DNA of 64,000 nucleotides from an archaeon. GTDB lineage: Archaea; Nanobdellota; Nanobdellia; Pacearchaeales; GW2011-AR1. The stretch spans positions 54,934-118,933 of the forward strand of contig JABHNB010000015.1 of the NCBI GenBank assembly GCA_018694115.1, in the 5' to 3' direction. The notes under the pieces were generated by a model that was not told the DNA's origin, did no database searches, and worked only from the letters and a program-made list of their open reading frames with translations. Numbering within the stretch: position 1 is the first letter of the stretch; every line of letters begins with the position of its first letter. The position numbers and the translations under genes are program-made. Below are positions 1 through 64,000 of the stretch, piece by piece.

Positions 1-103
1 TTATTAGAAATTTTCTTATGAATTCTGGATCATCTAATTTTGCGTTTGAAGTCCCATCTAAAATTAGGTGATTTCCTTGGCCGTGAAGTTTAGTTAATTT
101 CAT
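1..103 (-). CDS. Partial N-terminus of a SpeD-like (S-adenosylmethionine decarboxylase family) protein, truncated by the window edge
   Basis: Reverse strand reads MKLTKLHGQGNHLILDGTSNAKLDDPEFIRKFLI..., resembling the SpeD N-terminus (G-x-HLxLD...LxDPEFI). Only 34 codons visible. Confidence 0.4.
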   Translation of the reverse strand, partial: MKLTKLHGQGNHLILDGTSNAKLDDPEFIRKFLI

Positions 104-285
104 AATAGAATTAAGAAGGTTTAGAGTTATGACTAGTATAAATTGATCGGGATTGCGATTGTATTCGTATTTGTCATGTTTTTATGAGAGAAATTTGATT
201 TTTAAGGGTTTCTAATGACTAACTTCTTTATTTTTCCTCTTAGGAGAATCAAAATATTTTTAATGGGCGGATTCTTTCATTTTTT

Positions 286-1381
286 ATGGAGATCCCAATT
301 TCGAGTAGATTCCACCTTGTAATAGACGCATTTAATTGTGATAGTGATAAATTGGGCAGTAAGGACGAACTAGTTAAAATGATAAAAGATATTTCTGAAC
401 TTTTGAATATGAAGATCATTTCTGGACCTATTGTGGCTGATGGGATTGAAATTAATCCGGGTTTAACCGCTTTTGCCATCATCGATTTCTCCCATATCTC
501 AATTCATACTTTTACTGATAAAAATGAATTTTGTTTAGATATTTTCTCCTGTAGGCAATTTGATTTTTCTAAGTTAGAAGATTTTATTAAAAAAACTTTT
601 AATTTAAGGAAGGGCCAAATGTTTAAGTCGATTGTGAAGTATGACGAATTTGATATAACATATAATTGGCAAAATTTTTCTCCTAAGGAATATCTAAATG
701 AATATTTTGATACCTTGAGTAATGAAAATAAGAAAATTCTTGATTGGTATCGTGAGATTTATTCAAATATGGCTGGGAGTGAGCTTTTATTGGAAGTTGG
801 TGGCGGTCCTACGATTTATCAGTTTATTTCGGCACAAGATAGGGTGGGTTCTATTTATTTTACAGATTATTTAGAAAGTAATCTTGAGGAAATAAAATTG
901 TTAAAAGAAAATAATGGTTTTTGTTGGGATCCTTTTATTGAGTATGTGATGGAGAGAGAACAATGATTCTTCTAAGGAAGATGTACGAGAGCGAAAGGAG
1001 AAAATTCTTGGTAAAATACAAGATATTTCTGTTTTAGATGCTTCTGAGCTTAAGAAGGATTATGAGAATAAGTTTGATATTGTTCAATCAAATTTTGCTA
1101 TCGATAGTTCTACAAATGATATTACTAAATTTTATCAGATGCTTTATAATATAAGGAGTTATCTTAAGGTGGGTGGAAAATTTTTAATGACTGCTCTGGG
1201 AGGTGCTTCTGTTTATAGAAGTGGTAATCGATATTTTCCCGCAATTTATCTTGATAGGGGTTTAATAGAGAAATATTTATCTGAAGTGGGATTTAAAATA
1301 GTAAAAATAAATAAATTACTTGCTGATAATCCCGAGGTTTCTAAGTATCATTCTATTTATTTAATTGAAGCTGAAAAATAA
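286..1381 (+). pseudogene. SpeD-like domain fused to an NNMT/PNMT-type methyltransferase, interrupted by one frameshift near 950-966
   Basis: Frame 1 (286-966): SpeD-like SHISIHTF...CLDIFSCR, then methyltransferase motif LLEVGGGPTIYQFISA. Frame 2 continues without a stop from 950 to 1381 with the methyltransferase C-terminus (VGGKFLMTALGGASVYRSG). Confidence 0.65.
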
Positions 1382-1457
1382 ATCGGGATTTTTAAGGTTT
1401 TTGATTTATATTTTGGAGTATCTATTTGTTTATTAATGAATAATGTGTGAATTTTTT

Positions 1458-1955
1458 ATGATAAATAAGAAACCCTCTTTGACATTTCACCCTTTTGTCA
1501 GAAGATGGATGAAAAAGTTTTCTCTTGTGTCTGAGGATACATGTACTCAGTTTGGATACGCTGCGAATCCACAAAGAGATAGATTTCCTGACGATTTTCT
1601 ATTTAATTTTGATGATGTGCAAGGGGATATTGAAAGATTGAATTCGGTTTATGGGACTTCGTTTGATACTGGATTATTAGATGCGAGGTTTCCTGGACGT
1701 AATACTTTGAGAGAGTTAATCCAACAATTTTCTGAAGTGCGTAGGGCTTTGGATATTTTGCCAGAATTGAAATCTACAACCTCAGGGATTTATATCTGTG
1801 GTTTAAAACTTCCTAAGAGGAATTTTCTTTATCTTGAATCTAGCAAATTAAGTGAAGGATTGAAGGAAGAGTATTCTTTTTCAGATATGCATCTAACTTT
1901 ATTACAGAGTATTACATTTATCCCAGTTGCAAAAAAATATAGGCCTAAATTCTAA
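1458..1955 (+). CDS. Hypothetical protein
   Basis: Open ORF; ATG at 1458 (MINKKPSLTF) is a plausible start. No family recognised. Confidence 0.5.
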   Translation: MINKKPSLTFHPFVRRWMKKFSLVSEDTCTQFGYAANPQRDRFPDDFLFNFDDVQGDIERLNSVYGTSFDTGLLDARFPGRNTLRELIQQFSEVRRALDILPELKSTTSGIYICGLKLPKRNFLYLESSKLSEGLKEEYSFSDMHLTLLQSITFIPVAKKYRPKF

Positions 1956-1963
1956 CTTGTTGC

Positions 1964-3010
1964 TTAATCTTCTTCAATCATCTCTTCGAATATTGCCTTA
2001 AACTTGTCTAGATCATCTGTGTTTACTCTTGCGCCTGTTGCGTGTTTATGTCCTCCGCCCCGAGCACCTTCAAGTTGTTCAACTGCCTTGAGGGTCATCT
2101 CTCGAACATCCACTAAGTTCCCTCTGATTGAGAGATTTGCAAAACTACTATTTACATAGGCTACAACGATGACCTTATTTGGGAATTCATAGCTTATTTG
2201 GTTTGCGAGGTTTGAACTTAGGCTTACATCCCCACTATATCTAAAGAAAATCATCTTTTCTTGAAATTGATCTCTTGCTTTTTTTAGAATTGCTTGGTAT
2301 TTTGTGTTTAATTCCATATAACGTCTTAGAATATGTCTCGTTGTGGAATTTTCTTCTAAGATATCCATTGGGCCCTTTGCCTTTGACATGAAATGAATCA
2401 TCTTTAGGACGTTTGTCGTTTTATCTTTTAGGGAGAAGTCGAGGATTCTTGCTATTTTTCCTATTTCTGTGCTAAAGAGAACATCGAATGGTGAATCTGG
2501 ATCTGCTTTTCCTAATTCTGGAAATTTTTCTATAAATTCGTCGTAGAAATCTGGCATATAACAATCACTTATGCATCCTATCACGGCGAGCCAGATATCC
2601 TGCGGTCTGTTCGCAATTTTGTGACAAAGATATGAGACTGGTTCATTTGTTTTATCGTTGTGAAATGGATTATAGTATGTGACGTTTTTGTTTGTTGGTG
2701 CTTCAACGTCATGGTGGTCTATCCAAACTATCGGAATATTATCTTGCTCAGCTCTTTCAAGAAATTCATCAGAAATTCCCGGGATATCAAGTACAAAGAT
2801 TGTGTCGGGTTTTAATTCGTCAACTTTTCTATAATAAACTTCTTCTACACTATGTGAGCCTTTTGCTGCAACGCCCTTTCCTCTGTCTAGGAATCTCTTT
2901 AGGAGAAGAAAACTTGTCAGGCCGTCATTATCGTTATCAAAGAAGAATAATGGGTTTTGTGAAGCTTCTAGGCGTTCTCTGATCTCTTGATTTTGTTCTG
3001 GTGTTAACAT
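1964..3010 (-). CDS. DHH/DHHA1 family phosphoesterase
   Basis: FFFDNDNDGLTS, FVLDIP, WIDHHD motifs and C-terminal GGGHKHATGARV (DHHA1). Confidence 0.88.
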   Translation of the reverse strand: MLTPEQNQEIRERLEASQNPLFFFDNDNDGLTSFLLLKRFLDRGKGVAAKGSHSVEEVYYRKVDELKPDTIFVLDIPGISDEFLERAEQDNIPIVWIDHHDVEAPTNKNVTYYNPFHNDKTNEPVSYLCHKIANRPQDIWLAVIGCISDCYMPDFYDEFIEKFPELGKADPDSPFDVLFSTEIGKIARILDFSLKDKTTNVLKMIHFMSKAKGPMDILEENSTTRHILRRYMELNTKYQAILKKARDQFQEKMIFFRYSGDVSLSSNLANQISYEFPNKVIVVAYVNSSFANLSIRGNLVDVREMTLKAVEQLEGARGGGHKHATGARVNTDDLDKFKAIFEEMIEED

Positions 3011-3049
3011 ATCAGAAAGGAAAATAATTTAGTTTAAATGTCTTTGTTA

Positions 3050-4093
3050 TTAACAAACAACTTTCCCATTTAAGATTTGTTCTCTTAGATGAGTTATTTC
3101 TTCTCTTATTGAAGCTGCACGGTTCTTTAAGATTGGTTCGAGATCTGCGGATTCTGATCCTAGAACCTGGGCGATACTGCCGAATTCATTAACAATTAAT
3201 GAGATTTCTTTATCTGAAAGAGTTAGATGAGATAGGAACCGATATCCTCTTGGCGAGATATTTTCTTCAGGAGTTTTTTCCATGATTAATCTTGCGAGGG
3301 ATTCTAGATCAAGGATTCCATCATAGCTTAAGTTTGATAGAAGAGTCTTCGTTCTTTTAAGAGTCAAATTGCTATAGTCTCTTAAGATTTCACTTTCCCT
3401 CTTTTCAACATTTCTAATAAGCTCTCGGTATCTTGTACGCATGATGTTTCCTTCTTTTCCTAGTTCAGTGAAATCTCTTTTAACGGATTCTGAAATTTTT
3501 AGAATCATTTCTGCCCTTTGGATTACTTGACATGCATCACTTACTGAGACTAATTCGGACATTTCTAAAACATTAAGATCTCCGAGGATTTGATCGAAAG
3601 CTTCTCTGTGCTTTTCAAGAACTTGAAGAGTTGAACTTAGATTTCTTAAAAGTTCGTCAGAGGATTTTAGGAAGTATCTTGATTGGTTGTGGTAAAGCGT
3701 TGTTTTTTTACGTCTTTCTGAAACTGCAATTGCAAATGTACTTGCTTGTTTTGCCGATCTTTCAGCGGCTTTATGCCTTGTTCCAGTTTCGGTTGTATGG
3801 ATGGAGACATCTGGATTGATTAGAACATTTGCAAATAGAATCCTCTTAAGATCTGATGAAACGATTATTGCTCCGTCCATTTTGCAAAGCTCAAAAAGTT
3901 TTTGTGGAGTGAATCTACAGTTTATTCGGAATCCACCCTCAATTACCGATTGGTTGTGTAATTCTGGTGCATCAAAGATGATTAGGGCACCTAGGCCTGA
4001 TCTTACTAGATCATCAATTACTGTTCTTAGTGCACTACCTGGAGAAACTTTCTTAAGATAATCTATCATAGTTTTTTCTTTCTCTGGTGTCAT
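3050..4093 (-). CDS. disA: DisA-like diadenylate cyclase
   Basis: DAC domain motifs KMDGAIIVSSD and TGTRHKAAERSAKQ; C-terminal helix-hairpin-helix-like region with SPRGYRFLS typical of bacterial DisA. Confidence 0.85.
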   Translation of the reverse strand: MTPEKEKTMIDYLKKVSPGSALRTVIDDLVRSGLGALIIFDAPELHNQSVIEGGFRINCRFTPQKLFELCKMDGAIIVSSDLKRILFANVLINPDVSIHTTETGTRHKAAERSAKQASTFAIAVSERRKKTTLYHNQSRYFLKSSDELLRNLSSTLQVLEKHREAFDQILGDLNVLEMSELVSVSDACQVIQRAEMILKISESVKRDFTELGKEGNIMRTRYRELIRNVEKRESEILRDYSNLTLKRTKTLLSNLSYDGILDLESLARLIMEKTPEENISPRGYRFLSHLTLSDKEISLIVNEFGSIAQVLGSESADLEPILKNRAASIREEITHLREQILNGKVVC

Positions 4094-4187
4094 GCTTAAA
4101 AAAAGTCAAACTAGTATTTATAATTTTATGTGTAATTTTGAGAATTTGTTGGATAATCTTATAAACTCCATAGTTTGTTATATTTTT

Positions 4188-4379
4188 ATGGCAATTGAAG
4201 GTTCTTTTAAGAATGATTGTAGGAATCAGAGAAATAATCCACTTTATGTTCCCCAAGCAGTTATGGATGGTAGATGTTCTCCAGAGTATGGGACGAAAGT
4301 TGTTAATTATGTCGAAGAGGGTTTAAGGAGAAGGGTTGGAAGATTTCTTCTTTCTTCGATGGATGCTCTTCTTGGATAA
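4188..4379 (+). CDS. Small hypothetical protein
   Basis: ATG at 4188 follows TTGGATAATCTTATAAA by 22 nt, the same element as upstream of 4410. Confidence 0.4.
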   Translation: MAIEGSFKNDCRNQRNNPLYVPQAVMDGRCSPEYGTKVVNYVEEGLRRRVGRFLLSSMDALLG

Positions 4380-4409
4380 TCTTATAAATTAGGATTGTTA
4401 TTTTGTTTC

Positions 4410-4883
4410 ATGGATAAATATGTTGAAAAATATCAGAAAATTGTTAATGATCTGATCAAAAAAAGTTTTCCTGAATTGAAGGGAAAAAGAATCTATGTTT
4501 CTGAGGCTTCTAGCAAGGTTAGTGAAAAATGTTCTGCAGTTAATTATTATTTTATTTGGGTTTCTTTCATTAAGGTAAGTCAAAAACTAAGAAAATACTC
4601 TGACTCTGAATTGAAAGGGATCCTTGCTCATGAACTTGGACATGGTCTTCGTTTTGAAAACTGTAACTTTATTGGAAAACTTTGGAAGGGTTTTAGATAT
4701 ATGACCTCGAGAAAAGCTCGAACTATTGAGGAGAACGCTTGTGATAAGATTTCAGTTGAAAGAGGTTATGGTCGTGGGCTTTCATCTGTTAAGGTTAAGC
4801 GAAGGAAGAAGGGAAAATATGCTAAATGTTACATGTCTGCCGAGGAAGTTAGAGATTATGCTAAGGAGATTGGGAAATGGTAA
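4410..4883 (+). CDS. Zincin-like putative metallopeptidase (HExxH)
   Basis: LKGILAHELGHGLRFEN motif; TATA box ~22-29 nt upstream of ATG. Confidence 0.65.
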   Translation: MDKYVEKYQKIVNDLIKKSFPELKGKRIYVSEASSKVSEKCSAVNYYFIWVSFIKVSQKLRKYSDSELKGILAHELGHGLRFENCNFIGKLWKGFRYMTSRKARTIEENACDKISVERGYGRGLSSVKVKRRKKGKYAKCYMSAEEVRDYAKEIGKW

Positions 4884-5884
4884 ATAAAAAATACGTCCTA
4901 GGAATAGAATCAACAGCTCACACATTTGGAGTCGCTGTTGTAGACGATAAGGGAAAGATTCTTTCAAATGAGAAGGATAGTTATACAACTGAAAGTGGTG
5001 GAATGATCCCTATGGAAGTTCGGGCACATCATGCGCAGGTTGGAGATAAGGTTTTTGATGCTGCGCTTGAGAAGGCGGGGATTTCGGAGGACGAGATTAT
5101 TGCGGTTGCTCTTTCAAATGCTCCTGGGCTTGCGCCTTGTTTGCTTGAGGGAATGGCTTTTGCTAAGAAAGTTGCTAAGAGATTGGATGTTCCGATTGTT
5201 CCGATTAATCATTGTATTGCTCATTTGGAGATTGGAAGTTCTGTCGGGGCAAAGGACCCTGTGATGCTTTATGCTTCTGGGGCGAATACTCAGGTGATTG
5301 CATATGAGGCGGGGAAGTATCGGGTTTTTGGAGAGACACTTGATTTGGGTGTTGGGAATTTTATTGATACATTCGCTAGATTTGCCGGGCTCGGATTTCC
5401 GGGAGGACCGAAAATTCAGAAGTTGGCTGAGGCTTGTAAGAATAAGGATGAGTTGATTGAGTTGCCGTATTCGATTAAGGGGATGGATGTTGCTTTTTCG
5501 GGGTTGCAGACTAAGTTGAAGAATTTTTTGGATAAGAAAACCTATACGATTGAGGAGTTGAGTTATTCTATGCAAGAGCATGTTTTTGGGATGTTGGTTG
5601 AGGCTGCTGAAAGGGCTTTGGCGCATACTGGGAAGAAGGAGTTGTTGCTTGGTGGTGGAGTTGCTTGTAATTCGAGGTTACAGGAAATGTGTAGGATAAT
5701 GTGTGAGGAGAGGGGTTGTAAATTGTTTGTACCAGATTTTTCTTTGTTGGTGGATAATGCTGGGATGATTGGATATTTGGGTTTGAAGATGTTTAAAGCT
5801 GGTTTGGGTGAAAAAGATTTGGATAAAATTGATATTGCACCTAGGGAAAGGACTGATGATGTTGAGGTTAGTTGGAAGAAGTAA
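4877..5884 (+). CDS. kae1: tRNA N6-adenosine threonylcarbamoyltransferase Kae1 (KEOPS)
   Basis: GIESTAHTFGVAVV, MxxEVRAHHA, NHCIAHLE, GGGVACNSRL; unfused to Bud32. Confidence 0.95.
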   Translation: MVNKKYVLGIESTAHTFGVAVVDDKGKILSNEKDSYTTESGGMIPMEVRAHHAQVGDKVFDAALEKAGISEDEIIAVALSNAPGLAPCLLEGMAFAKKVAKRLDVPIVPINHCIAHLEIGSSVGAKDPVMLYASGANTQVIAYEAGKYRVFGETLDLGVGNFIDTFARFAGLGFPGGPKIQKLAEACKNKDELIELPYSIKGMDVAFSGLQTKLKNFLDKKTYTIEELSYSMQEHVFGMLVEAAERALAHTGKKELLLGGGVACNSRLQEMCRIMCEERGCKLFVPDFSLLVDNAGMIGYLGLKMFKAGLGEKDLDKIDIAPRERTDDVEVSWKK

Positions 5885-6431
5885 TTTCGGGCATGACTGT
5901 TCTGAGGATACAGTCTATATTATATTCTAGGTCCTTAAGTGTTGTATTATTTTTGAGTCTGTAATCTGCCATTCTCATACATTCTTGGACCCTCATCGTG
6001 TTTGGTCCAGAGTTTTCTAGTCTGTCATGTCGAATAAATTCTTCAAGGCTTGCGGCTTCGGGGAATTTCCCTCTTGACTTTGCTCTTTCAAATCTTAATC
6101 TTGTCTCTGCATCAATTGCTAATAGGATTAGGTGGGAATTACTTCTTAGATATTCTATTTGTGCGACTTGTCTCATGCCTGTTATGATGCCCAGACTTTC
6201 TATTTGTGCTAAGTGAACTCTTGCACTATAATCTTCTCCCTTTTCTTTTGCGAAGATTGGTGAAAATTTTGTGATTTCTTCTCTTGTTGGTGAGATCCCT
6301 CTTTGTCGTGCAGCTTCTATAATTGGTCCACTAATTTCAAATAGGGGAACTTCTAGCTTTTTAGAGATGTATTTGCCTGCATGATCTTTTCCTGATGCGA
6401 TTGTTCCAGTTATTCCGATAACATTTTTCAT
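5868..6431 (-). CDS. P-loop nucleoside/dephospho-CoA kinase-like protein
   Basis: Walker A GITGTIASGKDHAGKYI and LID-like Arg-rich segment. Confidence 0.65.
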   Translation of the reverse strand: MKNVIGITGTIASGKDHAGKYISKKLEVPLFEISGPIIEAARQRGISPTREEITKFSPIFAKEKGEDYSARVHLAQIESLGIITGMRQVAQIEYLRSNSHLILLAIDAETRLRFERAKSRGKFPEAASLEEFIRHDRLENSGPNTMRVQECMRMADYRLKNNTTLKDLEYNIDCILRTVMPEITSSN

Positions 6432-6576
6432 GAAACTTGGGAGAAATGGGTGTTTAAATTAATTTATGTCCCAGAGTAGCAACCTTTAAATACCCAAATT
6501 CAAACTAAATTATACCAATGAAGGTAAATCCTGAGGGTTACTTCTTGGAATTAAACAAAACGAAAAAATCACAAAA

Positions 6577-6873
6577 ATGGTAACCACATATGATATTGTC
6601 GAGAAAGCAGCCAAAACCGGACAGGTTGACAAAGGCGTTAACGAAGTGACTAAGGCCGTCGAGAGAGGCGTAGCTAAATTAGTTGTCGTTGCATCTGATG
6701 TTGATCCTAGGGAGTTGACACAGCACTTACCCATCCTCTGTAATGAGAAGGAAATTAAGTTTGCTGAAGTTGATTCACGAGAGAAGTTAGGAATTTCTGT
6801 CGGAATTAGCCGACCAACTGCTGCTGTTGCTGTCGTCGAAGTTGGCGAAGCTAAACTTGATCTCTTAAAGTAA
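6577..6873 (+). CDS. rpl7ae: Ribosomal protein L7Ae
   Basis: GVNEVTKAVERGVAKLVVVASDVDPRELTQHLPILCNEK. Confidence 0.93.
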   Translation: MVTTYDIVEKAAKTGQVDKGVNEVTKAVERGVAKLVVVASDVDPRELTQHLPILCNEKEIKFAEVDSREKLGISVGISRPTAAVAVVEVGEAKLDLLK

Positions 6874-6899
6874 TTTATTCGTTTTATTGAAAGACAAAG

Positions 6900-7205
6900 A
6901 TGGCAAAAGAACAGAAGAAACAAGAAAGTAAGCAGCAGAAAAAAGCTGGCGGATCTAAGGGTTCGGAGAAATTGACAGAGGAGGGAGCAGTTCCCGCAAT
7001 TGTTGAGGCAGTTATGGGTAGAACTGGAACAAGAGGAGAGATTACGCAAGTTAGATGCAGAATTCTTCAAGGTAAAAATATGGGTAAATCTATGAGACGA
7101 AATGTTCGTGGACCTATAAAGAAAAGAGATATTTTGATGTTAAGAGAAACAGAAATTGAAGCACGTAGAATTTTTAAGAAAATAAACAAAGGGAGCCAGA
7201 GTTAA
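6900..7205 (+). CDS. rps28e: Ribosomal protein S28e with charged N-terminal extension
   Basis: PAIVEAVMGRTGTRGEITQVRCRIL...RNVRGPIKKRDILMLRETEIEARRI. Confidence 0.9.
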   Translation: MAKEQKKQESKQQKKAGGSKGSEKLTEEGAVPAIVEAVMGRTGTRGEITQVRCRILQGKNMGKSMRRNVRGPIKKRDILMLRETEIEARRIFKKINKGSQS

Positions 7206-7206
7206 C

Positions 7207-7422
7207 ATGCCAGTTTGTTCATTTTGTAAAAAGGGATACGAATTTCCTAAGGGAACTACAGTAATTCAGAAATCTGGGGATGTTAGATACTATTGTTCTT
7301 CTAAATGTAGAAAGAATTCTGAGATGGGTAGACTTACTAAGAAGGTAAAATGGATTCGGAAATCCGATGTTGTTAAGGCTGAGAAGGCAAAGAGAGATGC
7401 TTCAAGAGCTGCTAAAAAGTAG
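7207..7422 (+). CDS. rpl24e: Ribosomal protein L24e
   Basis: CSFCKKGYEFPKGT...YYCSSKCRKN zinc ribbon. Confidence 0.92.
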   Translation: MPVCSFCKKGYEFPKGTTVIQKSGDVRYYCSSKCRKNSEMGRLTKKVKWIRKSDVVKAEKAKRDASRAAKK

Positions 7423-7479
7423 GGGTCGTATATTCTCGAGTGCAATAGTTTTTATAAAGCTAAAAGTTGAATTTTTTTT

Positions 7480-8286
7480 ATGAGAAAGGTCGGAATTATC
7501 GGGGGAGTTGGTCCCGAAGCATCGAATAAGTTTTGTGAGCTTTTAATTAAAAATACTCCTGCAAGAAGTGATCAAGACAATATACCCTTCATTCATTTTT
7601 GTAATCCTCAAATTCCCGATAGAACAGATTTTATTCTTGGACAAGGTGAAAGTCCTGTCAATTCCTTGATTGAAACTGCTACAACTCTTGTAGGTGCTGG
7701 AGCGGATTTTTTGGTTATTCCATGTAATACTGCACATCACTTTTTACGTGAAGTTCAGAAAAATGTTTCTGTTCCAATTGTAGATATGACTAAAATTTTG
7801 GTTAAGAACGTATTATCGGATAATCTTCAGATAAATAAGATTGGAATTTTGGCTACTACGGGAAGTATCGAAGCAGGAATCTACCAAAATTACTTTGAGA
7901 GTCTTGGTATAGGGAGTATTTTGCCAAGTATGGAAGATCAGAAGGACTTGGTGATGGGAGCTATTTATGGAGATCATGGAATTAAGGCTGGAAGGAAACT
8001 TATCCCTAAGAAGTTATTGAGGCGAGCTGCAGAAAAGCTTATCGCGGAAGGTGCGGAGGCTATTATTCTTGGATGTACCGAAATACCCCTTGTATTAAAG
8101 CAAAGAGATTTTGATATTAGATTATATGATCCTATGGATCTTACTGCTAAGGAGATTGTGAGATACAGTGGAAAGTGTCCTGCAAAGGACATTATTAGTG
8201 TACAGTTCGTTTTAGAAGATTTTGCGGAGAGTCTTGGTAGGACATTTGAACATAGAAGGGGCGTTGGTGGGGGGGTTACTATTTAA
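7480..8286 (+). CDS. Aspartate/glutamate racemase family protein
   Basis: KVGIIGGVGPEAS, IPCNTAHHF, LGCTEIPL; leaderless-type TATA upstream. Confidence 0.88.
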   Translation: MRKVGIIGGVGPEASNKFCELLIKNTPARSDQDNIPFIHFCNPQIPDRTDFILGQGESPVNSLIETATTLVGAGADFLVIPCNTAHHFLREVQKNVSVPIVDMTKILVKNVLSDNLQINKIGILATTGSIEAGIYQNYFESLGIGSILPSMEDQKDLVMGAIYGDHGIKAGRKLIPKKLLRRAAEKLIAEGAEAIILGCTEIPLVLKQRDFDIRLYDPMDLTAKEIVRYSGKCPAKDIISVQFVLEDFAESLGRTFEHRRGVGGGVTI

Positions 8287-9200
8287 TGAATGTAGGAATT
8301 TTACATCATGATTTGGAGCATCAGGAAGAATATTTGATTAAAAGACTTAAAGATGCAGGATTTGATTCTTCCCTGGTAGATGTTAGAAAGACTTCTGCCA
8401 AAAAACTATCCAAGTTTAATTTTATTTTAAATAGAGTTTTTGCAAGTGTCGCTAATCGAGATTGTAAATCAAATAATAGAACTCTTAAATTATTAAAAAA
8501 AATTGAAGAATTGGGAGTTAAATGTATTAATTCCCATTATGCGACTAGATGTGATTACGATAAGTTTTTTTCTGGAGAGGTTTTAGAATCTAAGGGTATT
8601 AGGACTCCAAAAACATTGTTAATTAAACATAAGCAGGATATTGGTCGTGTTGAAGATTTTGTTAGCGTAGTGGGTCTTCCAGTAATTGTTAAGAGAAATA
8701 TGGGTGGCAGGGCAGTCAATCTTATTAAGGCAGATAATCTTAATGAAGCAATTTCCTTCCTGGAAGAAGAAATTACCAATCCTGATGAACAATATTGTGA
8801 GGGATATATTGTTCAAGAGTATGTTGAATCTGCTTTAGATCACGACTATCGAATTTCTGTTATTGGGGGAGACATCGCTTTTGGAATTACTCGTTCCTTA
8901 GTTCCTAAGAATGAAAATGAGGCCCCGTGGATTGCTAGTGCAAGTAATGGGTCGGTAGTTAAATCAATTGATGAGAATATTCCGGATGATGTTGCAGAGA
9001 TTGCACTAAATTCTACAAAGGCAATTAAGGCAAGCCTTAATGAGGTAGATATTCTAATTTCTAAGGATGGCCCGGTAGTTATAGAGAATAATCCTACTCC
9101 TAATTTCACTGCATCTTCAAAAATAAGACAAGAAAAGAAAGAGACGACAGTAAATAAAATATTAGATATCCTTAGTAATGAAAAAGTCAATAGCAGTTAG
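8286..9200 (+). CDS. RimK-like ATP-grasp ligase
   Basis: LPVIVKRNMGGRAVNLI, YIVQEYVE, DHDYRISVIGG, VVIENNPTPNF; start overlaps the racemase stop. Confidence 0.82.
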   Translation: MNVGILHHDLEHQEEYLIKRLKDAGFDSSLVDVRKTSAKKLSKFNFILNRVFASVANRDCKSNNRTLKLLKKIEELGVKCINSHYATRCDYDKFFSGEVLESKGIRTPKTLLIKHKQDIGRVEDFVSVVGLPVIVKRNMGGRAVNLIKADNLNEAISFLEEEITNPDEQYCEGYIVQEYVESALDHDYRISVIGGDIAFGITRSLVPKNENEAPWIASASNGSVVKSIDENIPDDVAEIALNSTKAIKASLNEVDILISKDGPVVIENNPTPNFTASSKIRQEKKETTVNKILDILSNEKVNSS

Positions 9201-10095
9201 TAGTAAGGGATATGGAATGAGTGATTTTGAGGATGCTAAGAGGGCAATCTTTGATCGAGAATTTGAAAAAAAAGGATTGGATGTAAATTTCTTTAATTGG
9301 GATGGTGTGACTGAAAATAATTGTGTTTTGGATAATGCTGATTCGTCACAATCTCGGTATGGGAATTTGGGAGAGTTTGATTATGTATATATTAGTGCTC
9401 TTGGGAGTATTGAAGGCAAGGAATCAAAACTTTGTGATTTTATTGACTGTTTAAATCATACTCCTGCAAAAGTTGTAAATGATCCTGAAACAATGCGGGC
9501 AAATTTTGATAAGGGTTATCTTCTTCAATTACAAGAACAGGGGATAGACGTTGTTCCTACAGATGATGGGCGCTATCTAAGTTTTTCTGATCTTGAAAGG
9601 TTTGAGAAATGGAATGACGGTTTGGTTCTTAAGCCGAGACTTTTTGGTGAGCGAAGTAATGGAGTTGTAAAATCTTCAGACCTTGTTTCTAAAGAGAGTT
9701 TTGATAATTATAAGTCTCAATATGGGGGAGCTATTCTTGTTCAACCTTTTTTGAAGGGGATTGTTGAAAATGGTGAGAGATCTTTTGTTTATGTTGGAAA
9801 AGATTTTTCTCATGGAATTTATAGGCATCGGGCGGATTGGCAATTTGTTCCCGGAACAGCTAATCGGACAATTATTGAACCCACCGATAAGGAGTTGGAG
9901 ACAATTAAAAATATTTTTGATGTCTGGCCTACAAAATATCATGTATCTCGGTTTGATTTTATTACTGAGGGTGGTAAACCTATGGTTAGTGAAGTCGAAA
10001 TGGTTAATCCAAATGTATGGTTGGGCCGAGGAATTAAGACAGTTGATGAGACATTTCCGAGAATGTTGGCGGATTATTTGTTAAAGATGTCTTAG
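9178..10095 (+). CDS. Second ATP-grasp-like protein
   Basis: LVLKPRLFGERSNGV, ILVQPFLKGIVENGERSFVYVGKDFSHGIYR, MVSEVEMVNPNVWL; overlaps 3' end of the preceding gene. Confidence 0.75.
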   Translation: MKKSIAVSSKGYGMSDFEDAKRAIFDREFEKKGLDVNFFNWDGVTENNCVLDNADSSQSRYGNLGEFDYVYISALGSIEGKESKLCDFIDCLNHTPAKVVNDPETMRANFDKGYLLQLQEQGIDVVPTDDGRYLSFSDLERFEKWNDGLVLKPRLFGERSNGVVKSSDLVSKESFDNYKSQYGGAILVQPFLKGIVENGERSFVYVGKDFSHGIYRHRADWQFVPGTANRTIIEPTDKELETIKNIFDVWPTKYHVSRFDFITEGGKPMVSEVEMVNPNVWLGRGIKTVDETFPRMLADYLLKMS

Positions 10096-10214
10096 CGATA
10101 AAATTTTATACTTTTTTTGGTTTCTCGACGACAAATTGCAATTTTACAACACAAATGTTTATAAAGAGATTTTGTTTTTTACTGCCATAAGAGAGGTCTT
10201 AACTGATTTTAACT

Positions 10215-12122
10215 ATGGCTGAAAAGAATAAGGAAGGGTATTCCGCAAAGGACATTACTGTACTTGAGGGTCTTGAGGCAGTTAGAAAGCGTCCGGGAAT
10301 GTATATCGGTTCAACCGATAAATATGGTCTTCACCATATGGTTTATGAGGTTTCTGATAACTCTGTAGATGAACATATGGCCGGTGTTGCTACCACAATT
10401 AATATTAGTCTGAATAAGGATGGCTCTGTAACTGTTGAAGATGATGGTCGAGGAATGCCTGTTGATCCACACCCAATTTACAAGAGGCCGGCTATGGAAA
10501 TTATTGTCACGAAATTACATGCAGGAGGAAAGTTTGATAATAAGGCCTATGCTGTTTCTGGAGGTTTGCACGGGGTTGGAATTTCTGTTGTTGCGGCACT
10601 TTCTAAGAATATGACTGTGGAGGTTAAGAAGGGGGGAAAAGTTTATTCTCAGTCTTATAAGATTGGAAAACCAGTTCATGACGTAAAAGTTATTGGAAAA
10701 TGCCCAGCAGGAGTAAGTGGGACAAAAGTTATATTCTTTCCCGATGATACGATCTTTAACACTGTTGATTTTGATTATAAAACTCTATCTACTAGATTTA
10801 GAGAGACTTGCTTTTTGAACGCAGGATTGAAGATTAATTTTTCTGATGTTCGTGGCACTAAGGAAAAGAGTGAGTCATTTCACTACGCCGGCGGATTAAT
10901 CGAATTTGTTAAATGGTTGAATAAGACTCGGAAACCAATCCATGTTAAACCGATTTATTTTAAGAGAGAAGAAGGAAGTACGGTTGCAGAGGTTTCGATT
11001 CAATATAGTGATTCTTATAATGAGAATATACAAGGTTTTGTAAATACTATTAATACGATTGAGGGCGGAACTCATGTTGCTGGACTGAAGTCTGCATTAA
11101 CCAGGGTGATTAATGATTATGGAACTAAGAAAGGGACCCTGAAGAAGGGACAGAAGTTAACTGGGGATGATGTTCGTGAGGGAATCACGGCGGTAATTTC
11201 TTTGAAACTTGCTGAACCTCAATTCGAGGGGCAGACTAAGACCAAATTAGGGAATGGAGAAGTTAAGGGGATTATTGATTCTATGGCGACCTCTGCATTA
11301 AACGATTTCTTTGAAGAGAATCCGAGTGTTGCGAAGGCTATTCTGATTAAGGCTTCGGCTGCTTTGAAGGCTAGGGAAGCTGCTAAGAAGGCTAAGGATT
11401 TAGTTCGGAGGAAAAATGCTCTTGGGGGTTCTGGCCTTCCTGGAAAGTTGGCGGATTGTTCAAGCAAGAAGAAAGAGTTTACTGAGTTATATATTGTTGA
11501 AGGAGATTCGGCAGGGGGTACTGCGAAAGAAGGAAGAGATAGGACAACTCAGGCGATTTTACCTTTGAGGGGAAAAGTTTTGAATGTTGAGAAATCAAAT
11601 CCTGCTAGGGCTCTTGGTAGTGAGCAGATTTCAAATTTGATTACTGCGATTGGGACTGGTGTTGGTGAAGTTTTTGATATTAACAAGTTGCGATATAACA
11701 AAATTATAATTATGACTGACGCAGATGTTGATGGACAACACATCAAGGCTTTGCTTTTGACTTTGTTTTTCAGATATGTTCCCCAATTGATCGAGGCGGG
11801 ACATGTTTTTGTTGCGGTTCCACCATTTTATGTTATCAAGAAAGGAATGAAAAAATACTGGGCTTATTCAAGTGACGAACTAAAGAAAAAATTGGAAACA
11901 ATCGGAAAGGCAGAGGTTGGCCGATTTAAGGGTCTTGGTGAAATGAATGGTGATGAGCTTTGGGATACTGCTATGAATCCTAAGAGTCGAAGGTTGAAAC
12001 AGGTTTCTGTTGAAGATGGTGTTGAAGCTGATGAGACATTTAGTTTATTGATGGGTGATGCAGTTGCACCTCGAAGAGCTTTCATTGAAGAAAATGCAGA
12101 TAAGGCGGAGGTTGATTTGTAA
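10215..12122 (+). CDS. gyrB: DNA gyrase subunit B
   Basis: VRKRPGMYIGS, GLHGVGISVVAALS, YIVEGDSAGGTAKEGRDRTTQAILPLRGKVLNVEK, MTDADVDGQHIKALLLT. Confidence 0.97.
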   Translation: MAEKNKEGYSAKDITVLEGLEAVRKRPGMYIGSTDKYGLHHMVYEVSDNSVDEHMAGVATTINISLNKDGSVTVEDDGRGMPVDPHPIYKRPAMEIIVTKLHAGGKFDNKAYAVSGGLHGVGISVVAALSKNMTVEVKKGGKVYSQSYKIGKPVHDVKVIGKCPAGVSGTKVIFFPDDTIFNTVDFDYKTLSTRFRETCFLNAGLKINFSDVRGTKEKSESFHYAGGLIEFVKWLNKTRKPIHVKPIYFKREEGSTVAEVSIQYSDSYNENIQGFVNTINTIEGGTHVAGLKSALTRVINDYGTKKGTLKKGQKLTGDDVREGITAVISLKLAEPQFEGQTKTKLGNGEVKGIIDSMATSALNDFFEENPSVAKAILIKASAALKAREAAKKAKDLVRRKNALGGSGLPGKLADCSSKKKEFTELYIVEGDSAGGTAKEGRDRTTQAILPLRGKVLNVEKSNPARALGSEQISNLITAIGTGVGEVFDINKLRYNKIIIMTDADVDGQHIKALLLTLFFRYVPQLIEAGHVFVAVPPFYVIKKGMKKYWAYSSDELKKKLETIGKAEVGRFKGLGEMNGDELWDTAMNPKSRRLKQVSVEDGVEADETFSLLMGDAVAPRRAFIEENADKAEVDL

Positions 12123-12397
12123 TGGGAGATAAATTGTCTGGAAATGTAGATTTAAAAAAATTAATGATTGTTTTGAACATGTCTACGGGATTAGAGGACA
12201 CTCAGATGGGACTTCTAGATGAAGATTCCTGGACTATTGATGACGCTAGAGTAGAAAGAATGGGATTGGCCCTTACTGATTTAAGTGCGAGAGGTGTGAC
12301 TGATTCTTCTAATGTTGGCTATTATTCTCGTGCGCTTAAGTATTATATGCTGAACGAAAAAAATACTAATTATGAGATTGGGAGGCTTGTTGCATAA
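12122..12397 (+). CDS. Hypothetical protein within the gyrase operon
   Basis: Overlaps gyrB stop and the next gene's start; no family recognised. Confidence 0.6.
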   Translation: MGDKLSGNVDLKKLMIVLNMSTGLEDTQMGLLDEDSWTIDDARVERMGLALTDLSARGVTDSSNVGYYSRALKYYMLNEKNTNYEIGRLVA

Positions 12398-12672
12398 TGG
12401 TAAGGAAGAAAGGCAGGGCTGGGACTAAGGTTAAGCCAGTGAAAAAAATCAAAGCATACTTTTGTCCTCAATGCGGAAGTGTAAGAGTTTATCATCCAAT
12501 GGGTGTCACCAATCTTTTTGGAATCATCCCCGGATGGAAGTGTAAGGATTGTGGATTTAAGGCGATGATGTTCCCATTGGGAATTGTTGATGCAGATAAA
12601 TTAAATAAAAAGAAAAAGGGAGGCGCCGCTCGGCGTACCCCAAAATTGCGTAGTAAGGGGGCTAAAAAATAA
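12397..12672 (+). CDS. Zinc-ribbon protein with basic tail
   Basis: CPQCGS...CKDCG pair and Lys/Arg-rich C-terminus; overlaps flanking genes. Confidence 0.65.
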   Translation: MVRKKGRAGTKVKPVKKIKAYFCPQCGSVRVYHPMGVTNLFGIIPGWKCKDCGFKAMMFPLGIVDADKLNKKKKGGAARRTPKLRSKGAKK

Positions 12673-15275
12673 TGGCAGAAGAAGAAATTATTGAAGCGGA
12701 AGGAGTTCAAGAGATCGAGAATCTTAGTGAAGCTGAGGCTGAGGCAGCTGAGGCGCTCAAGAAAAAAGAAGAACTTACTGCAAGTGTTCAGGCAAAAGAA
12801 TTGATCAACGCAGAAATTTCTAGTGAGATGAGGGATGCTTATCTTAATTATGCAATGTCGGTTATTGTGGCTAGGGCTTTGCCTTCTGCTGAAGATGGTT
12901 TGAAACCGGTTCATCGGAGAATTATTTGGGCAATGAATGAAGCAGGAGTTTATCACAATAAACAGACAAAGAAATCGGCAGCTATTGTTGGAGATACTAT
13001 GGGTCATTATCATCCCCACGGTGATGCTTCTATCTATGATGCTATGGTTCGTATGGCTCAGAGTTGGTCTTTGAGATATCCATTGGTTATTGGTCAGGGT
13101 AACTTTGGTTCTATGGATGGAGATCGTGCTGCAGCGTACAGGTATACTGAAGCTAAGATGGAAAAGATAACTATGGAGCTTTTGAAGGATGTTGATAAGA
13201 AGACTGTTGAGATGATGCCTAATTATTCTAATACTAAGGAGGAACCTGTTGTTCTTCCAGGTAGAATTCCTACCCTTTTACTGAACGGAGCTGCGGGTAT
13301 TGCGGTTGGAATGGCTACAAATATTCCGCCACACAATTTGAACAATGTTTGTGATGCCATCCTTACTTATCTAGAGAATACTAACTGTGAAGATAAAGAA
13401 TTGATTAAAGCCATTAAAGCTCCTGATTTTCCAACTGGCGGAACTGTTTCTGGAGAGATCAAACAGGTTTATACTGAGGGTAAGGGTAGATTGATCATTG
13501 AGGGTAAGACTGAGATTGAAGAACCAAAGAAGGCTTCGGGCAAAACAAAGATTATAATTACTGAAATTCCTTATCAGGTTAACAAGTCTTCATTAGTTGA
13601 GCAGATTGCTATGCTTGTTAGGGATAAGAGGTTGCCGGATGTTTCTGATATTCGGGATGAGTCTTCTAAGGGGAAGGTCAGGGTTGTAGTTGAGTTAAGA
13701 AGGGGAAGTGAGCCAAGGTTTAGTTTGAATAGGTTGTATAAATATACAAATCTCAGGACTAGTTTTAATGCTAATATGTTGGCACTTTTTGGAAGGATTC
13801 CTAAATTGTTTACTCTTAGAGATTATATTAAGACTTATGTGGGCCATAGGCAAAGTGTAATTAGAAAAACTAAGGAATTTGATTTGGATAAGGCTGAGAA
13901 GAGACTGCATATTGTTGATGGGTTATTGATTGCTCAGAAAAATATTGATGCGGTCGTTAAACTGATTAGAGCTGCTAAGTCCAAGAGTGATGCTGCACAA
14001 AAGTTGAAATTGCAGTATAAACTTTCAGATAAGCAGGTTGATGCTATACTTGAGATGAAGTTACACCAGTTGACTGCTCTTGAATTTGATAAGTTAAAGA
14101 ATGAAGAGAGGGATTTGAAGAAAACTATAGAAGATTTGAAGAAGATCCTTGGGGATGAGAAATTGATCTTGAGGATTATCAAGAAGGATTTAGCAGAGTT
14201 AAAGGATAATTATGGGGATTTCAGAAAGACCAAGATTGTTGGTTCAGCTAAAGAATTGGAAGAGCAAGACCTTGTGGATAAGAAGGATGTTGTTGTAACG
14301 ATTACTGACAAGGGTTATATTAAGAGAATCGATCTGGCTCAATATAAGGAACAGAAGAGGGGAGGAAAGGGAGTAATTGGTTCTGATTTGACTGAAGGTG
14401 ATTTCGTTAAGGAGTTATTGACTTGTTCGACTCATGATTATATGTTGTTCTTCACAGATAAGGGTAAGGTTCACTGGTTGAAGGCATATGAGGTTCCGGC
14501 TTCTGCTAAGAGTGCGAAGGGTAAGGCTATGATCAATCTATTGGCATTGAAGGATGAGAAGGTTACTTCAGTTATCGCAGTCAAAGAGTTTAAGGATTAT
14601 TTGATGATGGCGACTAAGAAGGGTATTGTAAAGAAGATTGAGTTTGCACAGTTCTCAAATCCAAGAAAGGGCGGAATCAAAGCTATGAAGTTGGCGGAGA
14701 ATGAAGATACTTTGATTGGGGTTAAGCCGATTAAGGAAGCTCAGGAAGTTTTACTTGTGACTAAGAAGGGTCAGGCGATTAGATTTAAGTCTAAGGATGT
14801 TCGTGCAATGGGTCGAGCTTCGTATGGTGTTACTGGAATAAAGATGTCTAAGGATGATGAAGTTGTTTCCTTGGAAGTTTTGCCAGAAGGAAAGGAAGCG
14901 GATAAGTTTGCTGTGCTTACTATTACAAAGAAGGGTTATGGAAAGCGAAGTGAGATTAATGATTATAGATTAACTGGACGGGCCGGGAAGGGAGTAATTA
15001 ATATCAAGATCTCGAGTAAGAATGGTGATGTTGTGACTTCTCAGACAGTTAAGGGTAAGGACAATATTATTGTGACTACAAAGAAAGGAATTGTTATTAG
15101 AACTCCGGTTAAGAATATCCGAATCATGGGTCGAGCAACTCAGGGTGTAAGGATGATTAAGCTGAAGGAAGGAGATAGAGTAAGTGATTTGACTAGGGTG
15201 CCTAGTGATGAGGAAGTAGAGAAGATTATTGAGGCAGCAGTTAGTGAACCTGAGAAGGTTGAAGAGAAGAAGTAG
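12672..15275 (+). CDS. gyrA: DNA gyrase subunit A
   Basis: YAMSVIVARALPSAEDGLKPVHRRI, AAYRYTEAKM; C-terminal beta-pinwheel with GyrA-box-like QKRGGKG. Confidence 0.96.
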   Translation: MAEEEIIEAEGVQEIENLSEAEAEAAEALKKKEELTASVQAKELINAEISSEMRDAYLNYAMSVIVARALPSAEDGLKPVHRRIIWAMNEAGVYHNKQTKKSAAIVGDTMGHYHPHGDASIYDAMVRMAQSWSLRYPLVIGQGNFGSMDGDRAAAYRYTEAKMEKITMELLKDVDKKTVEMMPNYSNTKEEPVVLPGRIPTLLLNGAAGIAVGMATNIPPHNLNNVCDAILTYLENTNCEDKELIKAIKAPDFPTGGTVSGEIKQVYTEGKGRLIIEGKTEIEEPKKASGKTKIIITEIPYQVNKSSLVEQIAMLVRDKRLPDVSDIRDESSKGKVRVVVELRRGSEPRFSLNRLYKYTNLRTSFNANMLALFGRIPKLFTLRDYIKTYVGHRQSVIRKTKEFDLDKAEKRLHIVDGLLIAQKNIDAVVKLIRAAKSKSDAAQKLKLQYKLSDKQVDAILEMKLHQLTALEFDKLKNEERDLKKTIEDLKKILGDEKLILRIIKKDLAELKDNYGDFRKTKIVGSAKELEEQDLVDKKDVVVTITDKGYIKRIDLAQYKEQKRGGKGVIGSDLTEGDFVKELLTCSTHDYMLFFTDKGKVHWLKAYEVPASAKSAKGKAMINLLALKDEKVTSVIAVKEFKDYLMMATKKGIVKKIEFAQFSNPRKGGIKAMKLAENEDTLIGVKPIKEAQEVLLVTKKGQAIRFKSKDVRAMGRASYGVTGIKMSKDDEVVSLEVLPEGKEADKFAVLTITKKGYGKRSEINDYRLTGRAGKGVINIKISSKNGDVVTSQTVKGKDNIIVTTKKGIVIRTPVKNIRIMGRATQGVRMIKLKEGDRVSDLTRVPSDEEVEKIIEAAVSEPEKVEEKK

Positions 15276-15316
15276 AGTATAGAATTATTTTTAAAGCTAA
15301 ATATGCTGGATAAATT

Positions 15317-16084
15317 ATGGTTGTAAAAACTATTTCAGATGCATGCGATGCTTTCAAGGTTGCTCAGGAAATGGATTATCATGATGGGGATATTTTTATT
15401 GATAAACTTATTCGCACTGGTATTCCTTTTGAAATGAGTGAGGCTGAAGAAGCTGATACCTACGATCCTCGGTTTAGGCCTTTTTCCGTTAATGAAGCAA
15501 AGGACAGATATGCGACTGATGGGAAAAGTTGTGTAGATCCATTATTTAGGAAATGTTTTGAAGTTTATGATGCTCATAAGAGAGATTTTAAGGATAACGC
15601 TTTTGGAGAGATCTCTGTCCCGATTACTGATTTTACTAATGTTCTTTATTTGACAGAGCGGGCAATAATGGATTCTTGGGATGACGGGATTTTCTTACAA
15701 TCCGATGATAAGATTGGGCTCCCTGATTTTTTTGAAGATTTTTTAATAGCTAGATGTAAGAATTCTCCAGAGAAATTAGGGATTCTTGAACCAGATTGTT
15801 ATGTTGATCCATTGAGCCGGTTAGCGATGCATATTCCTAATTTAAGGAGACTTGGAACGCCTTCAAGGCATGGGGGAGGTATAGGATATTGGGTTTTGAC
15901 TCCAAGAATGGATCTTAAGTTTAATATTAGGGGAGATTCAGGTTTGTTCGGTGAGAGAAATCACGTTGAGGGAACATTGAAGTTAAAAGCGTTTCCTGCA
16001 TCTGAATATAAATTTTGGCAAGGGAAACTTGATGAGTTTATTACTGAAGTTTCTGAGGGAAAAAGAACTAGCTTAAGAAAATAA
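15317..16084 (+). CDS. Hypothetical protein
   Basis: 255-aa open ORF; TTTTTAAAGC upstream. No family recognised. Confidence 0.6.
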   Translation: MVVKTISDACDAFKVAQEMDYHDGDIFIDKLIRTGIPFEMSEAEEADTYDPRFRPFSVNEAKDRYATDGKSCVDPLFRKCFEVYDAHKRDFKDNAFGEISVPITDFTNVLYLTERAIMDSWDDGIFLQSDDKIGLPDFFEDFLIARCKNSPEKLGILEPDCYVDPLSRLAMHIPNLRRLGTPSRHGGGIGYWVLTPRMDLKFNIRGDSGLFGERNHVEGTLKLKAFPASEYKFWQGKLDEFITEVSEGKRTSLRK

Positions 16085-16090
16085 ATATCT

Positions 16091-16615
16091 CTAAGGTTGG
16101 ATTGAATCAGGTTTCTTTACAATTTTCTTTGCGACTTTTTCTGCAATTTCTTCTTTTTTTCTCCTGATGGTATAAACCTTTGGAGATTTTCCACTTGCCT
16201 TTTTCTTCTTAGTGGATGTTATGAAAACATTGAGTGCTACATCTATGGCGTAGGCTAATATAAGGTAAATTGCCATGTCTATAATTAATGCCCAGATATT
16301 AATTGGAATGGCTTCTGGATCTGCTAAGTCGAATACTAAGAACTTCATTGGAAGTCCAACAGCTAATTCGATATCGATATTTCCTGCGAAGAGCGATCCT
16401 AGGGGAAATTGTGCGATTCCAATGATAATAACTAAAATAAAAATTACTCCAAATGCATAGCTAAATTTTTTTGTTGGTGTTAGCTCTTTTGGAATTGAAC
16501 TGCCGACGATTTTCCAAAGAGATTCTTTTGGCCCTACATATTTGTAATCTATTTTATTTTTTTGGGGAGTAGTTGCTTGAGCGGGATTTGAGACTGGTAT
16601 CACTTCTTTTTCCAT
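16091..16615 (-). CDS. Hypothetical membrane protein
   Basis: Two hydrophobic segments and a Lys-rich C-terminus. Confidence 0.55.
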   Translation of the reverse strand: MEKEVIPVSNPAQATTPQKNKIDYKYVGPKESLWKIVGSSIPKELTPTKKFSYAFGVIFILVIIIGIAQFPLGSLFAGNIDIELAVGLPMKFLVFDLADPEAIPINIWALIIDMAIYLILAYAIDVALNVFITSTKKKKASGKSPKVYTIRRKKEEIAEKVAKKIVKKPDSIQP

Positions 16616-16700
16616 ATCATTCTTAGGGAGAGTTGTTTTATAAATTCTTCTTTAGAAAGCTTTTAATAGTCTCTTAATTGATTAAAAATAGGGTGAAAAC

Positions 16701-16714
16701 CCCAGAATTCTGGG
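16701..16714. promoter_or_regulatory. Perfect 14-bp palindrome CCCAGAATTCTGGG upstream of the sigma-like gene
   Basis: Read directly; ends 10 nt before the ATG at 16725. Confidence 0.45.
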
Positions 16715-16724
16715 AATAAATTCA

Positions 16725-17639
16725 ATGGGACGTCGAAGAAAAGTCAGTAACACGGAATTTGAACCTTATTTTACTTGGAAAGGAAAACGTCCATCTTGGA
16801 AGGAACAGAAGAAAATGTTTATTGAATTGGGCAAGAATAAAACTGTTACAAATCTTAAATATCATGATCGAGGGATTGTTGAGTGTGCTGGGCGAACTGC
16901 CGAGATTTATGGATTTCCAAAGAAAATTTCTTGTAAGGTTGGAACTTTGGTTAATAGGATAGATAAAATGGGGGCTCTTAGTGAATATCAGGAAATGAAA
17001 GGCGGCGGAAGAATAACTGTAAATGATGGAGCATCGATCTACAAAATGGGGGGAGAAAAGAAGAGTCAGAATATTTGGTGTTTTTCTGAGCGGGGCGTTA
17101 AGTTATTTGGGGATCTAATTGAAATGAATCAGCCGATGGTTGCTTCACAAGTTAGTTATTCTATTTTGAGATTCGGAGGGGATTTAGATGATTTGATGCA
17201 AATTGGAAATATGGCTATGATGCATGCGGCTCGAAAATTTAATCCAAAATTTGGGTATGTATTTAGTACTTATGCTGTTCAAGCTATGAGAACTTCCTTT
17301 GCGAGGAAAGGGAAAAAGAAAAAAGCTCTACTTGTTGATGATATTTCCATTGACATGGGATCTAGCGGGGAAAAGGGAAGTCTTTTTGATATTATTCCTG
17401 ATAGTTCTAGGAATCAAAATACGAGTCTTGATGATTATGATCTTTGGGATAGGTTGTCTTGGGAAATCAGTGATGAGCAAGAAAGCGCTCTTCTTATGTA
17501 TCTTGGACAGGGAAAAACATTAGAAGAGACTGGGGAACTTTTAGGAATCAGTAAGGAATGGGTCAGAAAGCTCAATAAAGAGGCAATAGAAATAATGAAA
17601 GAGAAGGCTCGTGATTTAGGGGAATTAGTTTCTAATTAA
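16725..17639 (+). CDS. Sigma-70 family-like protein (region 2 and region 4 similarity) with an uncharacterised N-terminal domain
   Basis: DLDDLMQIGNMAMMHAARKFNPKFGYVFSTYAVQAMRTSFAR resembles sigma region 2; ISDEQESALLMYLGQGKTLEETGELLGISKEWVRKLNKEAIEIMKEK resembles region 4 HTH. Confidence 0.8.
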   Translation: MGRRRKVSNTEFEPYFTWKGKRPSWKEQKKMFIELGKNKTVTNLKYHDRGIVECAGRTAEIYGFPKKISCKVGTLVNRIDKMGALSEYQEMKGGGRITVNDGASIYKMGGEKKSQNIWCFSERGVKLFGDLIEMNQPMVASQVSYSILRFGGDLDDLMQIGNMAMMHAARKFNPKFGYVFSTYAVQAMRTSFARKGKKKKALLVDDISIDMGSSGEKGSLFDIIPDSSRNQNTSLDDYDLWDRLSWEISDEQESALLMYLGQGKTLEETGELLGISKEWVRKLNKEAIEIMKEKARDLGELVSN

Positions 17640-17642
17640 TCT

Positions 17643-18860
17643 TTAGTTAATTGAACCGAATCCGATTAATCTCCAGTGTCCATTAAGATTTCTTGCGATT
17701 CCGATTGATTCACCCTTAAGCGGGACGATTGGAATTTTTAATGATAGATCCGCCTTTTCTTTGTCTGATTTTATTACTTGTCCAACAGTGATTGAAGTAT
17801 TTACACTTAACATAAGCATTTCGTTTGGTTTAAGGTTATCAACTTTTTCATGAGCTTCTGTTCCAAGAACTTTATCGAAAAGCTCAAATTTCATTGTTAT
17901 CTTATCTGTTATTTCTGGGAGTTCTCCTTCTTTTGATGCAATGCTTCCGGAAAGTGCATCTGACTTTGTTAGACTTGGATCAAGTTCTGTCTCTATTGCT
18001 AATGATCCTCCAGGTCCTGCTTCAGTTATCTGGTATTCTCCTTTTTGCATTGAAACTATCTTTGATCTGACTGTTTTGTAATGGTATTGATTTTGTTTTT
18101 TATAGGAATATCCGGGTTTTATTTCAATTATATCTCCGACCTTTAATGTTCCTTGTTTAAGCGCTCCCCCAAGAACTCCTCCATGTAATTTTGAGATATC
18201 TGTTCCGGGTTTATTAATATCAAAACTTCTTGCAACTAGGAAAATTGGTTTTTCATCTTTTTCTGGTTTTGAAACTTCGATATTACAAAGAGTTTCAAGA
18301 ACCTTATCCAAGTTAACTCCCTGTTGTGCAGAGGTTGGAATAATTGGAGAATCTTCAGCGATTGTTCCCTTAACGAATTCTTTTATTGTTTTGTAGCTTT
18401 CAAGGGCTTGTTCTTTTGATACTAGATCAATTTTATTCTGAACAATGATCACGTTCTTAATTTTCTTTGCTGTTAGTGCTACTAGGTGTTCTTGTGTTTG
18501 TGGTTTTATTCCCTCATTTGCTGCGATAACTAGGATTGCTGCATCCATAATTGCGGATCCCGAAAGCATTGTTGCCATAAGCATTTCATGTCCTGGCGCA
18601 TCCACGAATGTAATATACCTTTTTGGAGTTCCTTCTGAATCTTTATCAACTGACAGTTTTTTTGTTTTTGGATCTTCACGAACGATTGCATCGGCATAAC
18701 CTAACTTGATGGTGATTCCTCGCTTTAGTTCTTCAGAATGTGTGTCTGCCCATCTTCCGGATAGTTTGTAGAGCAGAGTTGTCTTACCATGATCGATATG
18801 TCCGACTATCCCTACGTTGATTGTGTCTATCTTTGAGATATCTACTTTTTCTTTTGCCAT
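17643..18860 (-). CDS. eif2g: Translation initiation factor aIF2 subunit gamma
   Basis: NVGIVGHIDHGKTTLLYKLSG, VDAPGHEMLMATMLSGSAIMDAAILVIAANE, VQNKIDLV. Confidence 0.96.
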   Translation of the reverse strand: MAKEKVDISKIDTINVGIVGHIDHGKTTLLYKLSGRWADTHSEELKRGITIKLGYADAIVREDPKTKKLSVDKDSEGTPKRYITFVDAPGHEMLMATMLSGSAIMDAAILVIAANEGIKPQTQEHLVALTAKKIKNVIIVQNKIDLVSKEQALESYKTIKEFVKGTIAEDSPIIPTSAQQGVNLDKVLETLCNIEVSKPEKDEKPIFLVARSFDINKPGTDISKLHGGVLGGALKQGTLKVGDIIEIKPGYSYKKQNQYHYKTVRSKIVSMQKGEYQITEAGPGGSLAIETELDPSLTKSDALSGSIASKEGELPEITDKITMKFELFDKVLGTEAHEKVDNLKPNEMLMLSVNTSITVGQVIKSDKEKADLSLKIPIVPLKGESIGIARNLNGHWRLIGFGSIN

Positions 18861-18914
18861 GTAATTGATTAAGAAATCGGGTTTAAAAGTTTATTCTTCT
18901 CTTAGATCGTACTT

Positions 18915-19562
18915 TTATTCCGGTTTGATTACTTGTTCTTCACTTGCGATTCTTTTGCTTAGGGTGAGAACTTTTCCAATGAAATCTGCAAATCTCATAA
19001 TTAGTTCTAGAACGACTATGAAAAGTAAATAGTATGGGACATTGGAGAATAATGATGGGATCTCTCCGAATCTGGAGATAAGTGAAGCTGCGTCAAAGAA
19101 TCCGGGTTTTGTTATTGCAATTGCTATTAGTGTGAACGGAAGCATCTTTGCAAGGTCTCTTGAAAGATTTTCACTCACATATGCCGTTACTCTAACTGAT
19201 GCGACAAGAGCTGCAGAGATTAATAGGATTGTCGATGCATCCATTCCCTCAGCGAGAACTAAAATTAAAATTGCTAGAACCGCAAACCAGAAGAAAGTTA
19301 CAACGGGGAGGATAATTAAGTATTCTGCGATATAAAATAGGGTTGCAAAAGCTTTTGAGATTCCTGCACTAATTCCTTCACCATATTTTGATAGGTTCAA
19401 TTCTATGATATTTTTCTTTGCTAAGAATTTATAGAAGTAATATACGAATACAGAATAGATTACGATAACTGCGGTGAAGAATAGTAGTGTGAATAATAAT
19501 CCTGACTCTCCAATTGCAAATCCGCCTAAGAATTTCGTTGTTTCACCTATCACCTCTACCAT
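18915..19562 (-). CDS. Hypothetical polytopic membrane protein
   Basis: Several hydrophobic segments. Confidence 0.55.
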   Translation of the reverse strand: MVEVIGETTKFLGGFAIGESGLLFTLLFFTAVIVIYSVFVYYFYKFLAKKNIIELNLSKYGEGISAGISKAFATLFYIAEYLIILPVVTFFWFAVLAILILVLAEGMDASTILLISAALVASVRVTAYVSENLSRDLAKMLPFTLIAIAITKPGFFDAASLISRFGEIPSLFSNVPYYLLFIVVLELIMRFADFIGKVLTLSKRIASEEQVIKPE

Positions 19563-19645
19563 GATTGAATTAAGTGATTGTTGTTTTTAAGTACTTCTAT
19601 TTCTCTATCCAAAACTCTTAAAACCCCTCTTTTTCTTTTTTATAC

Positions 19646-20569
19646 ATGGAAAAGAAAGCTATTGTCTTATACTCTGGCGGGCTTGATTCGAGATTGGCAG
19701 TCATGTTATTGAAGGATCAGGGTTTCGATGTTGAGGCAGTTTATTTTAATCTTCCGTTTGGATGCGGTTGTTGTAATAGTAGTTGTAACTTTAATTTTAC
19801 TCAGGTTGAGGAAGTGAAGATGAAGATCTTTGATGCGACTAAAGGTGAACTTTTAGATGAATACTTGGCGATTCTGAAGGATCCGCAATATGGAACTGGG
19901 AAGGGAATTAATCCTTGTAAGGATTGTAAGGTGTTTATGTTTAGGAAAGCTAAGGAATATGCAGATAGTATTGGAGTTAAGGTGATTGCAACTGGTGAAG
20001 TTCTTGGACAAAGACCAATGTCTCAGCTTAGAAGTTCAATGGAAATAATTGATGAGGCTCTTGGATTTGAGATTTTACGTCCTCTTTCGGCTAAGAAGTT
20101 GGAAGAGACTTCGTGGGAGAAGGAAGGTTTGGTTGATCGAAGTAAGTTCTTCGGAATTGCTGGTCGTGGACGAAAGAAACAGATGGAATTAGCTAAGAAT
20201 TATGGAATTAAGTATCCTTCATCTGGCGGAGGATGTTTTCTTTGTGAGAAGGCAGTTTCTAATCGTTTGACTTCGCTTCTTGGCGGAGATTTCGTTAATG
20301 AGAAGACCCTTCCTTTATCGATGATTGGTAGACATTTTATGATTAAGGGTGTTTGGTTTGTCGTTTCAAGAAATGGTGCTGAAGGAGCGATTATTGAAGA
20401 TGGAGAATTTGGTGGTGGTGAGATCTTGGAGGGAGTCAAAGGAAAACCTTCAATTTACTACAGTAAGAAGGGTAAGGCTAATTTAGAGAAGGCCAAAGAA
20501 TTACAGGAAGCTTATTCTACGGGAGATAATGACAAGGTTAGGGAAAAGTTTGAGAAAATCAAGTTGTAA
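19646..20569 (+). CDS. PP-loop ATPase / tRNA thiouridylase-like protein
   Basis: PP-loop YSGGLDSRLAVMLLK, Cys-rich FGCGCCNSSC, NPCKDCKVFM. Confidence 0.75.
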   Translation: MEKKAIVLYSGGLDSRLAVMLLKDQGFDVEAVYFNLPFGCGCCNSSCNFNFTQVEEVKMKIFDATKGELLDEYLAILKDPQYGTGKGINPCKDCKVFMFRKAKEYADSIGVKVIATGEVLGQRPMSQLRSSMEIIDEALGFEILRPLSAKKLEETSWEKEGLVDRSKFFGIAGRGRKKQMELAKNYGIKYPSSGGGCFLCEKAVSNRLTSLLGGDFVNEKTLPLSMIGRHFMIKGVWFVVSRNGAEGAIIEDGEFGGGEILEGVKGKPSIYYSKKGKANLEKAKELQEAYSTGDNDKVREKFEKIKL

Positions 20570-20618
20570 TTATTGAAGTATAAACAAAGCTTAAAAGTCT
20601 AGTTAGTATTGAATTATT

Positions 20619-21119
20619 ATGGAAAAGAGGTATGTTTGGGAATTTACTAATCAGAGGAAGTTGACTAAGAAAGAGTTTATTGATTATTTTGGGAGGAAGG
20701 TTTTTAGAACTATTAGAAAATATGGCATGTTACCTTCAAATAAAATTATTAAGTTGAAAGAATCGGGAGATTTGAATACAATGGTTTTGGTGGAGGTTCT
20801 TGAAAAGAAGTTTAAGGTTAGATTGGTTGCTAGTGGGGCGGGGGCTAATTTTTCTTCTGAGAATTTATCTCAGATTGCTGAAGATGTTTTTGGGAATGTT
20901 TTAGGTGGAAAGTTCGCTGGGCCAAAACCAGAAGATAAGAAGAAACGACCATTATATTTCCATTCAGATAAGGAAGTTGAATTATATGCTAAATTGGTGG
21001 GAATTAAGGGGACAAAACGAAAACAGGATAAAAAAGTCCAGTCTCTTTTTGAAAAGTTTTTGAAAAAGAATCAAGATCTTGAAATGAATGTTGTGGGGGC
21101 ATTATCTCAATTAAAATGA
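20619..21119 (+). CDS. Hypothetical protein
   Basis: Open ORF with TATA-like sequence upstream; stop overlaps next gene. Confidence 0.55.
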   Translation: MEKRYVWEFTNQRKLTKKEFIDYFGRKVFRTIRKYGMLPSNKIIKLKESGDLNTMVLVEVLEKKFKVRLVASGAGANFSSENLSQIAEDVFGNVLGGKFAGPKPEDKKKRPLYFHSDKEVELYAKLVGIKGTKRKQDKKVQSLFEKFLKKNQDLEMNVVGALSQLK

Positions 21120-21667
21120 AAAAATCAAAAAGAGCAAGAAATTTTGTAAAATTTGTAAGTGTACTAATCGTCTTATTGATGGTAGCTCTTACTGTATACA
21201 GTTTTCTAAATAGGGGGATTCTGGATGATAAAGTTTCTTCAGGAATTTCTAATTATGGACTCAGTGCTTTATTTGTCGCATCTCTCCTTTTGGATTTAAT
21301 TCCTCAACTTATTTCTCCGGTTGTAGCAATGGGTGCTGGAATAATCATTGGTATGAATATCTATGTTGCAATAATCACAACAATTCTCGGGTCTGCAGTT
21401 GGTTCACTCTTGGGTTTTTTTCTTGGGAAAAAATATTTGTTTGATGCGGTTGATGTAATGTCTTCTAAAAAGTCTGTAAAAAGATTAACATATCTAACAA
21501 ACAGATATGGGAGAGTCATTGTTCCTCTTGCTGCAATATCGCCATTACCTTATCTCCCTGTTTTACTTGGCGCAATAAATTTTTCTAAGAAAAATTTCTT
21601 AATTTATGGATTAATTCCAAGAGCATTGAGTATTGTGCTCTTTGGATATCTAATTTGGTTGGTTTAA
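21116..21667 (+). CDS. VTT/DedA-like membrane protein
   Basis: Hydrophobic; AAISPLPYLPVLLGAINFSKKNFL resembles the VTT domain motif. Confidence 0.6.
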   Translation: MKKSKRARNFVKFVSVLIVLLMVALTVYSFLNRGILDDKVSSGISNYGLSALFVASLLLDLIPQLISPVVAMGAGIIIGMNIYVAIITTILGSAVGSLLGFFLGKKYLFDAVDVMSSKKSVKRLTYLTNRYGRVIVPLAAISPLPYLPVLLGAINFSKKNFLIYGLIPRALSIVLFGYLIWLV

Positions 21668-21672
21668 ACTAA

Positions 21673-22320
21673 TTATTCCTTGTTAAGTTTCTTCAAAACC
21701 TTTCCCAATCCCCTAAAATCTTTTATTATGAAGTCTGGTTTTTCCTTCATGATTGTTGTTTTATTTGACCAAGAGCATTTGTTATGAATCGCGATTGCAA
21801 TACATCCCGCGTCTCTTGCAAATTCTATGTCGCTGAAACGATCTCCAATATAAACTGCTTCTTCGGGCTTGATTTTATATTTCTTGAAAAGCTTTTTTAA
21901 GAATTCGTCTTTTGTGCTAAATTTTTCTGCACCAAATACCCTGTTGAATAGGCCTTTAATTTTAAGTCTCTTAATTGAGGCTCTTAAGAAACTGGTTTCT
22001 GAGTTTGAAACCACGATTAATTTGTAGCCCTCTTTTTTCAATTTTTTTAAGGGGTTTATTGAAACGCAGAGTTTAATATCTCCTTCTTTTGCTCCCCTTA
22101 TGAAATGCTTATAGAATCTCCTTCTTATTGTTTCTAGATGTCCTGCATTTAGCCCAAGGTTTTTTAGAATTATATGCATCTTATTTCCAAGTTGCTTGAG
22201 TGCATCTTGCTTATTGAATTCAAATTCAAATTCATCTAATGTTTTTACCAGAGATTTAAATGCTAGGCTGTAGGCATCAGAGATTGTTCCGTCAAAGTCA
22301 AAGAAGAGATACCTTATCAT
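21673..22320 (-). CDS. HAD-superfamily hydrolase
   Basis: FFDFDGTISDA, VVSNSE, YIGDRFSDIEFARDAGC. Confidence 0.9.
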   Translation of the reverse strand: MIRYLFFDFDGTISDAYSLAFKSLVKTLDEFEFEFNKQDALKQLGNKMHIILKNLGLNAGHLETIRRRFYKHFIRGAKEGDIKLCVSINPLKKLKKEGYKLIVVSNSETSFLRASIKRLKIKGLFNRVFGAEKFSTKDEFLKKLFKKYKIKPEEAVYIGDRFSDIEFARDAGCIAIAIHNKCSWSNKTTIMKEKPDFIIKDFRGLGKVLKKLNKE

Positions 22321-24417
22321 TTAATCCTCCATTCGTTTTAGAAGTTCTTTCAATTTTGCTTGATTAGCTTCTTTATTCTTGATTTCGGATATAGAATAAA
22401 TTTGATGTTTTCCTATGGCTTCTTCTTTGTGAACTTTCAAATCTCTAAGCATCTTTTTTCTAATGTCGTCAGATATGAGGATTTTTTCTTTATTTGAATC
22501 TGATATTCTTCGAGCAAGTGCGATTGTGTTTCCGATACCAGTATACTTCAATTTTCCACCTTCTTTTGAGGCGACTAGTTCTCCAGAATGAACCCCGATA
22601 TTAAATTCTATTTTCTCGTTGAACTTTTTGTTGTGTTCGATTAGTTTTTTCCATGCGTTAAATGCCGCCTTTGATGCAAGTTCTTCATTATGGAATGTTT
22701 TTGTTGCTAGGGGGGAGAACACAATAAAAATATGGTCTTCTCTCCAGTCCACTAAACCTTTGGCCTCCTTCATCTTATTAATCGCTTCGATGAGAGTATT
22801 TTTTGAATTGTCATTCAATTTTTTATTATTTTTAATACTAATTGCGATTACTGCAGATTGATTTTTTTCTCCTTTTAGGACTAGTGTCGATTCTGCACTA
22901 CTAATTTTTTTCTTTGTTAGATCAAGCATACTATCATCTTCGTGATGATAATTTTTATCATCTAATCCTTGAACTTTTGGAGATTTGTTTGTAAAGTTCA
23001 TGGTATTTGAAACCTCCGATTTTACTCTTGCGGGAATTTTGCCATTAATTTTTTCTTTAATCCCGTTAATTTTTTCTTTAATCTTTCCCTTTCCTGTTGG
23101 AATTTTCCCCTTCTTTCTATATCTGAAAAAAAGTATGACTCCCGTTGCACCTAAGATAATTATTAGGAAAATCCAAACAACCGAATAGTTTGTAAAGATT
23201 CCAACAGTTTCTAAATCTTTTACGGAAATTGCATTACCGGTTAGTAAGACTGAGCCTTCAAAGTTTGTCTCTCCATCTTCTACTGTTATTGTGTATTCCC
23301 CATCCGGTGCTTCTAAATTAAAATTTTTCTCCTTGCCTTCTTTGATATTTAGGCTGATTTCGCTGATCGTTTCCCCGATTTTGATACTAACTGTTTTGTT
23401 GTATGGAACATTACCAATGTTATTTATTCTTAGGACTCCCCCCTCAATATGGAATTCTGCTTTTTGAAGTTCCATTATTTCAAACTCTGTTTCATCTTCT
23501 AAATCTGAGAATGTAGAATGGATTTTCCATAATCCTTCAGTTGCATTTGTTGGAAAGTCTATCGAAATAGTTTCTTGAGATTGAATTGTTTTTAGAATTT
23601 CTTCATCTTCAGGGGAGATAATTATTAATGAAACCGTTCCTGGCATTTCTTTTTCTGATTGATCAAAAATGTCTGATCCGATGGTTAAGTTTTCTCCGGG
23701 GATCACTTCAACTTTTGATAGGCTTGTTGAAACTCTTGTTGCGATCTGATTTATTTTAAAGAAGACCGTTGTGTTTCCGATGTTTAGATGGTCTCCATCC
23801 TTGTTAGTGTCATAGGCAGAAATCATTAAAGTATAACTTCCTGCTTCTGCCGTCTCGGACATTGTGAAGGTTTCTATTGCACTTCCCCCTTCTACTTCTT
23901 TCGTAAACTCTGTTGCGTTTTTTACTTCCAAAAATCCATTAAGTGCCTTTCCATTTGCCTTTGTTGCATTGATTGTTAGTGTTATCTCTTCTCCAGGATT
24001 ATAGTTTATCTTATCTAGCGTTGGGGTGACTGATATCTCGTCGCTAATTGTGAATGTTTTCGATGAAGCTGTGTTTTCACCTAATGACGCTGAGAGACGA
24101 CAGCTTCCTATTATGTCTTTTATGTTCGTTATTTCTAAATCTTCTTCGGTCAAAATCTTGTAAGGTATTGAATATGATTGATCTTGATCTGTAGAAAAAG
24201 CCCTTGCTGAAATCTTTAATACATTTGTAGTTAAATTTCCACATACTAATCCCATGTTTAGATTTCCCGATTCTGAGCCTCTTAGTCCGTCCGCGGTGAT
24301 GTATACTTTATCTCCTAAATTGTATGTGTCATATGGTTCGGATATTGAAATTTGTGCGGCTACAAATGATGTAGATAATAGAAGGCAGAAAGTAAGGATT
24401 ATCAAGCTCTTTTTCAT
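22321..24417 (-). CDS. Receptor-like protein: Ig-like ectodomain, TM helix, C-terminal class III nucleotide-cyclase-like domain
   Basis: Signal peptide MKKSLIILTFCLLLSTSFVAAQ (preferred start 24417); extracellular beta repeats; TM VWIFLIIILGATGVILFF; IEFNIGVHSGELVASKEGGKLKYTGIGNTIALARRI cyclase motif. Confidence 0.72.
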   Translation of the reverse strand: MKKSLIILTFCLLLSTSFVAAQISISEPYDTYNLGDKVYITADGLRGSESGNLNMGLVCGNLTTNVLKISARAFSTDQDQSYSIPYKILTEEDLEITNIKDIIGSCRLSASLGENTASSKTFTISDEISVTPTLDKINYNPGEEITLTINATKANGKALNGFLEVKNATEFTKEVEGGSAIETFTMSETAEAGSYTLMISAYDTNKDGDHLNIGNTTVFFKINQIATRVSTSLSKVEVIPGENLTIGSDIFDQSEKEMPGTVSLIIISPEDEEILKTIQSQETISIDFPTNATEGLWKIHSTFSDLEDETEFEIMELQKAEFHIEGGVLRINNIGNVPYNKTVSIKIGETISEISLNIKEGKEKNFNLEAPDGEYTITVEDGETNFEGSVLLTGNAISVKDLETVGIFTNYSVVWIFLIIILGATGVILFFRYRKKGKIPTGKGKIKEKINGIKEKINGKIPARVKSEVSNTMNFTNKSPKVQGLDDKNYHHEDDSMLDLTKKKISSAESTLVLKGEKNQSAVIAISIKNNKKLNDNSKNTLIEAINKMKEAKGLVDWREDHIFIVFSPLATKTFHNEELASKAAFNAWKKLIEHNKKFNEKIEFNIGVHSGELVASKEGGKLKYTGIGNTIALARRISDSNKEKILISDDIRKKMLRDLKVHKEEAIGKHQIYSISEIKNKEANQAKLKELLKRMED

Positions 24418-24495
24418 ATGATTTTTAGGGCGGAGTAGTATATAAAGATTTCTCGTTATCAACAGTTTTATAAATATCTTAATTGTTGTTGATGT

Positions 24496-25572
24496 ATGGC
24501 TAAAGAAGTGATTGATCCGTGGTCTTCTGAACTCCCAGACGATTATAGAAAGAAGATAAAGCAGTTTGGGCTGGAGAAATTTGAGGTGAATGATTTTCCT
24601 AATCCTAATTTGTTAATGCGGAGGGGAATTGTTTTTGCTGGACGAGATTTGAAGAGAATTTCGAAGAGTATTAAGGAGAAAAAGAAATTTTATGTTTTGA
24701 CGGGGATCATGCCGACGGCAGATAAGTTACATTTTGGGACTAAGTCTGTGATTGATCAGGTTGTTTATTTTCAGAAGCAAGGTGCAGAGACACACGTTCT
24801 TGTTGCCGATTTAGAATCTGCAGCAACTAGAGGAATTTCATTGGAAGAAGCTAGGAGAAGGGCACTGGATATCCATATTCCCTGTTATATTGCCCTTGGA
24901 CTTGACCCCAAGAAGACAAAATTTTATTTTCAATCGGAAAATAATGATGTGACGAGCTTGGCATATGTGCTCTCTCGTCGTGCGACATTGAATGAGTATC
25001 GCGCGATTTATGGTAACCCTGAACCTTCTAGAATTATGGCTTCGGTTTTGCAGGTTGCAGATATTATGCATCCTCAATTGAAAGAGCCTATGCCTGGGAT
25101 AATTCCTGTTGGGCTTGATCAGGATCCGCATATTCGGTTATCTAGAGATATAGCCTCTCGGGCTAAGGAGTTTAAGTTTTTCACACCTTCTTCGATAAAC
25201 CATAAATTTCTTCCGGCACTAACTGGAGACTTGAAGATGTCTAAATCCGAGGGAAATTCGCTTTATCTTTTGGATAGTGATGATGAGATTAAGAGAAAGG
25301 TTTCTCGAGCATTGACTGGAGGACAGAAGACATTGGCCGAGCATAAGGAAAAGGGTGGTGATCCAAGTAAGGATATGATTTTTGAGCTGTTTAAGCAGCA
25401 TTTGATTGAGGATGATGCTGAGCTTGCTTTGAGGGAAAAGGATTATCGTGCGGGAAAGATATTAGATTCTGAGAATAAGGCTTATGCAACAGAGCTTTTA
25501 CAAAAGTATATGGCTGATTTTCGTAAGAAATATGCTGATGCAAGGAAGATTGTTAAGAAGATGTTTGATTAA
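24496..25572 (+). CDS. trpS: Tryptophanyl-tRNA synthetase (archaeal/eukaryotic type)
   Basis: TGIMPTADKLHFGTK, GLDQDPHIRLSRD, KMSKSEGNS. Confidence 0.88.
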   Translation: MAKEVIDPWSSELPDDYRKKIKQFGLEKFEVNDFPNPNLLMRRGIVFAGRDLKRISKSIKEKKKFYVLTGIMPTADKLHFGTKSVIDQVVYFQKQGAETHVLVADLESAATRGISLEEARRRALDIHIPCYIALGLDPKKTKFYFQSENNDVTSLAYVLSRRATLNEYRAIYGNPEPSRIMASVLQVADIMHPQLKEPMPGIIPVGLDQDPHIRLSRDIASRAKEFKFFTPSSINHKFLPALTGDLKMSKSEGNSLYLLDSDDEIKRKVSRALTGGQKTLAEHKEKGGDPSKDMIFELFKQHLIEDDAELALREKDYRAGKILDSENKAYATELLQKYMADFRKKYADARKIVKKMFD

Positions 25573-26273
25573 CTAAGAGTATGTTTTCTTGTTGATCTCT
25601 TTGTAGGCCTTTTTTGTCTAACCATTAGATTAATGTTACTTTTTCCGTTCTTTCGAAATTTTTGATTTAACATATTCATTGTATTTCTGCTATTCTCTAC
25701 CTTGTTTCTTTTTCTTCTGGATCCAACAATGACACATCCTTTTGTGTCTTTGGAATAGTTTCCCGTATGAAAAAGAACGTCTGTCCTTTTGGACACATCC
25801 TTGATTTCAAAATGTCTTTTGAATTTTTTACTGATTCTCGGTTTAACCTGATAAGTTCCTGTTGGAATACTTGAGATGTCTGTTTGATTATTTCTGTAGG
25901 GTAGTTCGAGTGTTTGTGCAAGTATCTTATCTTCTCTGTCGACTATTCCATTTCTATTTACATCATGATATAACGTTCCCATTGTCGATTGTGAAGTATA
26001 TGTATCTCTTTCTAGAATCCAGTGAGCGTCGTATTTCTTTGATTTAGGTCTTTGTAGTTTAGGTCTTTCTTGGATCGCTCTTGCTAGATAAGTGGAGTTA
26101 TCTCTTGGTTTTCTAGGAGTAATTTTTGGCATTTCTTTTGCTTTAGTCTTTGGAGTTTCTGCTTTCTCCCAAGATTCAAATTGGTATTTCCATCCAAATC
26201 CTGCCCCTGCAATGATTCCAGCTCCGACTACTGCGCCTGTAAATCCTTTCATAAAATCCCTTAATTTTGCCAT
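25569..26273 (-). CDS. Membrane-anchored protein with DUF5675-like domain
   Basis: SIPTGTYQVKPRISKKF...LFHTGNYSKDTKGCVIVGS...NSR pattern; N-terminal hydrophobic segment. Confidence 0.6.
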   Translation of the reverse strand: MAKLRDFMKGFTGAVVGAGIIAGAGFGWKYQFESWEKAETPKTKAKEMPKITPRKPRDNSTYLARAIQERPKLQRPKSKKYDAHWILERDTYTSQSTMGTLYHDVNRNGIVDREDKILAQTLELPYRNNQTDISSIPTGTYQVKPRISKKFKRHFEIKDVSKRTDVLFHTGNYSKDTKGCVIVGSRRKRNKVENSRNTMNMLNQKFRKNGKSNINLMVRQKRPTKRSTRKHTLS

Positions 26274-26338
26274 ATAATTATATAGAAATATACTTTATAA
26301 GTCTTCTGGTTTGTTACTATTATTCAGATACAACAAAA

Positions 26339-27091
26339 CTAATATTGCGAGGATTCTGTTGTGGGCGTTGTCATTTCCGGTTCTTTTGGCGCTTCTAAGA
26401 TTTCTATTCCCTTGGGTGTAATTTGCATTCCCTGAGGTTTCCTATCGTGTGCAGTTCTTCTCATCTTTGAGACTCTGATTGCTCTATCTCCCACTCCTGA
26501 GATTCCAGATTCATATAGGACTGTCACGGAGTCTGATAGGAATCTGATGATGTCTGTTTTTGTCCATTCTCCCTGAGTTTGTGGTTGCATTCCCTCAGCT
26601 TCCATACTTTCATCAGCGAGGATTGTGGTTACATTAAGTCTTTTCATTAGGGATGCAAGTTCGAAGATCGTGTTTCTAATCTTTCCTTGTTCGTTTAGGT
26701 TTAGGGCTAAAACAGATATTGGATCAAAACAAATTCTTTTGACTCCTCCCTGTGCGATGAGTTTTGTTAATTCAGTTTTTAGTTCATCGATTGATGTTGC
26801 GGGGGAGAACTTTAGAAATTTGATTTTACCTTCTTCTCCTAGCTTTCCAAAATCCCAACCAAAGGATCTTGCATCATTTACTGTTTCAAGAATGTCTGGT
26901 TCAAATGAACAATAGAGTCCATTCTCTTCGAATTTTTTTACTCCGTTCCACAGAAATTGGAGAAGGAAGGTTGTCTTTCCGGATCCCGGTCCTCCGACTA
27001 GAACATTAGTAGAATTTCTAATAAATCCCCCTTGAGATATTTTATCGAAGCCATCAATACCTGTGGCACACCTCTCCATTGCATCACCCAT
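26339..27091 (-). CDS. KaiC-like RecA-superfamily ATPase
   Basis: GIDGFDKISQGGFIRNSTNVLVGGPGSGKTTFLLQFL, CFDPISVLAL; ATG at 27091 preferred to avoid overlap with the upstream gene. Confidence 0.88.
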   Translation of the reverse strand: MGDAMERCATGIDGFDKISQGGFIRNSTNVLVGGPGSGKTTFLLQFLWNGVKKFEENGLYCSFEPDILETVNDARSFGWDFGKLGEEGKIKFLKFSPATSIDELKTELTKLIAQGGVKRICFDPISVLALNLNEQGKIRNTIFELASLMKRLNVTTILADESMEAEGMQPQTQGEWTKTDIIRFLSDSVTVLYESGISGVGDRAIRVSKMRRTAHDRKPQGMQITPKGIEILEAPKEPEMTTPTTESSQY

Positions 27092-27125
27092 GATAGTATG
27101 ACTGTGTAAATCTTTATAAATTCTA

Positions 27126-27602
27126 CTATTGGGGGATTGCAAGATTTGGTTTGTTGGTTGCATATCTCATTAGATTTCTTGCAGATCTTAATGGTTCATA
27201 ACGGCCCCTCATTTCTCTAATCGTTTTTGGGACTTTACTCCATTCGTGGTATGCTGGAACATTTTCAAATCTGCCTTCGATATTTTCATTTTGTGAATAA
27301 ACTCTTCCTTGATGGAAATCCTGAGGTAATCTTTCAATCAAATCTTGATTATCTTCTGTGATCCATCCAAATATGTCTACAAATCCTGGACGGAACTCAT
27401 TTAATGTATCTGCAACACAAGTACTGTGGTGACCATCCAATATAAGGTATGTTGAAGGATCTCGTGGGTTAGTTCTAACTGGAACAATCATTTTTTTAGG
27501 GGATCTGAGAAAACTTCTAATAACTCTTTTTATGTTTCTCTGCCTTAATGTTGGTTGAGTTGGTAATGCCAACTTGGTATCTAATCGGATTATCTTTCCC
27601 AT
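27126..27602 (-). CDS. ParB-like nuclease-fold protein
   Basis: MIVPVRTNPRDPSTYLILDGHHSTCVAD resembles ParB/Srx motif. Confidence 0.55.
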   Translation of the reverse strand: MGKIIRLDTKLALPTQPTLRQRNIKRVIRSFLRSPKKMIVPVRTNPRDPSTYLILDGHHSTCVADTLNEFRPGFVDIFGWITEDNQDLIERLPQDFHQGRVYSQNENIEGRFENVPAYHEWSKVPKTIREMRGRYEPLRSARNLMRYATNKPNLAIPQ

Positions 27603-27687
27603 GTAACTACTGAAGAATAATACCTTTTAAAGTTTATGATTTGAGATTAATACTAGAATTTATAAATTCTTTTATTCTGATTTCTTC

Positions 27688-29388
27688 ATGAAGACTTTAA
27701 ACTTGCACTGTGATTACATTAATTTTAAGGCACTGAAGAAAGCGCTTAAATCTGTAGATGAAATTGCTCCAAATCAAACTCTCGAGGGAGATTCTAAAGA
27801 CTGTCTAGTTGTGATGGTGGCGGTGGAGAAGGGAGATTCTAAAGCAACTGTTCAAGGGCTAGTAGAATCTATTCAAAAAATTGCGACTGATGTAAAAGCA
27901 AAAAATATTGTTCTATATCCTTATGCCCATTTATCAAGTAATCTAGGTAAGCCTGAAACTGCGGTGGAAGTATTGAACGAAACTGCTAAGAAACTTAAGG
28001 GTTTCAAGGTTCTTCAAGCACCTTTTGGGTATTACAAACAATTTGAGTTGAAAGTCAAGGGTCACCCGTTATCTGAACTTTCTAGGGAGATTAAAGTTGA
28101 AGGAAATGAGATTGAGGAAGAGGAATTGACTGATGAACAAAGGGCAAAACTTTTGAGGCAAATTTCTAAGTCAAAGTTAGATACTTCTAAGATAAAAGAG
28201 AACGATCATAGGATTATCGGTGGGAAGATGGATCTTTGGAGTTTCAACAGCTCTGCTCCGGGGATGGTTTTTTGGCATTCAAAAGGATTGCATATTAAGA
28301 ATAAACTAATTGAGTATTGGAGAGAGCTTCATCGAAAGAATAGGTACTCAGAGATTTCGACACCCCAAATTTTAGATAAGAAACTTTGGGAGATTTCAGG
28401 ACACTGGTCAAAGTTTAAGGAAAATATGTTTTTATCGAGTTATGAGAATCGAGATTTAGCAATAAAGCCAATGAACTGTCCTGGAGGAATGTTAGTTTAC
28501 AAGACCTCTCCAAAATCGTATAAGGATCTTCCTTTAAGGGTTGGTGAACTTGGATGGGTCCATAGGATTGAGTTATCCGGAGTTTTAGGGGGCTTGATGA
28601 GAGTAATACAATTTGTTCAGGATGATGCACATATTTTCTGTACTGAAAAATCTCTCGAAGAGGAAATTGCAAAAATAATTGATTTAACAAATGATCTTTA
28701 CAAAACTTTCAAGATAGAAATTGATCATGTTGAATTATCAACTCGGCCGAAGAAGAGGATTGGTTCTGAAAAGATTTGGGATCTGGCAGAGAAGGCGTTA
28801 GAGAAAGTTCTTAAGAAAAAGAAGATGAAATATACTGTGAATAAGGGGGACGGAGCTTTCTATGGTCCTAAGATAGATTTTCACATAAAGGATTCATTAG
28901 GGAGAACTTGGCAGACTTCGACGATTCAATTAGATATGGCATTGCCCGAGAGATTCGAACTTGAATATACTTCAGAAGATGGTTCGGCTAAAAGGCCGAT
29001 TATGCTTCATAGGACTATATATGGAAGTCTCGAAAGATTCTTGGGAGTTTATACTGAGCATGTTGATGGGAAATTTCCGCTTTGGATTTCTCCGAATCAG
29101 ATTAAGGTGATGACACTTAATGATGATGTTAAGGATTATGCTAATGAGATTTATCAAAAATTATTCGATGAAGGATTTGAAGTCGAGATTAATGATAAAA
29201 GTGAATCGATGGGTAAGAAGGCAAGGGATGCACAAATTCAGAGGTTTAATTATCTTGTAACTGTTGGAGAAAAAGAAAAAGCTGCGGGTAATATTGCGGT
29301 TAAGGCTAGAGATTCTAAGGAAATTGTTACTATGGATCTAGATGGGTTTATTTCCCAGCTTAAGGAAGAGATTTCAACAAAAGCTTAG
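27688..29388 (+). CDS. thrS: Threonyl-tRNA synthetase (archaeal type)
   Basis: Archaeal editing domain N-terminus; KPMNCPGGMLVYK, RPIMLHRTIYGSLERFLG. Confidence 0.95.
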   Translation: MKTLNLHCDYINFKALKKALKSVDEIAPNQTLEGDSKDCLVVMVAVEKGDSKATVQGLVESIQKIATDVKAKNIVLYPYAHLSSNLGKPETAVEVLNETAKKLKGFKVLQAPFGYYKQFELKVKGHPLSELSREIKVEGNEIEEEELTDEQRAKLLRQISKSKLDTSKIKENDHRIIGGKMDLWSFNSSAPGMVFWHSKGLHIKNKLIEYWRELHRKNRYSEISTPQILDKKLWEISGHWSKFKENMFLSSYENRDLAIKPMNCPGGMLVYKTSPKSYKDLPLRVGELGWVHRIELSGVLGGLMRVIQFVQDDAHIFCTEKSLEEEIAKIIDLTNDLYKTFKIEIDHVELSTRPKKRIGSEKIWDLAEKALEKVLKKKKMKYTVNKGDGAFYGPKIDFHIKDSLGRTWQTSTIQLDMALPERFELEYTSEDGSAKRPIMLHRTIYGSLERFLGVYTEHVDGKFPLWISPNQIKVMTLNDDVKDYANEIYQKLFDEGFEVEINDKSESMGKKARDAQIQRFNYLVTVGEKEKAAGNIAVKARDSKEIVTMDLDGFISQLKEEISTKA

Positions 29389-29393
29389 AACAT

Positions 29394-29423
29394 TTTATAA
29401 AGTCTTTTAGTTTTAATTTGTCA
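29394..29423 (+). promoter_or_regulatory. TATA box (TTTATAAAG) 29 nt upstream of ATG
   Basis: Same spacing as the secreted-protein cassette promoters. Confidence 0.6.
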
Positions 29424-29683
29424 TGAGGTGGGGAAAGATAGTTTTATTGTTTCAGGCAATTGTAACTTTAGTTATTGGCCTGATTTTCTTTGCACAGGTT
29501 ATGACTTTAGATCAGGCTAAGATTGAAGAGTTAAAAGTTGAGATCGCTCAAGGCGATATATTCTTTGAAGAGGGCGCAGAACCTGAGTTTATTGATGTAA
29601 AAGCTAGATTCCAAATGGCAGGTTATGTTTTGTTGATTATTTCCTTGATTGAAATTGTTTTGATTTCTCAATTGATTTCATAG
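29423..29683 (+). CDS. Small membrane protein
   Basis: Two hydrophobic segments; own TATA. Confidence 0.6.
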   Translation: MRWGKIVLLFQAIVTLVIGLIFFAQVMTLDQAKIEELKVEIAQGDIFFEEGAEPEFIDVKARFQMAGYVLLIISLIEIVLISQLIS

Positions 29684-29710
29684 CATTGATTAGTTTCTTG
29701 GATATATAAT

Positions 29711-29739
29711 TTTATAAAGTTTAATTATCTGGAGATTGT
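29711..29739 (+). promoter_or_regulatory. Conserved cassette promoter TTTATAAAGTTTAATTATCTG
   Basis: TATA 29 nt before ATG; near-identical at 32748 and 37826, with core matches at 34811, 41605 and 45443. Confidence 0.7.
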
Positions 29740-31674
29740 ATGAGAAAGACTGTGATGTTCTTGGTAAGTTTGGTAATTGTTCTGTTTAGTGTTTCAAGTT
29801 TCTTGGGAATGGTTGATGCAAGACGGTTGAGTGAGGCAGGATATGATTGTGATGGAGGTAGTGATTGTGCTTCTGGAGTGTGTGGGGGAGACTACAAATG
29901 TACTGATGTGGATTCTGAATATGGATATGGTGAATGTGGATATGGGAGTTCTAGCGATGGTTACGCCGGTTCAGAAGATGAAGAAAACTGCAAAAAATGC
30001 AATGAAGAAAATTTCATAAACCCTTTAAAAATAGATCTTGTATACGGCGGAGAAACTTACTCCTTAGATTTAATTAGCGGCCTCATCAAGATGCCCATTA
30101 TAGACGTTCCAGTATATGAGATTGTTTATAGTGTTGGTGGTCGTGAAGTGGGTAAAAATATAATAAAGATTGATGAACTAATGGCTAAGGAGAAGTACTG
30201 GGTGATGGATGAAGAGGATGAGGCTTTACTTAATGAATTGAAAAGTAGGGGAGAGAGTGAGTTGTGGATTAATGAAGAGGATAAGGCCTCATTGGATAAA
30301 TGGGAAAACAGGGAAGATATAAGTGCAACAGTCCACGATAAAGAACAAAGAGATAGAACGATTGACGACGTACCACAATTTAAGAAAACAAATAAACTTG
30401 ATGGATATTATTTCGTAAAAAAAAATGGATTTAGAGTTGATATGAGATACCAAACAGATAGCAAAATATATGGAAAAAAAGAAATTTTAACCGATGTCCA
30501 AGTTTGGGTTGAATCTGACGGACTTCATTATGAGAAAGAACTTGATTACAATATAAGGTTTGGAGAGGCTATGTCAACAGGATATGGAGAATTAACTTCA
30601 ATCAAACTCAAATCAGATCCTTGTCCAGCCAAATGTAAGGAAGATAAGGAATGCTGGAAAGACCAGAGTAAAAAAGAAGACTGCAATAAATGCCTAGAAG
30701 GAAGTTGTACAATTCTTGATGAGGGGAGTTACGGATGCCTTGAATGCGGGGGCGGAGAAGATTTTTTTGGGAAATATAAAAAAGATTTCGTAGATTGTTA
30801 TACTGAGGATAAAAACCTGGAAGGCTATTGTTCAGAAAAAATATGCAAAGAAAAAACATGCAACAATGTTTATGGGAGGGGAAATTATTCACTTTGCCCA
30901 AAATAAACTAGGGAAAATAACGAATGTTCCCCAAATGGTTTTGATTGTTGTGATTTGAATAAAAAAGCAGATCCCAACTGTTGCAATAAGGAATTATTCA
31001 CCTGCGTATCTGTATCCCAAAAAGGGCAGAATGCAAATCTTTGTAGTGTAAAAAAAGCCCCTGAAGGATATAGATTTTGTTCCAGCGAAGAATATAAAAA
31101 TGAATTGGGTATAAATTTTCTTTGTCCAGAGAATACCCAGTGTGGGATCCAAACAGTTCTATTGGTGTTCCCAATGCCCGCATGTGTAATGGATAAGTGC
31201 GCGACAGGATATACAAAAGCTAAAGAAGCAGATAATAAAAAATTAATTTGTTGCGAGGATGGTGTTGAAACAGGCGTAAATGTTGGTTATGGGATTTTCA
31301 AGTGTACGCCAAAAAAAGAAGATTGTGCAGCACAATCAAAAAGATATTGCAAGGGAAGAGACAAAGCGGCAGAAGTTGGGGCATGTTGCGGAGAGGAAGA
31401 AATTTGTTTTCGGTACCCGAATGGTGTGCCTATTTGTGTAAAGGAAGGTGGTTCCCCCGATAGTCTTGCGATTTTTGCCCAAGAAGAAAGTGCCCTATTA
31501 GCATTTAACCCAGAAAACCCTGGAACCCCTTTTGGAATATTTCAAAATAGATTATTTGCATGGAACATATTCTCAGAAAGAAAAATAGAACCAACTCCAG
31601 AAGTCAATAGTAGAGATCTACTAGAAAATGTTCTAATTTCATTAAATGATTGGATTAAATCAGAAATCGCTTAA
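29740..31674 (+). pseudogene. Cys-rich secreted protein interrupted by one in-frame TAA at 30904-30906
   Basis: Same frame before and after the stop; the gap reads TRENNECSPNGFDCCDLNKKADPNCC, continuing the Cys-rich style. Signal peptide MRKTVMFLVSLVIVLFSVSSFLGMVDA. Confidence 0.65.
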
Positions 31675-31949
31675 GGACAGTGCATAATTGGGCCTACGTT
31701 TTCAACTATCTGTTTGGCAAGATAGGTTCTTCCTCGTGCCATTCTGTCGTTATCATTCTTTGCAGGAGTATCATACTGACTATCAATCTCGGTCCTATGA
31801 GAATTATAAGTATTTAACATAAGTCGGTCACCCTTAGATAAATTTCTTGAATCAGCACAACCAACAACACCCAGTGCAGTCGCAGCTAAAATCGTCAATC
31901 CTACCAATGCATTTCTTCCTCTTCCAATAGTTTTACCCTTATTTTCCAT
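31671..31949 (-). CDS. Small putative lipoprotein
   Basis: N-terminal hydrophobic segment ending in lipobox-like LGVVGC. Confidence 0.55.
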   Translation of the reverse strand: MENKGKTIGRGRNALVGLTILAATALGVVGCADSRNLSKGDRLMLNTYNSHRTEIDSQYDTPAKNDNDRMARGRTYLAKQIVENVGPIMHCP

Positions 31950-32007
31950 AATTTAACTAACCATAATAACTATTTAAACCTTTCTATCTGTAACCCCTTG
32001 AGAGTAA

Positions 32008-32310
32008 CTAATCACTAGGATAAATTGTAAAAAACTTCTTCATAACCTCAAGATATTGTTTAGTACAATTAGTGCCCCAATCAACCTTTTTTTGTAGCTC
32101 ATGCTTCCTACTTCTTTTCTTAAATATATCTCCCCCCGCAGTTCCTGCAGCCTGAATTCCCTTGGCTGTATGGGAAAGTGTGGGCATTATATCAAATTTA
32201 TCAGAAAGACTCTTTGTGTTTCCGCAACCTCCGATGATGCTTGTTGCAGCCAAGAGGGTTGTAGCTAAATATGCTTTAATTCTGCCAGGTCTTTTGCCTT
32301 CATATTTCAT
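32008..32310 (-). CDS. Small putative lipoprotein
   Basis: MKYEGKRPGRIKAYLATTLLAATSIIGGC. Confidence 0.55.
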   Translation of the reverse strand: MKYEGKRPGRIKAYLATTLLAATSIIGGCGNTKSLSDKFDIMPTLSHTAKGIQAAGTAGGDIFKKRSRKHELQKKVDWGTNCTKQYLEVMKKFFTIYPSD

Positions 32311-32352
32311 ATATAATCTAATCATAAGAACTATTTAGGTTTTTCTAGAAAA

Positions 32353-32658
32353 CTAAAAATGAATCTCTTTGCTGATCTCTTCATCAAACTCTCTTTTTCC
32401 TTCTAAATATATTTTTTGCTTCTCTGTTAGACATCTTTTAGGACTTACATATTTGCTATATCTACTACGATCTGTACTGTTAAACTTAGATAGGTAAGCT
32501 TGTTTTTCTGTTTTTGACATATTGTCTATTCCGGTGTGTACTCTTTGAGCATTATGTCCTTCAAGTCGATTGATCATGCCACTTTGACATCCTGCAATAG
32601 CTAGTGCTGATGCAATTGCTACAACTCCGCCCATTGCAATATTTCCTAATTTTCTCAT
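32353..32658 (-). CDS. Small putative lipoprotein
   Basis: MRKLGNIAMGGVVAIASALAIAGC. Confidence 0.55.
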   Translation of the reverse strand: MRKLGNIAMGGVVAIASALAIAGCQSGMINRLEGHNAQRVHTGIDNMSKTEKQAYLSKFNSTDRSRYSKYVSPKRCLTEKQKIYLEGKREFDEEISKEIHF

Positions 32659-32747
32659 ATTTCAACTAACTTTAAGAACTATTTAAACCTTTCCTTTGTA
32701 ACCCCTTGAGAGTAACTTCAAAATACAAAAGACTATTCTTCAAACAT

Positions 32748-32776
32748 TTTATAAAGTTTAATTATCTGGGGGTTGT
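32748..32776 (+). promoter_or_regulatory. Conserved cassette promoter TTTATAAAGTTTAATTATCTG
   Basis: 29 nt upstream of ATG 32777. Confidence 0.7.
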
Positions 32777-34771
32777 ATGAAAAAGACTGTGATGTTTTTG
32801 GCAGGTTTGGTAATTGTTCTTTTTAGTGTCTCGAGTTTCTTGGGAACTGTTGGTGCGGTGGTGTCTGGTGGAGAGGTGGATTACTGTGAAGCTACAAGTG
32901 ATTGTATTTCGGGGGAATGTTCTTTTGAGGGAATATGTGTTAGTCTTGGTGCAGATGATTGTTGGGGTTACGGTTATGGGGGTGGTTATGGATGCGATTC
33001 TGATTCGAAGTGTGTATGGGGTTATGGATATGGCCCTGGTTGTGGGTATGGGGGTTATTGCGGATATGATCCGGAGTGCGAAGAAGAACAGGAAGAAGCA
33101 GCATTTTGTGGTGATGAGGTAGTTGATGATGGGGAAGAATGTGATGATGGGAATACTATTGGGGGGGATGGCTGTAGTGGGGAGTGTTTAAACGAGAGTT
33201 TTGAGGTTGGATTAATAATGGGTCATGAGTATATCTTGGAGACTCAGAAATCTAGAGGCTTTCGACCAAATCCAGAAAATATCACTCCCTTTGATAATAT
33301 TCTCTGCGGTCTGAAGGTTCGTGAATCTGAGAATCCTAAAGATAAAATATATACTGGTGAATTAAGATGGGTGGATCTTAGTTCTTCTGGAGAAGGTCTT
33401 GTGAAGAAAACGACAACTGACTCAGGATTCGTTTTTGCAAAAAATGAAAAGGGTCATGATTATTATGCTTGGAGGATTAAAGGTTGGCCGAATGGTTGGG
33501 GATCTCCGGCAGATATAGGAAAGTTAGTTGATGGGGGGGCAGTAAAATGTGTTGTTAATTTGGAAGATAGGGAGATAAATAGCTCGGTAATTGAACTAGA
33601 TACTTGTGTCCACATTATGGGTCCGGATACGGCGGAATATAAGTTTATTAGTATGTATGGAAAGAGTTTGAATAGTGCTCCCAATAAGATTGTTAAGACT
33701 GGATTAAAAAATACTTTAGCATATATGGGCACTGACCCGTTTGCACAGTATCCTAAAAATTTTTCACATTATGCGGATCTGAAAGCCCATAATGACTCTG
33801 TTTGGGAAACAGAGACGGATTTTATTAATTCTGATCCAAGGAGACCGGTTAAATCCTTTAGTCTGTCTGCTAACCTCGCCAAGGGAAAAAGTGCCCCCAG
33901 ACAGATTTCTATTGTTTCTTCGTGTGGTAATGGTGGGAAAGTATATCATTTTTATAATAGTATTGCTGATGATCTCTTTTCAGTCCGTGGAATGAGGATA
34001 ATTTTTATCAATCCGTTTAAGTTAAAGCGATGGCCTATTTCTCGAGTAGCCCTCCATGAAACCGGCCACAATTTTTGTAAATTAGAAGATGAGCATTCAT
34101 TTTCAGTTAAAAGTTTTTTATACTGGGGAGAAAAAAATTGTGTGGATGATGCAAATGCCCTAGCTCCTCTTGGTTTTAAGGCTGGACGACAAACTACAAG
34201 TGGGTTTGGACAGATAACACCAAAACTATATGGAGACACTAATCCGGGAAATAATGGCGTGGGATGTTCTTTTGGTGCAGGATTTAAGACTCCTTCGGCG
34301 AAAAGTGTTATGAATAATCATTATGAGGTTAATAAATTCAATGTTATCTCTTGCGGTTATTGTCTTAAGGAGATTCTGAACCAGACCAATTATAAATCCT
34401 TGGGGAATAACTTTGAGGCTTGTATGGATAAAAGTTGGGATACTATAAAACCTGGAGAGTTCGTTTGTGAAGTGGATGTTGATTGTTCTACTGATGGTAC
34501 CACGACGTGTAGTCGTTGTGTTGATAATCGGTGCGAATTTCAGGGAGCTAAAAAAGAATGTATGAGGTTAGATCCAAGTGTGCCTAATGCTAAATGGGAT
34601 TTTGGATTGTGTGAGCTTAATGAAATTTCAGAGAAAGCTTCATGTAAGATGAATAAGGATTGGGAGTGCCAGGACTCTATGAGTCCTTCATGGGTAGAAA
34701 TAGTGTGTCCATTAAGGGATGGAGCATTAAAGGCGTTATTTTGTATGGATCATAAATGCGTTTATATTTAG
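32777..34771 (+). CDS. Secreted Cys-rich M64-like zinc metallopeptidase
   Basis: Signal peptide; Gly-Tyr-rich segment; Cys repeat CGDEVVDDGEECDDGNTIGGDGCSGEC; HETGHNFCKLEDEH; later SVMNN (Met-turn candidate). Confidence 0.7.
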   Translation: MKKTVMFLAGLVIVLFSVSSFLGTVGAVVSGGEVDYCEATSDCISGECSFEGICVSLGADDCWGYGYGGGYGCDSDSKCVWGYGYGPGCGYGGYCGYDPECEEEQEEAAFCGDEVVDDGEECDDGNTIGGDGCSGECLNESFEVGLIMGHEYILETQKSRGFRPNPENITPFDNILCGLKVRESENPKDKIYTGELRWVDLSSSGEGLVKKTTTDSGFVFAKNEKGHDYYAWRIKGWPNGWGSPADIGKLVDGGAVKCVVNLEDREINSSVIELDTCVHIMGPDTAEYKFISMYGKSLNSAPNKIVKTGLKNTLAYMGTDPFAQYPKNFSHYADLKAHNDSVWETETDFINSDPRRPVKSFSLSANLAKGKSAPRQISIVSSCGNGGKVYHFYNSIADDLFSVRGMRIIFINPFKLKRWPISRVALHETGHNFCKLEDEHSFSVKSFLYWGEKNCVDDANALAPLGFKAGRQTTSGFGQITPKLYGDTNPGNNGVGCSFGAGFKTPSAKSVMNNHYEVNKFNVISCGYCLKEILNQTNYKSLGNNFEACMDKSWDTIKPGEFVCEVDVDCSTDGTTTCSRCVDNRCEFQGAKKECMRLDPSVPNAKWDFGLCELNEISEKASCKMNKDWECQDSMSPSWVEIVCPLRDGALKALFCMDHKCVYI

Positions 34772-34810
34772 AATCAAATTTCTTCAGCAGTTATAGTTTA
34801 GTTAGAATAT

Positions 34811-34839
34811 TTTATAAAGTTCGGAACTTATTGAATTGA
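34811..34839 (+). promoter_or_regulatory. Cassette promoter TTTATAAAGTT
   Basis: 29 nt upstream of ATG 34840. Confidence 0.65.
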
Positions 34840-36801
34840 ATGAAAAAGACTGTGATGTTCTTGGCGAGCTTGGTGATTGTTCTGTTTGGTGTTTCAAGTT
34901 TCTTGGGAACTGTAGGTGCAGTGGTGTCAGGAGGGGAGGGAGATTATTGCGATGCTACAAGTGATTGTGTTTCTGGTGAATGTTCCATTGATGGACTTTG
35001 TATTAATCTTGGTGCAGAAGATTGTTGGAGTTGGGGTTATGGGGGAGGTTATGGATGCGATTCTGATTAGAAGTGTGTATGGGGTTATGGATATGGATAT
35101 GGCTGTGGATATGGGGGCGATTGTGGATATGATCCTGAATGCGAAGAAGAAGGAGAAGAAGCAGTTTGTGGTGACGGGGATATGGAATCTGGAGAAGAAT
35201 GTGATGATGGCAATACTGACAACGGAGATGGTTGTAATGATAAATGTTTGAGTGAGTATATTGGGCTAGGAATAGCTATGGATTATAATTATATCATTGA
35301 AACTCAAAAGAAAAGAGCTTTTCGACCAAACTACAAGAAAATTACTCCATTTGATGACATCAATTGTATCTTAAAGGTTCGTGAATCGAAGAATCCTCGA
35401 GATAAGACTTATGAGGGAAGATTTTATCTGGTTGACTCTAAAGGAAATCAGGAATATATTCAGGGAACAAATCTACTTTCGAGGTATACTTTTGCAAAAA
35501 ATGGGGGCGGACTTGATTATTATGTTTGGAGGATTAAGGGTTGGCCAACTGGATGGGGCCCGGGCGCAGTGAATATGACTAAATTAGTTAATGAAGGTAG
35601 TGTAATCTGTTCTGCAAATGTTGGCGGAAAAACCAATTTTAGTCGTCCATTAAGACCCGAAACCTGTGTTCATATTACTGGTCCTGATGATGCAAATTTT
35701 AAGATTGTTAATTCATTTGGAGATAGTGTTAGGGGGTCTTCATATTGGGTTTTTGAGAAGGGAATGAGGAATACTCTTGGGCTTATGAGGGTGGATCCAT
35801 TTAGACAATATCCTCAAAAATTTGCACATTATGTTGATTTGAAATCTCATGATGATTCGGGTTGGAAGACTTACAGGGGGGGAAACAGAACTTATTTTAA
35901 TCATTCTTCAAAACTTCCTAAGGGAGAGAGTGCTTGGAAACAGGTTGTCAACAAATCAACTTGTGATTTTAAGGGAAAGCAATATAATTTTTATAGTGAC
36001 CGTACTTATTCGGGGTATACTATTCGGGGCCAACCCGTAGTTTTTATGGATTCTTCGAAAAATAATCAAACAACCCTCCATGAAACTGGCCATAATTTTT
36101 GTTATATTAATGATGAATATCCATTTTCCTCAAAAAAAGTGTTTTACAAAGGGAATAAAAATTGTGTTCAAAATATTTCTTTTATTGCTCCCCTGGGTTT
36201 TGTTGCTCCTTTGGGAATAACCGGGTCCGTCGCACCCCTGTTTGAGTTATATGGTGGTGCAGGATTTAACAATAGTGGGAAAGGATGTTCTTTTGGACTG
36301 GGCTTTAATGTTCCTTCTGAGCAGAGTATAATGAATCACTACTGGAAAGCTCCCAAATTCAATGTTATTTCTTGTGGTTATTGTCTTGGAAAAATTATTA
36401 ATAAGACTCTGGATAGTGATCTTGGAAATAATTTTGGAGCTTGTATGAATAATAAATGGAATACTATTAAACCAGGAGATCAATCTTGTTTCAGCCATAA
36501 GGATTGTGCTACTGATGGCAACTCTGGTTGCAGTTATTGTAATGATAATAAGTGTGTCTATAAGGGGATTGACAAAAATGGTAAAGCTAGGGAGTGTATG
36601 CTTCCTGATGAGAGTAAAACATCTAAATGGTCTGTAGGAACTTGCGGAAATAAACAAGCAAATTCGAAATCTGCCTGTAATGCTGTTGCTGGATGGGAAT
36701 GTACGTCTAGAGCGAGTAATCTTAAATCTCTATGTCCTACAAATGCGGCGGGCAAAAGTGTTATAAAATGCGAAAACCATAAGTGTGTGTATCCAAAATG
36801 A
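34840..36801 (+). pseudogene. Secreted M64-like metallopeptidase paralog interrupted by one in-frame TAG at 35068-35070
   Basis: Same frame on both sides; paralog reads GATTCTGATTCGAAGTGTGTATGG where this gene reads GATTCTGATTAGAAGTGTGTATGG (TCG to TAG). HETGHNFCYINDEY intact downstream. Confidence 0.75.
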
Positions 36802-37784
36802 ATAACAAAACAAAAATAATCTCGGCGGCGATCTTATTAGTTGTGGTGATTGCAGTATTTGGTTTTAGAATGACTGGAAAGGTTATAGACGAACCTGAAG
36901 GTTTGGTGGAGTCTTGTTTTATAAGATTAGAAATTGGCGAGGATAAGATTGGAGAAGAGATACAATTTTCCCTTGTTGGTCAGGAAAATCTTTATGGGAA
37001 TTATGGTGGTTTGGTTGATTATTATGATGACGACGGAGGAATTGCTGAAGACTATTTACTAAGGGTTAATGATCTTGAGGGTGATCTTTTGTTTAGCTCT
37101 GCTCTTTCTTCTTCGAGATTTGTTTTTTACGATAACTTTGGAGAAGATGAAGAAGATCTAGGAGGAGTTCTTGAAACTGAGTCTGGAATTATTCCAGTGA
37201 TAGTTCCTTATATTGAGAACATTGGTTCAATAAGAATTGAGAACGGGGAAGTTGAAACAGATTTGAATGTTAATGTTGGAGAGATTATTTGTGAAAGAAC
37301 CTGTATGGCCGAAGGAGAGACCGGAAGTTCGGATGATGAAAGTTGTTGCATTGGATTTATAAAATCTGGAGGGGAACCCATACTTTTGGGAGATGCTGAT
37401 GGCGATGGAGTGGTTGGTGAACTGGATACTGCAGTTTTTCAATCTCAATTTGGATTGATAGAAGAAGGACTATCTGCTGACTTTGATGGAGACGGGGATG
37501 TAGATTTATCCGACTTTACATTTATTCGGGAAAATATGGGGGGAGAACCAAAGACTCCATTTACTTGTGTGAATTGTGGAGATGGTGTTTGCTCGGACGA
37601 TGAAGATCCTGATCTTTGTCCTGAAGATTGTATTCCTGAATTTTCTTGCCCTGAAGATATGATTAAGATGGCCTATGCTTGTTCGACTAGCGGACAGAGA
37701 TTCGAAGATTGGCGAGGTGATTGGATTTCAACAGATACTATGATTGGAGATACTGAAAATTATATTTTGCCTTCGCTGGATTAA
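36798..37784 (+). CDS. Surface protein with dockerin-like EF-hand repeats and a conserved C-terminal motif
   Basis: N-terminal TM; DADGDGVVGELDTAVFQSQFG and DFDGDGDVDLSDFTFIRENMG; C-terminus CSTSGQRFEDWRGDWISTDTMIGDTENYILPSLD. Confidence 0.7.
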   Translation: MNNKTKIISAAILLVVVIAVFGFRMTGKVIDEPEGLVESCFIRLEIGEDKIGEEIQFSLVGQENLYGNYGGLVDYYDDDGGIAEDYLLRVNDLEGDLLFSSALSSSRFVFYDNFGEDEEDLGGVLETESGIIPVIVPYIENIGSIRIENGEVETDLNVNVGEIICERTCMAEGETGSSDDESCCIGFIKSGGEPILLGDADGDGVVGELDTAVFQSQFGLIEEGLSADFDGDGDVDLSDFTFIRENMGGEPKTPFTCVNCGDGVCSDDEDPDLCPEDCIPEFSCPEDMIKMAYACSTSGQRFEDWRGDWISTDTMIGDTENYILPSLD

Positions 37785-37825
37785 TTATATTTTATAAAAT
37801 AATTCTTCATAATCTTATCGAACAT

Positions 37826-37854
37826 TTTATAAAGTTTAATTATTTGAATTCGGT
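37826..37854 (+). promoter_or_regulatory. Cassette promoter TTTATAAAGTTTAATTATTTG
   Basis: 29 nt upstream of ATG 37855. Confidence 0.7.
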
Positions 37855-39900
37855 ATGAAAAAGACTGTGATGTTCTTGGTGGGTTTAGTGATTGTTCTAT
37901 TTGGTGTTTCGAGTTTCTTGGGAACCGTCGATGCTCGTGTTGAGGAAGAGGTTACCGAAGATTATGGATATGGATACGGTGAATGTGGATATGGGGGTTA
38001 TGGCGGTTATGGTGGTTGTGATCCCGTGATTGAATCAATAACTCTTGGAGTGAATATGGCATGGTTGGAAGAAGGATCTTCTAAGTTGATTAATCCATAT
38101 AAATATGAGGAGGAGATAACTATTGGTCGACAGAAGTATGGAGTTTATACTGCTGGAGATCAGTTAGTCTGTAAGACCGTTGTTAGAATTGCTCCAGAGG
38201 ACCTAAATGAAAAATACTACCTAGATTTTGAGTATTATGACGACGACCAGCAAAAAGGAGTTACTCAAACAAAAAAAATCCTAGATTATCTTCCTGGGGG
38301 AAAATCACATTCAGAAAGCTTAGAGATTGGATACTATCCTAAATCTTTGGCAGAGGGAAGAGATTGTTCTATGGAGGGAGATAAGGTAACTTGTAACATA
38401 TTAATACCCAAATCTTCTGCAGGAAGAACCACCCAGTGTTCCGCAGTAGTTTATGTTTCAGAAAGAGAAGATGACGATCGAGAGGTATTTAGTAATCTAA
38501 TGATTCATGCATCTTATGCATTTTATTTTACCCCAGTAAGCGAGTCTATGAATGCATCTGAAGAGTATGGAAACATCGAAGAACAATATGATCATTTCGT
38601 CGAGCTTAGTGAAGTTAATAAGTATCCTGAGACTGTTGGAAAAAAGATATTTTTGTATACTCTTAGTGGCATAACTAATAATGAAATTTGCTGTAAACTT
38701 GAATATAATAAGTTTATTGAAGATAAGTATCTATGGACGACTTCGAAGATTTGTAGTAAACTTGCAATGGAAGAAGGGCTCTATAGGGGTAGTGTAGTTG
38801 AAGATGAGAGATGTGTGGATAATGCACCAACAAGTAGGTCTAACCACAAAAGAATTGAAAAAGAACTTAATCAACGTTTATTTGATAATTCGATTGCAAA
38901 CATGGTAGAGAACCCTACAGTGATAATGATCTTTGATAAGAATGAGTATCCAAAGATTCTTGAGGGATGCTTGGAAACTGAGGGGCTTTGTACATGGGGG
39001 AATAGATATAATGATTTGCTTCCCCTAACCTGGATTTCTCAGGATTCAATAAAACAAACTCTATCTTATCAAATGGGTTATAGGCTTGTCGGAGCATGTA
39101 GTGAGATAAATTTTGTGTCGTGGGTATTTCAACATACTAAGGGGCGTGGCGGAACTACCTTAATTCCTCGTACTGAGGGTTGTCCAAATCCTGTGGGAGA
39201 GAGTGGAAAGGTATTCTTCCCGAGTTGTTGCTTTGATAATGTTCCTGAACGCTGCCCCCCTCTGGAAGGGATATGTATGAGGAAGACTGAAGAAACTAAG
39301 GATAGGGAAATATTGAAACCGAGTAATGGGAAAGATTATGCATGTCTTAATCCGGAGTCTATATGTTATAAGGCTGAATGTAATTATGACCAAGATTGTT
39401 TTGAGAAAGAGGGAAGTTGTTTTTGTAGCCAAGATACTAGAACTTGTACTACCTGTGCTGATGGCTTGGAATGTAGGGGTTTTAAGGGAATGGCCTTTTG
39501 TACTGCAAACGAAACTGAAGCAGTAGAAGCTATATGTGATGGTTCTCCTACTTCTTGTGATTATATCCGGGGACCTTGGGGAAGGGATCTATGTCGTGAT
39601 TGTGATGCCAAGGGGGGAGTTTGTGGTTTTGAGGAAGTATCTGGAAGAGACAGGTGCAGGATAGTAAAAGACTCACAGAACCCTTATTTCCTTTCTAACA
39701 AATGTGGAAGTGAAGAATACTGTTTGGGAATGCCTTATAGGGTATATCGGGATGACGGGGCTGTAGCAAGTGATATTGATGTTCCGGAGACAATAGAAGA
39801 TCATTCTATAATGGGAATATATGAATCTTTAGGAGGAATTTATCCTCCAGAACTTCCATGTCCTCTAGGAAACTGTAGGGAGGCTGATGAAAATGCATAA
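37855..39900 (+). CDS. Cys-rich secreted protein, possible catalytically degenerate paralog of the M64-like proteins
   Basis: Shared signal peptide, YGYGYGECGYGGYGGYGGC segment, similar layout; SYQMGY where paralogs have LHETGH. Confidence 0.6.
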   Translation: MKKTVMFLVGLVIVLFGVSSFLGTVDARVEEEVTEDYGYGYGECGYGGYGGYGGCDPVIESITLGVNMAWLEEGSSKLINPYKYEEEITIGRQKYGVYTAGDQLVCKTVVRIAPEDLNEKYYLDFEYYDDDQQKGVTQTKKILDYLPGGKSHSESLEIGYYPKSLAEGRDCSMEGDKVTCNILIPKSSAGRTTQCSAVVYVSEREDDDREVFSNLMIHASYAFYFTPVSESMNASEEYGNIEEQYDHFVELSEVNKYPETVGKKIFLYTLSGITNNEICCKLEYNKFIEDKYLWTTSKICSKLAMEEGLYRGSVVEDERCVDNAPTSRSNHKRIEKELNQRLFDNSIANMVENPTVIMIFDKNEYPKILEGCLETEGLCTWGNRYNDLLPLTWISQDSIKQTLSYQMGYRLVGACSEINFVSWVFQHTKGRGGTTLIPRTEGCPNPVGESGKVFFPSCCFDNVPERCPPLEGICMRKTEETKDREILKPSNGKDYACLNPESICYKAECNYDQDCFEKEGSCFCSQDTRTCTTCADGLECRGFKGMAFCTANETEAVEAICDGSPTSCDYIRGPWGRDLCRDCDAKGGVCGFEEVSGRDRCRIVKDSQNPYFLSNKCGSEEYCLGMPYRVYRDDGAVASDIDVPETIEDHSIMGIYESLGGIYPPELPCPLGNCREADENA

Positions 39901-40777
39901 AAGATTAATTTTGGTGGTGATGGCGGGAATTTTGTTGGCAATGCCAATGATTTTTGCAGAATCCTTAGAAGTTCAATTATATGTTGATGGTTTAGATCCT
40001 GTAGATATCCCTGAGATTTATGAAGGACATGAAATTCCAAGAACTTTTTTCTTAGATTATTCTTTCATCCTTATCGATTTAGCTAAATCCCCAAAGACTT
40101 TTGAATCTTTTAGTTCTGGAGATTTTTTAGCAAAGATTACCGACGCCGATGGCGAGGAATTATCTCGGATGAATTTTGAACCTAATTTTTTAGGTGAAGC
40201 TTCTAGCGATGTTGTTACATTAAATTTAGAATATTCTGACTCTGCAGAATACTTGGAAGTGTATATGGGGGAGGAACAAAAGATGAAAGAGAGTATTGGC
40301 GAACTTCTTTGTAACTCTGATTCGGTTTGTGATGCTTTTGAAAACTATCTTTCATGTCCAACAGATTGTTCATTATATAGCGAGGATGGGCTTTGTAACG
40401 GTTATAGTGGGGATAATTATTGTGATGCTGATTGTTATGCTGATGAGGATTGTGGCACGGAAAATTGTAATGATGGAGTTTTAAATCAGGATGAAACTGG
40501 CGTAGATCAGGGGGGAGTATGTGATCAAGAGGATTGTACTCTTAAGGAGCTAAGTGGAGAGATGACCTGTGGTGATGGTGTTTGTGATGCTTCCTGTGAA
40601 AATGTTTTTTCTTGTGAAACAGATTGTTCAACAAATACTTGTGTAACTCCATTTTTCAAGGTAAGAACTTCATGTTCATCACAATCAGAAATATTTAGGG
40701 ACTGGAGAGCTAACAGAATATCAATTAATAATCTAATGAGGGATATCCGAGATTATATTTTCCCTTCGTTGGAATAA
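39893..40777 (+). CDS. Secreted Cys-rich protein with conserved C-terminal motif
   Basis: Signal peptide; CGDGVCDASCENVFSCETDC; C-terminus CSSQSEIFRDWRANRISINNLMRDIRDYIFPSLE parallels 36798-37784. Confidence 0.65.
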   Translation: MHKRLILVVMAGILLAMPMIFAESLEVQLYVDGLDPVDIPEIYEGHEIPRTFFLDYSFILIDLAKSPKTFESFSSGDFLAKITDADGEELSRMNFEPNFLGEASSDVVTLNLEYSDSAEYLEVYMGEEQKMKESIGELLCNSDSVCDAFENYLSCPTDCSLYSEDGLCNGYSGDNYCDADCYADEDCGTENCNDGVLNQDETGVDQGGVCDQEDCTLKELSGEMTCGDGVCDASCENVFSCETDCSTNTCVTPFFKVRTSCSSQSEIFRDWRANRISINNLMRDIRDYIFPSLE

Positions 40778-40817
40778 AATACAAAACAATTAAAAACAAC
40801 TAAAACAATAAAGTAAC

Positions 40818-41576
40818 ATGAAAAAAGAGATAACAATTATTTTGGCGGCGGTAATTCTTCTGGCAATTGGCTTAAATATAACTGGTTTTGCTGTTGAAGA
40901 TTCAGATACCATTGGAGTGAGTGTAATAAGATCTCCGCCAATAGCTGGAACTGGGGGTACAACATATAATTTGACTATTGTTTCCTCTGAAAATGTTGTT
41001 GCGATCAAAGAATCTTTTATCCCGGAGGATTGTGAAGTTATACTAACCCTTCCGATTGATAGTGTCGATATTTTTGAATTTAATGGAAATGAAAATACTT
41101 GGATTATTGCAGATCGAGCTGAAACATTTAGTTTCAATATGATTTATGTTATACCTCTTGATTGTGAGCTTGACGAGGCTGCAGGAGAGGTTATTACCTT
41201 AGCAGATAATGGTGATCTTTCATCTGGAGCATTTGGTTCTGAAGTTGAGGCAGATCTTTCTACTACTAGTAGCTCTTCTAGTGGTTCTAGTTCTGGCGGT
41301 AGTGGCGGTGGTTCGGCAGATTCTACTTCAGATCTTGGGTCGTCTTCCATTAGACAGACGAGTTCGACAGAGGAATTCAATCAGGCAGTAGAGGAAGAAA
41401 AAGAAAGTATCTTTAGCCTTGGAGAATCTAAGAAACTTGAGATGGGATCGTTTACAACTATCTTGATCCTTGTAGCTGTGATCTTGGTGATTGTCGGTTT
41501 CCTTGCTTATTCGTTCTTGAAGAAGCCTAAAGATTTTGCAGGACAGACTAAGGCCCCTATGTCGTCGAGGAAGTAA
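40818..41576 (+). CDS. C-terminally membrane-anchored surface protein
   Basis: Signal segment ITGFAVED, beta-rich domain, Ser/Gly linker, C-terminal TM and tail SFLKKPKDFAGQTKAPMSSRK. Confidence 0.65.
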   Translation: MKKEITIILAAVILLAIGLNITGFAVEDSDTIGVSVIRSPPIAGTGGTTYNLTIVSSENVVAIKESFIPEDCEVILTLPIDSVDIFEFNGNENTWIIADRAETFSFNMIYVIPLDCELDEAAGEVITLADNGDLSSGAFGSEVEADLSTTSSSSSGSSSGGSGGGSADSTSDLGSSSIRQTSSTEEFNQAVEEEKESIFSLGESKKLEMGSFTTILILVAVILVIVGFLAYSFLKKPKDFAGQTKAPMSSRK

Positions 41577-41604
41577 TTTTTTACTAAGATTTGGTTTCAA
41601 ACAA

Positions 41605-41633
41605 TTTATAAAGTTTTAATCTATGAAGATTAT
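41605..41633 (+). promoter_or_regulatory. Cassette promoter TTTATAAAGTTTTAAT
   Basis: 29 nt upstream of ATG 41634. Confidence 0.65.
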
Positions 41634-44600
41634 ATGAAAAAAGTCGTGATGTTTTGCCTGTTAATTATTATTGGATTTTTCGTTATGTTGGGAGTTGTAG
41701 ATGCGGAGGCGTGTGGAGATGATTGTTATAAGGAAGGGGTTTGTTGTTTTTTGAAGACCTCTAAGATTGATATTAGTTTTGATCTTTCTGACATCTTGGA
41801 GGACTATGGTGATGACTCTTGCATTGGGAGACGTTTTGGTGGACTATTAAACATGGAAGGCATCGAATTAAATTCTTCTTCATCAGGTGCTTGGACTGGG
41901 GAGATTGATTCTCAACCTGCCAATCCTGCCCCTAATCCATTTTACCAGGAGATTAAGGAACCCTTGAGAATTGAAGTCCACGCCCCCTTTGCGAGCACTT
42001 CTTGGAGTCTTACGATAAGAAGGGATCTTCCAGATCCAGATGAATATACTTGCGAAATTCAATTTTTTGGAAATCTTGTGGATGGAGATTATTGTTCAGG
42101 ATCAAATGGGGGAGGAACGATTGTTATAACACAAGAATTTTCTGGAGATTCTGAAAGGATTGTAAAAACTGGGGGAGATTGGCATGTTTCTATGGGGGTT
42201 ACAAATAATGGGGATGTACGATTAGAGGAAAGTGAGTGTGTGAGTGGCCGAGAAAGTTCATGTTTTAATAAATTGGATGATGACGGTGATGGTCTTGTGG
42301 ACTGCCTTGATAGCGATTGTAATGCTGTTCCTGGATGTGAATGTAATAAATGTCAGGGTGTGACTCCAGATAGTTATTTGTGGGATTTAAAAATAGCTTC
42401 AAGCAGTACTGGTTATGGGGTGATGGATCGGAGTGAAGAAGATCCTTGTAAGTTTGTAAGGACCCCCATAGGTGCATTTGATGGCAATCCTCTAATCGAT
42501 TTAGATATTGGTGGCTACACTCTTCTATGGGATAATAAGGGGTGGATTCGTCCGGAAATAGTATCTTTTCAGTTAAGCGGAGATAAAGATTGTTGTAAAA
42601 GATATGAAAACACAAACGGGTGGATTGAGGGAAATTGTGAACCAAAGGGAGATTCTGATTGGGATGGGATCTTAGATGAAGATGATGATTGTGACCGGGT
42701 CCCAGACGGAGAGGACCAGGGAATTTGTGTTCTTGAAGAGAGTTATTCCGGAGAGGGATATCTTCGTTTGGTTACAAGAGGAAATAGGATCGGTTTGAAA
42801 AATGAGGCAGGAGTAGATTATTGTCTTGTAGGGGCTGATCCGGGAGTGGGGGCTTCTTGCCCAGATTCATATTTTTGTTGGGATAATGGGCAGGAAGATG
42901 TGGACGGGGATGGAATTGGAGATGTTTGTGACGAATGCCTTTATGAGGCAGGAAGTGATTGCAAAGTAGAAGAAGTAGAAGAAAAAGAATGTTTAAATCT
43001 GGAAGAAGTAACACTGGATAATGGCGAAGGAACTAAAGCCTCGCTTCCCCCAAAATTACAGGAACAAGTAACCAATGCGATTAATCTCTGGGAAGAAACT
43101 GCAATAGAAAATTCAAGAAAAAATGCCATTATAAGAATCGCAACATCTAACGGGGCAAGATGTTATGCCCAAGGACATCCGGGCCCAATAACTTCAGATA
43201 CCCCTACTTGCTGGCCTACCCTCGATCTTATGGGGGAATTTAAGGATATAACAATTCACAAAAGCATAGAAGAATGCCATGGAAAAATCCTCGGAAACTG
43301 GTATCCCGGAACTTTTATCTTGGATGCTGGAGCAAGCGGAGGATTAATGGGGCATATCAATAGGCATGTGGCTGCGAATTACCAGGGGAGTATTAGTGAT
43401 AAAAGATGGGGGAGTGTGGGAAGTAAATATGTTAAGGAAAATATAAAAGACAATGATATTGTTTTCACATTTGGATGGAGTGCGGGAAGTACTCCTGCGG
43501 TTCAAGAAATTCAGAGAATTTCTAACCAAGTTAGGGCAGAGGGCCTAAGGGGGGTAAAATTAGGAATGTTTAGATTTGATCCAACTGATTCTGGCAGTCA
43601 TGAGAATGGAAAGATGCCAAGCGAAGTTGATTATTTTGTTACTGTTTTTGTAAGCGGCTCACCTTGGGCGGGAGATGAAACTGGAGATCCTCGTGAAATC
43701 GTATACAATTTTAGGGAAGGGCACTGGAAAAGGAAATTTGGTTTATTTGGTTTATTCGCCCACTGGGGAGTAAGTAATCCGATACCTAAACTAATGATGG
43801 AAGCATACATTGACTGCTTAGGGGAGGGATCGACAATGCATAAAAGAATAGCAAGTCACGGACCAATTAGTCAAAGTGCTTGTAAGGCTAAAATAGATAG
43901 TGTCTTGGAAACTTATGATAAAAGGGGGTGGCAAGAAGCGGCAAAACAGTTAAGGGAACAAAGAGGTACAGAATTGGCGTTAAATAATGCGGGTTCTGAT
44001 GGAGATCTTAGTAATCCTGATAAAAAAACAACACTCCAACAAGCAAGTTTAAATATTAAGAATTCCCTCAATATAACCAAATCAACTAATAACACAGGAC
44101 AAACCGGTTTAAATAAAAAAGAAGAAAATATAATACATTCCTCAGATACTGATGGCGATCATATCCCCGATATGACATATAATGCTCAAGGAAATCAAAA
44201 AACAGGAGACAATTGTATTTACGTTGATAACGGACTTATAAGTTACTTTATTCCAAAAGAACACAAGTGGAAAACTCCAGCAATTCTAACTTCTAAAACC
44301 CGGGGCAACGCAGAATTTTGCATATTCAACTCTGATGGAACTCTCTCAAGTTCTGATAAGGAAGGATTTATTTGTTCGGGCATACAAAGCGATCAAGATA
44401 GTGATGGGGAAGGAGATTTATGTGACAATTGTCCCTTAGATAAAAATATTGATCAAGCAGATTCAGATCATGATGGGATCGGAAATGCATGCGATAATTG
44501 TATTGGTGTTCCAAATTCAGATAAACTAGGATATTGCAAAAGTATCAATTTGAAAAACCTAGCTGATAGCAAAAGCTACAATGTACCCTGTACTGATAAA

Positions 44601-44729
44601 GACCAGTGCCTTACTTATGATATAAGTCTGGAAGGAAGGACTGGGTGGGTTTGCATGAACGCACGAAATTCTGACGGAAGCCAATCTGAAGTAGCAACAG
44701 AGCTAAAAGGAAAATGTAGGATAAATTAA
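41634..44729 (+). CDS. Giant secreted protein with thrombospondin type 3-like repeats and alpha/beta-hydrolase-like domain
   Basis: DSDWDGILDEDDDCDRVPD, DVDGDGIGDVCDEC, DSDHDGIGNACDNC; FTFGWSAGSTPAV (GxSxG), FRFDPTDSGSH, AHWGVSNP. Confidence 0.7.
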   Translation: MKKVVMFCLLIIIGFFVMLGVVDAEACGDDCYKEGVCCFLKTSKIDISFDLSDILEDYGDDSCIGRRFGGLLNMEGIELNSSSSGAWTGEIDSQPANPAPNPFYQEIKEPLRIEVHAPFASTSWSLTIRRDLPDPDEYTCEIQFFGNLVDGDYCSGSNGGGTIVITQEFSGDSERIVKTGGDWHVSMGVTNNGDVRLEESECVSGRESSCFNKLDDDGDGLVDCLDSDCNAVPGCECNKCQGVTPDSYLWDLKIASSSTGYGVMDRSEEDPCKFVRTPIGAFDGNPLIDLDIGGYTLLWDNKGWIRPEIVSFQLSGDKDCCKRYENTNGWIEGNCEPKGDSDWDGILDEDDDCDRVPDGEDQGICVLEESYSGEGYLRLVTRGNRIGLKNEAGVDYCLVGADPGVGASCPDSYFCWDNGQEDVDGDGIGDVCDECLYEAGSDCKVEEVEEKECLNLEEVTLDNGEGTKASLPPKLQEQVTNAINLWEETAIENSRKNAIIRIATSNGARCYAQGHPGPITSDTPTCWPTLDLMGEFKDITIHKSIEECHGKILGNWYPGTFILDAGASGGLMGHINRHVAANYQGSISDKRWGSVGSKYVKENIKDNDIVFTFGWSAGSTPAVQEIQRISNQVRAEGLRGVKLGMFRFDPTDSGSHENGKMPSEVDYFVTVFVSGSPWAGDETGDPREIVYNFREGHWKRKFGLFGLFAHWGVSNPIPKLMMEAYIDCLGEGSTMHKRIASHGPISQSACKAKIDSVLETYDKRGWQEAAKQLREQRGTELALNNAGSDGDLSNPDKKTTLQQASLNIKNSLNITKSTNNTGQTGLNKKEENIIHSSDTDGDHIPDMTYNAQGNQKTGDNCIYVDNGLISYFIPKEHKWKTPAILTSKTRGNAEFCIFNSDGTLSSSDKEGFICSGIQSDQDSDGEGDLCDNCPLDKNIDQADSDHDGIGNACDNCIGVPNSDKLGYCKSINLKNLADSKSYNVPCTDKDQCLTYDISLEGRTGWVCMNARNSDGSQSEVATELKGKCRIN

Positions 44730-44730
44730 A

Positions 44731-45414
44731 ATGAATAAAACAAAAATACTAACAACAACACTAATCTTCCTTGTGGTTCTTCAAATGGGGTTGGTCTTAG
44801 CCGAAGAAAATTATGTTAGAAGACTCGTAACAAAAAATAGCGAACTAGGAGTAACTGAAGTAAAGCTCGGAATTACTTACCCTGGTGACGTGATCTTAAT
44901 AGATGAAGAATTTTCCTCCGCAGAGTGCACCGTCTTCTCTTATGATATAACTCCTGATATCTATATGAAACTTTTTGAAGAAAATACTAACGCATGGATT
45001 CTAGGTAACCAAACCGGAGGCGTTAATGTTATCCTTACTTACACAATCCCTCATGATTGTGTTGTTTCTGGGGGAACACATTATATTCTAGATGAAAACG
45101 AAGAGATCGGAGATGGTTCAATCACTAATGAGAGCTTTAATGGAAGTTTATTTGGGGAAACGGAAAATTCCGGAGGAGAATCTTCAGTTACACTTCAGGT
45201 AGATAATGAAGAAGCATTTGAGGAATCTCTTTCGGCTGCACAGAGATTCTTTGGTTTGGACGTTTCTCAAAGGTTTGAGGTTGGCTCCTTTACCACAATA
45301 GTCATCTTAGTTATAATTGCGCTTGTGATAATTCTATTCTTCGCATATTCTTTTCTAAGGAAACCTAAGGATTTTGTAGAGCAAGCTAAGGCTTCTATGC
45401 CGTCGAGAAAGTAA
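44731..45414 (+). CDS. C-terminally membrane-anchored partner protein
   Basis: Signal peptide; YVRRLVTKNSELGVTEVKLGITYPGDVILIDEEFSSAECTVFSY; TM; tail SFLRKPKDFVEQAKASMPSRK. Confidence 0.65.
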   Translation: MNKTKILTTTLIFLVVLQMGLVLAEENYVRRLVTKNSELGVTEVKLGITYPGDVILIDEEFSSAECTVFSYDITPDIYMKLFEENTNAWILGNQTGGVNVILTYTIPHDCVVSGGTHYILDENEEIGDGSITNESFNGSLFGETENSGGESSVTLQVDNEEAFEESLSAAQRFFGLDVSQRFEVGSFTTIVILVIIALVIILFFAYSFLRKPKDFVEQAKASMPSRK

Positions 45415-45442
45415 TTTTTCGTGAGAGATTTTTTTCAAACAA

Positions 45443-45471
45443 TTTATAAAGTTTAATTAGTTTGAGATTGC
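45443..45471 (+). promoter_or_regulatory. Cassette promoter TTTATAAAGTTTAATTAG
   Basis: 29 nt upstream of ATG 45472. Confidence 0.65.
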
Positions 45472-48465
45472 ATGAAAAAGGTGGTGATACTGTTTATTCT
45501 TGGAATTCTGTTAGCAGGTTTGGGATTTACGGGATTTTCATCTGCTTTAATTGAGGATTTAGGGTGTGACGATTGTCTTGACTTGATGTCTGCTGGGGGA
45601 GAAGCTGTTGTCCAGCTTTCTGGAGTAGATTTTAAGGTGGGTGAAAAAATTATTTTAGAGAATGGTGCTTGTATTGATACAGGGCATGGTGATGGGGCTT
45701 GTTCGATTACTGTTGTTTCCTTAAATCTTGAGAATAATAAAAATTATGTTCTTCCCCTGAGAACTCATTCTTGCGATGGGAATGATAATCTTGCTTCAGG
45801 GGGATGGGGGAATGTTAGGGGAGATATGAAGGGATATGTTATTGAAGATGGAATAACTATCCGATATGAAGATATTCCGGGTGCAGGAGGGGGAATTAGA
45901 GAATATACTTCAGACCTTGTAATAAGTCTTGATATGTGGCATGATGCTGAGAATAAGAAAATGAGATGGGACCTTATGATTTATACTCCTTCATCTGGTT
46001 CTGGTTATGCTGGTACAACTAGTCTTTCTCCAAATAACTTGTTTGTTGTTTTTAGTGGGTCAGACCTGCAGAATCATCTTATTCTGGATGAACAATGTTC
46101 TTTTCCCACTATTCCAAATTATTTCTCTGAATCAAGACTTATTCCCTTCTCTGGTTGGTGGGATACTGTTGCTTTGTCTTCTGGAGGAACTGCTTATATT
46201 TCGGGTACGGAGGCAACTTGCGGGGACGGGGTCGTAGAAGGGGATGAAGAGTGTGACGAATCAGACGGTAATAGTGAGAGGGGGAGTTGTAATGATGAAT
46301 GTAAGGAAACTTTCTGTGGAGATGGCATAGTTCAGACATTAAATGGGAGGGAAGAAATGTTTGAAGAATGTGATGGTGCTGTTCCTCTAGGATACAAGTG
46401 TATCGGGTGTGAATTAAAGGGAGATAGCGACGGAGATGGCATTCTAAATGAGGAAGATAATTGCCCTCAAACTCCTAACTCCCAATATCAGGGAACCTGC
46501 GTTAAGGTGGAAAGTATTTCTGGAAATTCATTGAGATTTACTGAAGGTCCTTTAACTAATCCGGAAGGAAAAAAATATTGTACTGCTCTTGAAGCCGGGG
46601 GTGTTTGCCCGGAAGGTTTTATTTGTTATGGTGGAGATGGTGAGGGGAAAGGTAGGGGAGAATCATATCAGAGAGATAAGCGGAAACCAGCAGGAAATGG
46701 TATTGGAGATGTTTGTGAGGATAATTGTGTTAATGCAGTGGTACTTTTTCACCCTGGAGATATCTCTGATGAAAAAAAATATTCATTAATCGATGAGAAG
46801 ATAATCGAAGAGGTTGAAAGAGCGAGAAGAATTATGGGTTATACTACTACAAATGATCGGGGCGAGAAGATAAGGAGATGCATTGCTAGTGATGATTCTT
46901 CTGAAACTTCTCAAGAAACTAGAGGTAATGTTGTTTGTCATACTCCCCTTACTGGTGTTCAATATGACATAAATGGCTCTGAATCATTTGAAGAGTGTGC
47001 CGGAGAGGTATGGGGAAATTGGTATCCTGGAACTTTCCTATTGGATCTTGGGGCAAGTGGGGGATTGATGGGATTTATTAGGAATCATATTCAAGAAAAT
47101 TATGTGGGGGGGGTCGATGACCGAAGGTGGGGAGGCATTGGGGGGAGTTATGTGGATAAATGGATAAAGGACCATTATACTGTTTTTACATTTGGATGGA
47201 GTGCTGGAGGTTCTAGGGCAGTTAGAGAAGTAGTAAAAATCTCTGATCAGGTTAGGGCTTCAGATAAAAGGGGAGTTACATTGGGGATGTTTCGTTTTGA
47301 TCCAACCGGTTCGGGGAGTCATGAGGGTGAGGTCATTCCCTCAGAGGTACCTTATCATGTTTCTGTTTTTTCTAATTATAATACTATTTGGGCAGGAACG
47401 GCTTCGGGGGGTAGAGAAATATTGATTGATCTTAAGAGGGATTCTGATCTGGGGGAGAAGTTTGCTTCTATTGGGCATTGGGGGGTGAGTCATCCTGCTG
47501 TTAAAATTATCATGGAATCTTATATTGATTGTTTAGCCCAGGGGACTGCGGCTTCTAAATATTCTTCAGGACCTGGACAATTGGATCAATTTTATTGCCG
47601 GAATAAGATAATTAAGGCTTTACGGGAGTATGATTCGGGAGGATGGGATGCAGCGAGAAAACTTCTTAGGGGTCAACGTGGGACTAGATTAGAATTGGGT
47701 GCAGCTAGTGCAAATGGAAAAATAAGTCCGGAGCAATCTGAGGCGATTCTTAGACAAGCTAATAATGATTTGGTGGCGGCGTCTGATGTTGGAAGCAAGC
47801 CAGGAGATCGAAATGAGGCTATTATTTCTGAAGATGTGGCTGAAGAATTTACAGAGGATACTGACGGTGATCAAGTTCCTGATGTGAGGATAAGTTCAGT
47901 TAATCAGAAAGAAAATGTCCCTGAGTCTTATGATGTATGTCCCACAATTCCGGATGGAGGACATACCTATAACTATCGGAATGGTCATGATTGGAAATAC
48001 CCTCTCACTATGGATGATCTTCCTTCCGAAGATATAAATCTTTTTTGTTTTTATTATCCGGATACAGAGGCTCTTGAAGGGAATGATCAAGCTATGAAAA
48101 TTCAAAATGAAGTTGAAGGATATACTTGTGCAGAATTTCAGGGAGATCGAGATAATGATAGTGTTGGAGATCTTTGTGATAATTGTCCTTCTGATGTAAA
48201 TAATCAGGCAGACACGGATGGGGACGGATTTGGGGATGCTTGTGATAATTGTGTGAAGATTCCCAATACTAATTTCCTTGGATATTGTCGAGCTAAGGAT
48301 GTTAATAATCCTTCAAATGATAAGATTCATCTCGATAAATTATGTAAAAAGAAAGAGGATTGTATTGGGGATTTGGGGGGAAGAACGGGATGGTCCTGTA
48401 TTAATTCTTTAAATGCAGATGGGAGTCAACCAGAGGTTCCAGCGGAGGTTAAAAAATATTGTTAA
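45472..48465 (+). CDS. Paralog of 41634-44729: thrombospondin type 3-like repeats plus alpha/beta-hydrolase-like domain
   Basis: WGNWYPGTFLLDLGASGGLMGFIRNH, FTFGWSAGGSRAV, FRFDPTGSGSHEG, GHWGVSHP; DTDGDGFGDACDNC. Confidence 0.7.
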   Translation: MKKVVILFILGILLAGLGFTGFSSALIEDLGCDDCLDLMSAGGEAVVQLSGVDFKVGEKIILENGACIDTGHGDGACSITVVSLNLENNKNYVLPLRTHSCDGNDNLASGGWGNVRGDMKGYVIEDGITIRYEDIPGAGGGIREYTSDLVISLDMWHDAENKKMRWDLMIYTPSSGSGYAGTTSLSPNNLFVVFSGSDLQNHLILDEQCSFPTIPNYFSESRLIPFSGWWDTVALSSGGTAYISGTEATCGDGVVEGDEECDESDGNSERGSCNDECKETFCGDGIVQTLNGREEMFEECDGAVPLGYKCIGCELKGDSDGDGILNEEDNCPQTPNSQYQGTCVKVESISGNSLRFTEGPLTNPEGKKYCTALEAGGVCPEGFICYGGDGEGKGRGESYQRDKRKPAGNGIGDVCEDNCVNAVVLFHPGDISDEKKYSLIDEKIIEEVERARRIMGYTTTNDRGEKIRRCIASDDSSETSQETRGNVVCHTPLTGVQYDINGSESFEECAGEVWGNWYPGTFLLDLGASGGLMGFIRNHIQENYVGGVDDRRWGGIGGSYVDKWIKDHYTVFTFGWSAGGSRAVREVVKISDQVRASDKRGVTLGMFRFDPTGSGSHEGEVIPSEVPYHVSVFSNYNTIWAGTASGGREILIDLKRDSDLGEKFASIGHWGVSHPAVKIIMESYIDCLAQGTAASKYSSGPGQLDQFYCRNKIIKALREYDSGGWDAARKLLRGQRGTRLELGAASANGKISPEQSEAILRQANNDLVAASDVGSKPGDRNEAIISEDVAEEFTEDTDGDQVPDVRISSVNQKENVPESYDVCPTIPDGGHTYNYRNGHDWKYPLTMDDLPSEDINLFCFYYPDTEALEGNDQAMKIQNEVEGYTCAEFQGDRDNDSVGDLCDNCPSDVNNQADTDGDGFGDACDNCVKIPNTNFLGYCRAKDVNNPSNDKIHLDKLCKKKEDCIGDLGGRTGWSCINSLNADGSQPEVPAEVKKYC

Positions 48466-48466
48466 A

Positions 48467-49168
48467 ATGGAGAAAATAAAAATATTTGCTTTAGGCTTCG
48501 TTCTTTTAATGATCTTTCAGATGGGAATGGTTTTTGCCGAGGAAGATTATGTACGAAGGCTTGTTACAGAGAATGAGGCCCTTGGGATTATTGAAGTTAA
48601 GTTGGGAGTTACTTATCCTGGAACTGTAATCCTTATAGACGAAGATTTTTCTTCGGAAAATTGTACTGTTCTTTCTTATATTGTTGATCAGGAAATTGGA
48701 ATGAATATTTTTGAAAACGATACTAATGCTTGGATTTTAGGAAATCTTACGGGGGGGGTTAATGTAATCTTGAATTATACAATTCCTTATGGTTGCGATG
48801 TCTTTAATGGAAGCCATTATGTTTTGGAAGGTGGTGATTTTGGGGATAATGTAACTTCTAGTGATGATTCTGGCGGGGGTGGTTCTGGAGGTGGATCCGG
48901 CGGAGGATCTGGAAGCGATTCAGCCCTTAATGACTCTGAATTAGATTCGGCGGTTACTCTCCAAGTGGATAATGAAGAAGAGTTCGAAGAATCCTTAACA
49001 ACTGCACAGAAGTTTTTTGGTCTTGATGAATCTAAAACTCTTCAAGTTGGATCATTTACAACCATAATCATATTAGTTGTTATTGCACTTGTGATAATTC
49101 TATTCTTTGCATATTCTTTCCTAAGAAAGCCTAAGGATTTTTCTAGTGCTCCTAGAAAAACCGTGTGA
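48467..49168 (+). CDS. Membrane-anchored partner, paralog of 44731-45414
   Basis: YVRRLVTENEALGIIEVKLGVTYPGTVILIDEDFSSENC, GGGGSGGGSGGGSG linker, TM, RKPKDF tail. Confidence 0.65.
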   Translation: MEKIKIFALGFVLLMIFQMGMVFAEEDYVRRLVTENEALGIIEVKLGVTYPGTVILIDEDFSSENCTVLSYIVDQEIGMNIFENDTNAWILGNLTGGVNVILNYTIPYGCDVFNGSHYVLEGGDFGDNVTSSDDSGGGGSGGGSGGGSGSDSALNDSELDSAVTLQVDNEEEFEESLTTAQKFFGLDESKTLQVGSFTTIIILVVIALVIILFFAYSFLRKPKDFSSAPRKTV

Positions 49169-49206
49169 TTGCAAGAATTTTTAAAGAGAATTTGATTGCA
49201 TTTTTC

Positions 49207-49716
49207 ATGAAAGTTATGGATTTATATGGTGAGTTGAAAGAGAAGGATTTTTTTAAGAAATTTGTGACTGATAAGCCTGATGCCTTCTTATATGCAGGTT
49301 TTTTTGTATTAAATTTTGAGTCTGGCGATGAAAGTTTTCAGTTTGATTTTTATTTACCGTCGGAGAACAGCGTCGAGATTGTCGAATTTCCTTTTGAGGG
49401 ATTTAAGGCTCAGGAGAATGTTGTGCCTTGTCTTGAAGAAAATGTTTATGACTCTGACAAGATGAAAAAACTTGATTTAAATTTGAAGGTCGATTTGGAT
49501 GATTTGAAGGAAAAGGTTGAAGAAGTCAAGAAAGAAAATGATTGTGCTCAGCCTACGACCAAATTGATTTGTGTTTTGAAGGAAGGAATTTGGAATTTGA
49601 CTAGTTTGAATAACCAGTTAGGTATCTTGAGAATTAAGATCAATTCATTGACTGGAGAGGTTGTTGATTTTAACAAAGGTAGTTTGATGGAGTTTATGGG
49701 TGTTGTAAAGAAGTAG
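49207..49716 (+). CDS. Hypothetical protein
   Basis: MKVMDLYGELKEKDFF... open ORF. Confidence 0.55.
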   Translation: MKVMDLYGELKEKDFFKKFVTDKPDAFLYAGFFVLNFESGDESFQFDFYLPSENSVEIVEFPFEGFKAQENVVPCLEENVYDSDKMKKLDLNLKVDLDDLKEKVEEVKKENDCAQPTTKLICVLKEGIWNLTSLNNQLGILRIKINSLTGEVVDFNKGSLMEFMGVVKK

Positions 49717-49750
49717 GAAAACTTAAATAATTTGTTTGATTGAATATTCT

Positions 49751-49996
49751 ATGAAAAAGAGAACAATGGCAGCCGTTATCGCGTCTGCCCTTGCTATTGG
49801 TTGTATCTCTGGGTGTGGACCTTATCGGTTCCGTACAAGTTCTAGGGGAAGCTCTTCTTGTAACCGTAGGTATTATCCCTCTAATCCGGGACACCATCCA
49901 AGATATCGTGTTGGATTGCCGCGTCATGCGACTCCACACAACATACAAAGCAAGTTTCGAAGAGATGTTGATTATTTAAGAAGACGAAGAAGATAA
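49751..49996 (+). CDS. Small Arg-rich putative lipoprotein
   Basis: MKKRTMAAVIASALAIGCISGC lipobox-like; basic C-terminus. Confidence 0.5.
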   Translation: MKKRTMAAVIASALAIGCISGCGPYRFRTSSRGSSSCNRRYYPSNPGHHPRYRVGLPRHATPHNIQSKFRRDVDYLRRRRR

Positions 49997-50016
49997 ATCA
50001 GTTACGATTTGGTTGA

Positions 50017-50619
50017 TTATATTTTTTGGATAGTTGCGTCTATGTTTTTGTCTTCGGAGATATTGATTATTTTGAATCCTGCATTTTCGATTTCTTTTTC
50101 TAGTTCTTCTCGATCGTAAATATATGTATAACGTTTTTTTACTCCGACGGAAGTCCATGGGACATAGGTTTCTTTAGGGCGATTCTTTAATCTAGGTGAA
50201 TTACGTGACCAAACAGAGATTAGGGCTTTTGCGTTTGGTTTGAGGGTCCTTAATATTTCTTTCATTGCTTCTTTCCTTGCCTTTTTTGTTGGGATGCAGT
50301 GTAGAACGGCGATGCAGATTGCGTGATCGAAGTAATTATCTTCAAAGGGTATTTTTTTTGAGGTTGTATGACTTGTTTTAAGATTTAGTTTGAGTTTTTT
50401 TGCTTTTTGTTCTGCGAATTTTAACATCTCTTTTGAAAAATCTGTGGCATAGATCTCCATATTCTTGGGAATTGAGGGAAAGTTTCTTCCGGAACCTGAT
50501 CCTAAATCTAAAACTTTTCCTTTTTTTCCTTTTAAGAAATTTTTTACTGCAGAGCTGGGATGATTTTTTATTTCATTCCATCTTGGCGCAATTTTATCCC
50601 AAACTTTCTCTTGATTCAT
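50017..50619 (-). CDS. Class I methyltransferase, Trm9/ALKBH8-like
   Basis: VLDLGSGSGRNF; ICIAVLHCIPTKKARKEAMKEILRTLKPNAKALISVWS. Confidence 0.75.
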   Translation of the reverse strand: MNQEKVWDKIAPRWNEIKNHPSSAVKNFLKGKKGKVLDLGSGSGRNFPSIPKNMEIYATDFSKEMLKFAEQKAKKLKLNLKTSHTTSKKIPFEDNYFDHAICIAVLHCIPTKKARKEAMKEILRTLKPNAKALISVWSRNSPRLKNRPKETYVPWTSVGVKKRYTYIYDREELEKEIENAGFKIINISEDKNIDATIQKI

Positions 50620-50655
50620 GAATACTTTACGTTTGGTATACTTAAAAATATTGCC

Positions 50656-50690
50656 GTTACTACTTTTTAGTATTCGTCGACGGTAGTAAC
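50656..50690. promoter_or_regulatory. Inverted repeat GTTACTAC-N19-GTAGTAAC in divergent intergenic region
   Basis: Read directly; adjacent to TTTATATA before ATG 50721. Confidence 0.4.
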
Positions 50691-50720
50691 ATTTATATAG
50701 TATTTTTTTCTGTAGACTAT

Positions 50721-51809
50721 ATGAAAAGATTAGTGAGTTATGTTCTAGGTGCTGTTCTTACCTTAGGTTCTGCAGGCTATGCCGTAGCTGAAAGGCCAAC
50801 AACTAGGCCCTCTAGACCTCGGGGGCGTGAAAGTATTTATCATCGATCTGTGAGAACTGGAGATCATAAGAAGGCAATGGAAGGTTTGATTGAAAAGTTC
50901 AAGGAAAAACATCCCGGGCTATTGGAAAAACTTCAGAAGGAAGGAAGGACTCCTTGGGGCAGATATGAGGCTCGTAAGAAGTCTGATGGGAAATCCAAAT
51001 ACGAAGGTAAGAGGCCTGAAGCTAAGAAACCAACTTATGACCCTAAAGCTAGGTCAGATAGGGCAGCTAGAATAAGGGCATATTTTTCTAAGAGAAGGGA
51101 AGAAACAGCTAAGAAGTACGGAACTCGTGGAAAAACTCCCGAAGTTAAGAAACCAACTTATGATGCAAAGGCTTTTGCTGAGAGAAGAGAGAAGATTAAA
51201 TCATATTTTGAAAAGAAGAGAGAAGAGGCAAAGAAAGGCGGTGCTCAGAAGTATGATCCGAAGGTAATAGCTGAACGGATAAAGAAGGCGAGAGAGAATT
51301 TTGCTAAGTATATTCAGGCTAGGGAGAAAAAGAAAGAGGAAACTAAGAAGGTAGAGGAAAGAGATTCAAGATCAAGACGTCCTTCATTTAGAAGCAGATC
51401 CCCTTGTGGACATCACGGAACTATTAGGAAAAGTTCTCAGAAATCTAGTGGCCATTCAAGACATCCTGGACATTATCCTAGTGTTGGAAGACTTTCAAGA
51501 CCTTCAGTTCCTTCGAGATTATCAATACTTTCAAGACCCTCAATTCCTACAAGACCACCAGTTTCTTCTAGATATCCAATTAGTTCAAGGTATTCAAGTC
51601 TCTTGAGGAGTTCAATTATTCGGTCTCTGCTTTCGGCTAGGAGACCAATGGATGGTAGGAAGCTTGAAGTGCCTTCTAGTGGAAGAAGACTTGAAGTGCC
51701 ATCTTGTGGAAGGAAACTTGAGGTGAAAAGTCCCCAGCAAAACTCTCGGGATTCTAGGCATAAGCGTCATAGGAGCCATGGATCCTCTAGGCATCACGGT
51801 CGAAGATAA
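50721..51809 (+). CDS. Secreted, highly basic repetitive protein
   Basis: Signal peptide, repeats KKPTYDPKARSDRAARIRAYFSKRREE / KKPTYDAKAFAERREKIKSYFEKKREE / QKYDPKVIAERIKKARENFAKY, C-terminal RKLEVPS repeats. Confidence 0.6.
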   Translation: MKRLVSYVLGAVLTLGSAGYAVAERPTTRPSRPRGRESIYHRSVRTGDHKKAMEGLIEKFKEKHPGLLEKLQKEGRTPWGRYEARKKSDGKSKYEGKRPEAKKPTYDPKARSDRAARIRAYFSKRREETAKKYGTRGKTPEVKKPTYDAKAFAERREKIKSYFEKKREEAKKGGAQKYDPKVIAERIKKARENFAKYIQAREKKKEETKKVEERDSRSRRPSFRSRSPCGHHGTIRKSSQKSSGHSRHPGHYPSVGRLSRPSVPSRLSILSRPSIPTRPPVSSRYPISSRYSSLLRSSIIRSLLSARRPMDGRKLEVPSSGRRLEVPSCGRKLEVKSPQQNSRDSRHKRHRSHGSSRHHGRR

Positions 51810-51865
51810 ATTTCTTCTTTGCCCTATTTATTAAAGCTTAAAAAGCTCTGTTAGTTTTTTCTTGT

Positions 51866-53236
51866 ATGAAAAATGTAATTAAAAAGCCGACGAAGACTAT
51901 CTCTGGTGTGGCGCCTCTTGCGGTAATGTTGCCTCCAAGAAAGTGTGAACATGGGGCGTGTTTGTATTGTCCTAGCTTGAATGCTCCCCAATCATATACT
52001 CCTGAGAGTCCTGCTGTTTTGAGGGCTAAGGCTTGTGAATATGATCCTTATAGGCAGGTATTAGCGCGTCTGAGAGCGTTTAAGGGAATGGGGCATCCAA
52101 CTGATAAGATTGAATTAATCATTATGGGGGGAACGTTTCTTTCATTTCCTGTTGAATTTCAATATGACTTTGTTAAGAAATGTTATGATGCTTTGAATGG
52201 CAGGAAATCTAAGGATTTGGATTCTGCAAAGAAGTTGAATGAGAAAGCTAAAAATCGGTGTGTTGCGCTTTGTATTGAGACTCGACCGGACGTTTGCAGT
52301 GATTCTGATATTGTTAGGATCTTAGATTTTGGAGCGACTAGAGTTGAGCTTGGGGTTCAGGCGATTGATGATGCGATTTATAAGAAAGTTAATAGGGGTC
52401 ATGAAGTTAAGGATGTTGTTGATGCAACTACTCGATTAAAGAAGGCGGGATTTAAGATTGGTTATCATATTATGCCTGGAATCTATGGAAGTAATCCTAA
52501 GAAAGATATTAAGATGTTTAAGAAGATTTTTTCCTCAAAGAATTTCAAGCCGGATCAGATTAAGATTTATCCTTGCCAGGTCTTGAAAGGTGCAGGTCTT
52601 GAAAGTTTATACTATGGGCAGGAATACGTTCCGTATACTCGGGAGCAAGTTGCGGAGTTGGTTATTCAAATGTTGAAATTGACACCGAGGTATTGTAGGA
52701 TTATGAGGATAATGAGAGAAATCCCTCCAGCGTTTTTGATTGCGGGTATTAAGAACATTGACATGAGAAAGGATATCGAAGAAGTAATTAGAAAGCGGAA
52801 GATGAATATTGATGAGATTCGTTTTAGGGAGATTGGATTCGCTTTAAGGGATAAGAGGAAAGTTGATGGGAGAATTGGAATTAAGAAAACTGTTTACAAA
52901 GCTTCTGGAGGCAAGGAGATATTTCTTGAGGCAGTGAATCGTGAGGGGATTCTTTTTGGATTGTTGAGATTGAGGTTTGAGAAGGATAAGAAAGTTCCTG
53001 CAATGGTTCGTGAGTTGCATGTTTATGGGCCGTCGGTTAATTTAGGTAAGAAAGATGAGCAGAAATGGCAACATAAGGGTTTAGGGCGAGCTTTGCTTGA
53101 TAAAGCTGAAGAAATTTCACGTAAGAGTGGGAGAAAGGCGATTAGAGTTATTTCAGGAGTGGGAGTTAGAGAATATTACCGAAAATTAGGATATGAATTG
53201 GACAACAAAGGGATTTATGTTGAGAAACTGTTGTAA
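51866..53236 (+). CDS. elp3: Elp3 (radical SAM plus GNAT; tRNA U34 modification)
   Basis: CEHGACLYCP radical-SAM motif; RVELGVQAIDD; GNAT HKGLGRALLDKAEEISR. Confidence 0.95.
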   Translation: MKNVIKKPTKTISGVAPLAVMLPPRKCEHGACLYCPSLNAPQSYTPESPAVLRAKACEYDPYRQVLARLRAFKGMGHPTDKIELIIMGGTFLSFPVEFQYDFVKKCYDALNGRKSKDLDSAKKLNEKAKNRCVALCIETRPDVCSDSDIVRILDFGATRVELGVQAIDDAIYKKVNRGHEVKDVVDATTRLKKAGFKIGYHIMPGIYGSNPKKDIKMFKKIFSSKNFKPDQIKIYPCQVLKGAGLESLYYGQEYVPYTREQVAELVIQMLKLTPRYCRIMRIMREIPPAFLIAGIKNIDMRKDIEEVIRKRKMNIDEIRFREIGFALRDKRKVDGRIGIKKTVYKASGGKEIFLEAVNREGILFGLLRLRFEKDKKVPAMVRELHVYGPSVNLGKKDEQKWQHKGLGRALLDKAEEISRKSGRKAIRVISGVGVREYYRKLGYELDNKGIYVEKLL

Positions 53237-53280
53237 ATTTAAGTAATAACATTTAAAAGGATGAAGCTATTGGATTTTTT

Positions 53281-53667
53281 ATGAGTAAAAGACTTTATGT
53301 TGCAACATATTTTGCACCGTACTTTGAAGGTAAGTTTGAGGAACTTTGTGATGACCTGAAGGTTGAACCTCCCATCTTATTTGCTGACTCTCCAATTCAT
53401 ATTAGGAGGGGAGAAAGGTTAGTTGCAGGATGTAGAAAAACTGATACTTGCGATAGTGGTGAAATTATGTTAACTTTTGTGGGAATTGCGGATAGTATGG
53501 ATAAGCTCCCAAAATTACCTCTTCCTACTAAGAAGAAATACTCGTTTCACTTGAATAAACGTTTAAGTGGAATGGCGCACGGTCCCCTAGAGAAGTTTGC
53601 GGAACTTTATCGATTGGCTAATGAGGTCCATAATTTTAGGGAAGAAAAATTGGGTATTTTAAGGTAA
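53281..53667 (+). CDS. Hypothetical protein
   Basis: Open ORF, no family recognised. Confidence 0.5.
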   Translation: MSKRLYVATYFAPYFEGKFEELCDDLKVEPPILFADSPIHIRRGERLVAGCRKTDTCDSGEIMLTFVGIADSMDKLPKLPLPTKKKYSFHLNKRLSGMAHGPLEKFAELYRLANEVHNFREEKLGILR

Positions 53668-53718
53668 GCTGGATCGATAATTAAGTTATTTCATCACAAT
53701 AATACTTATATAATTTTA

Positions 53719-54252
53719 ATGGCATTATTTATTATGGGAATTTTTAGATCGAATCTGGATAAGAAGATTATACATAAAATTAAGGATATGGAGAAGAAAA
53801 TGAAAAATTCTTTTGCCCTTATTCGGGGAGATGTTAGGGAAATGCAGGTTGTTGTTGAGGCTATGAGGAAATTTTTGAAGAACAAGGATAAACAGTTTGC
53901 CTATGCTCGTAAGGAGGATAATAAGATTCGAGAAGAGTTTAGGAGGGATGTGGATATCTTTACACAAAAGATGTCTCAATTATCTATCGCGCTTTCAGAA
54001 GTAAAGGTTCTTCAGAAGGAGGTAGTTGTTGTTCGCGATTTGGCAAAGATTGAGGAAAAGATTAAGACTAATTTTAAGGAAGAAGTTGAATCCTTTAAGG
54101 AACAGGAAAGGGAGTTTAAGCAATACATTAATGAGTTTAATCGGAAGTTAACTGATCTAGAGAAGAGGCTGGAGAAAAATGGTAATTCTACTAAGGGAAA
54201 TGGTGGAAATGGTGTGAAGAAGTTTTGGTTTTTTAAGAACGGCAAGAAATAA
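53719..54252 (+). CDS. Coiled-coil hypothetical protein
   Basis: Lys/Glu-rich heptad-like sequence. Confidence 0.55.
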   Translation: MALFIMGIFRSNLDKKIIHKIKDMEKKMKNSFALIRGDVREMQVVVEAMRKFLKNKDKQFAYARKEDNKIREEFRRDVDIFTQKMSQLSIALSEVKVLQKEVVVVRDLAKIEEKIKTNFKEEVESFKEQEREFKQYINEFNRKLTDLEKRLEKNGNSTKGNGGNGVKKFWFFKNGKK

Positions 54253-54323
54253 CTCTTTTGTATATTTGAGGACACAAGTACTTAAAAAGTCCCTTGCCGA
54301 TTTTTCGATATCTGAGGTGTATT

Positions 54324-56216
54324 ATGTGGTCATTATATGAAAGAAAAGAGGAAGATTCTGGGGAGGGTGCAGGATTGTTTAATTATTCTGGTGAGAAGCT
54401 TGAGCCGTTAGAATTTTCTAATGGAAAAACTCAAGCAGATGTCGTGAAGGAGATTCTTGATTCGATTAATGCTGGAAATAAGATTATTTTTGTTAGGGGT
54501 GTTTGTGGAACTGGAAAGTCTGCGATTGCATTGAATCTTGCTAGGCATTTCAATAAGACTTCAATTGTAGTTCCAATTAAGAGTTTACAGTCCCAGTATG
54601 AAAAAGATTATTCAAAAAAGAAATTTATTATGAAAGAAGATGGAAAGCAGTTGAAAATTTCTGTTGTTAAGGGGAGGAATAATTTCCGATGCCCTTTTTC
54701 TGGAGAACGAGCTGATGATCCCGAGTTGCCGTGTACAATTGAGATTCGTGAGAAAAATACAGAGCAATTATTGAAATTTGTGGATATGAATGAAAATGTC
54801 GATAGGGGAGATTTTTCTACGGCATCAGATGTTAGGAGAATGAATATTGCTCCTGCTTGCCCTTATTGGGCTCCACTTATGCCTGCAGGCATTAAGCCTA
54901 AGGGGATGACTGAGTTTAAGGAAAAAAAGTATGCTGCAATTTGTGGAAAGGATTTTTCATTATATCAAAGAAAGAAGGGTTGTGAGTATTGTGACCAATA
55001 CACTGCCTATTGTGATTCAGATGTTATGATCTTTAACAGTATGAAATATTTATTGGAGAGTTCTATTGGTAGGAAACCTAAAACTGATTTAGATATTATT
55101 GATGAGTGTGACGAATTTCTTGATAGTTTTGCAAATGAGAGAAAGATTAATTTGAATCGATTGCAGACGGCCATGTCTAATCTTTTGCCTCAAGATCAAG
55201 AAAAAAGAAATGCCTTGAAGGCATTAATTCACGCGGTGGATAATTTGATCGTGAATCCTCCAGTTGATGAAGATGTTATGAAAGTTGATCTAACTGAACT
55301 TAGTGGAGTTATTGATCTGGTTCTCGAGAATCCTAATCTTGCAGAGGATGAAGAGACTAATTATTATAACAATGTTGTTGAGATTGCTAGGTCTTTTGAG
55401 AAATTGATGAAGGAGACTTATGTTTCTTTTGAGAAGATAGGGAAAGATAATAATCAATCTGGACTTTTTGGTAAGAATTATAGTAAGGATGACACCGTTC
55501 TTGTGAGCCTGGTTTCAATTAATCTTGCGGAAAAGTTTAGAGAAATTGTAGATCAGAATAATGTTTTGGTTTTGATGTCTGGAACTTTACATTCTGAGCA
55601 GGTGCTTAAGGATATCTTCGGTATGGATGAATTTAAGATTATTGAAGCTGAGACGAAGATGCCTGGAGTTGTTACTAAATATCGGACGGGATTAGAAAAA
55701 AATTGTAAGTTTGCTAATTTTCAAAATGGAACCTTAACTAGGAGAATGTATCTGAAGGTCTTAGATGTTTGTATGGCGAATGCTACTCCTCCAACTTTAA
55801 TTCATGTAAGTGCGTTTAAGGATCTTCCAACGGAGGAAGAGAATGCAGAATTTAAATTTGATAATCTGATTACTCAGGAGAGACTTAGGGAATTACAATC
55901 TCGTGGGAATCATGCTGTTGATGATTTTGCTAGCGGGGGAGAAGAAGTCCTTTTTACAACAAAGTGTTCTCGGGGAGTTGATTTTGCTGGAGATAAGTGC
56001 AATTCTATAATTCTTACTCGATTTCCTTACCCAAATATTCGTGGGCTTTTTTGGAGAATTTTGAAGAAGGAACAACCCGAAAAATTTATGGAGTTTTATA
56101 TGGATAAGGCGAGAAGGGAACTTATTCAGAAGGTGGCTCGAGGAGTTAGATTTAAAGGAGATAAGGTTACTCTTCTGAGTCCCGATATTCGTGTCTTGAC
56201 TGCGAATTTGGATTAG
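54324..56216 (+). CDS. XPD/Rad3-like superfamily 2 helicase
   Basis: Walker A VRGVCGTGKSAIALNLA, DIIDECDEF, Cys residues between motifs (FeS candidate), LMSGTLHSEQVLKDIFG. Confidence 0.78.
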   Translation: MWSLYERKEEDSGEGAGLFNYSGEKLEPLEFSNGKTQADVVKEILDSINAGNKIIFVRGVCGTGKSAIALNLARHFNKTSIVVPIKSLQSQYEKDYSKKKFIMKEDGKQLKISVVKGRNNFRCPFSGERADDPELPCTIEIREKNTEQLLKFVDMNENVDRGDFSTASDVRRMNIAPACPYWAPLMPAGIKPKGMTEFKEKKYAAICGKDFSLYQRKKGCEYCDQYTAYCDSDVMIFNSMKYLLESSIGRKPKTDLDIIDECDEFLDSFANERKINLNRLQTAMSNLLPQDQEKRNALKALIHAVDNLIVNPPVDEDVMKVDLTELSGVIDLVLENPNLAEDEETNYYNNVVEIARSFEKLMKETYVSFEKIGKDNNQSGLFGKNYSKDDTVLVSLVSINLAEKFREIVDQNNVLVLMSGTLHSEQVLKDIFGMDEFKIIEAETKMPGVVTKYRTGLEKNCKFANFQNGTLTRRMYLKVLDVCMANATPPTLIHVSAFKDLPTEEENAEFKFDNLITQERLRELQSRGNHAVDDFASGGEEVLFTTKCSRGVDFAGDKCNSIILTRFPYPNIRGLFWRILKKEQPEKFMEFYMDKARRELIQKVARGVRFKGDKVTLLSPDIRVLTANLD

Positions 56217-56379
56217 TTTTTAACAAAGTGGGAAGTCCAAGACCTAAAGAAACTAAGGATGCGATTCCGCATTCTATTGGATAACCTGTAACTGTTGCTC
56301 CGTATCCAAGTGCTATTCCACTTCCGATTAATATAGATCCCAAAACATCATTTGCTGTTTCTAAGCTTAGATCAATCAT
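56167..56379 (-). CDS. Small membrane protein
   Basis: Hydrophobic ORF; overlaps helicase 3' end antisense. Confidence 0.35.
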   Translation of the reverse strand: MIDLSLETANDVLGSILIGSGIALGYGATVTGYPIECGIASLVSLGLGLPTLLKTNPNSQSRHEYRDSEE

Positions 56380-56455
56380 GTTATTTGACTTGTTAAGATA
56401 CTTAAATAATTTGTTATTTGGATAGGTTTAAAAATTCCTTAGTCGCTTTTTATTT

Positions 56456-56992
56456 ATGGTAGTTTATTTTATGACCGGAAACAAAGGAAAGTTTGAAGAA
56501 GTTAGAGAGATCCTTGAATCAGTTGAACAGATTGATTTGGATTTGCCGGAAATTCAGGAACTTGATTCCAAGAAGGTTATTGAACATAAGCTTAATGAGG
56601 CAATAAAGAATCAGGAGGGGGAATTCTTTTGTGAAGATACTTCGATCTACATTGATGCATTAAATGGTTTTCCCGGACCTCTTATCAAGTGGTTCATGGG
56701 TGCATTGGGAAATGAAGGAATTTCTAATCTAATGGAAAAGTATGAAGGTCAGGATGCAACTGCTAAGACGGTTATTGGATATACTGATGGTAATGGGATA
56801 AAATTCTTTGAAGGTGAGCTTAGGGGTAAAATTGTCCAACCAAAAGGAACTGGTTTTGGATGGGATCCAATCTTCCAGCCAGAAGGATATGACGTAACTT
56901 TTGGTGAGATGGATATGGAAGAAAAGAATAAGATTAGTATGAGAAAGAAGGCCTTGATTAAGTTAAGGGATTATTTGGAAGGTTCTGATTAG
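56456..56992 (+). CDS. rdgB: XTP/dITP pyrophosphatase (RdgB/HAM1 family)
   Basis: FMTGNKGKFEEVREIL, CEDTSIYIDALNGFPGPLIKWF, GFGWDPIFQPEGYD. Confidence 0.92.
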   Translation: MVVYFMTGNKGKFEEVREILESVEQIDLDLPEIQELDSKKVIEHKLNEAIKNQEGEFFCEDTSIYIDALNGFPGPLIKWFMGALGNEGISNLMEKYEGQDATAKTVIGYTDGNGIKFFEGELRGKIVQPKGTGFGWDPIFQPEGYDVTFGEMDMEEKNKISMRKKALIKLRDYLEGSD

Positions 56993-56993
56993 T

Positions 56994-57015
56994 TTCGATT
57001 CTAAAACGCCCACAC
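56994..57015 (+). repeat. 22-bp direct repeat copy 1 (TTCGATTCTAAAACGCCCACAC)
   Basis: Identical to 57103-57124. Confidence 0.75.
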
Positions 57016-57102
57016 TCAAATCTATTCGCACTTCACTCTAAAATTTTGTAGTAAAAATAATTGTCAAAATTCGAGCAAAGATGCTCACCTCGACAGTCTC
57101 GC

Positions 57103-57124
57103 TTCGATTCTAAAACGCCCACAC
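57103..57124 (+). repeat. 22-bp direct repeat copy 2, covering the tRNA-Ser 3' end
   Basis: Identical to 56994-57015. Confidence 0.75.
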
Positions 57125-57196
57125 GAGGAATCGAACCTCGACGCCCCGAAGGGCCAAGAGTTCCAGTCTTGTGCAATACCATTATGCGATATGGGC
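57116..57196 (-). tRNA. tRNA-Ser(GGA)
   Basis: RC: GCCCATA acceptor paired with TGTGGGC; anticodon stem CAAGA/TCTTG with loop CTGGAAC; long variable arm GCCCTTCGGGGC; CGAGG TTCGATT CCTCG T-arm; discriminator G. Confidence 0.88.
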
Positions 57197-57241
57197 ATGA
57201 AAATTTGTATGCAGATCGGTATTTAAACTCTTTTAAAATGA

Positions 57242-57493
57242 TTAAGAAGATGTTTGGGAGGTAAGGGCGTCTACTTGAAGGTCCATAAAAACTTCTATTA
57301 GGTCTTTTCTCATTTCATGGCAGTAACCCTTATCATCTGATTCTATCTCTACGGCATCAAAAACAATATGTCCGTAATTTTCTTCTGGATGTGTCCCCAT
57401 TCTTTTTAGAATTCTTTTTGCACAATAATGGGAGGGGGAAGTTTCATGTGCCCCGGCCATTTTCTCTTTTAAATTATCTTCTAGTTGTGCCAT
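57242..57493 (-). CDS. Hypothetical protein
   Basis: Open ORF between tRNA and S10. Confidence 0.5.
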   Translation of the reverse strand: MAQLEDNLKEKMAGAHETSPSHYCAKRILKRMGTHPEENYGHIVFDAVEIESDDKGYCHEMRKDLIEVFMDLQVDALTSQTSS

Positions 57494-57515
57494 ATTAATA
57501 CCAAAAATATTTTTA

Positions 57516-57824
57516 TTAATCGATCATCTCGATTTTGATCTTTACAGTTCGCGGAATAGAGATTCTCATGATGCTATGTAAAACTCTGTCATTTGCTGGA
57601 AGGTCAACCACTCTTTTGTGAATTCTCATTTCAAATCTATCGAATGTTGCTGTTCCATCCCCACAAGGCGATTTTCGTGTAGTTACTTTTAATCTCTTTG
57701 TTGGAAGTGGGATCGGTCCAGAAATTGGGATTCCAGCAGTGCTTGCTATGCTTTTGATTCTGTCGATAACTTCGTTAAGTTTTTCTATTTCTACACTTTG
57801 CAATTTGATTCTTACTTTGCTCAT
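57516..57824 (-). CDS. rps10: Ribosomal protein S10
   Basis: [40 protein letters not shown]. Confidence 0.94.
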
Positions 57825-57903
57825 GGCATTGAAACAAAAATTAGCTTTTTAAAACTTTGGGGGGAGTAAAATGATATATAAATTGGGTTTTGTTCTGAGT
57901 TTT

Positions 57904-58590
57904 ATGCAATTAAAATTCGTTCTGGTTTTTCTATTAATTATCCTTTCTGGAGCTTCTTTATGGGTGTGGACTGGAGAGGTTGAGGACTCTGTTGAGAAAG
58001 TTTATGTTTCGAGAGTAATTGATGGGGATACTATTGAGCTTGATTCTGGATTGAAGGTTAGGTTGAAGGGACTTAATACTCCCGAGAAGGGTATGCGTTT
58101 ACATGGAGGGGCTAAGGAATTATTATCTTCCTGGGTTTTGGAGCGAGAGGTTATAATTGAGAGTTTTGGGGGAGATAAATATGGGAGGATTTTAGGTTAT
58201 GTTTATGTTGATGGATTATTAGTTAATTCTGAGATTTTGCGTAAGGGATTTGCCGGGCTATACTATTATGAAAGGGATCCTTATTATGATGAAATGTTTG
58301 GGGCGGAAGAGTTTGCTAGGGCGAGTGAACTGGGAATTTGGAAGAAGTCAGATAACTATGGTTGCATGGAGTTAGTAGAGTTCAAGATTGATGAACCTGA
58401 AAAGATTATTTTAGATAATAATTGTGGGAGTGAACTAGATGTTGTGATTAAAGATGATGCAACACATATTTATGAAGAAACATTGGAAGAAGGGCAATGG
58501 GAGAAAGAGTTTTCACATATTTGGAATACTGGGGGAGATAGCTTATATGTCTGGGATGAGAAAGGCTTATTAATCTTTTATCGGTATTAG
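57904..58590 (+). CDS. Secreted/membrane thermonuclease (SNase) with C-terminal lamin-tail-like domain
   Basis: VSRVIDGDTIELDSGLKVRLKGLNTPE; YGRILGYVYVDG; C-terminal HIWNTGGDSLYVWDEKGLLIFYRY. ATG at 57904 preferred. Confidence 0.82.
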   Translation: MQLKFVLVFLLIILSGASLWVWTGEVEDSVEKVYVSRVIDGDTIELDSGLKVRLKGLNTPEKGMRLHGGAKELLSSWVLEREVIIESFGGDKYGRILGYVYVDGLLVNSEILRKGFAGLYYYERDPYYDEMFGAEEFARASELGIWKKSDNYGCMELVEFKIDEPEKIILDNNCGSELDVVIKDDATHIYEETLEEGQWEKEFSHIWNTGGDSLYVWDEKGLLIFYRY

Positions 58591-58594
58591 AGAT

Positions 58595-59236
58595 ATGGAA
58601 GATAAGTTTTTTTATGAGTTGAGAAAGAAAATACAACCCCACTTTGAAGAAAAGGGAAGTCATGATTTTAATCATACTGAACGAGTTTATAATTTAGCGA
58701 TTATGATTAGCAAGGATGAAAAAGTAGATATGGACATTGTTAGGGCAGCGACACTATTGCATGATATTGCTAGAAAGAAACAGGAGGAAGATCCTAGTAT
58801 ATGTCATGCCGAGGAAGGGGCCAAAATGGCAAGGAAGGTTTTAATGGAAACAGATTTTCCTGAAGATAAAATAGAAAAGGTAGTTCATGCAGTTGGGGCC
58901 CATAGATATAGTAAGAGATTGAAAGCTGAATCAAAAGAGGCAGAAATATTGCAGGATGCAGACAGACTTGATGCCTTAGGTGCGATTACTATTGCGAGAG
59001 TCTTTGATTGGGGCGCTAAGAAGGATAGGGCGATATATGATCCTAAGATTGCAAGTGAAGAATATGGAGAGAACCACACTTCGAATACTTCTATGAATCA
59101 TTTTCATGAAAAAATCTTGCAGATTAAACCAAATACCTTCAAAACAAAGAAGGCTCGTGAGATGGCTAAAGAAAGATATGAATATGTTGAAGGGTTTGTT
59201 GAGAGATTTATGAAGGAATGGGAAGGTAAGTTGTGA
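58595..59236 (+). CDS. HD-domain phosphohydrolase
   Basis: HDFNHTERVYNLA, AATLLHDIARK, ILQDADRLDALGAI. Confidence 0.88.
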   Translation: MEDKFFYELRKKIQPHFEEKGSHDFNHTERVYNLAIMISKDEKVDMDIVRAATLLHDIARKKQEEDPSICHAEEGAKMARKVLMETDFPEDKIEKVVHAVGAHRYSKRLKAESKEAEILQDADRLDALGAITIARVFDWGAKKDRAIYDPKIASEEYGENHTSNTSMNHFHEKILQIKPNTFKTKKAREMAKERYEYVEGFVERFMKEWEGKL

Positions 59237-59967
59237 TGTTGACAGAAATATTATTGGCAGTAGTTCAGGCGGCGACAGAGTTTTTGCCAGTTTCGAGTTC
59301 GGGACATCTCGCTTTAGTTTCTAATTTGATTAGTGAACCAAACTTATTCTTTTTTACGGTGTTGCATCTTGCATCCTTGATTGCTGTTTTGATTTTTACA
59401 CGTAGGGAGATTGTAGATTTATTGAGGTTTGATTCTTCTGCTTTGAAAATGTGGGGATTCTTGATTGTTGCTACAATTCCTGCTGCATTGTTTGGATATT
59501 TCTTTAGTAGTGTGATTGAAAGTTCGTTGAGTTCGTATTTATTCTTGGGAATTGCGTTTATTTTTACAGGAGTTATTTTGTTATTGACTAAGTTTGCTTC
59601 GCTAGGAGGAAAGCTGAATCTGAAGAATTCTTTTGTGATTGGATTGTTTCAGGTACTTGCGTTATTTCCCGGGGTTTCTAGAAGTGGAATGACCATCTCC
59701 TCCGGAATATTTTTTGGAATTGATCGTGAGAAGGCTGCGAGGTTTTCATTCTTGTTATTTATTCCTCTTGTTATTGGAGCGACGTTTCTTGAATTGGGGA
59801 ACTTTTACTTTTCTTGGAGCTTGGTAGTTAGCTTTCTTGTTTCCCTGATTTTGAGCTTGGCCTTTTTGAAATTGCTTTTTGAGGTTATTAGGAGAGGTAA
59901 GTTTTGGTTGTTTTCGATTTACTGCTTTTTGATTGGATTGGTTAGTCTTGGATTGAGTTTTCTTTAG
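59236..59967 (+). CDS. uppP: Undecaprenyl-diphosphatase (UppP/BacA family)
   Basis: VQAATEFLPVSSSGHLALV; LALFPGVSRSGMTISSGIFFGIDREKAARFSFLL. Confidence 0.93.
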   Translation: MLTEILLAVVQAATEFLPVSSSGHLALVSNLISEPNLFFFTVLHLASLIAVLIFTRREIVDLLRFDSSALKMWGFLIVATIPAALFGYFFSSVIESSLSSYLFLGIAFIFTGVILLLTKFASLGGKLNLKNSFVIGLFQVLALFPGVSRSGMTISSGIFFGIDREKAARFSFLLFIPLVIGATFLELGNFYFSWSLVVSFLVSLILSLAFLKLLFEVIRRGKFWLFSIYCFLIGLVSLGLSFL

Positions 59968-59980
59968 AATTAATATGAGT

Positions 59981-60009
59981 GGCCGGCACACGCCGCGTGT
60001 GAACCGGCC
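59981..60009. other. GC-rich perfect-stem hairpin, candidate structured RNA or terminator
   Basis: GGCCGG-CACAC-GCCGC-GTGTG-AA-CCGGCC nested stems in an AT-rich context. Confidence 0.45.
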
Positions 60010-60096
60010 CTCACCACAGCCATGTGTGATGAGCATGATTTGTGATATATTCCCGAGTGTAATTATGTTTTTAAAGGTTAATCATTGATCATTAGT

Positions 60097-60450
60097 ATGA
60101 AAAATACTGAAAACGACAACGTTCAAGGTTATCGGGCAGGATCTCCAGTTCCAGGAACTCAGAGACCAAGTGATGATTCTGGTAATGTTCCAGGCTACAG
60201 GCCAGGACCTGAAGATAATGAGTCTCCAGATTATTCCGGAGATGTTGATGATCCTACATTGGGAACTTCTAGCGGAGATGGTCCGAAAGTTATCTTAGGT
60301 CTTTGTGCTCATCACAAGGATGTTGAACCAAAGGATATTTCTAGAGTACTAAAAGAAGTTGATGAGCTTAATGATGCAAGAAGACCTCGTGATCCAAACG
60401 TCTTACTAAAATTAGCTGGAAGATTAGTAAGTGACGATATTGTCGATTAA
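60097..60450 (+). CDS. Hypothetical acidic, Pro/Gly-rich protein
   Basis: Repeated GYRAGSPVPG/GYRPGPED; ATG at 60097. Confidence 0.5.
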   Translation: MKNTENDNVQGYRAGSPVPGTQRPSDDSGNVPGYRPGPEDNESPDYSGDVDDPTLGTSSGDGPKVILGLCAHHKDVEPKDISRVLKEVDELNDARRPRDPNVLLKLAGRLVSDDIVD

Positions 60451-60908
60451 ATCTTTTTGATAACTCTCCAAGCTACGACGCCGAAGATTATTAGAATTGC
60501 TAATAGTGAGAAGAATACTATTACTTTGTTTTGTAGATTGATTACTATCCCTTCAGCAACAAGTATACCTCCTGCTGCAAGACCAGTTAACTGAACCATG
60601 TTCTCTTTTGAAAATAATCCTACAAGTAAAAGGATGAAACCGATTCCTGCAAAGATGTAATATCTATATTGATTGTAGGGTTTCTGAGCTTTTTCATATT
60701 CTTCGTAACATCTTATATGGTCTTCGTTTAGCTTTGTTGCTTCTTCTTTTGTTAAATCTGATTCTGTGAACCTTATGTCTTCTTCTGCACAAAAATCATT
60801 ATATTCTGGTTCATCAATGATAATGCTTGTCCCAACATTTACAAGTGAGATAAGTATAACTGTCAAGATGATGCTTACAATAATCGTTAGTGCTGTTCTG
60901 TTTGCCAT
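60447..60908 (-). CDS. Hypothetical membrane protein
   Basis: N-terminal and several C-terminal TM segments. Confidence 0.55.
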   Translation of the reverse strand: MANRTALTIIVSIILTVILISLVNVGTSIIIDEPEYNDFCAEEDIRFTESDLTKEEATKLNEDHIRCYEEYEKAQKPYNQYRYYIFAGIGFILLLVGLFSKENMVQLTGLAAGGILVAEGIVINLQNKVIVFFSLLAILIIFGVVAWRVIKKI

Positions 60909-60974
60909 GTTTTAGATAAGGATTTTAGATATATAAGGGTTTTGATAGCTTCGAAGAGGATTGAAGCTTAGGAA

Positions 60975-61409
60975 CTATCTTCTCTTCTTTCTAACTCTTC
61001 TTGCAGCTTTTCTTGCATCTCTCTTTGCCTTTCGTACAGCCTTTCTCTCTGCTCGCTTGATTTTTCTGATTTCTTTCTTTGTTAAGGTTTGATTTGTTTG
61101 ATTTGTGTAAGGGGTATCGAAAGATATTGTAAAGTTAGGAAATGTGGGAGTTATTGGGATTATAGTTATATTTGATTCGTTTGTTGAAGGCCCTATAGTA
61201 ATATTTGATTCAGGCTTTGTTGTGATATTGTTATTTGGTTTGATTGTGAAATTAGAGTTAGGATTAGGGCCTGTTGAATTTGAATCTGGAAATGTGAAGT
61301 TAACCGTGAAATTATAATCTATTTGGGGAATGGTCATATTATTTGCAGAAACAAATGCTAGACTGAACAAAAGCATGATTGATGCCAAAATTATTGGTGT
61401 GATTTTCAT
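60975..61409 (-). CDS. Secreted sequon-rich protein with polybasic tail
   Basis: Signal peptide; many N-x-S/T motifs; C-terminal KKEIRKIKRAERKAVRKAKRDARKAARRVRKKRR. Confidence 0.55.
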   Translation of the reverse strand: MKITPIILASIMLLFSLAFVSANNMTIPQIDYNFTVNFTFPDSNSTGPNPNSNFTIKPNNNITTKPESNITIGPSTNESNITIIPITPTFPNFTISFDTPYTNQTNQTLTKKEIRKIKRAERKAVRKAKRDARKAARRVRKKRR

Positions 61410-61454
61410 ATTATTATGGTAATATTTTTATTTTTAAAGATTATTGTGATGGAA

Positions 61455-62642
61455 TTACCTTTTCTTCTTAATCAAAAAGATTTCATCTCTTCTATGGCAC
61501 TTAGGAAGTTTGATTCCGACATCTTGGCCTTTGATGGCTTGTTTGACGGGCTTGTTTTTGATTTCCATGCTTTCAATTGTTAAACGCTTAATTGGTGCGT
61601 CTTCCGAGATGATGTAAACTTCGTCTCCGACTTTGAGCTTTCCAGAGAGCATTTTAACTGATGCAGCTTCTGCTTTTGGCCAGTATCTTTCTATTCTAGC
61701 AACTCTTTCTTTGTACTCTTCTTGTTCTCCGTGTTCTGAAAATGAAAAATCATCATTTGTTGGCATTTTGAAAAAGAATCCTGAGCTAAAACCTCTGTGA
61801 TAGACTTTCTTTAGACTATTAATTGATTCGACTATTTCTTTGTGTGAGGGTTTTTTGTCTAAGGCTTTTTTGTATTCTTTGACAACTGTGGAAACGTATT
61901 CTGGGGACCTGTTACGGCCTTCTATTTTGAATGTAGTTATTCCTGCCTTTTTCATTTTATCGATAAATGGGAGGGTGCAGAGGTCTTTAGCGGACATTAC
62001 TCTATTGTTCTGAAGCTTTAGTTTGTTTCCTTGATCGTCTTTTACTTCCCACGCTCTTCTACAGGGTTGGGCACACTGTCCACGATTCGCAGATATTCCG
62101 TGAATAAATTGTGATGTAAAACATCTTCCTGAGACTGAGACACACATTGCTCCGTGGCAGAAACATTCGATTGGAATTTTTGCTTGTTTTGAAATTTTCT
62201 TTATTTGTTTTAGACTAAGTTCTCGTGCAAGGACGATTTTTGTTGCTCCTAGTTTTTTGTAGAATAGTGCTTCTTGGGTGTTTGAAATTGATGCTTGGGT
62301 CGATACATGAAAAGGCACCTTATATTTTCTACAGAGATTGATAACTGCGAGATCCCAGCAGATTATAGCATCTATTAGGCCTTTCGACTTTTTGATGATG
62401 GTTTCGACCTTTTTTAATTCTTCATCGTAAATTATTGTGTTTAGTGTAAGATATCTTTTGACTTTTTTAGGAGTGCACAGTTCTTTGATCTTTTTTAGAT
62501 CCGCAATTGTGAAATTTCTAGCAGTATCTCTCATATTGAAGCCCTTGATTCCGAAGTATACCGCGTCAGCTCCAGCTCCAATTGCTGCGTGGAGCATTGC
62601 AAAGTTTCCTACCGGTGCTAGTAATTCGTATTTTTGTTTCAT
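61455..62642 (-). CDS. Peptidase U32 family protein (tRNA hydroxylation/TrhP-like)
   Basis: LLAPVGNFAMLHAAIGAGADAVYFG; ECFCHGAMCVSVSGRCFTSQFIHGISANRGQCAQPCRR. Confidence 0.92.
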   Translation of the reverse strand: MKQKYELLAPVGNFAMLHAAIGAGADAVYFGIKGFNMRDTARNFTIADLKKIKELCTPKKVKRYLTLNTIIYDEELKKVETIIKKSKGLIDAIICWDLAVINLCRKYKVPFHVSTQASISNTQEALFYKKLGATKIVLARELSLKQIKKISKQAKIPIECFCHGAMCVSVSGRCFTSQFIHGISANRGQCAQPCRRAWEVKDDQGNKLKLQNNRVMSAKDLCTLPFIDKMKKAGITTFKIEGRNRSPEYVSTVVKEYKKALDKKPSHKEIVESINSLKKVYHRGFSSGFFFKMPTNDDFSFSEHGEQEEYKERVARIERYWPKAEAASVKMLSGKLKVGDEVYIISEDAPIKRLTIESMEIKNKPVKQAIKGQDVGIKLPKCHRRDEIFLIKKKR

Positions 62643-62712
62643 CCTATTTTGTCGAAGTTTATTGACTATTAAATCTTTCTGTCTTAATTTGTGAATGACA
62701 GCAAACAGAAAC

Positions 62713-62741
62713 TTTATAAAGATTGAATGGGTGTATATTCC
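62713..62741 (+). promoter_or_regulatory. TATA box TTTATAAAG 29 nt upstream of ATG
   Basis: Same spacing as cassette promoters. Confidence 0.6.
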
Positions 62742-63071
62742 ATGACAAATAGTTCAGAACAGATTGAAAAGAATGTCTCTGCAAGTTTTGCATATGTTAA
62801 GAAAGATATGTTAATGCTTAATGATGCGTTTTCTGATATCCATGATAAAGTTCAACACTTAAGCTTGAATCATGCAGTACTTCTTGAAGAGATTGGAAAG
62901 TTAAGATCTGAAATTAGCAAACTTATTGCAAAAGCTAAGCCTGCAAAGAAAGCTACTACCAAGAAAAAGCCATCTAAGAAGAAAGTAGCTAAGAAAAAGC
63001 CATCTAAGAAGACAACTTCTAAGAAAGGCGTGAAGAAGGTTGTTGAAACTAAGGAAACAGTTTATTCTTAA
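62742..63071 (+). CDS. Coiled-coil protein with histone H1-like Lys-rich tail
   Basis: C-terminus KAKPAKKATTKKKPSKKKVAKKKPSKKTTSKKGVKK. Confidence 0.6.
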   Translation: MTNSSEQIEKNVSASFAYVKKDMLMLNDAFSDIHDKVQHLSLNHAVLLEEIGKLRSEISKLIAKAKPAKKATTKKKPSKKKVAKKKPSKKTTSKKGVKKVVETKETVYS

Positions 63072-63124
63072 GGAACTTGAAGATCTGTAGATAATGTTAT
63101 AATGTTTGGAGACTATATTGGGTA

Positions 63125-63547
63125 ATGGATTCCGAAAAATCAACTGAAAAGAAAATTGTTTTGGATAAATTAATTTTAGGAAAAGGTAAGATTTTAGATT
63201 TGTTTGCTAGAATTGAGGGGCAAGGTAATTTTTATCGTAGGATTTTGAAATATGAAGATTTTCGGGATCTTGATTATTGGCTTTTTCATGAGGGGACTGG
63301 AAAAGATCCGGTAGGGGATCTAATCAATAGTGGATTCTTACATGGGGAAGTGTTTTTGGCAAATTATCTAAAGGTTATGGATGATCAAAAGTCCAGGGAG
63401 AGACATAGAGTGAAAGTTAATGCAGGATTAATCTTACCTTCTTCACTTATTACCCATCCAGATTCTCATCCCATTTTTGTAGGTAATGGACAGTTCCTTA
63501 TTCCAAATCCTCCGATGGTTTCTGTAGAGTATGCTATTCCTTATTAG
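63125..63547 (+). CDS. Hypothetical protein
   Basis: Open ORF. Confidence 0.5.
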   Translation: MDSEKSTEKKIVLDKLILGKGKILDLFARIEGQGNFYRRILKYEDFRDLDYWLFHEGTGKDPVGDLINSGFLHGEVFLANYLKVMDDQKSRERHRVKVNAGLILPSSLITHPDSHPIFVGNGQFLIPNPPMVSVEYAIPY

Positions 63548-63662
63548 GTGGGATTGAAAGAGAAGCATAATCTTTAAAAACCAATTCTCCAACTAATATT
63601 TATGCCTCAATAGCATAAAGTAACAGCATAGCTGTTTCATGTATACAATTGAGCATAAACAA

Positions 63663-63734
63663 GCCTCAATAGTATAGTGGTTAGTACACGGCCCTGTCGC
63701 GGCCGAGATCCGGGTTCAATCCCCGGTTGGGGCG
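63663..63734 (+). tRNA. tRNA-Asp(GTC)
   Basis: GCCTCAA/TTGGGGC acceptor; anticodon stem CGGCC/GGCCG with loop CTGTCGC; CCGGGTTCAATCCCCGG T-arm. Confidence 0.93.
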
Positions 63735-63839
63735 TTTTTGAAGTTTTGTCGTCGCTGTTTTTAATATTTTTTAATTCTGTAGGGCGTAGAACTATCTTAT
63801 TCGAGAAAGTTTTATATAGTAAATAATCTTCTTAAAAAT

Positions 63840-64000
63840 ATGGTGAAAAAGAGGAAATCTCAGAAGAGTTCTACTTCAGAGATTCTAGCGAACAAGTGGT
63901 TTTTGGGAACGTTAGTTTTAATTGTGGTAATTATCGCTGCGACAGTTGTTTTTGTCGTGATGCAGGATTCTGATTCCATTGTTCAAACTCAGGGAGATGA
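63840..64000 (+). CDS. Partial membrane-anchored protein running off the window
   Basis: MVKKRKSQKSSTSEILANKWFLGTLVLIVVIIAATVVFVVMQDSDSIV... Confidence 0.55.
   Translation, partial: MVKKRKSQKSSTSEILANKWFLGTLVLIVVIIAATVVFVVMQDSDSIVQTQGD

Follow-up and report, generated by a model that had tools for sequence, protein, structure and literature searches.

A sigma70-family protein with an unfamiliar N-terminal domain, encoded by a single-gene insertion between two core genes of a Pacearchaeota-like archaeon

Textbooks tell the two prokaryotic domains apart by sigma factors on one side and TBP and TFB on the other. What, then, is a gene with the signature of a bacterial sigma70 factor doing in an archaeon? 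A sequence-only reading of the 64,000-nucleotide stretch of DNA analysed here (the window) raised this question by pointing to sigma regions 2 and 4 in one open reading frame (ORF), and proposed that the product may be a repurposed DNA-binding regulator or may act on a bacterial polymerase or a mobile element. The position and strand given for that ORF are correct. The features of the locus are:

16091..16615, minus strand: membrane-protein gene, normally directly after the aIF2-gamma gene (same-genus junction comparison)
16636..16644, unstranded: archaeal TATA-like box TTTTATAAA, read from the sequence; on the other strand it precedes the membrane-protein gene
16701..16714, unstranded: perfect 14-bp palindrome CCCAGAATTCTGGG, 10 bp ahead of the sigma ATG; a candidate operator or chance
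16725..17639, plus strand: sigma70-family ORF, 304 aa, ATG to TAA (profile, PDB and fold matches)
16725..17111, plus strand: N-terminal part, aa 1-129, without detectable relatives (Pfam, PDB, pLDDT)
17115..17300, plus strand: sigma region 2, aa 131-192 (Pfam PF04542; four modelled helices, pLDDT ~70-80; residue comparison)
17337..17408, plus strand: linker DDISIDMGSSGEKGSLFDIIPDSS, like region 3.2 (finger) in a by-eye alignment to E. coli RpoD and DPANN sigmas
17469..17600, plus strand: sigma region 4 helix-turn-helix, aa 249-292 (Pfam PF04545; pLDDT 83-90)
17643..18860, minus strand: aIF2-gamma gene, the second gene flanking the insertion (Pfam GTP_EFTU and eIF2_C; 70-81% identical within the genus)

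That the window protein is a genuine sigma70-family homologue is established, the match being far above chance level. Pfam recovered both Sigma70_r2 (PF04542; E = 5.8e-9, 36.1 bits against a cut-off of 24) and Sigma70_r4 (PF04545; E = 5.2e-8, 32.7 bits against a cut-off of 24.1), the NCBIfam sigma70-ECF model TIGR02937 matched aa 128-294 above its cut-off (E = 2.1e-22), and the RNA polymerase sigma factor profile PHROG 351 matched from region 2 to region 4 (E = 1.2e-21). The top sequence matches in the PDB were RpoS and SigA. An AlphaFold model of the protein is confident for aa 122-204 and 236-298 (pLDDT ~70-90), and each of the 50 Foldseek matches listed for it was a bacterial sigma factor, the best with E = 5.6e-8. 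Regions 2 and 4 in order, each above its curated cut-off, together with the fold match place the protein in the sigma70 superfamily, as first read from the letters. Pfam found neither region 1.2 (PF00140) nor region 3 (PF04539), the pair that marks Groups 1-3 of sigma70 factors, and regions 3.0/3.1 are absent. The architecture is thus an unfamiliar N-terminal domain followed by sigma 2, a sigma-3.2-like linker and sigma 4, the last with SKEWVRKLN (aa 276-284) as its recognition helix. The N-terminal domain, described as unfamiliar at the outset, remained so: aa 1-129 matched nothing in Pfam and nothing in the PDB at better than E = 1.1, and they were not modelled with confidence, pLDDT being below 50, with no usable model, for aa 34-120.

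The ECF-type sigma factors (TIGR02937) share this layout of region 2, linker and region 4 without region 3. ECF sigmas are bacterial proteins of ~200 aa that are usually paired with an anti-sigma factor; unlike them, the window protein has an extra N-terminus of ~125 aa, occurs with an archaeal RNA polymerase (RNAP) and has no anti-sigma factor identified at its locus. Phage sigmas (PHROG 351) resemble it over regions 2 to 4 and differ in their N-terminal parts and, in contrast to them, the window gene is chromosomal, with phage genes absent around it. A reading as a defence gene was rejected, because the PADLOC match to MzaA of the MZA anti-phage system was weak (2.3e-7), confined to 48 residues of region 2 and short of what defines MZA; MzaA, unlike the window protein, is ~700 aa long, and no other Mza protein was seen beside the window gene. 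In archaea the job of bacterial sigma is done by TFB, which has been proposed as a remote sigma homologue (PMC8131849). Unlike TFB, the window protein has neither TFIIB repeats nor a zinc ribbon, and a normal TFB is encoded separately in the genome.

The host is a Pacearchaeota-like archaeon with TFB and an archaeal RNAP only. Its genome (G000), a fragmented draft of 899 kb with an estimated completeness of 82.7%, contains one Sigma70_r2 domain and one RpoB-like protein, which falls below the cut-off for bacterial rpoB. Bacterial rpoB exceeded that cut-off in 0/20 tested genomes, the host included, and in 10/10 control bacteria, and TFB was found in all 20 of the tested genomes. The archaeal-type transcription machinery assumed in the sequence-only reading is therefore present, and the bacterial polymerase that it offered as a possible partner was not found in the host genome.

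To examine how the gene came to lie where it does, we compared the junction in 13 same-genus genomes. In 10 of them the small membrane-protein gene directly follows the aIF2-gamma gene on the same strand with nothing between; in the other three, the membrane gene overlaps the aIF2-gamma end (1), the contig ends too soon (1) or the region is rearranged (1). In the window, the sigma gene lies between these two genes, 3 bp from the aIF2-gamma stop codon, antisense to both and upstream of the TATA-like box belonging to the membrane gene; such boxes also precede that gene in same-genus genomes. Because the flanking genes are directly adjacent, with no sigma gene, in 10 of the 13 genomes, the sigma ORF is a single-gene antisense insertion between two linked core genes. 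Its G+C content (0.375, against a host mean of 0.372) and its codon usage are typical of the host, so the gene did not arrive very recently from a compositionally different genome. The antisense membrane gene next to it has no Pfam match, and we do not claim it as an anti-sigma factor because it is also present in relatives that lack a window-type sigma. The gyrA side of the locus is variable among relatives: a 255-aa ORF without Pfam or PADLOC match lies between gyrA and the membrane gene at 15317-16084, PADLOC matched neither of the two gyrA-side neighbours of the sigma gene, and one same-genus genome has a Type II restriction-modification pair at its gyrA/aIF2-gamma locus (L113:1119-3858). 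A Pacearchaeota-like aIF2-gamma also turned up in a record titled Candidatus Dojkabacteria bacterium (L234), probably a mis-binned contig.

Whether an archaeal polymerase could receive such a protein depends on its clamp. In E. coli, residues R275, E295 and A302 of beta' matter for sigma binding. None of the three is found in the 25 aligned genomes, whose A' subunits have I, A or S in place of R275, L (F once) in place of E295 and H in place of A302, and these clamp residues are alike in the 18 genomes with a sigma gene and the 7 without. No co-adapted clamp was seen in the sigma-bearing genomes in this comparison. As the residues are equal with and without sigma, nothing points to an RNAP adapted to it, and the archaeal polymerase has not been remodelled toward bacterial-type sigma docking. 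The clamp coiled coil is a common binding site, for sigma in bacteria and for TFE and Spt4/5 in archaea (PMC3382729), so a different sigma contact there would be possible despite the missing residues. In the family of the host (L140, L145, L147), the A' and A'' subunits appear as one reading frame of ~1140-1185 aa.

The sigma side of the interface was assessed by aligning the window protein and other DPANN sigmas to E. coli sigma70 (RpoD), whose numbering we use; the RpoD ruler in the alignments is one residue off the fetched RpoD in region 4 (Y/H before TLEE), and the numbering is correct. The window protein retains D403, Q406, N409, M413, Y430 and R436 and carries the substitutions L402D, E407I, W433Q, W434A, Q437T and Q589K. 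L402, D403, Q406, E407, N409 and M413 are the positions facing the beta' clamp helices, so that four of this contact set are kept and two, L402 and E407, are altered. W433 and W434 form the Trp dyad of promoter melting and, with Y430, capture the -10 element; only the tyrosine of these three aromatics is present. The Trp pair is missing in some bacterial sigmas too, and its loss therefore does not rule out sigma homology. Among full-length sigmas of the Pacearchaeota family, G408 and Y430 are present in 23/23, Q589 in 22/23, D403 and R588 in 20/23, N409 in 19/23 and W434 in 18/23.

No orthologue of the window sigma was found in 186 same-family genomes, the best match (E = 2.9e-9) covering the sigma domains only; some other DPANN sigmas lie at conserved loci (below). 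Two same-family proteins (L170 and L003) have a similar layout, with an unfamiliar N-terminus, regions 2 and 4 and no region 3. Viral contigs held no close relative, nor did phages, in which matches reached 23-51% identity over partial coverage; plasmid matches were weak and none close, and a genome scan with the window sigma as query returned no named relatives. In a tree of sigmas its nearest nodes are weak (0.45 and 0.33). Another DPANN sigma has one viral relative (L261, 33%). Since the window gene sits singly between core genes and has no close viral or phage relative, the mobile-element role first suggested for it is not supported.

Sigma70 proteins were already known in DPANN archaea: Castelle et al. 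2021 (PMC8204110) described them as fam00359, particularly in Woesearchaeota, alongside archaeal TBP/TFB/TFE, with mis-binning excluded and no anti-sigma factor found. The window protein is likewise a sigma70-family member in an archaeon with the archaeal factors. That paper reported presence alone; the window protein has no region 3, no Trp dyad and an N-terminal domain of its own. Sigma70_r2 exceeded its cut-off in 127 of 378 sampled genomes of the host class, about a third, and in 100 of 282 genomes of a phylum sample that overlaps the class set; the class-level counts are of sequence domains in draft genomes, and the case against contamination covers the window gene and the genes on long contigs (many of these genes are on contigs of 0.2-1.5 Mb). 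A two-domain sigma in an archaeon thus stands as described, and is less exceptional than the sequence-only reading implied. Several DPANN sigmas have the full 1.2-2-3-4 architecture (PF00140 and PF04539 both match the sigma of L047), often with the Trp dyad and R588/Q589 retained, and in the alignment those of Woesearchaeota-like type come close to the canonical form for bacterial RNAP. Beside these, the window protein is an outlier, with no sigma-3, no Trp dyad, an altered -35 helix and an orphan N-terminal domain. A genome of the same class (L062) encodes a 1741-aa protein with a canonical sigma70 at its end, and in two family genomes a sigma gene lies near a TFB gene (L044:4927-7016 and L158:104-3537).

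In places, DPANN sigmas are inherited vertically at conserved loci, where they change quickly and purifying selection nevertheless acts on them. Three genomes of one genus have the order MTAP, small gene, Elp3, small gene, sigma, and a fourth genome has Elp3 with a sigma nearby; in all of these (L047, L057, L163, L162) sigma is downstream of Elp3, and L163 has two tandem sigma genes. A sigma gene followed by a calcineurin-type phosphoesterase gene is found in four genomes from three Pacearchaeota-family genera (L043, L051, L059, L169), with TFS and a Toprim-like protein upstream in two of the four. The Elp3-linked sigmas are 46-51% identical, compared with 85-88% for the neighbouring Elp3, amino-acid evolution being 4-6x faster in the sigmas. 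Among sigma relatives, the window gene excluded, pN is below pS, with w roughly 0.2-0.6 against 0.09-0.11 for Elp3, estimates that are rough because synonymous sites are near saturation.

The region upstream of the window gene offers a candidate for self-regulation. A 14-bp palindrome would turn up by chance somewhere in 95 positions with a probability of ~0.9%. CCCAGAATTCTGGG has one exact copy in the host genome, the one preceding the sigma gene; those sites with 2 mismatches that were inspected (L257, L258) are within coding sequence, and the genome-wide site search found no regulon via this palindrome. The leader RNA does not fold into an unusual hairpin (z = -0.5), and -35/-10 elements are not enriched upstream of DPANN sigma genes (p = 0.27).

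Of the functions first proposed, a repurposed DNA-binding regulator appears the most likely kind. Because region 3 and the melting residues are gone and the RNAP is without bacterial docking residues, the window protein is best read as a co-opted regulator and not as a working sigma. Our tentative proposal, to which we give a little less than an even chance, is that this resident, single-gene member of the sigma70 family has been co-opted to regulate transcription, binding to DNA and perhaps also to the RNAP clamp. The region 4 helix-turn-helix and region 2 would bind DNA, region 2 may still touch the clamp coiled coil at the site used by TFE and Spt4/5, and the protein would thereby tune transcription started by TBP/TFB. 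The retained beta'-facing residues (D403, Q406, N409, M413), with Y430 and R436, count for this proposal, as do the homology and fold, the archaeal-only RNAP with TFB, the clamp site that sigma shares with TFE and Spt5, the host-like codon usage and the conserved loci and pN < pS of other DPANN sigmas; against it are the clamp without sigma-type residues, the changes E407I, W433Q, W434A, Q437T and Q589K, and the fact that neither target promoters nor a regulon were found. The same clamp, and the loss of E407, both Trp and Q437, would suit a regulator that works independently of RNAP, an ordinary repressor or activator, possibly of its own gene through the palindrome, in which regions 2 and 4 serve solely as helix-turn-helix elements. 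We consider this possible but the less probable course, as a pure DNA binder would have no need of the four retained clamp-facing residues, and the palindrome has no second exact copy and only coding matches among the inspected 2-mismatch sites.

It is unlikely that the gene is a mere passenger, derived from a phage or bacterium and hopping singly, decaying or selfish and with no host role. Its patchiness (it was not found in same-genus genomes), its orphan sequence, the good fit of the PHROG 351 profile and the fast amino-acid change of DPANN sigmas would all agree with that, whereas an intact 304-aa frame with host-like codon usage and a preserved sigma signature, and related sigmas under purifying selection at conserved loci, argue against it. 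With the promoter-opening Trp dyad lost, the window protein is probably no initiation factor in its own right. A true alternative factor, docking on archaeal RNAP as sigma does and using its own promoters without TBP/TFB, has in its favour the many other DPANN sigmas with complete 1.2-2-3-4 architecture, the dyad and R588/Q589; for the window protein we regard it as very unlikely, given the loss of region 3 and the dyad, a clamp without co-adaptation and no enrichment of -35/-10 elements. Less probable again is delivery of the protein into a partner or host cell whose bacterial RNAP it would act on: some Pacearchaeota and Woesearchaeota have been suggested as bacterial episymbionts (Castelle et al. 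2021, PMC8204110) and the Woesearchaeota-like sigmas would suit such a polymerase, but the window N-terminus (MGRRRKVSN...) is unlike a secretion signal and no delivery system is linked to the gene. The idea that the contig is bacterial, a contaminant or mis-binned, for which the fragmented, incomplete draft might speak, deserves almost no weight; as originally judged, it is contradicted by archaeal flanks, aIF2-gamma and the membrane gene, whose order is conserved in the genus and which enclose the gene within a 119-kb contig, and it is already refuted unless that contig is chimeric at both junctions.

The co-opted regulator that we favour may belong to something broader, although we think this improbable as yet: DPANN archaea might control transcription by archaeal RNAP at a second level, of sigma type, where full-length sigmas would dock on the clamp by a novel mode and steer or adjust initiation at particular promoters, with the window protein as a derived branch. 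Sigmas kept at conserved loci under selection, in cells with an archaeal-only polymerase, leave two readings: either archaeal RNAP can accept a factor of the sigma type, or the fold of sigma now serves as a DNA-binding regulator. Both matter for the swapping of initiation factors between polymerases and for the proposed kinship of sigma and TFB.
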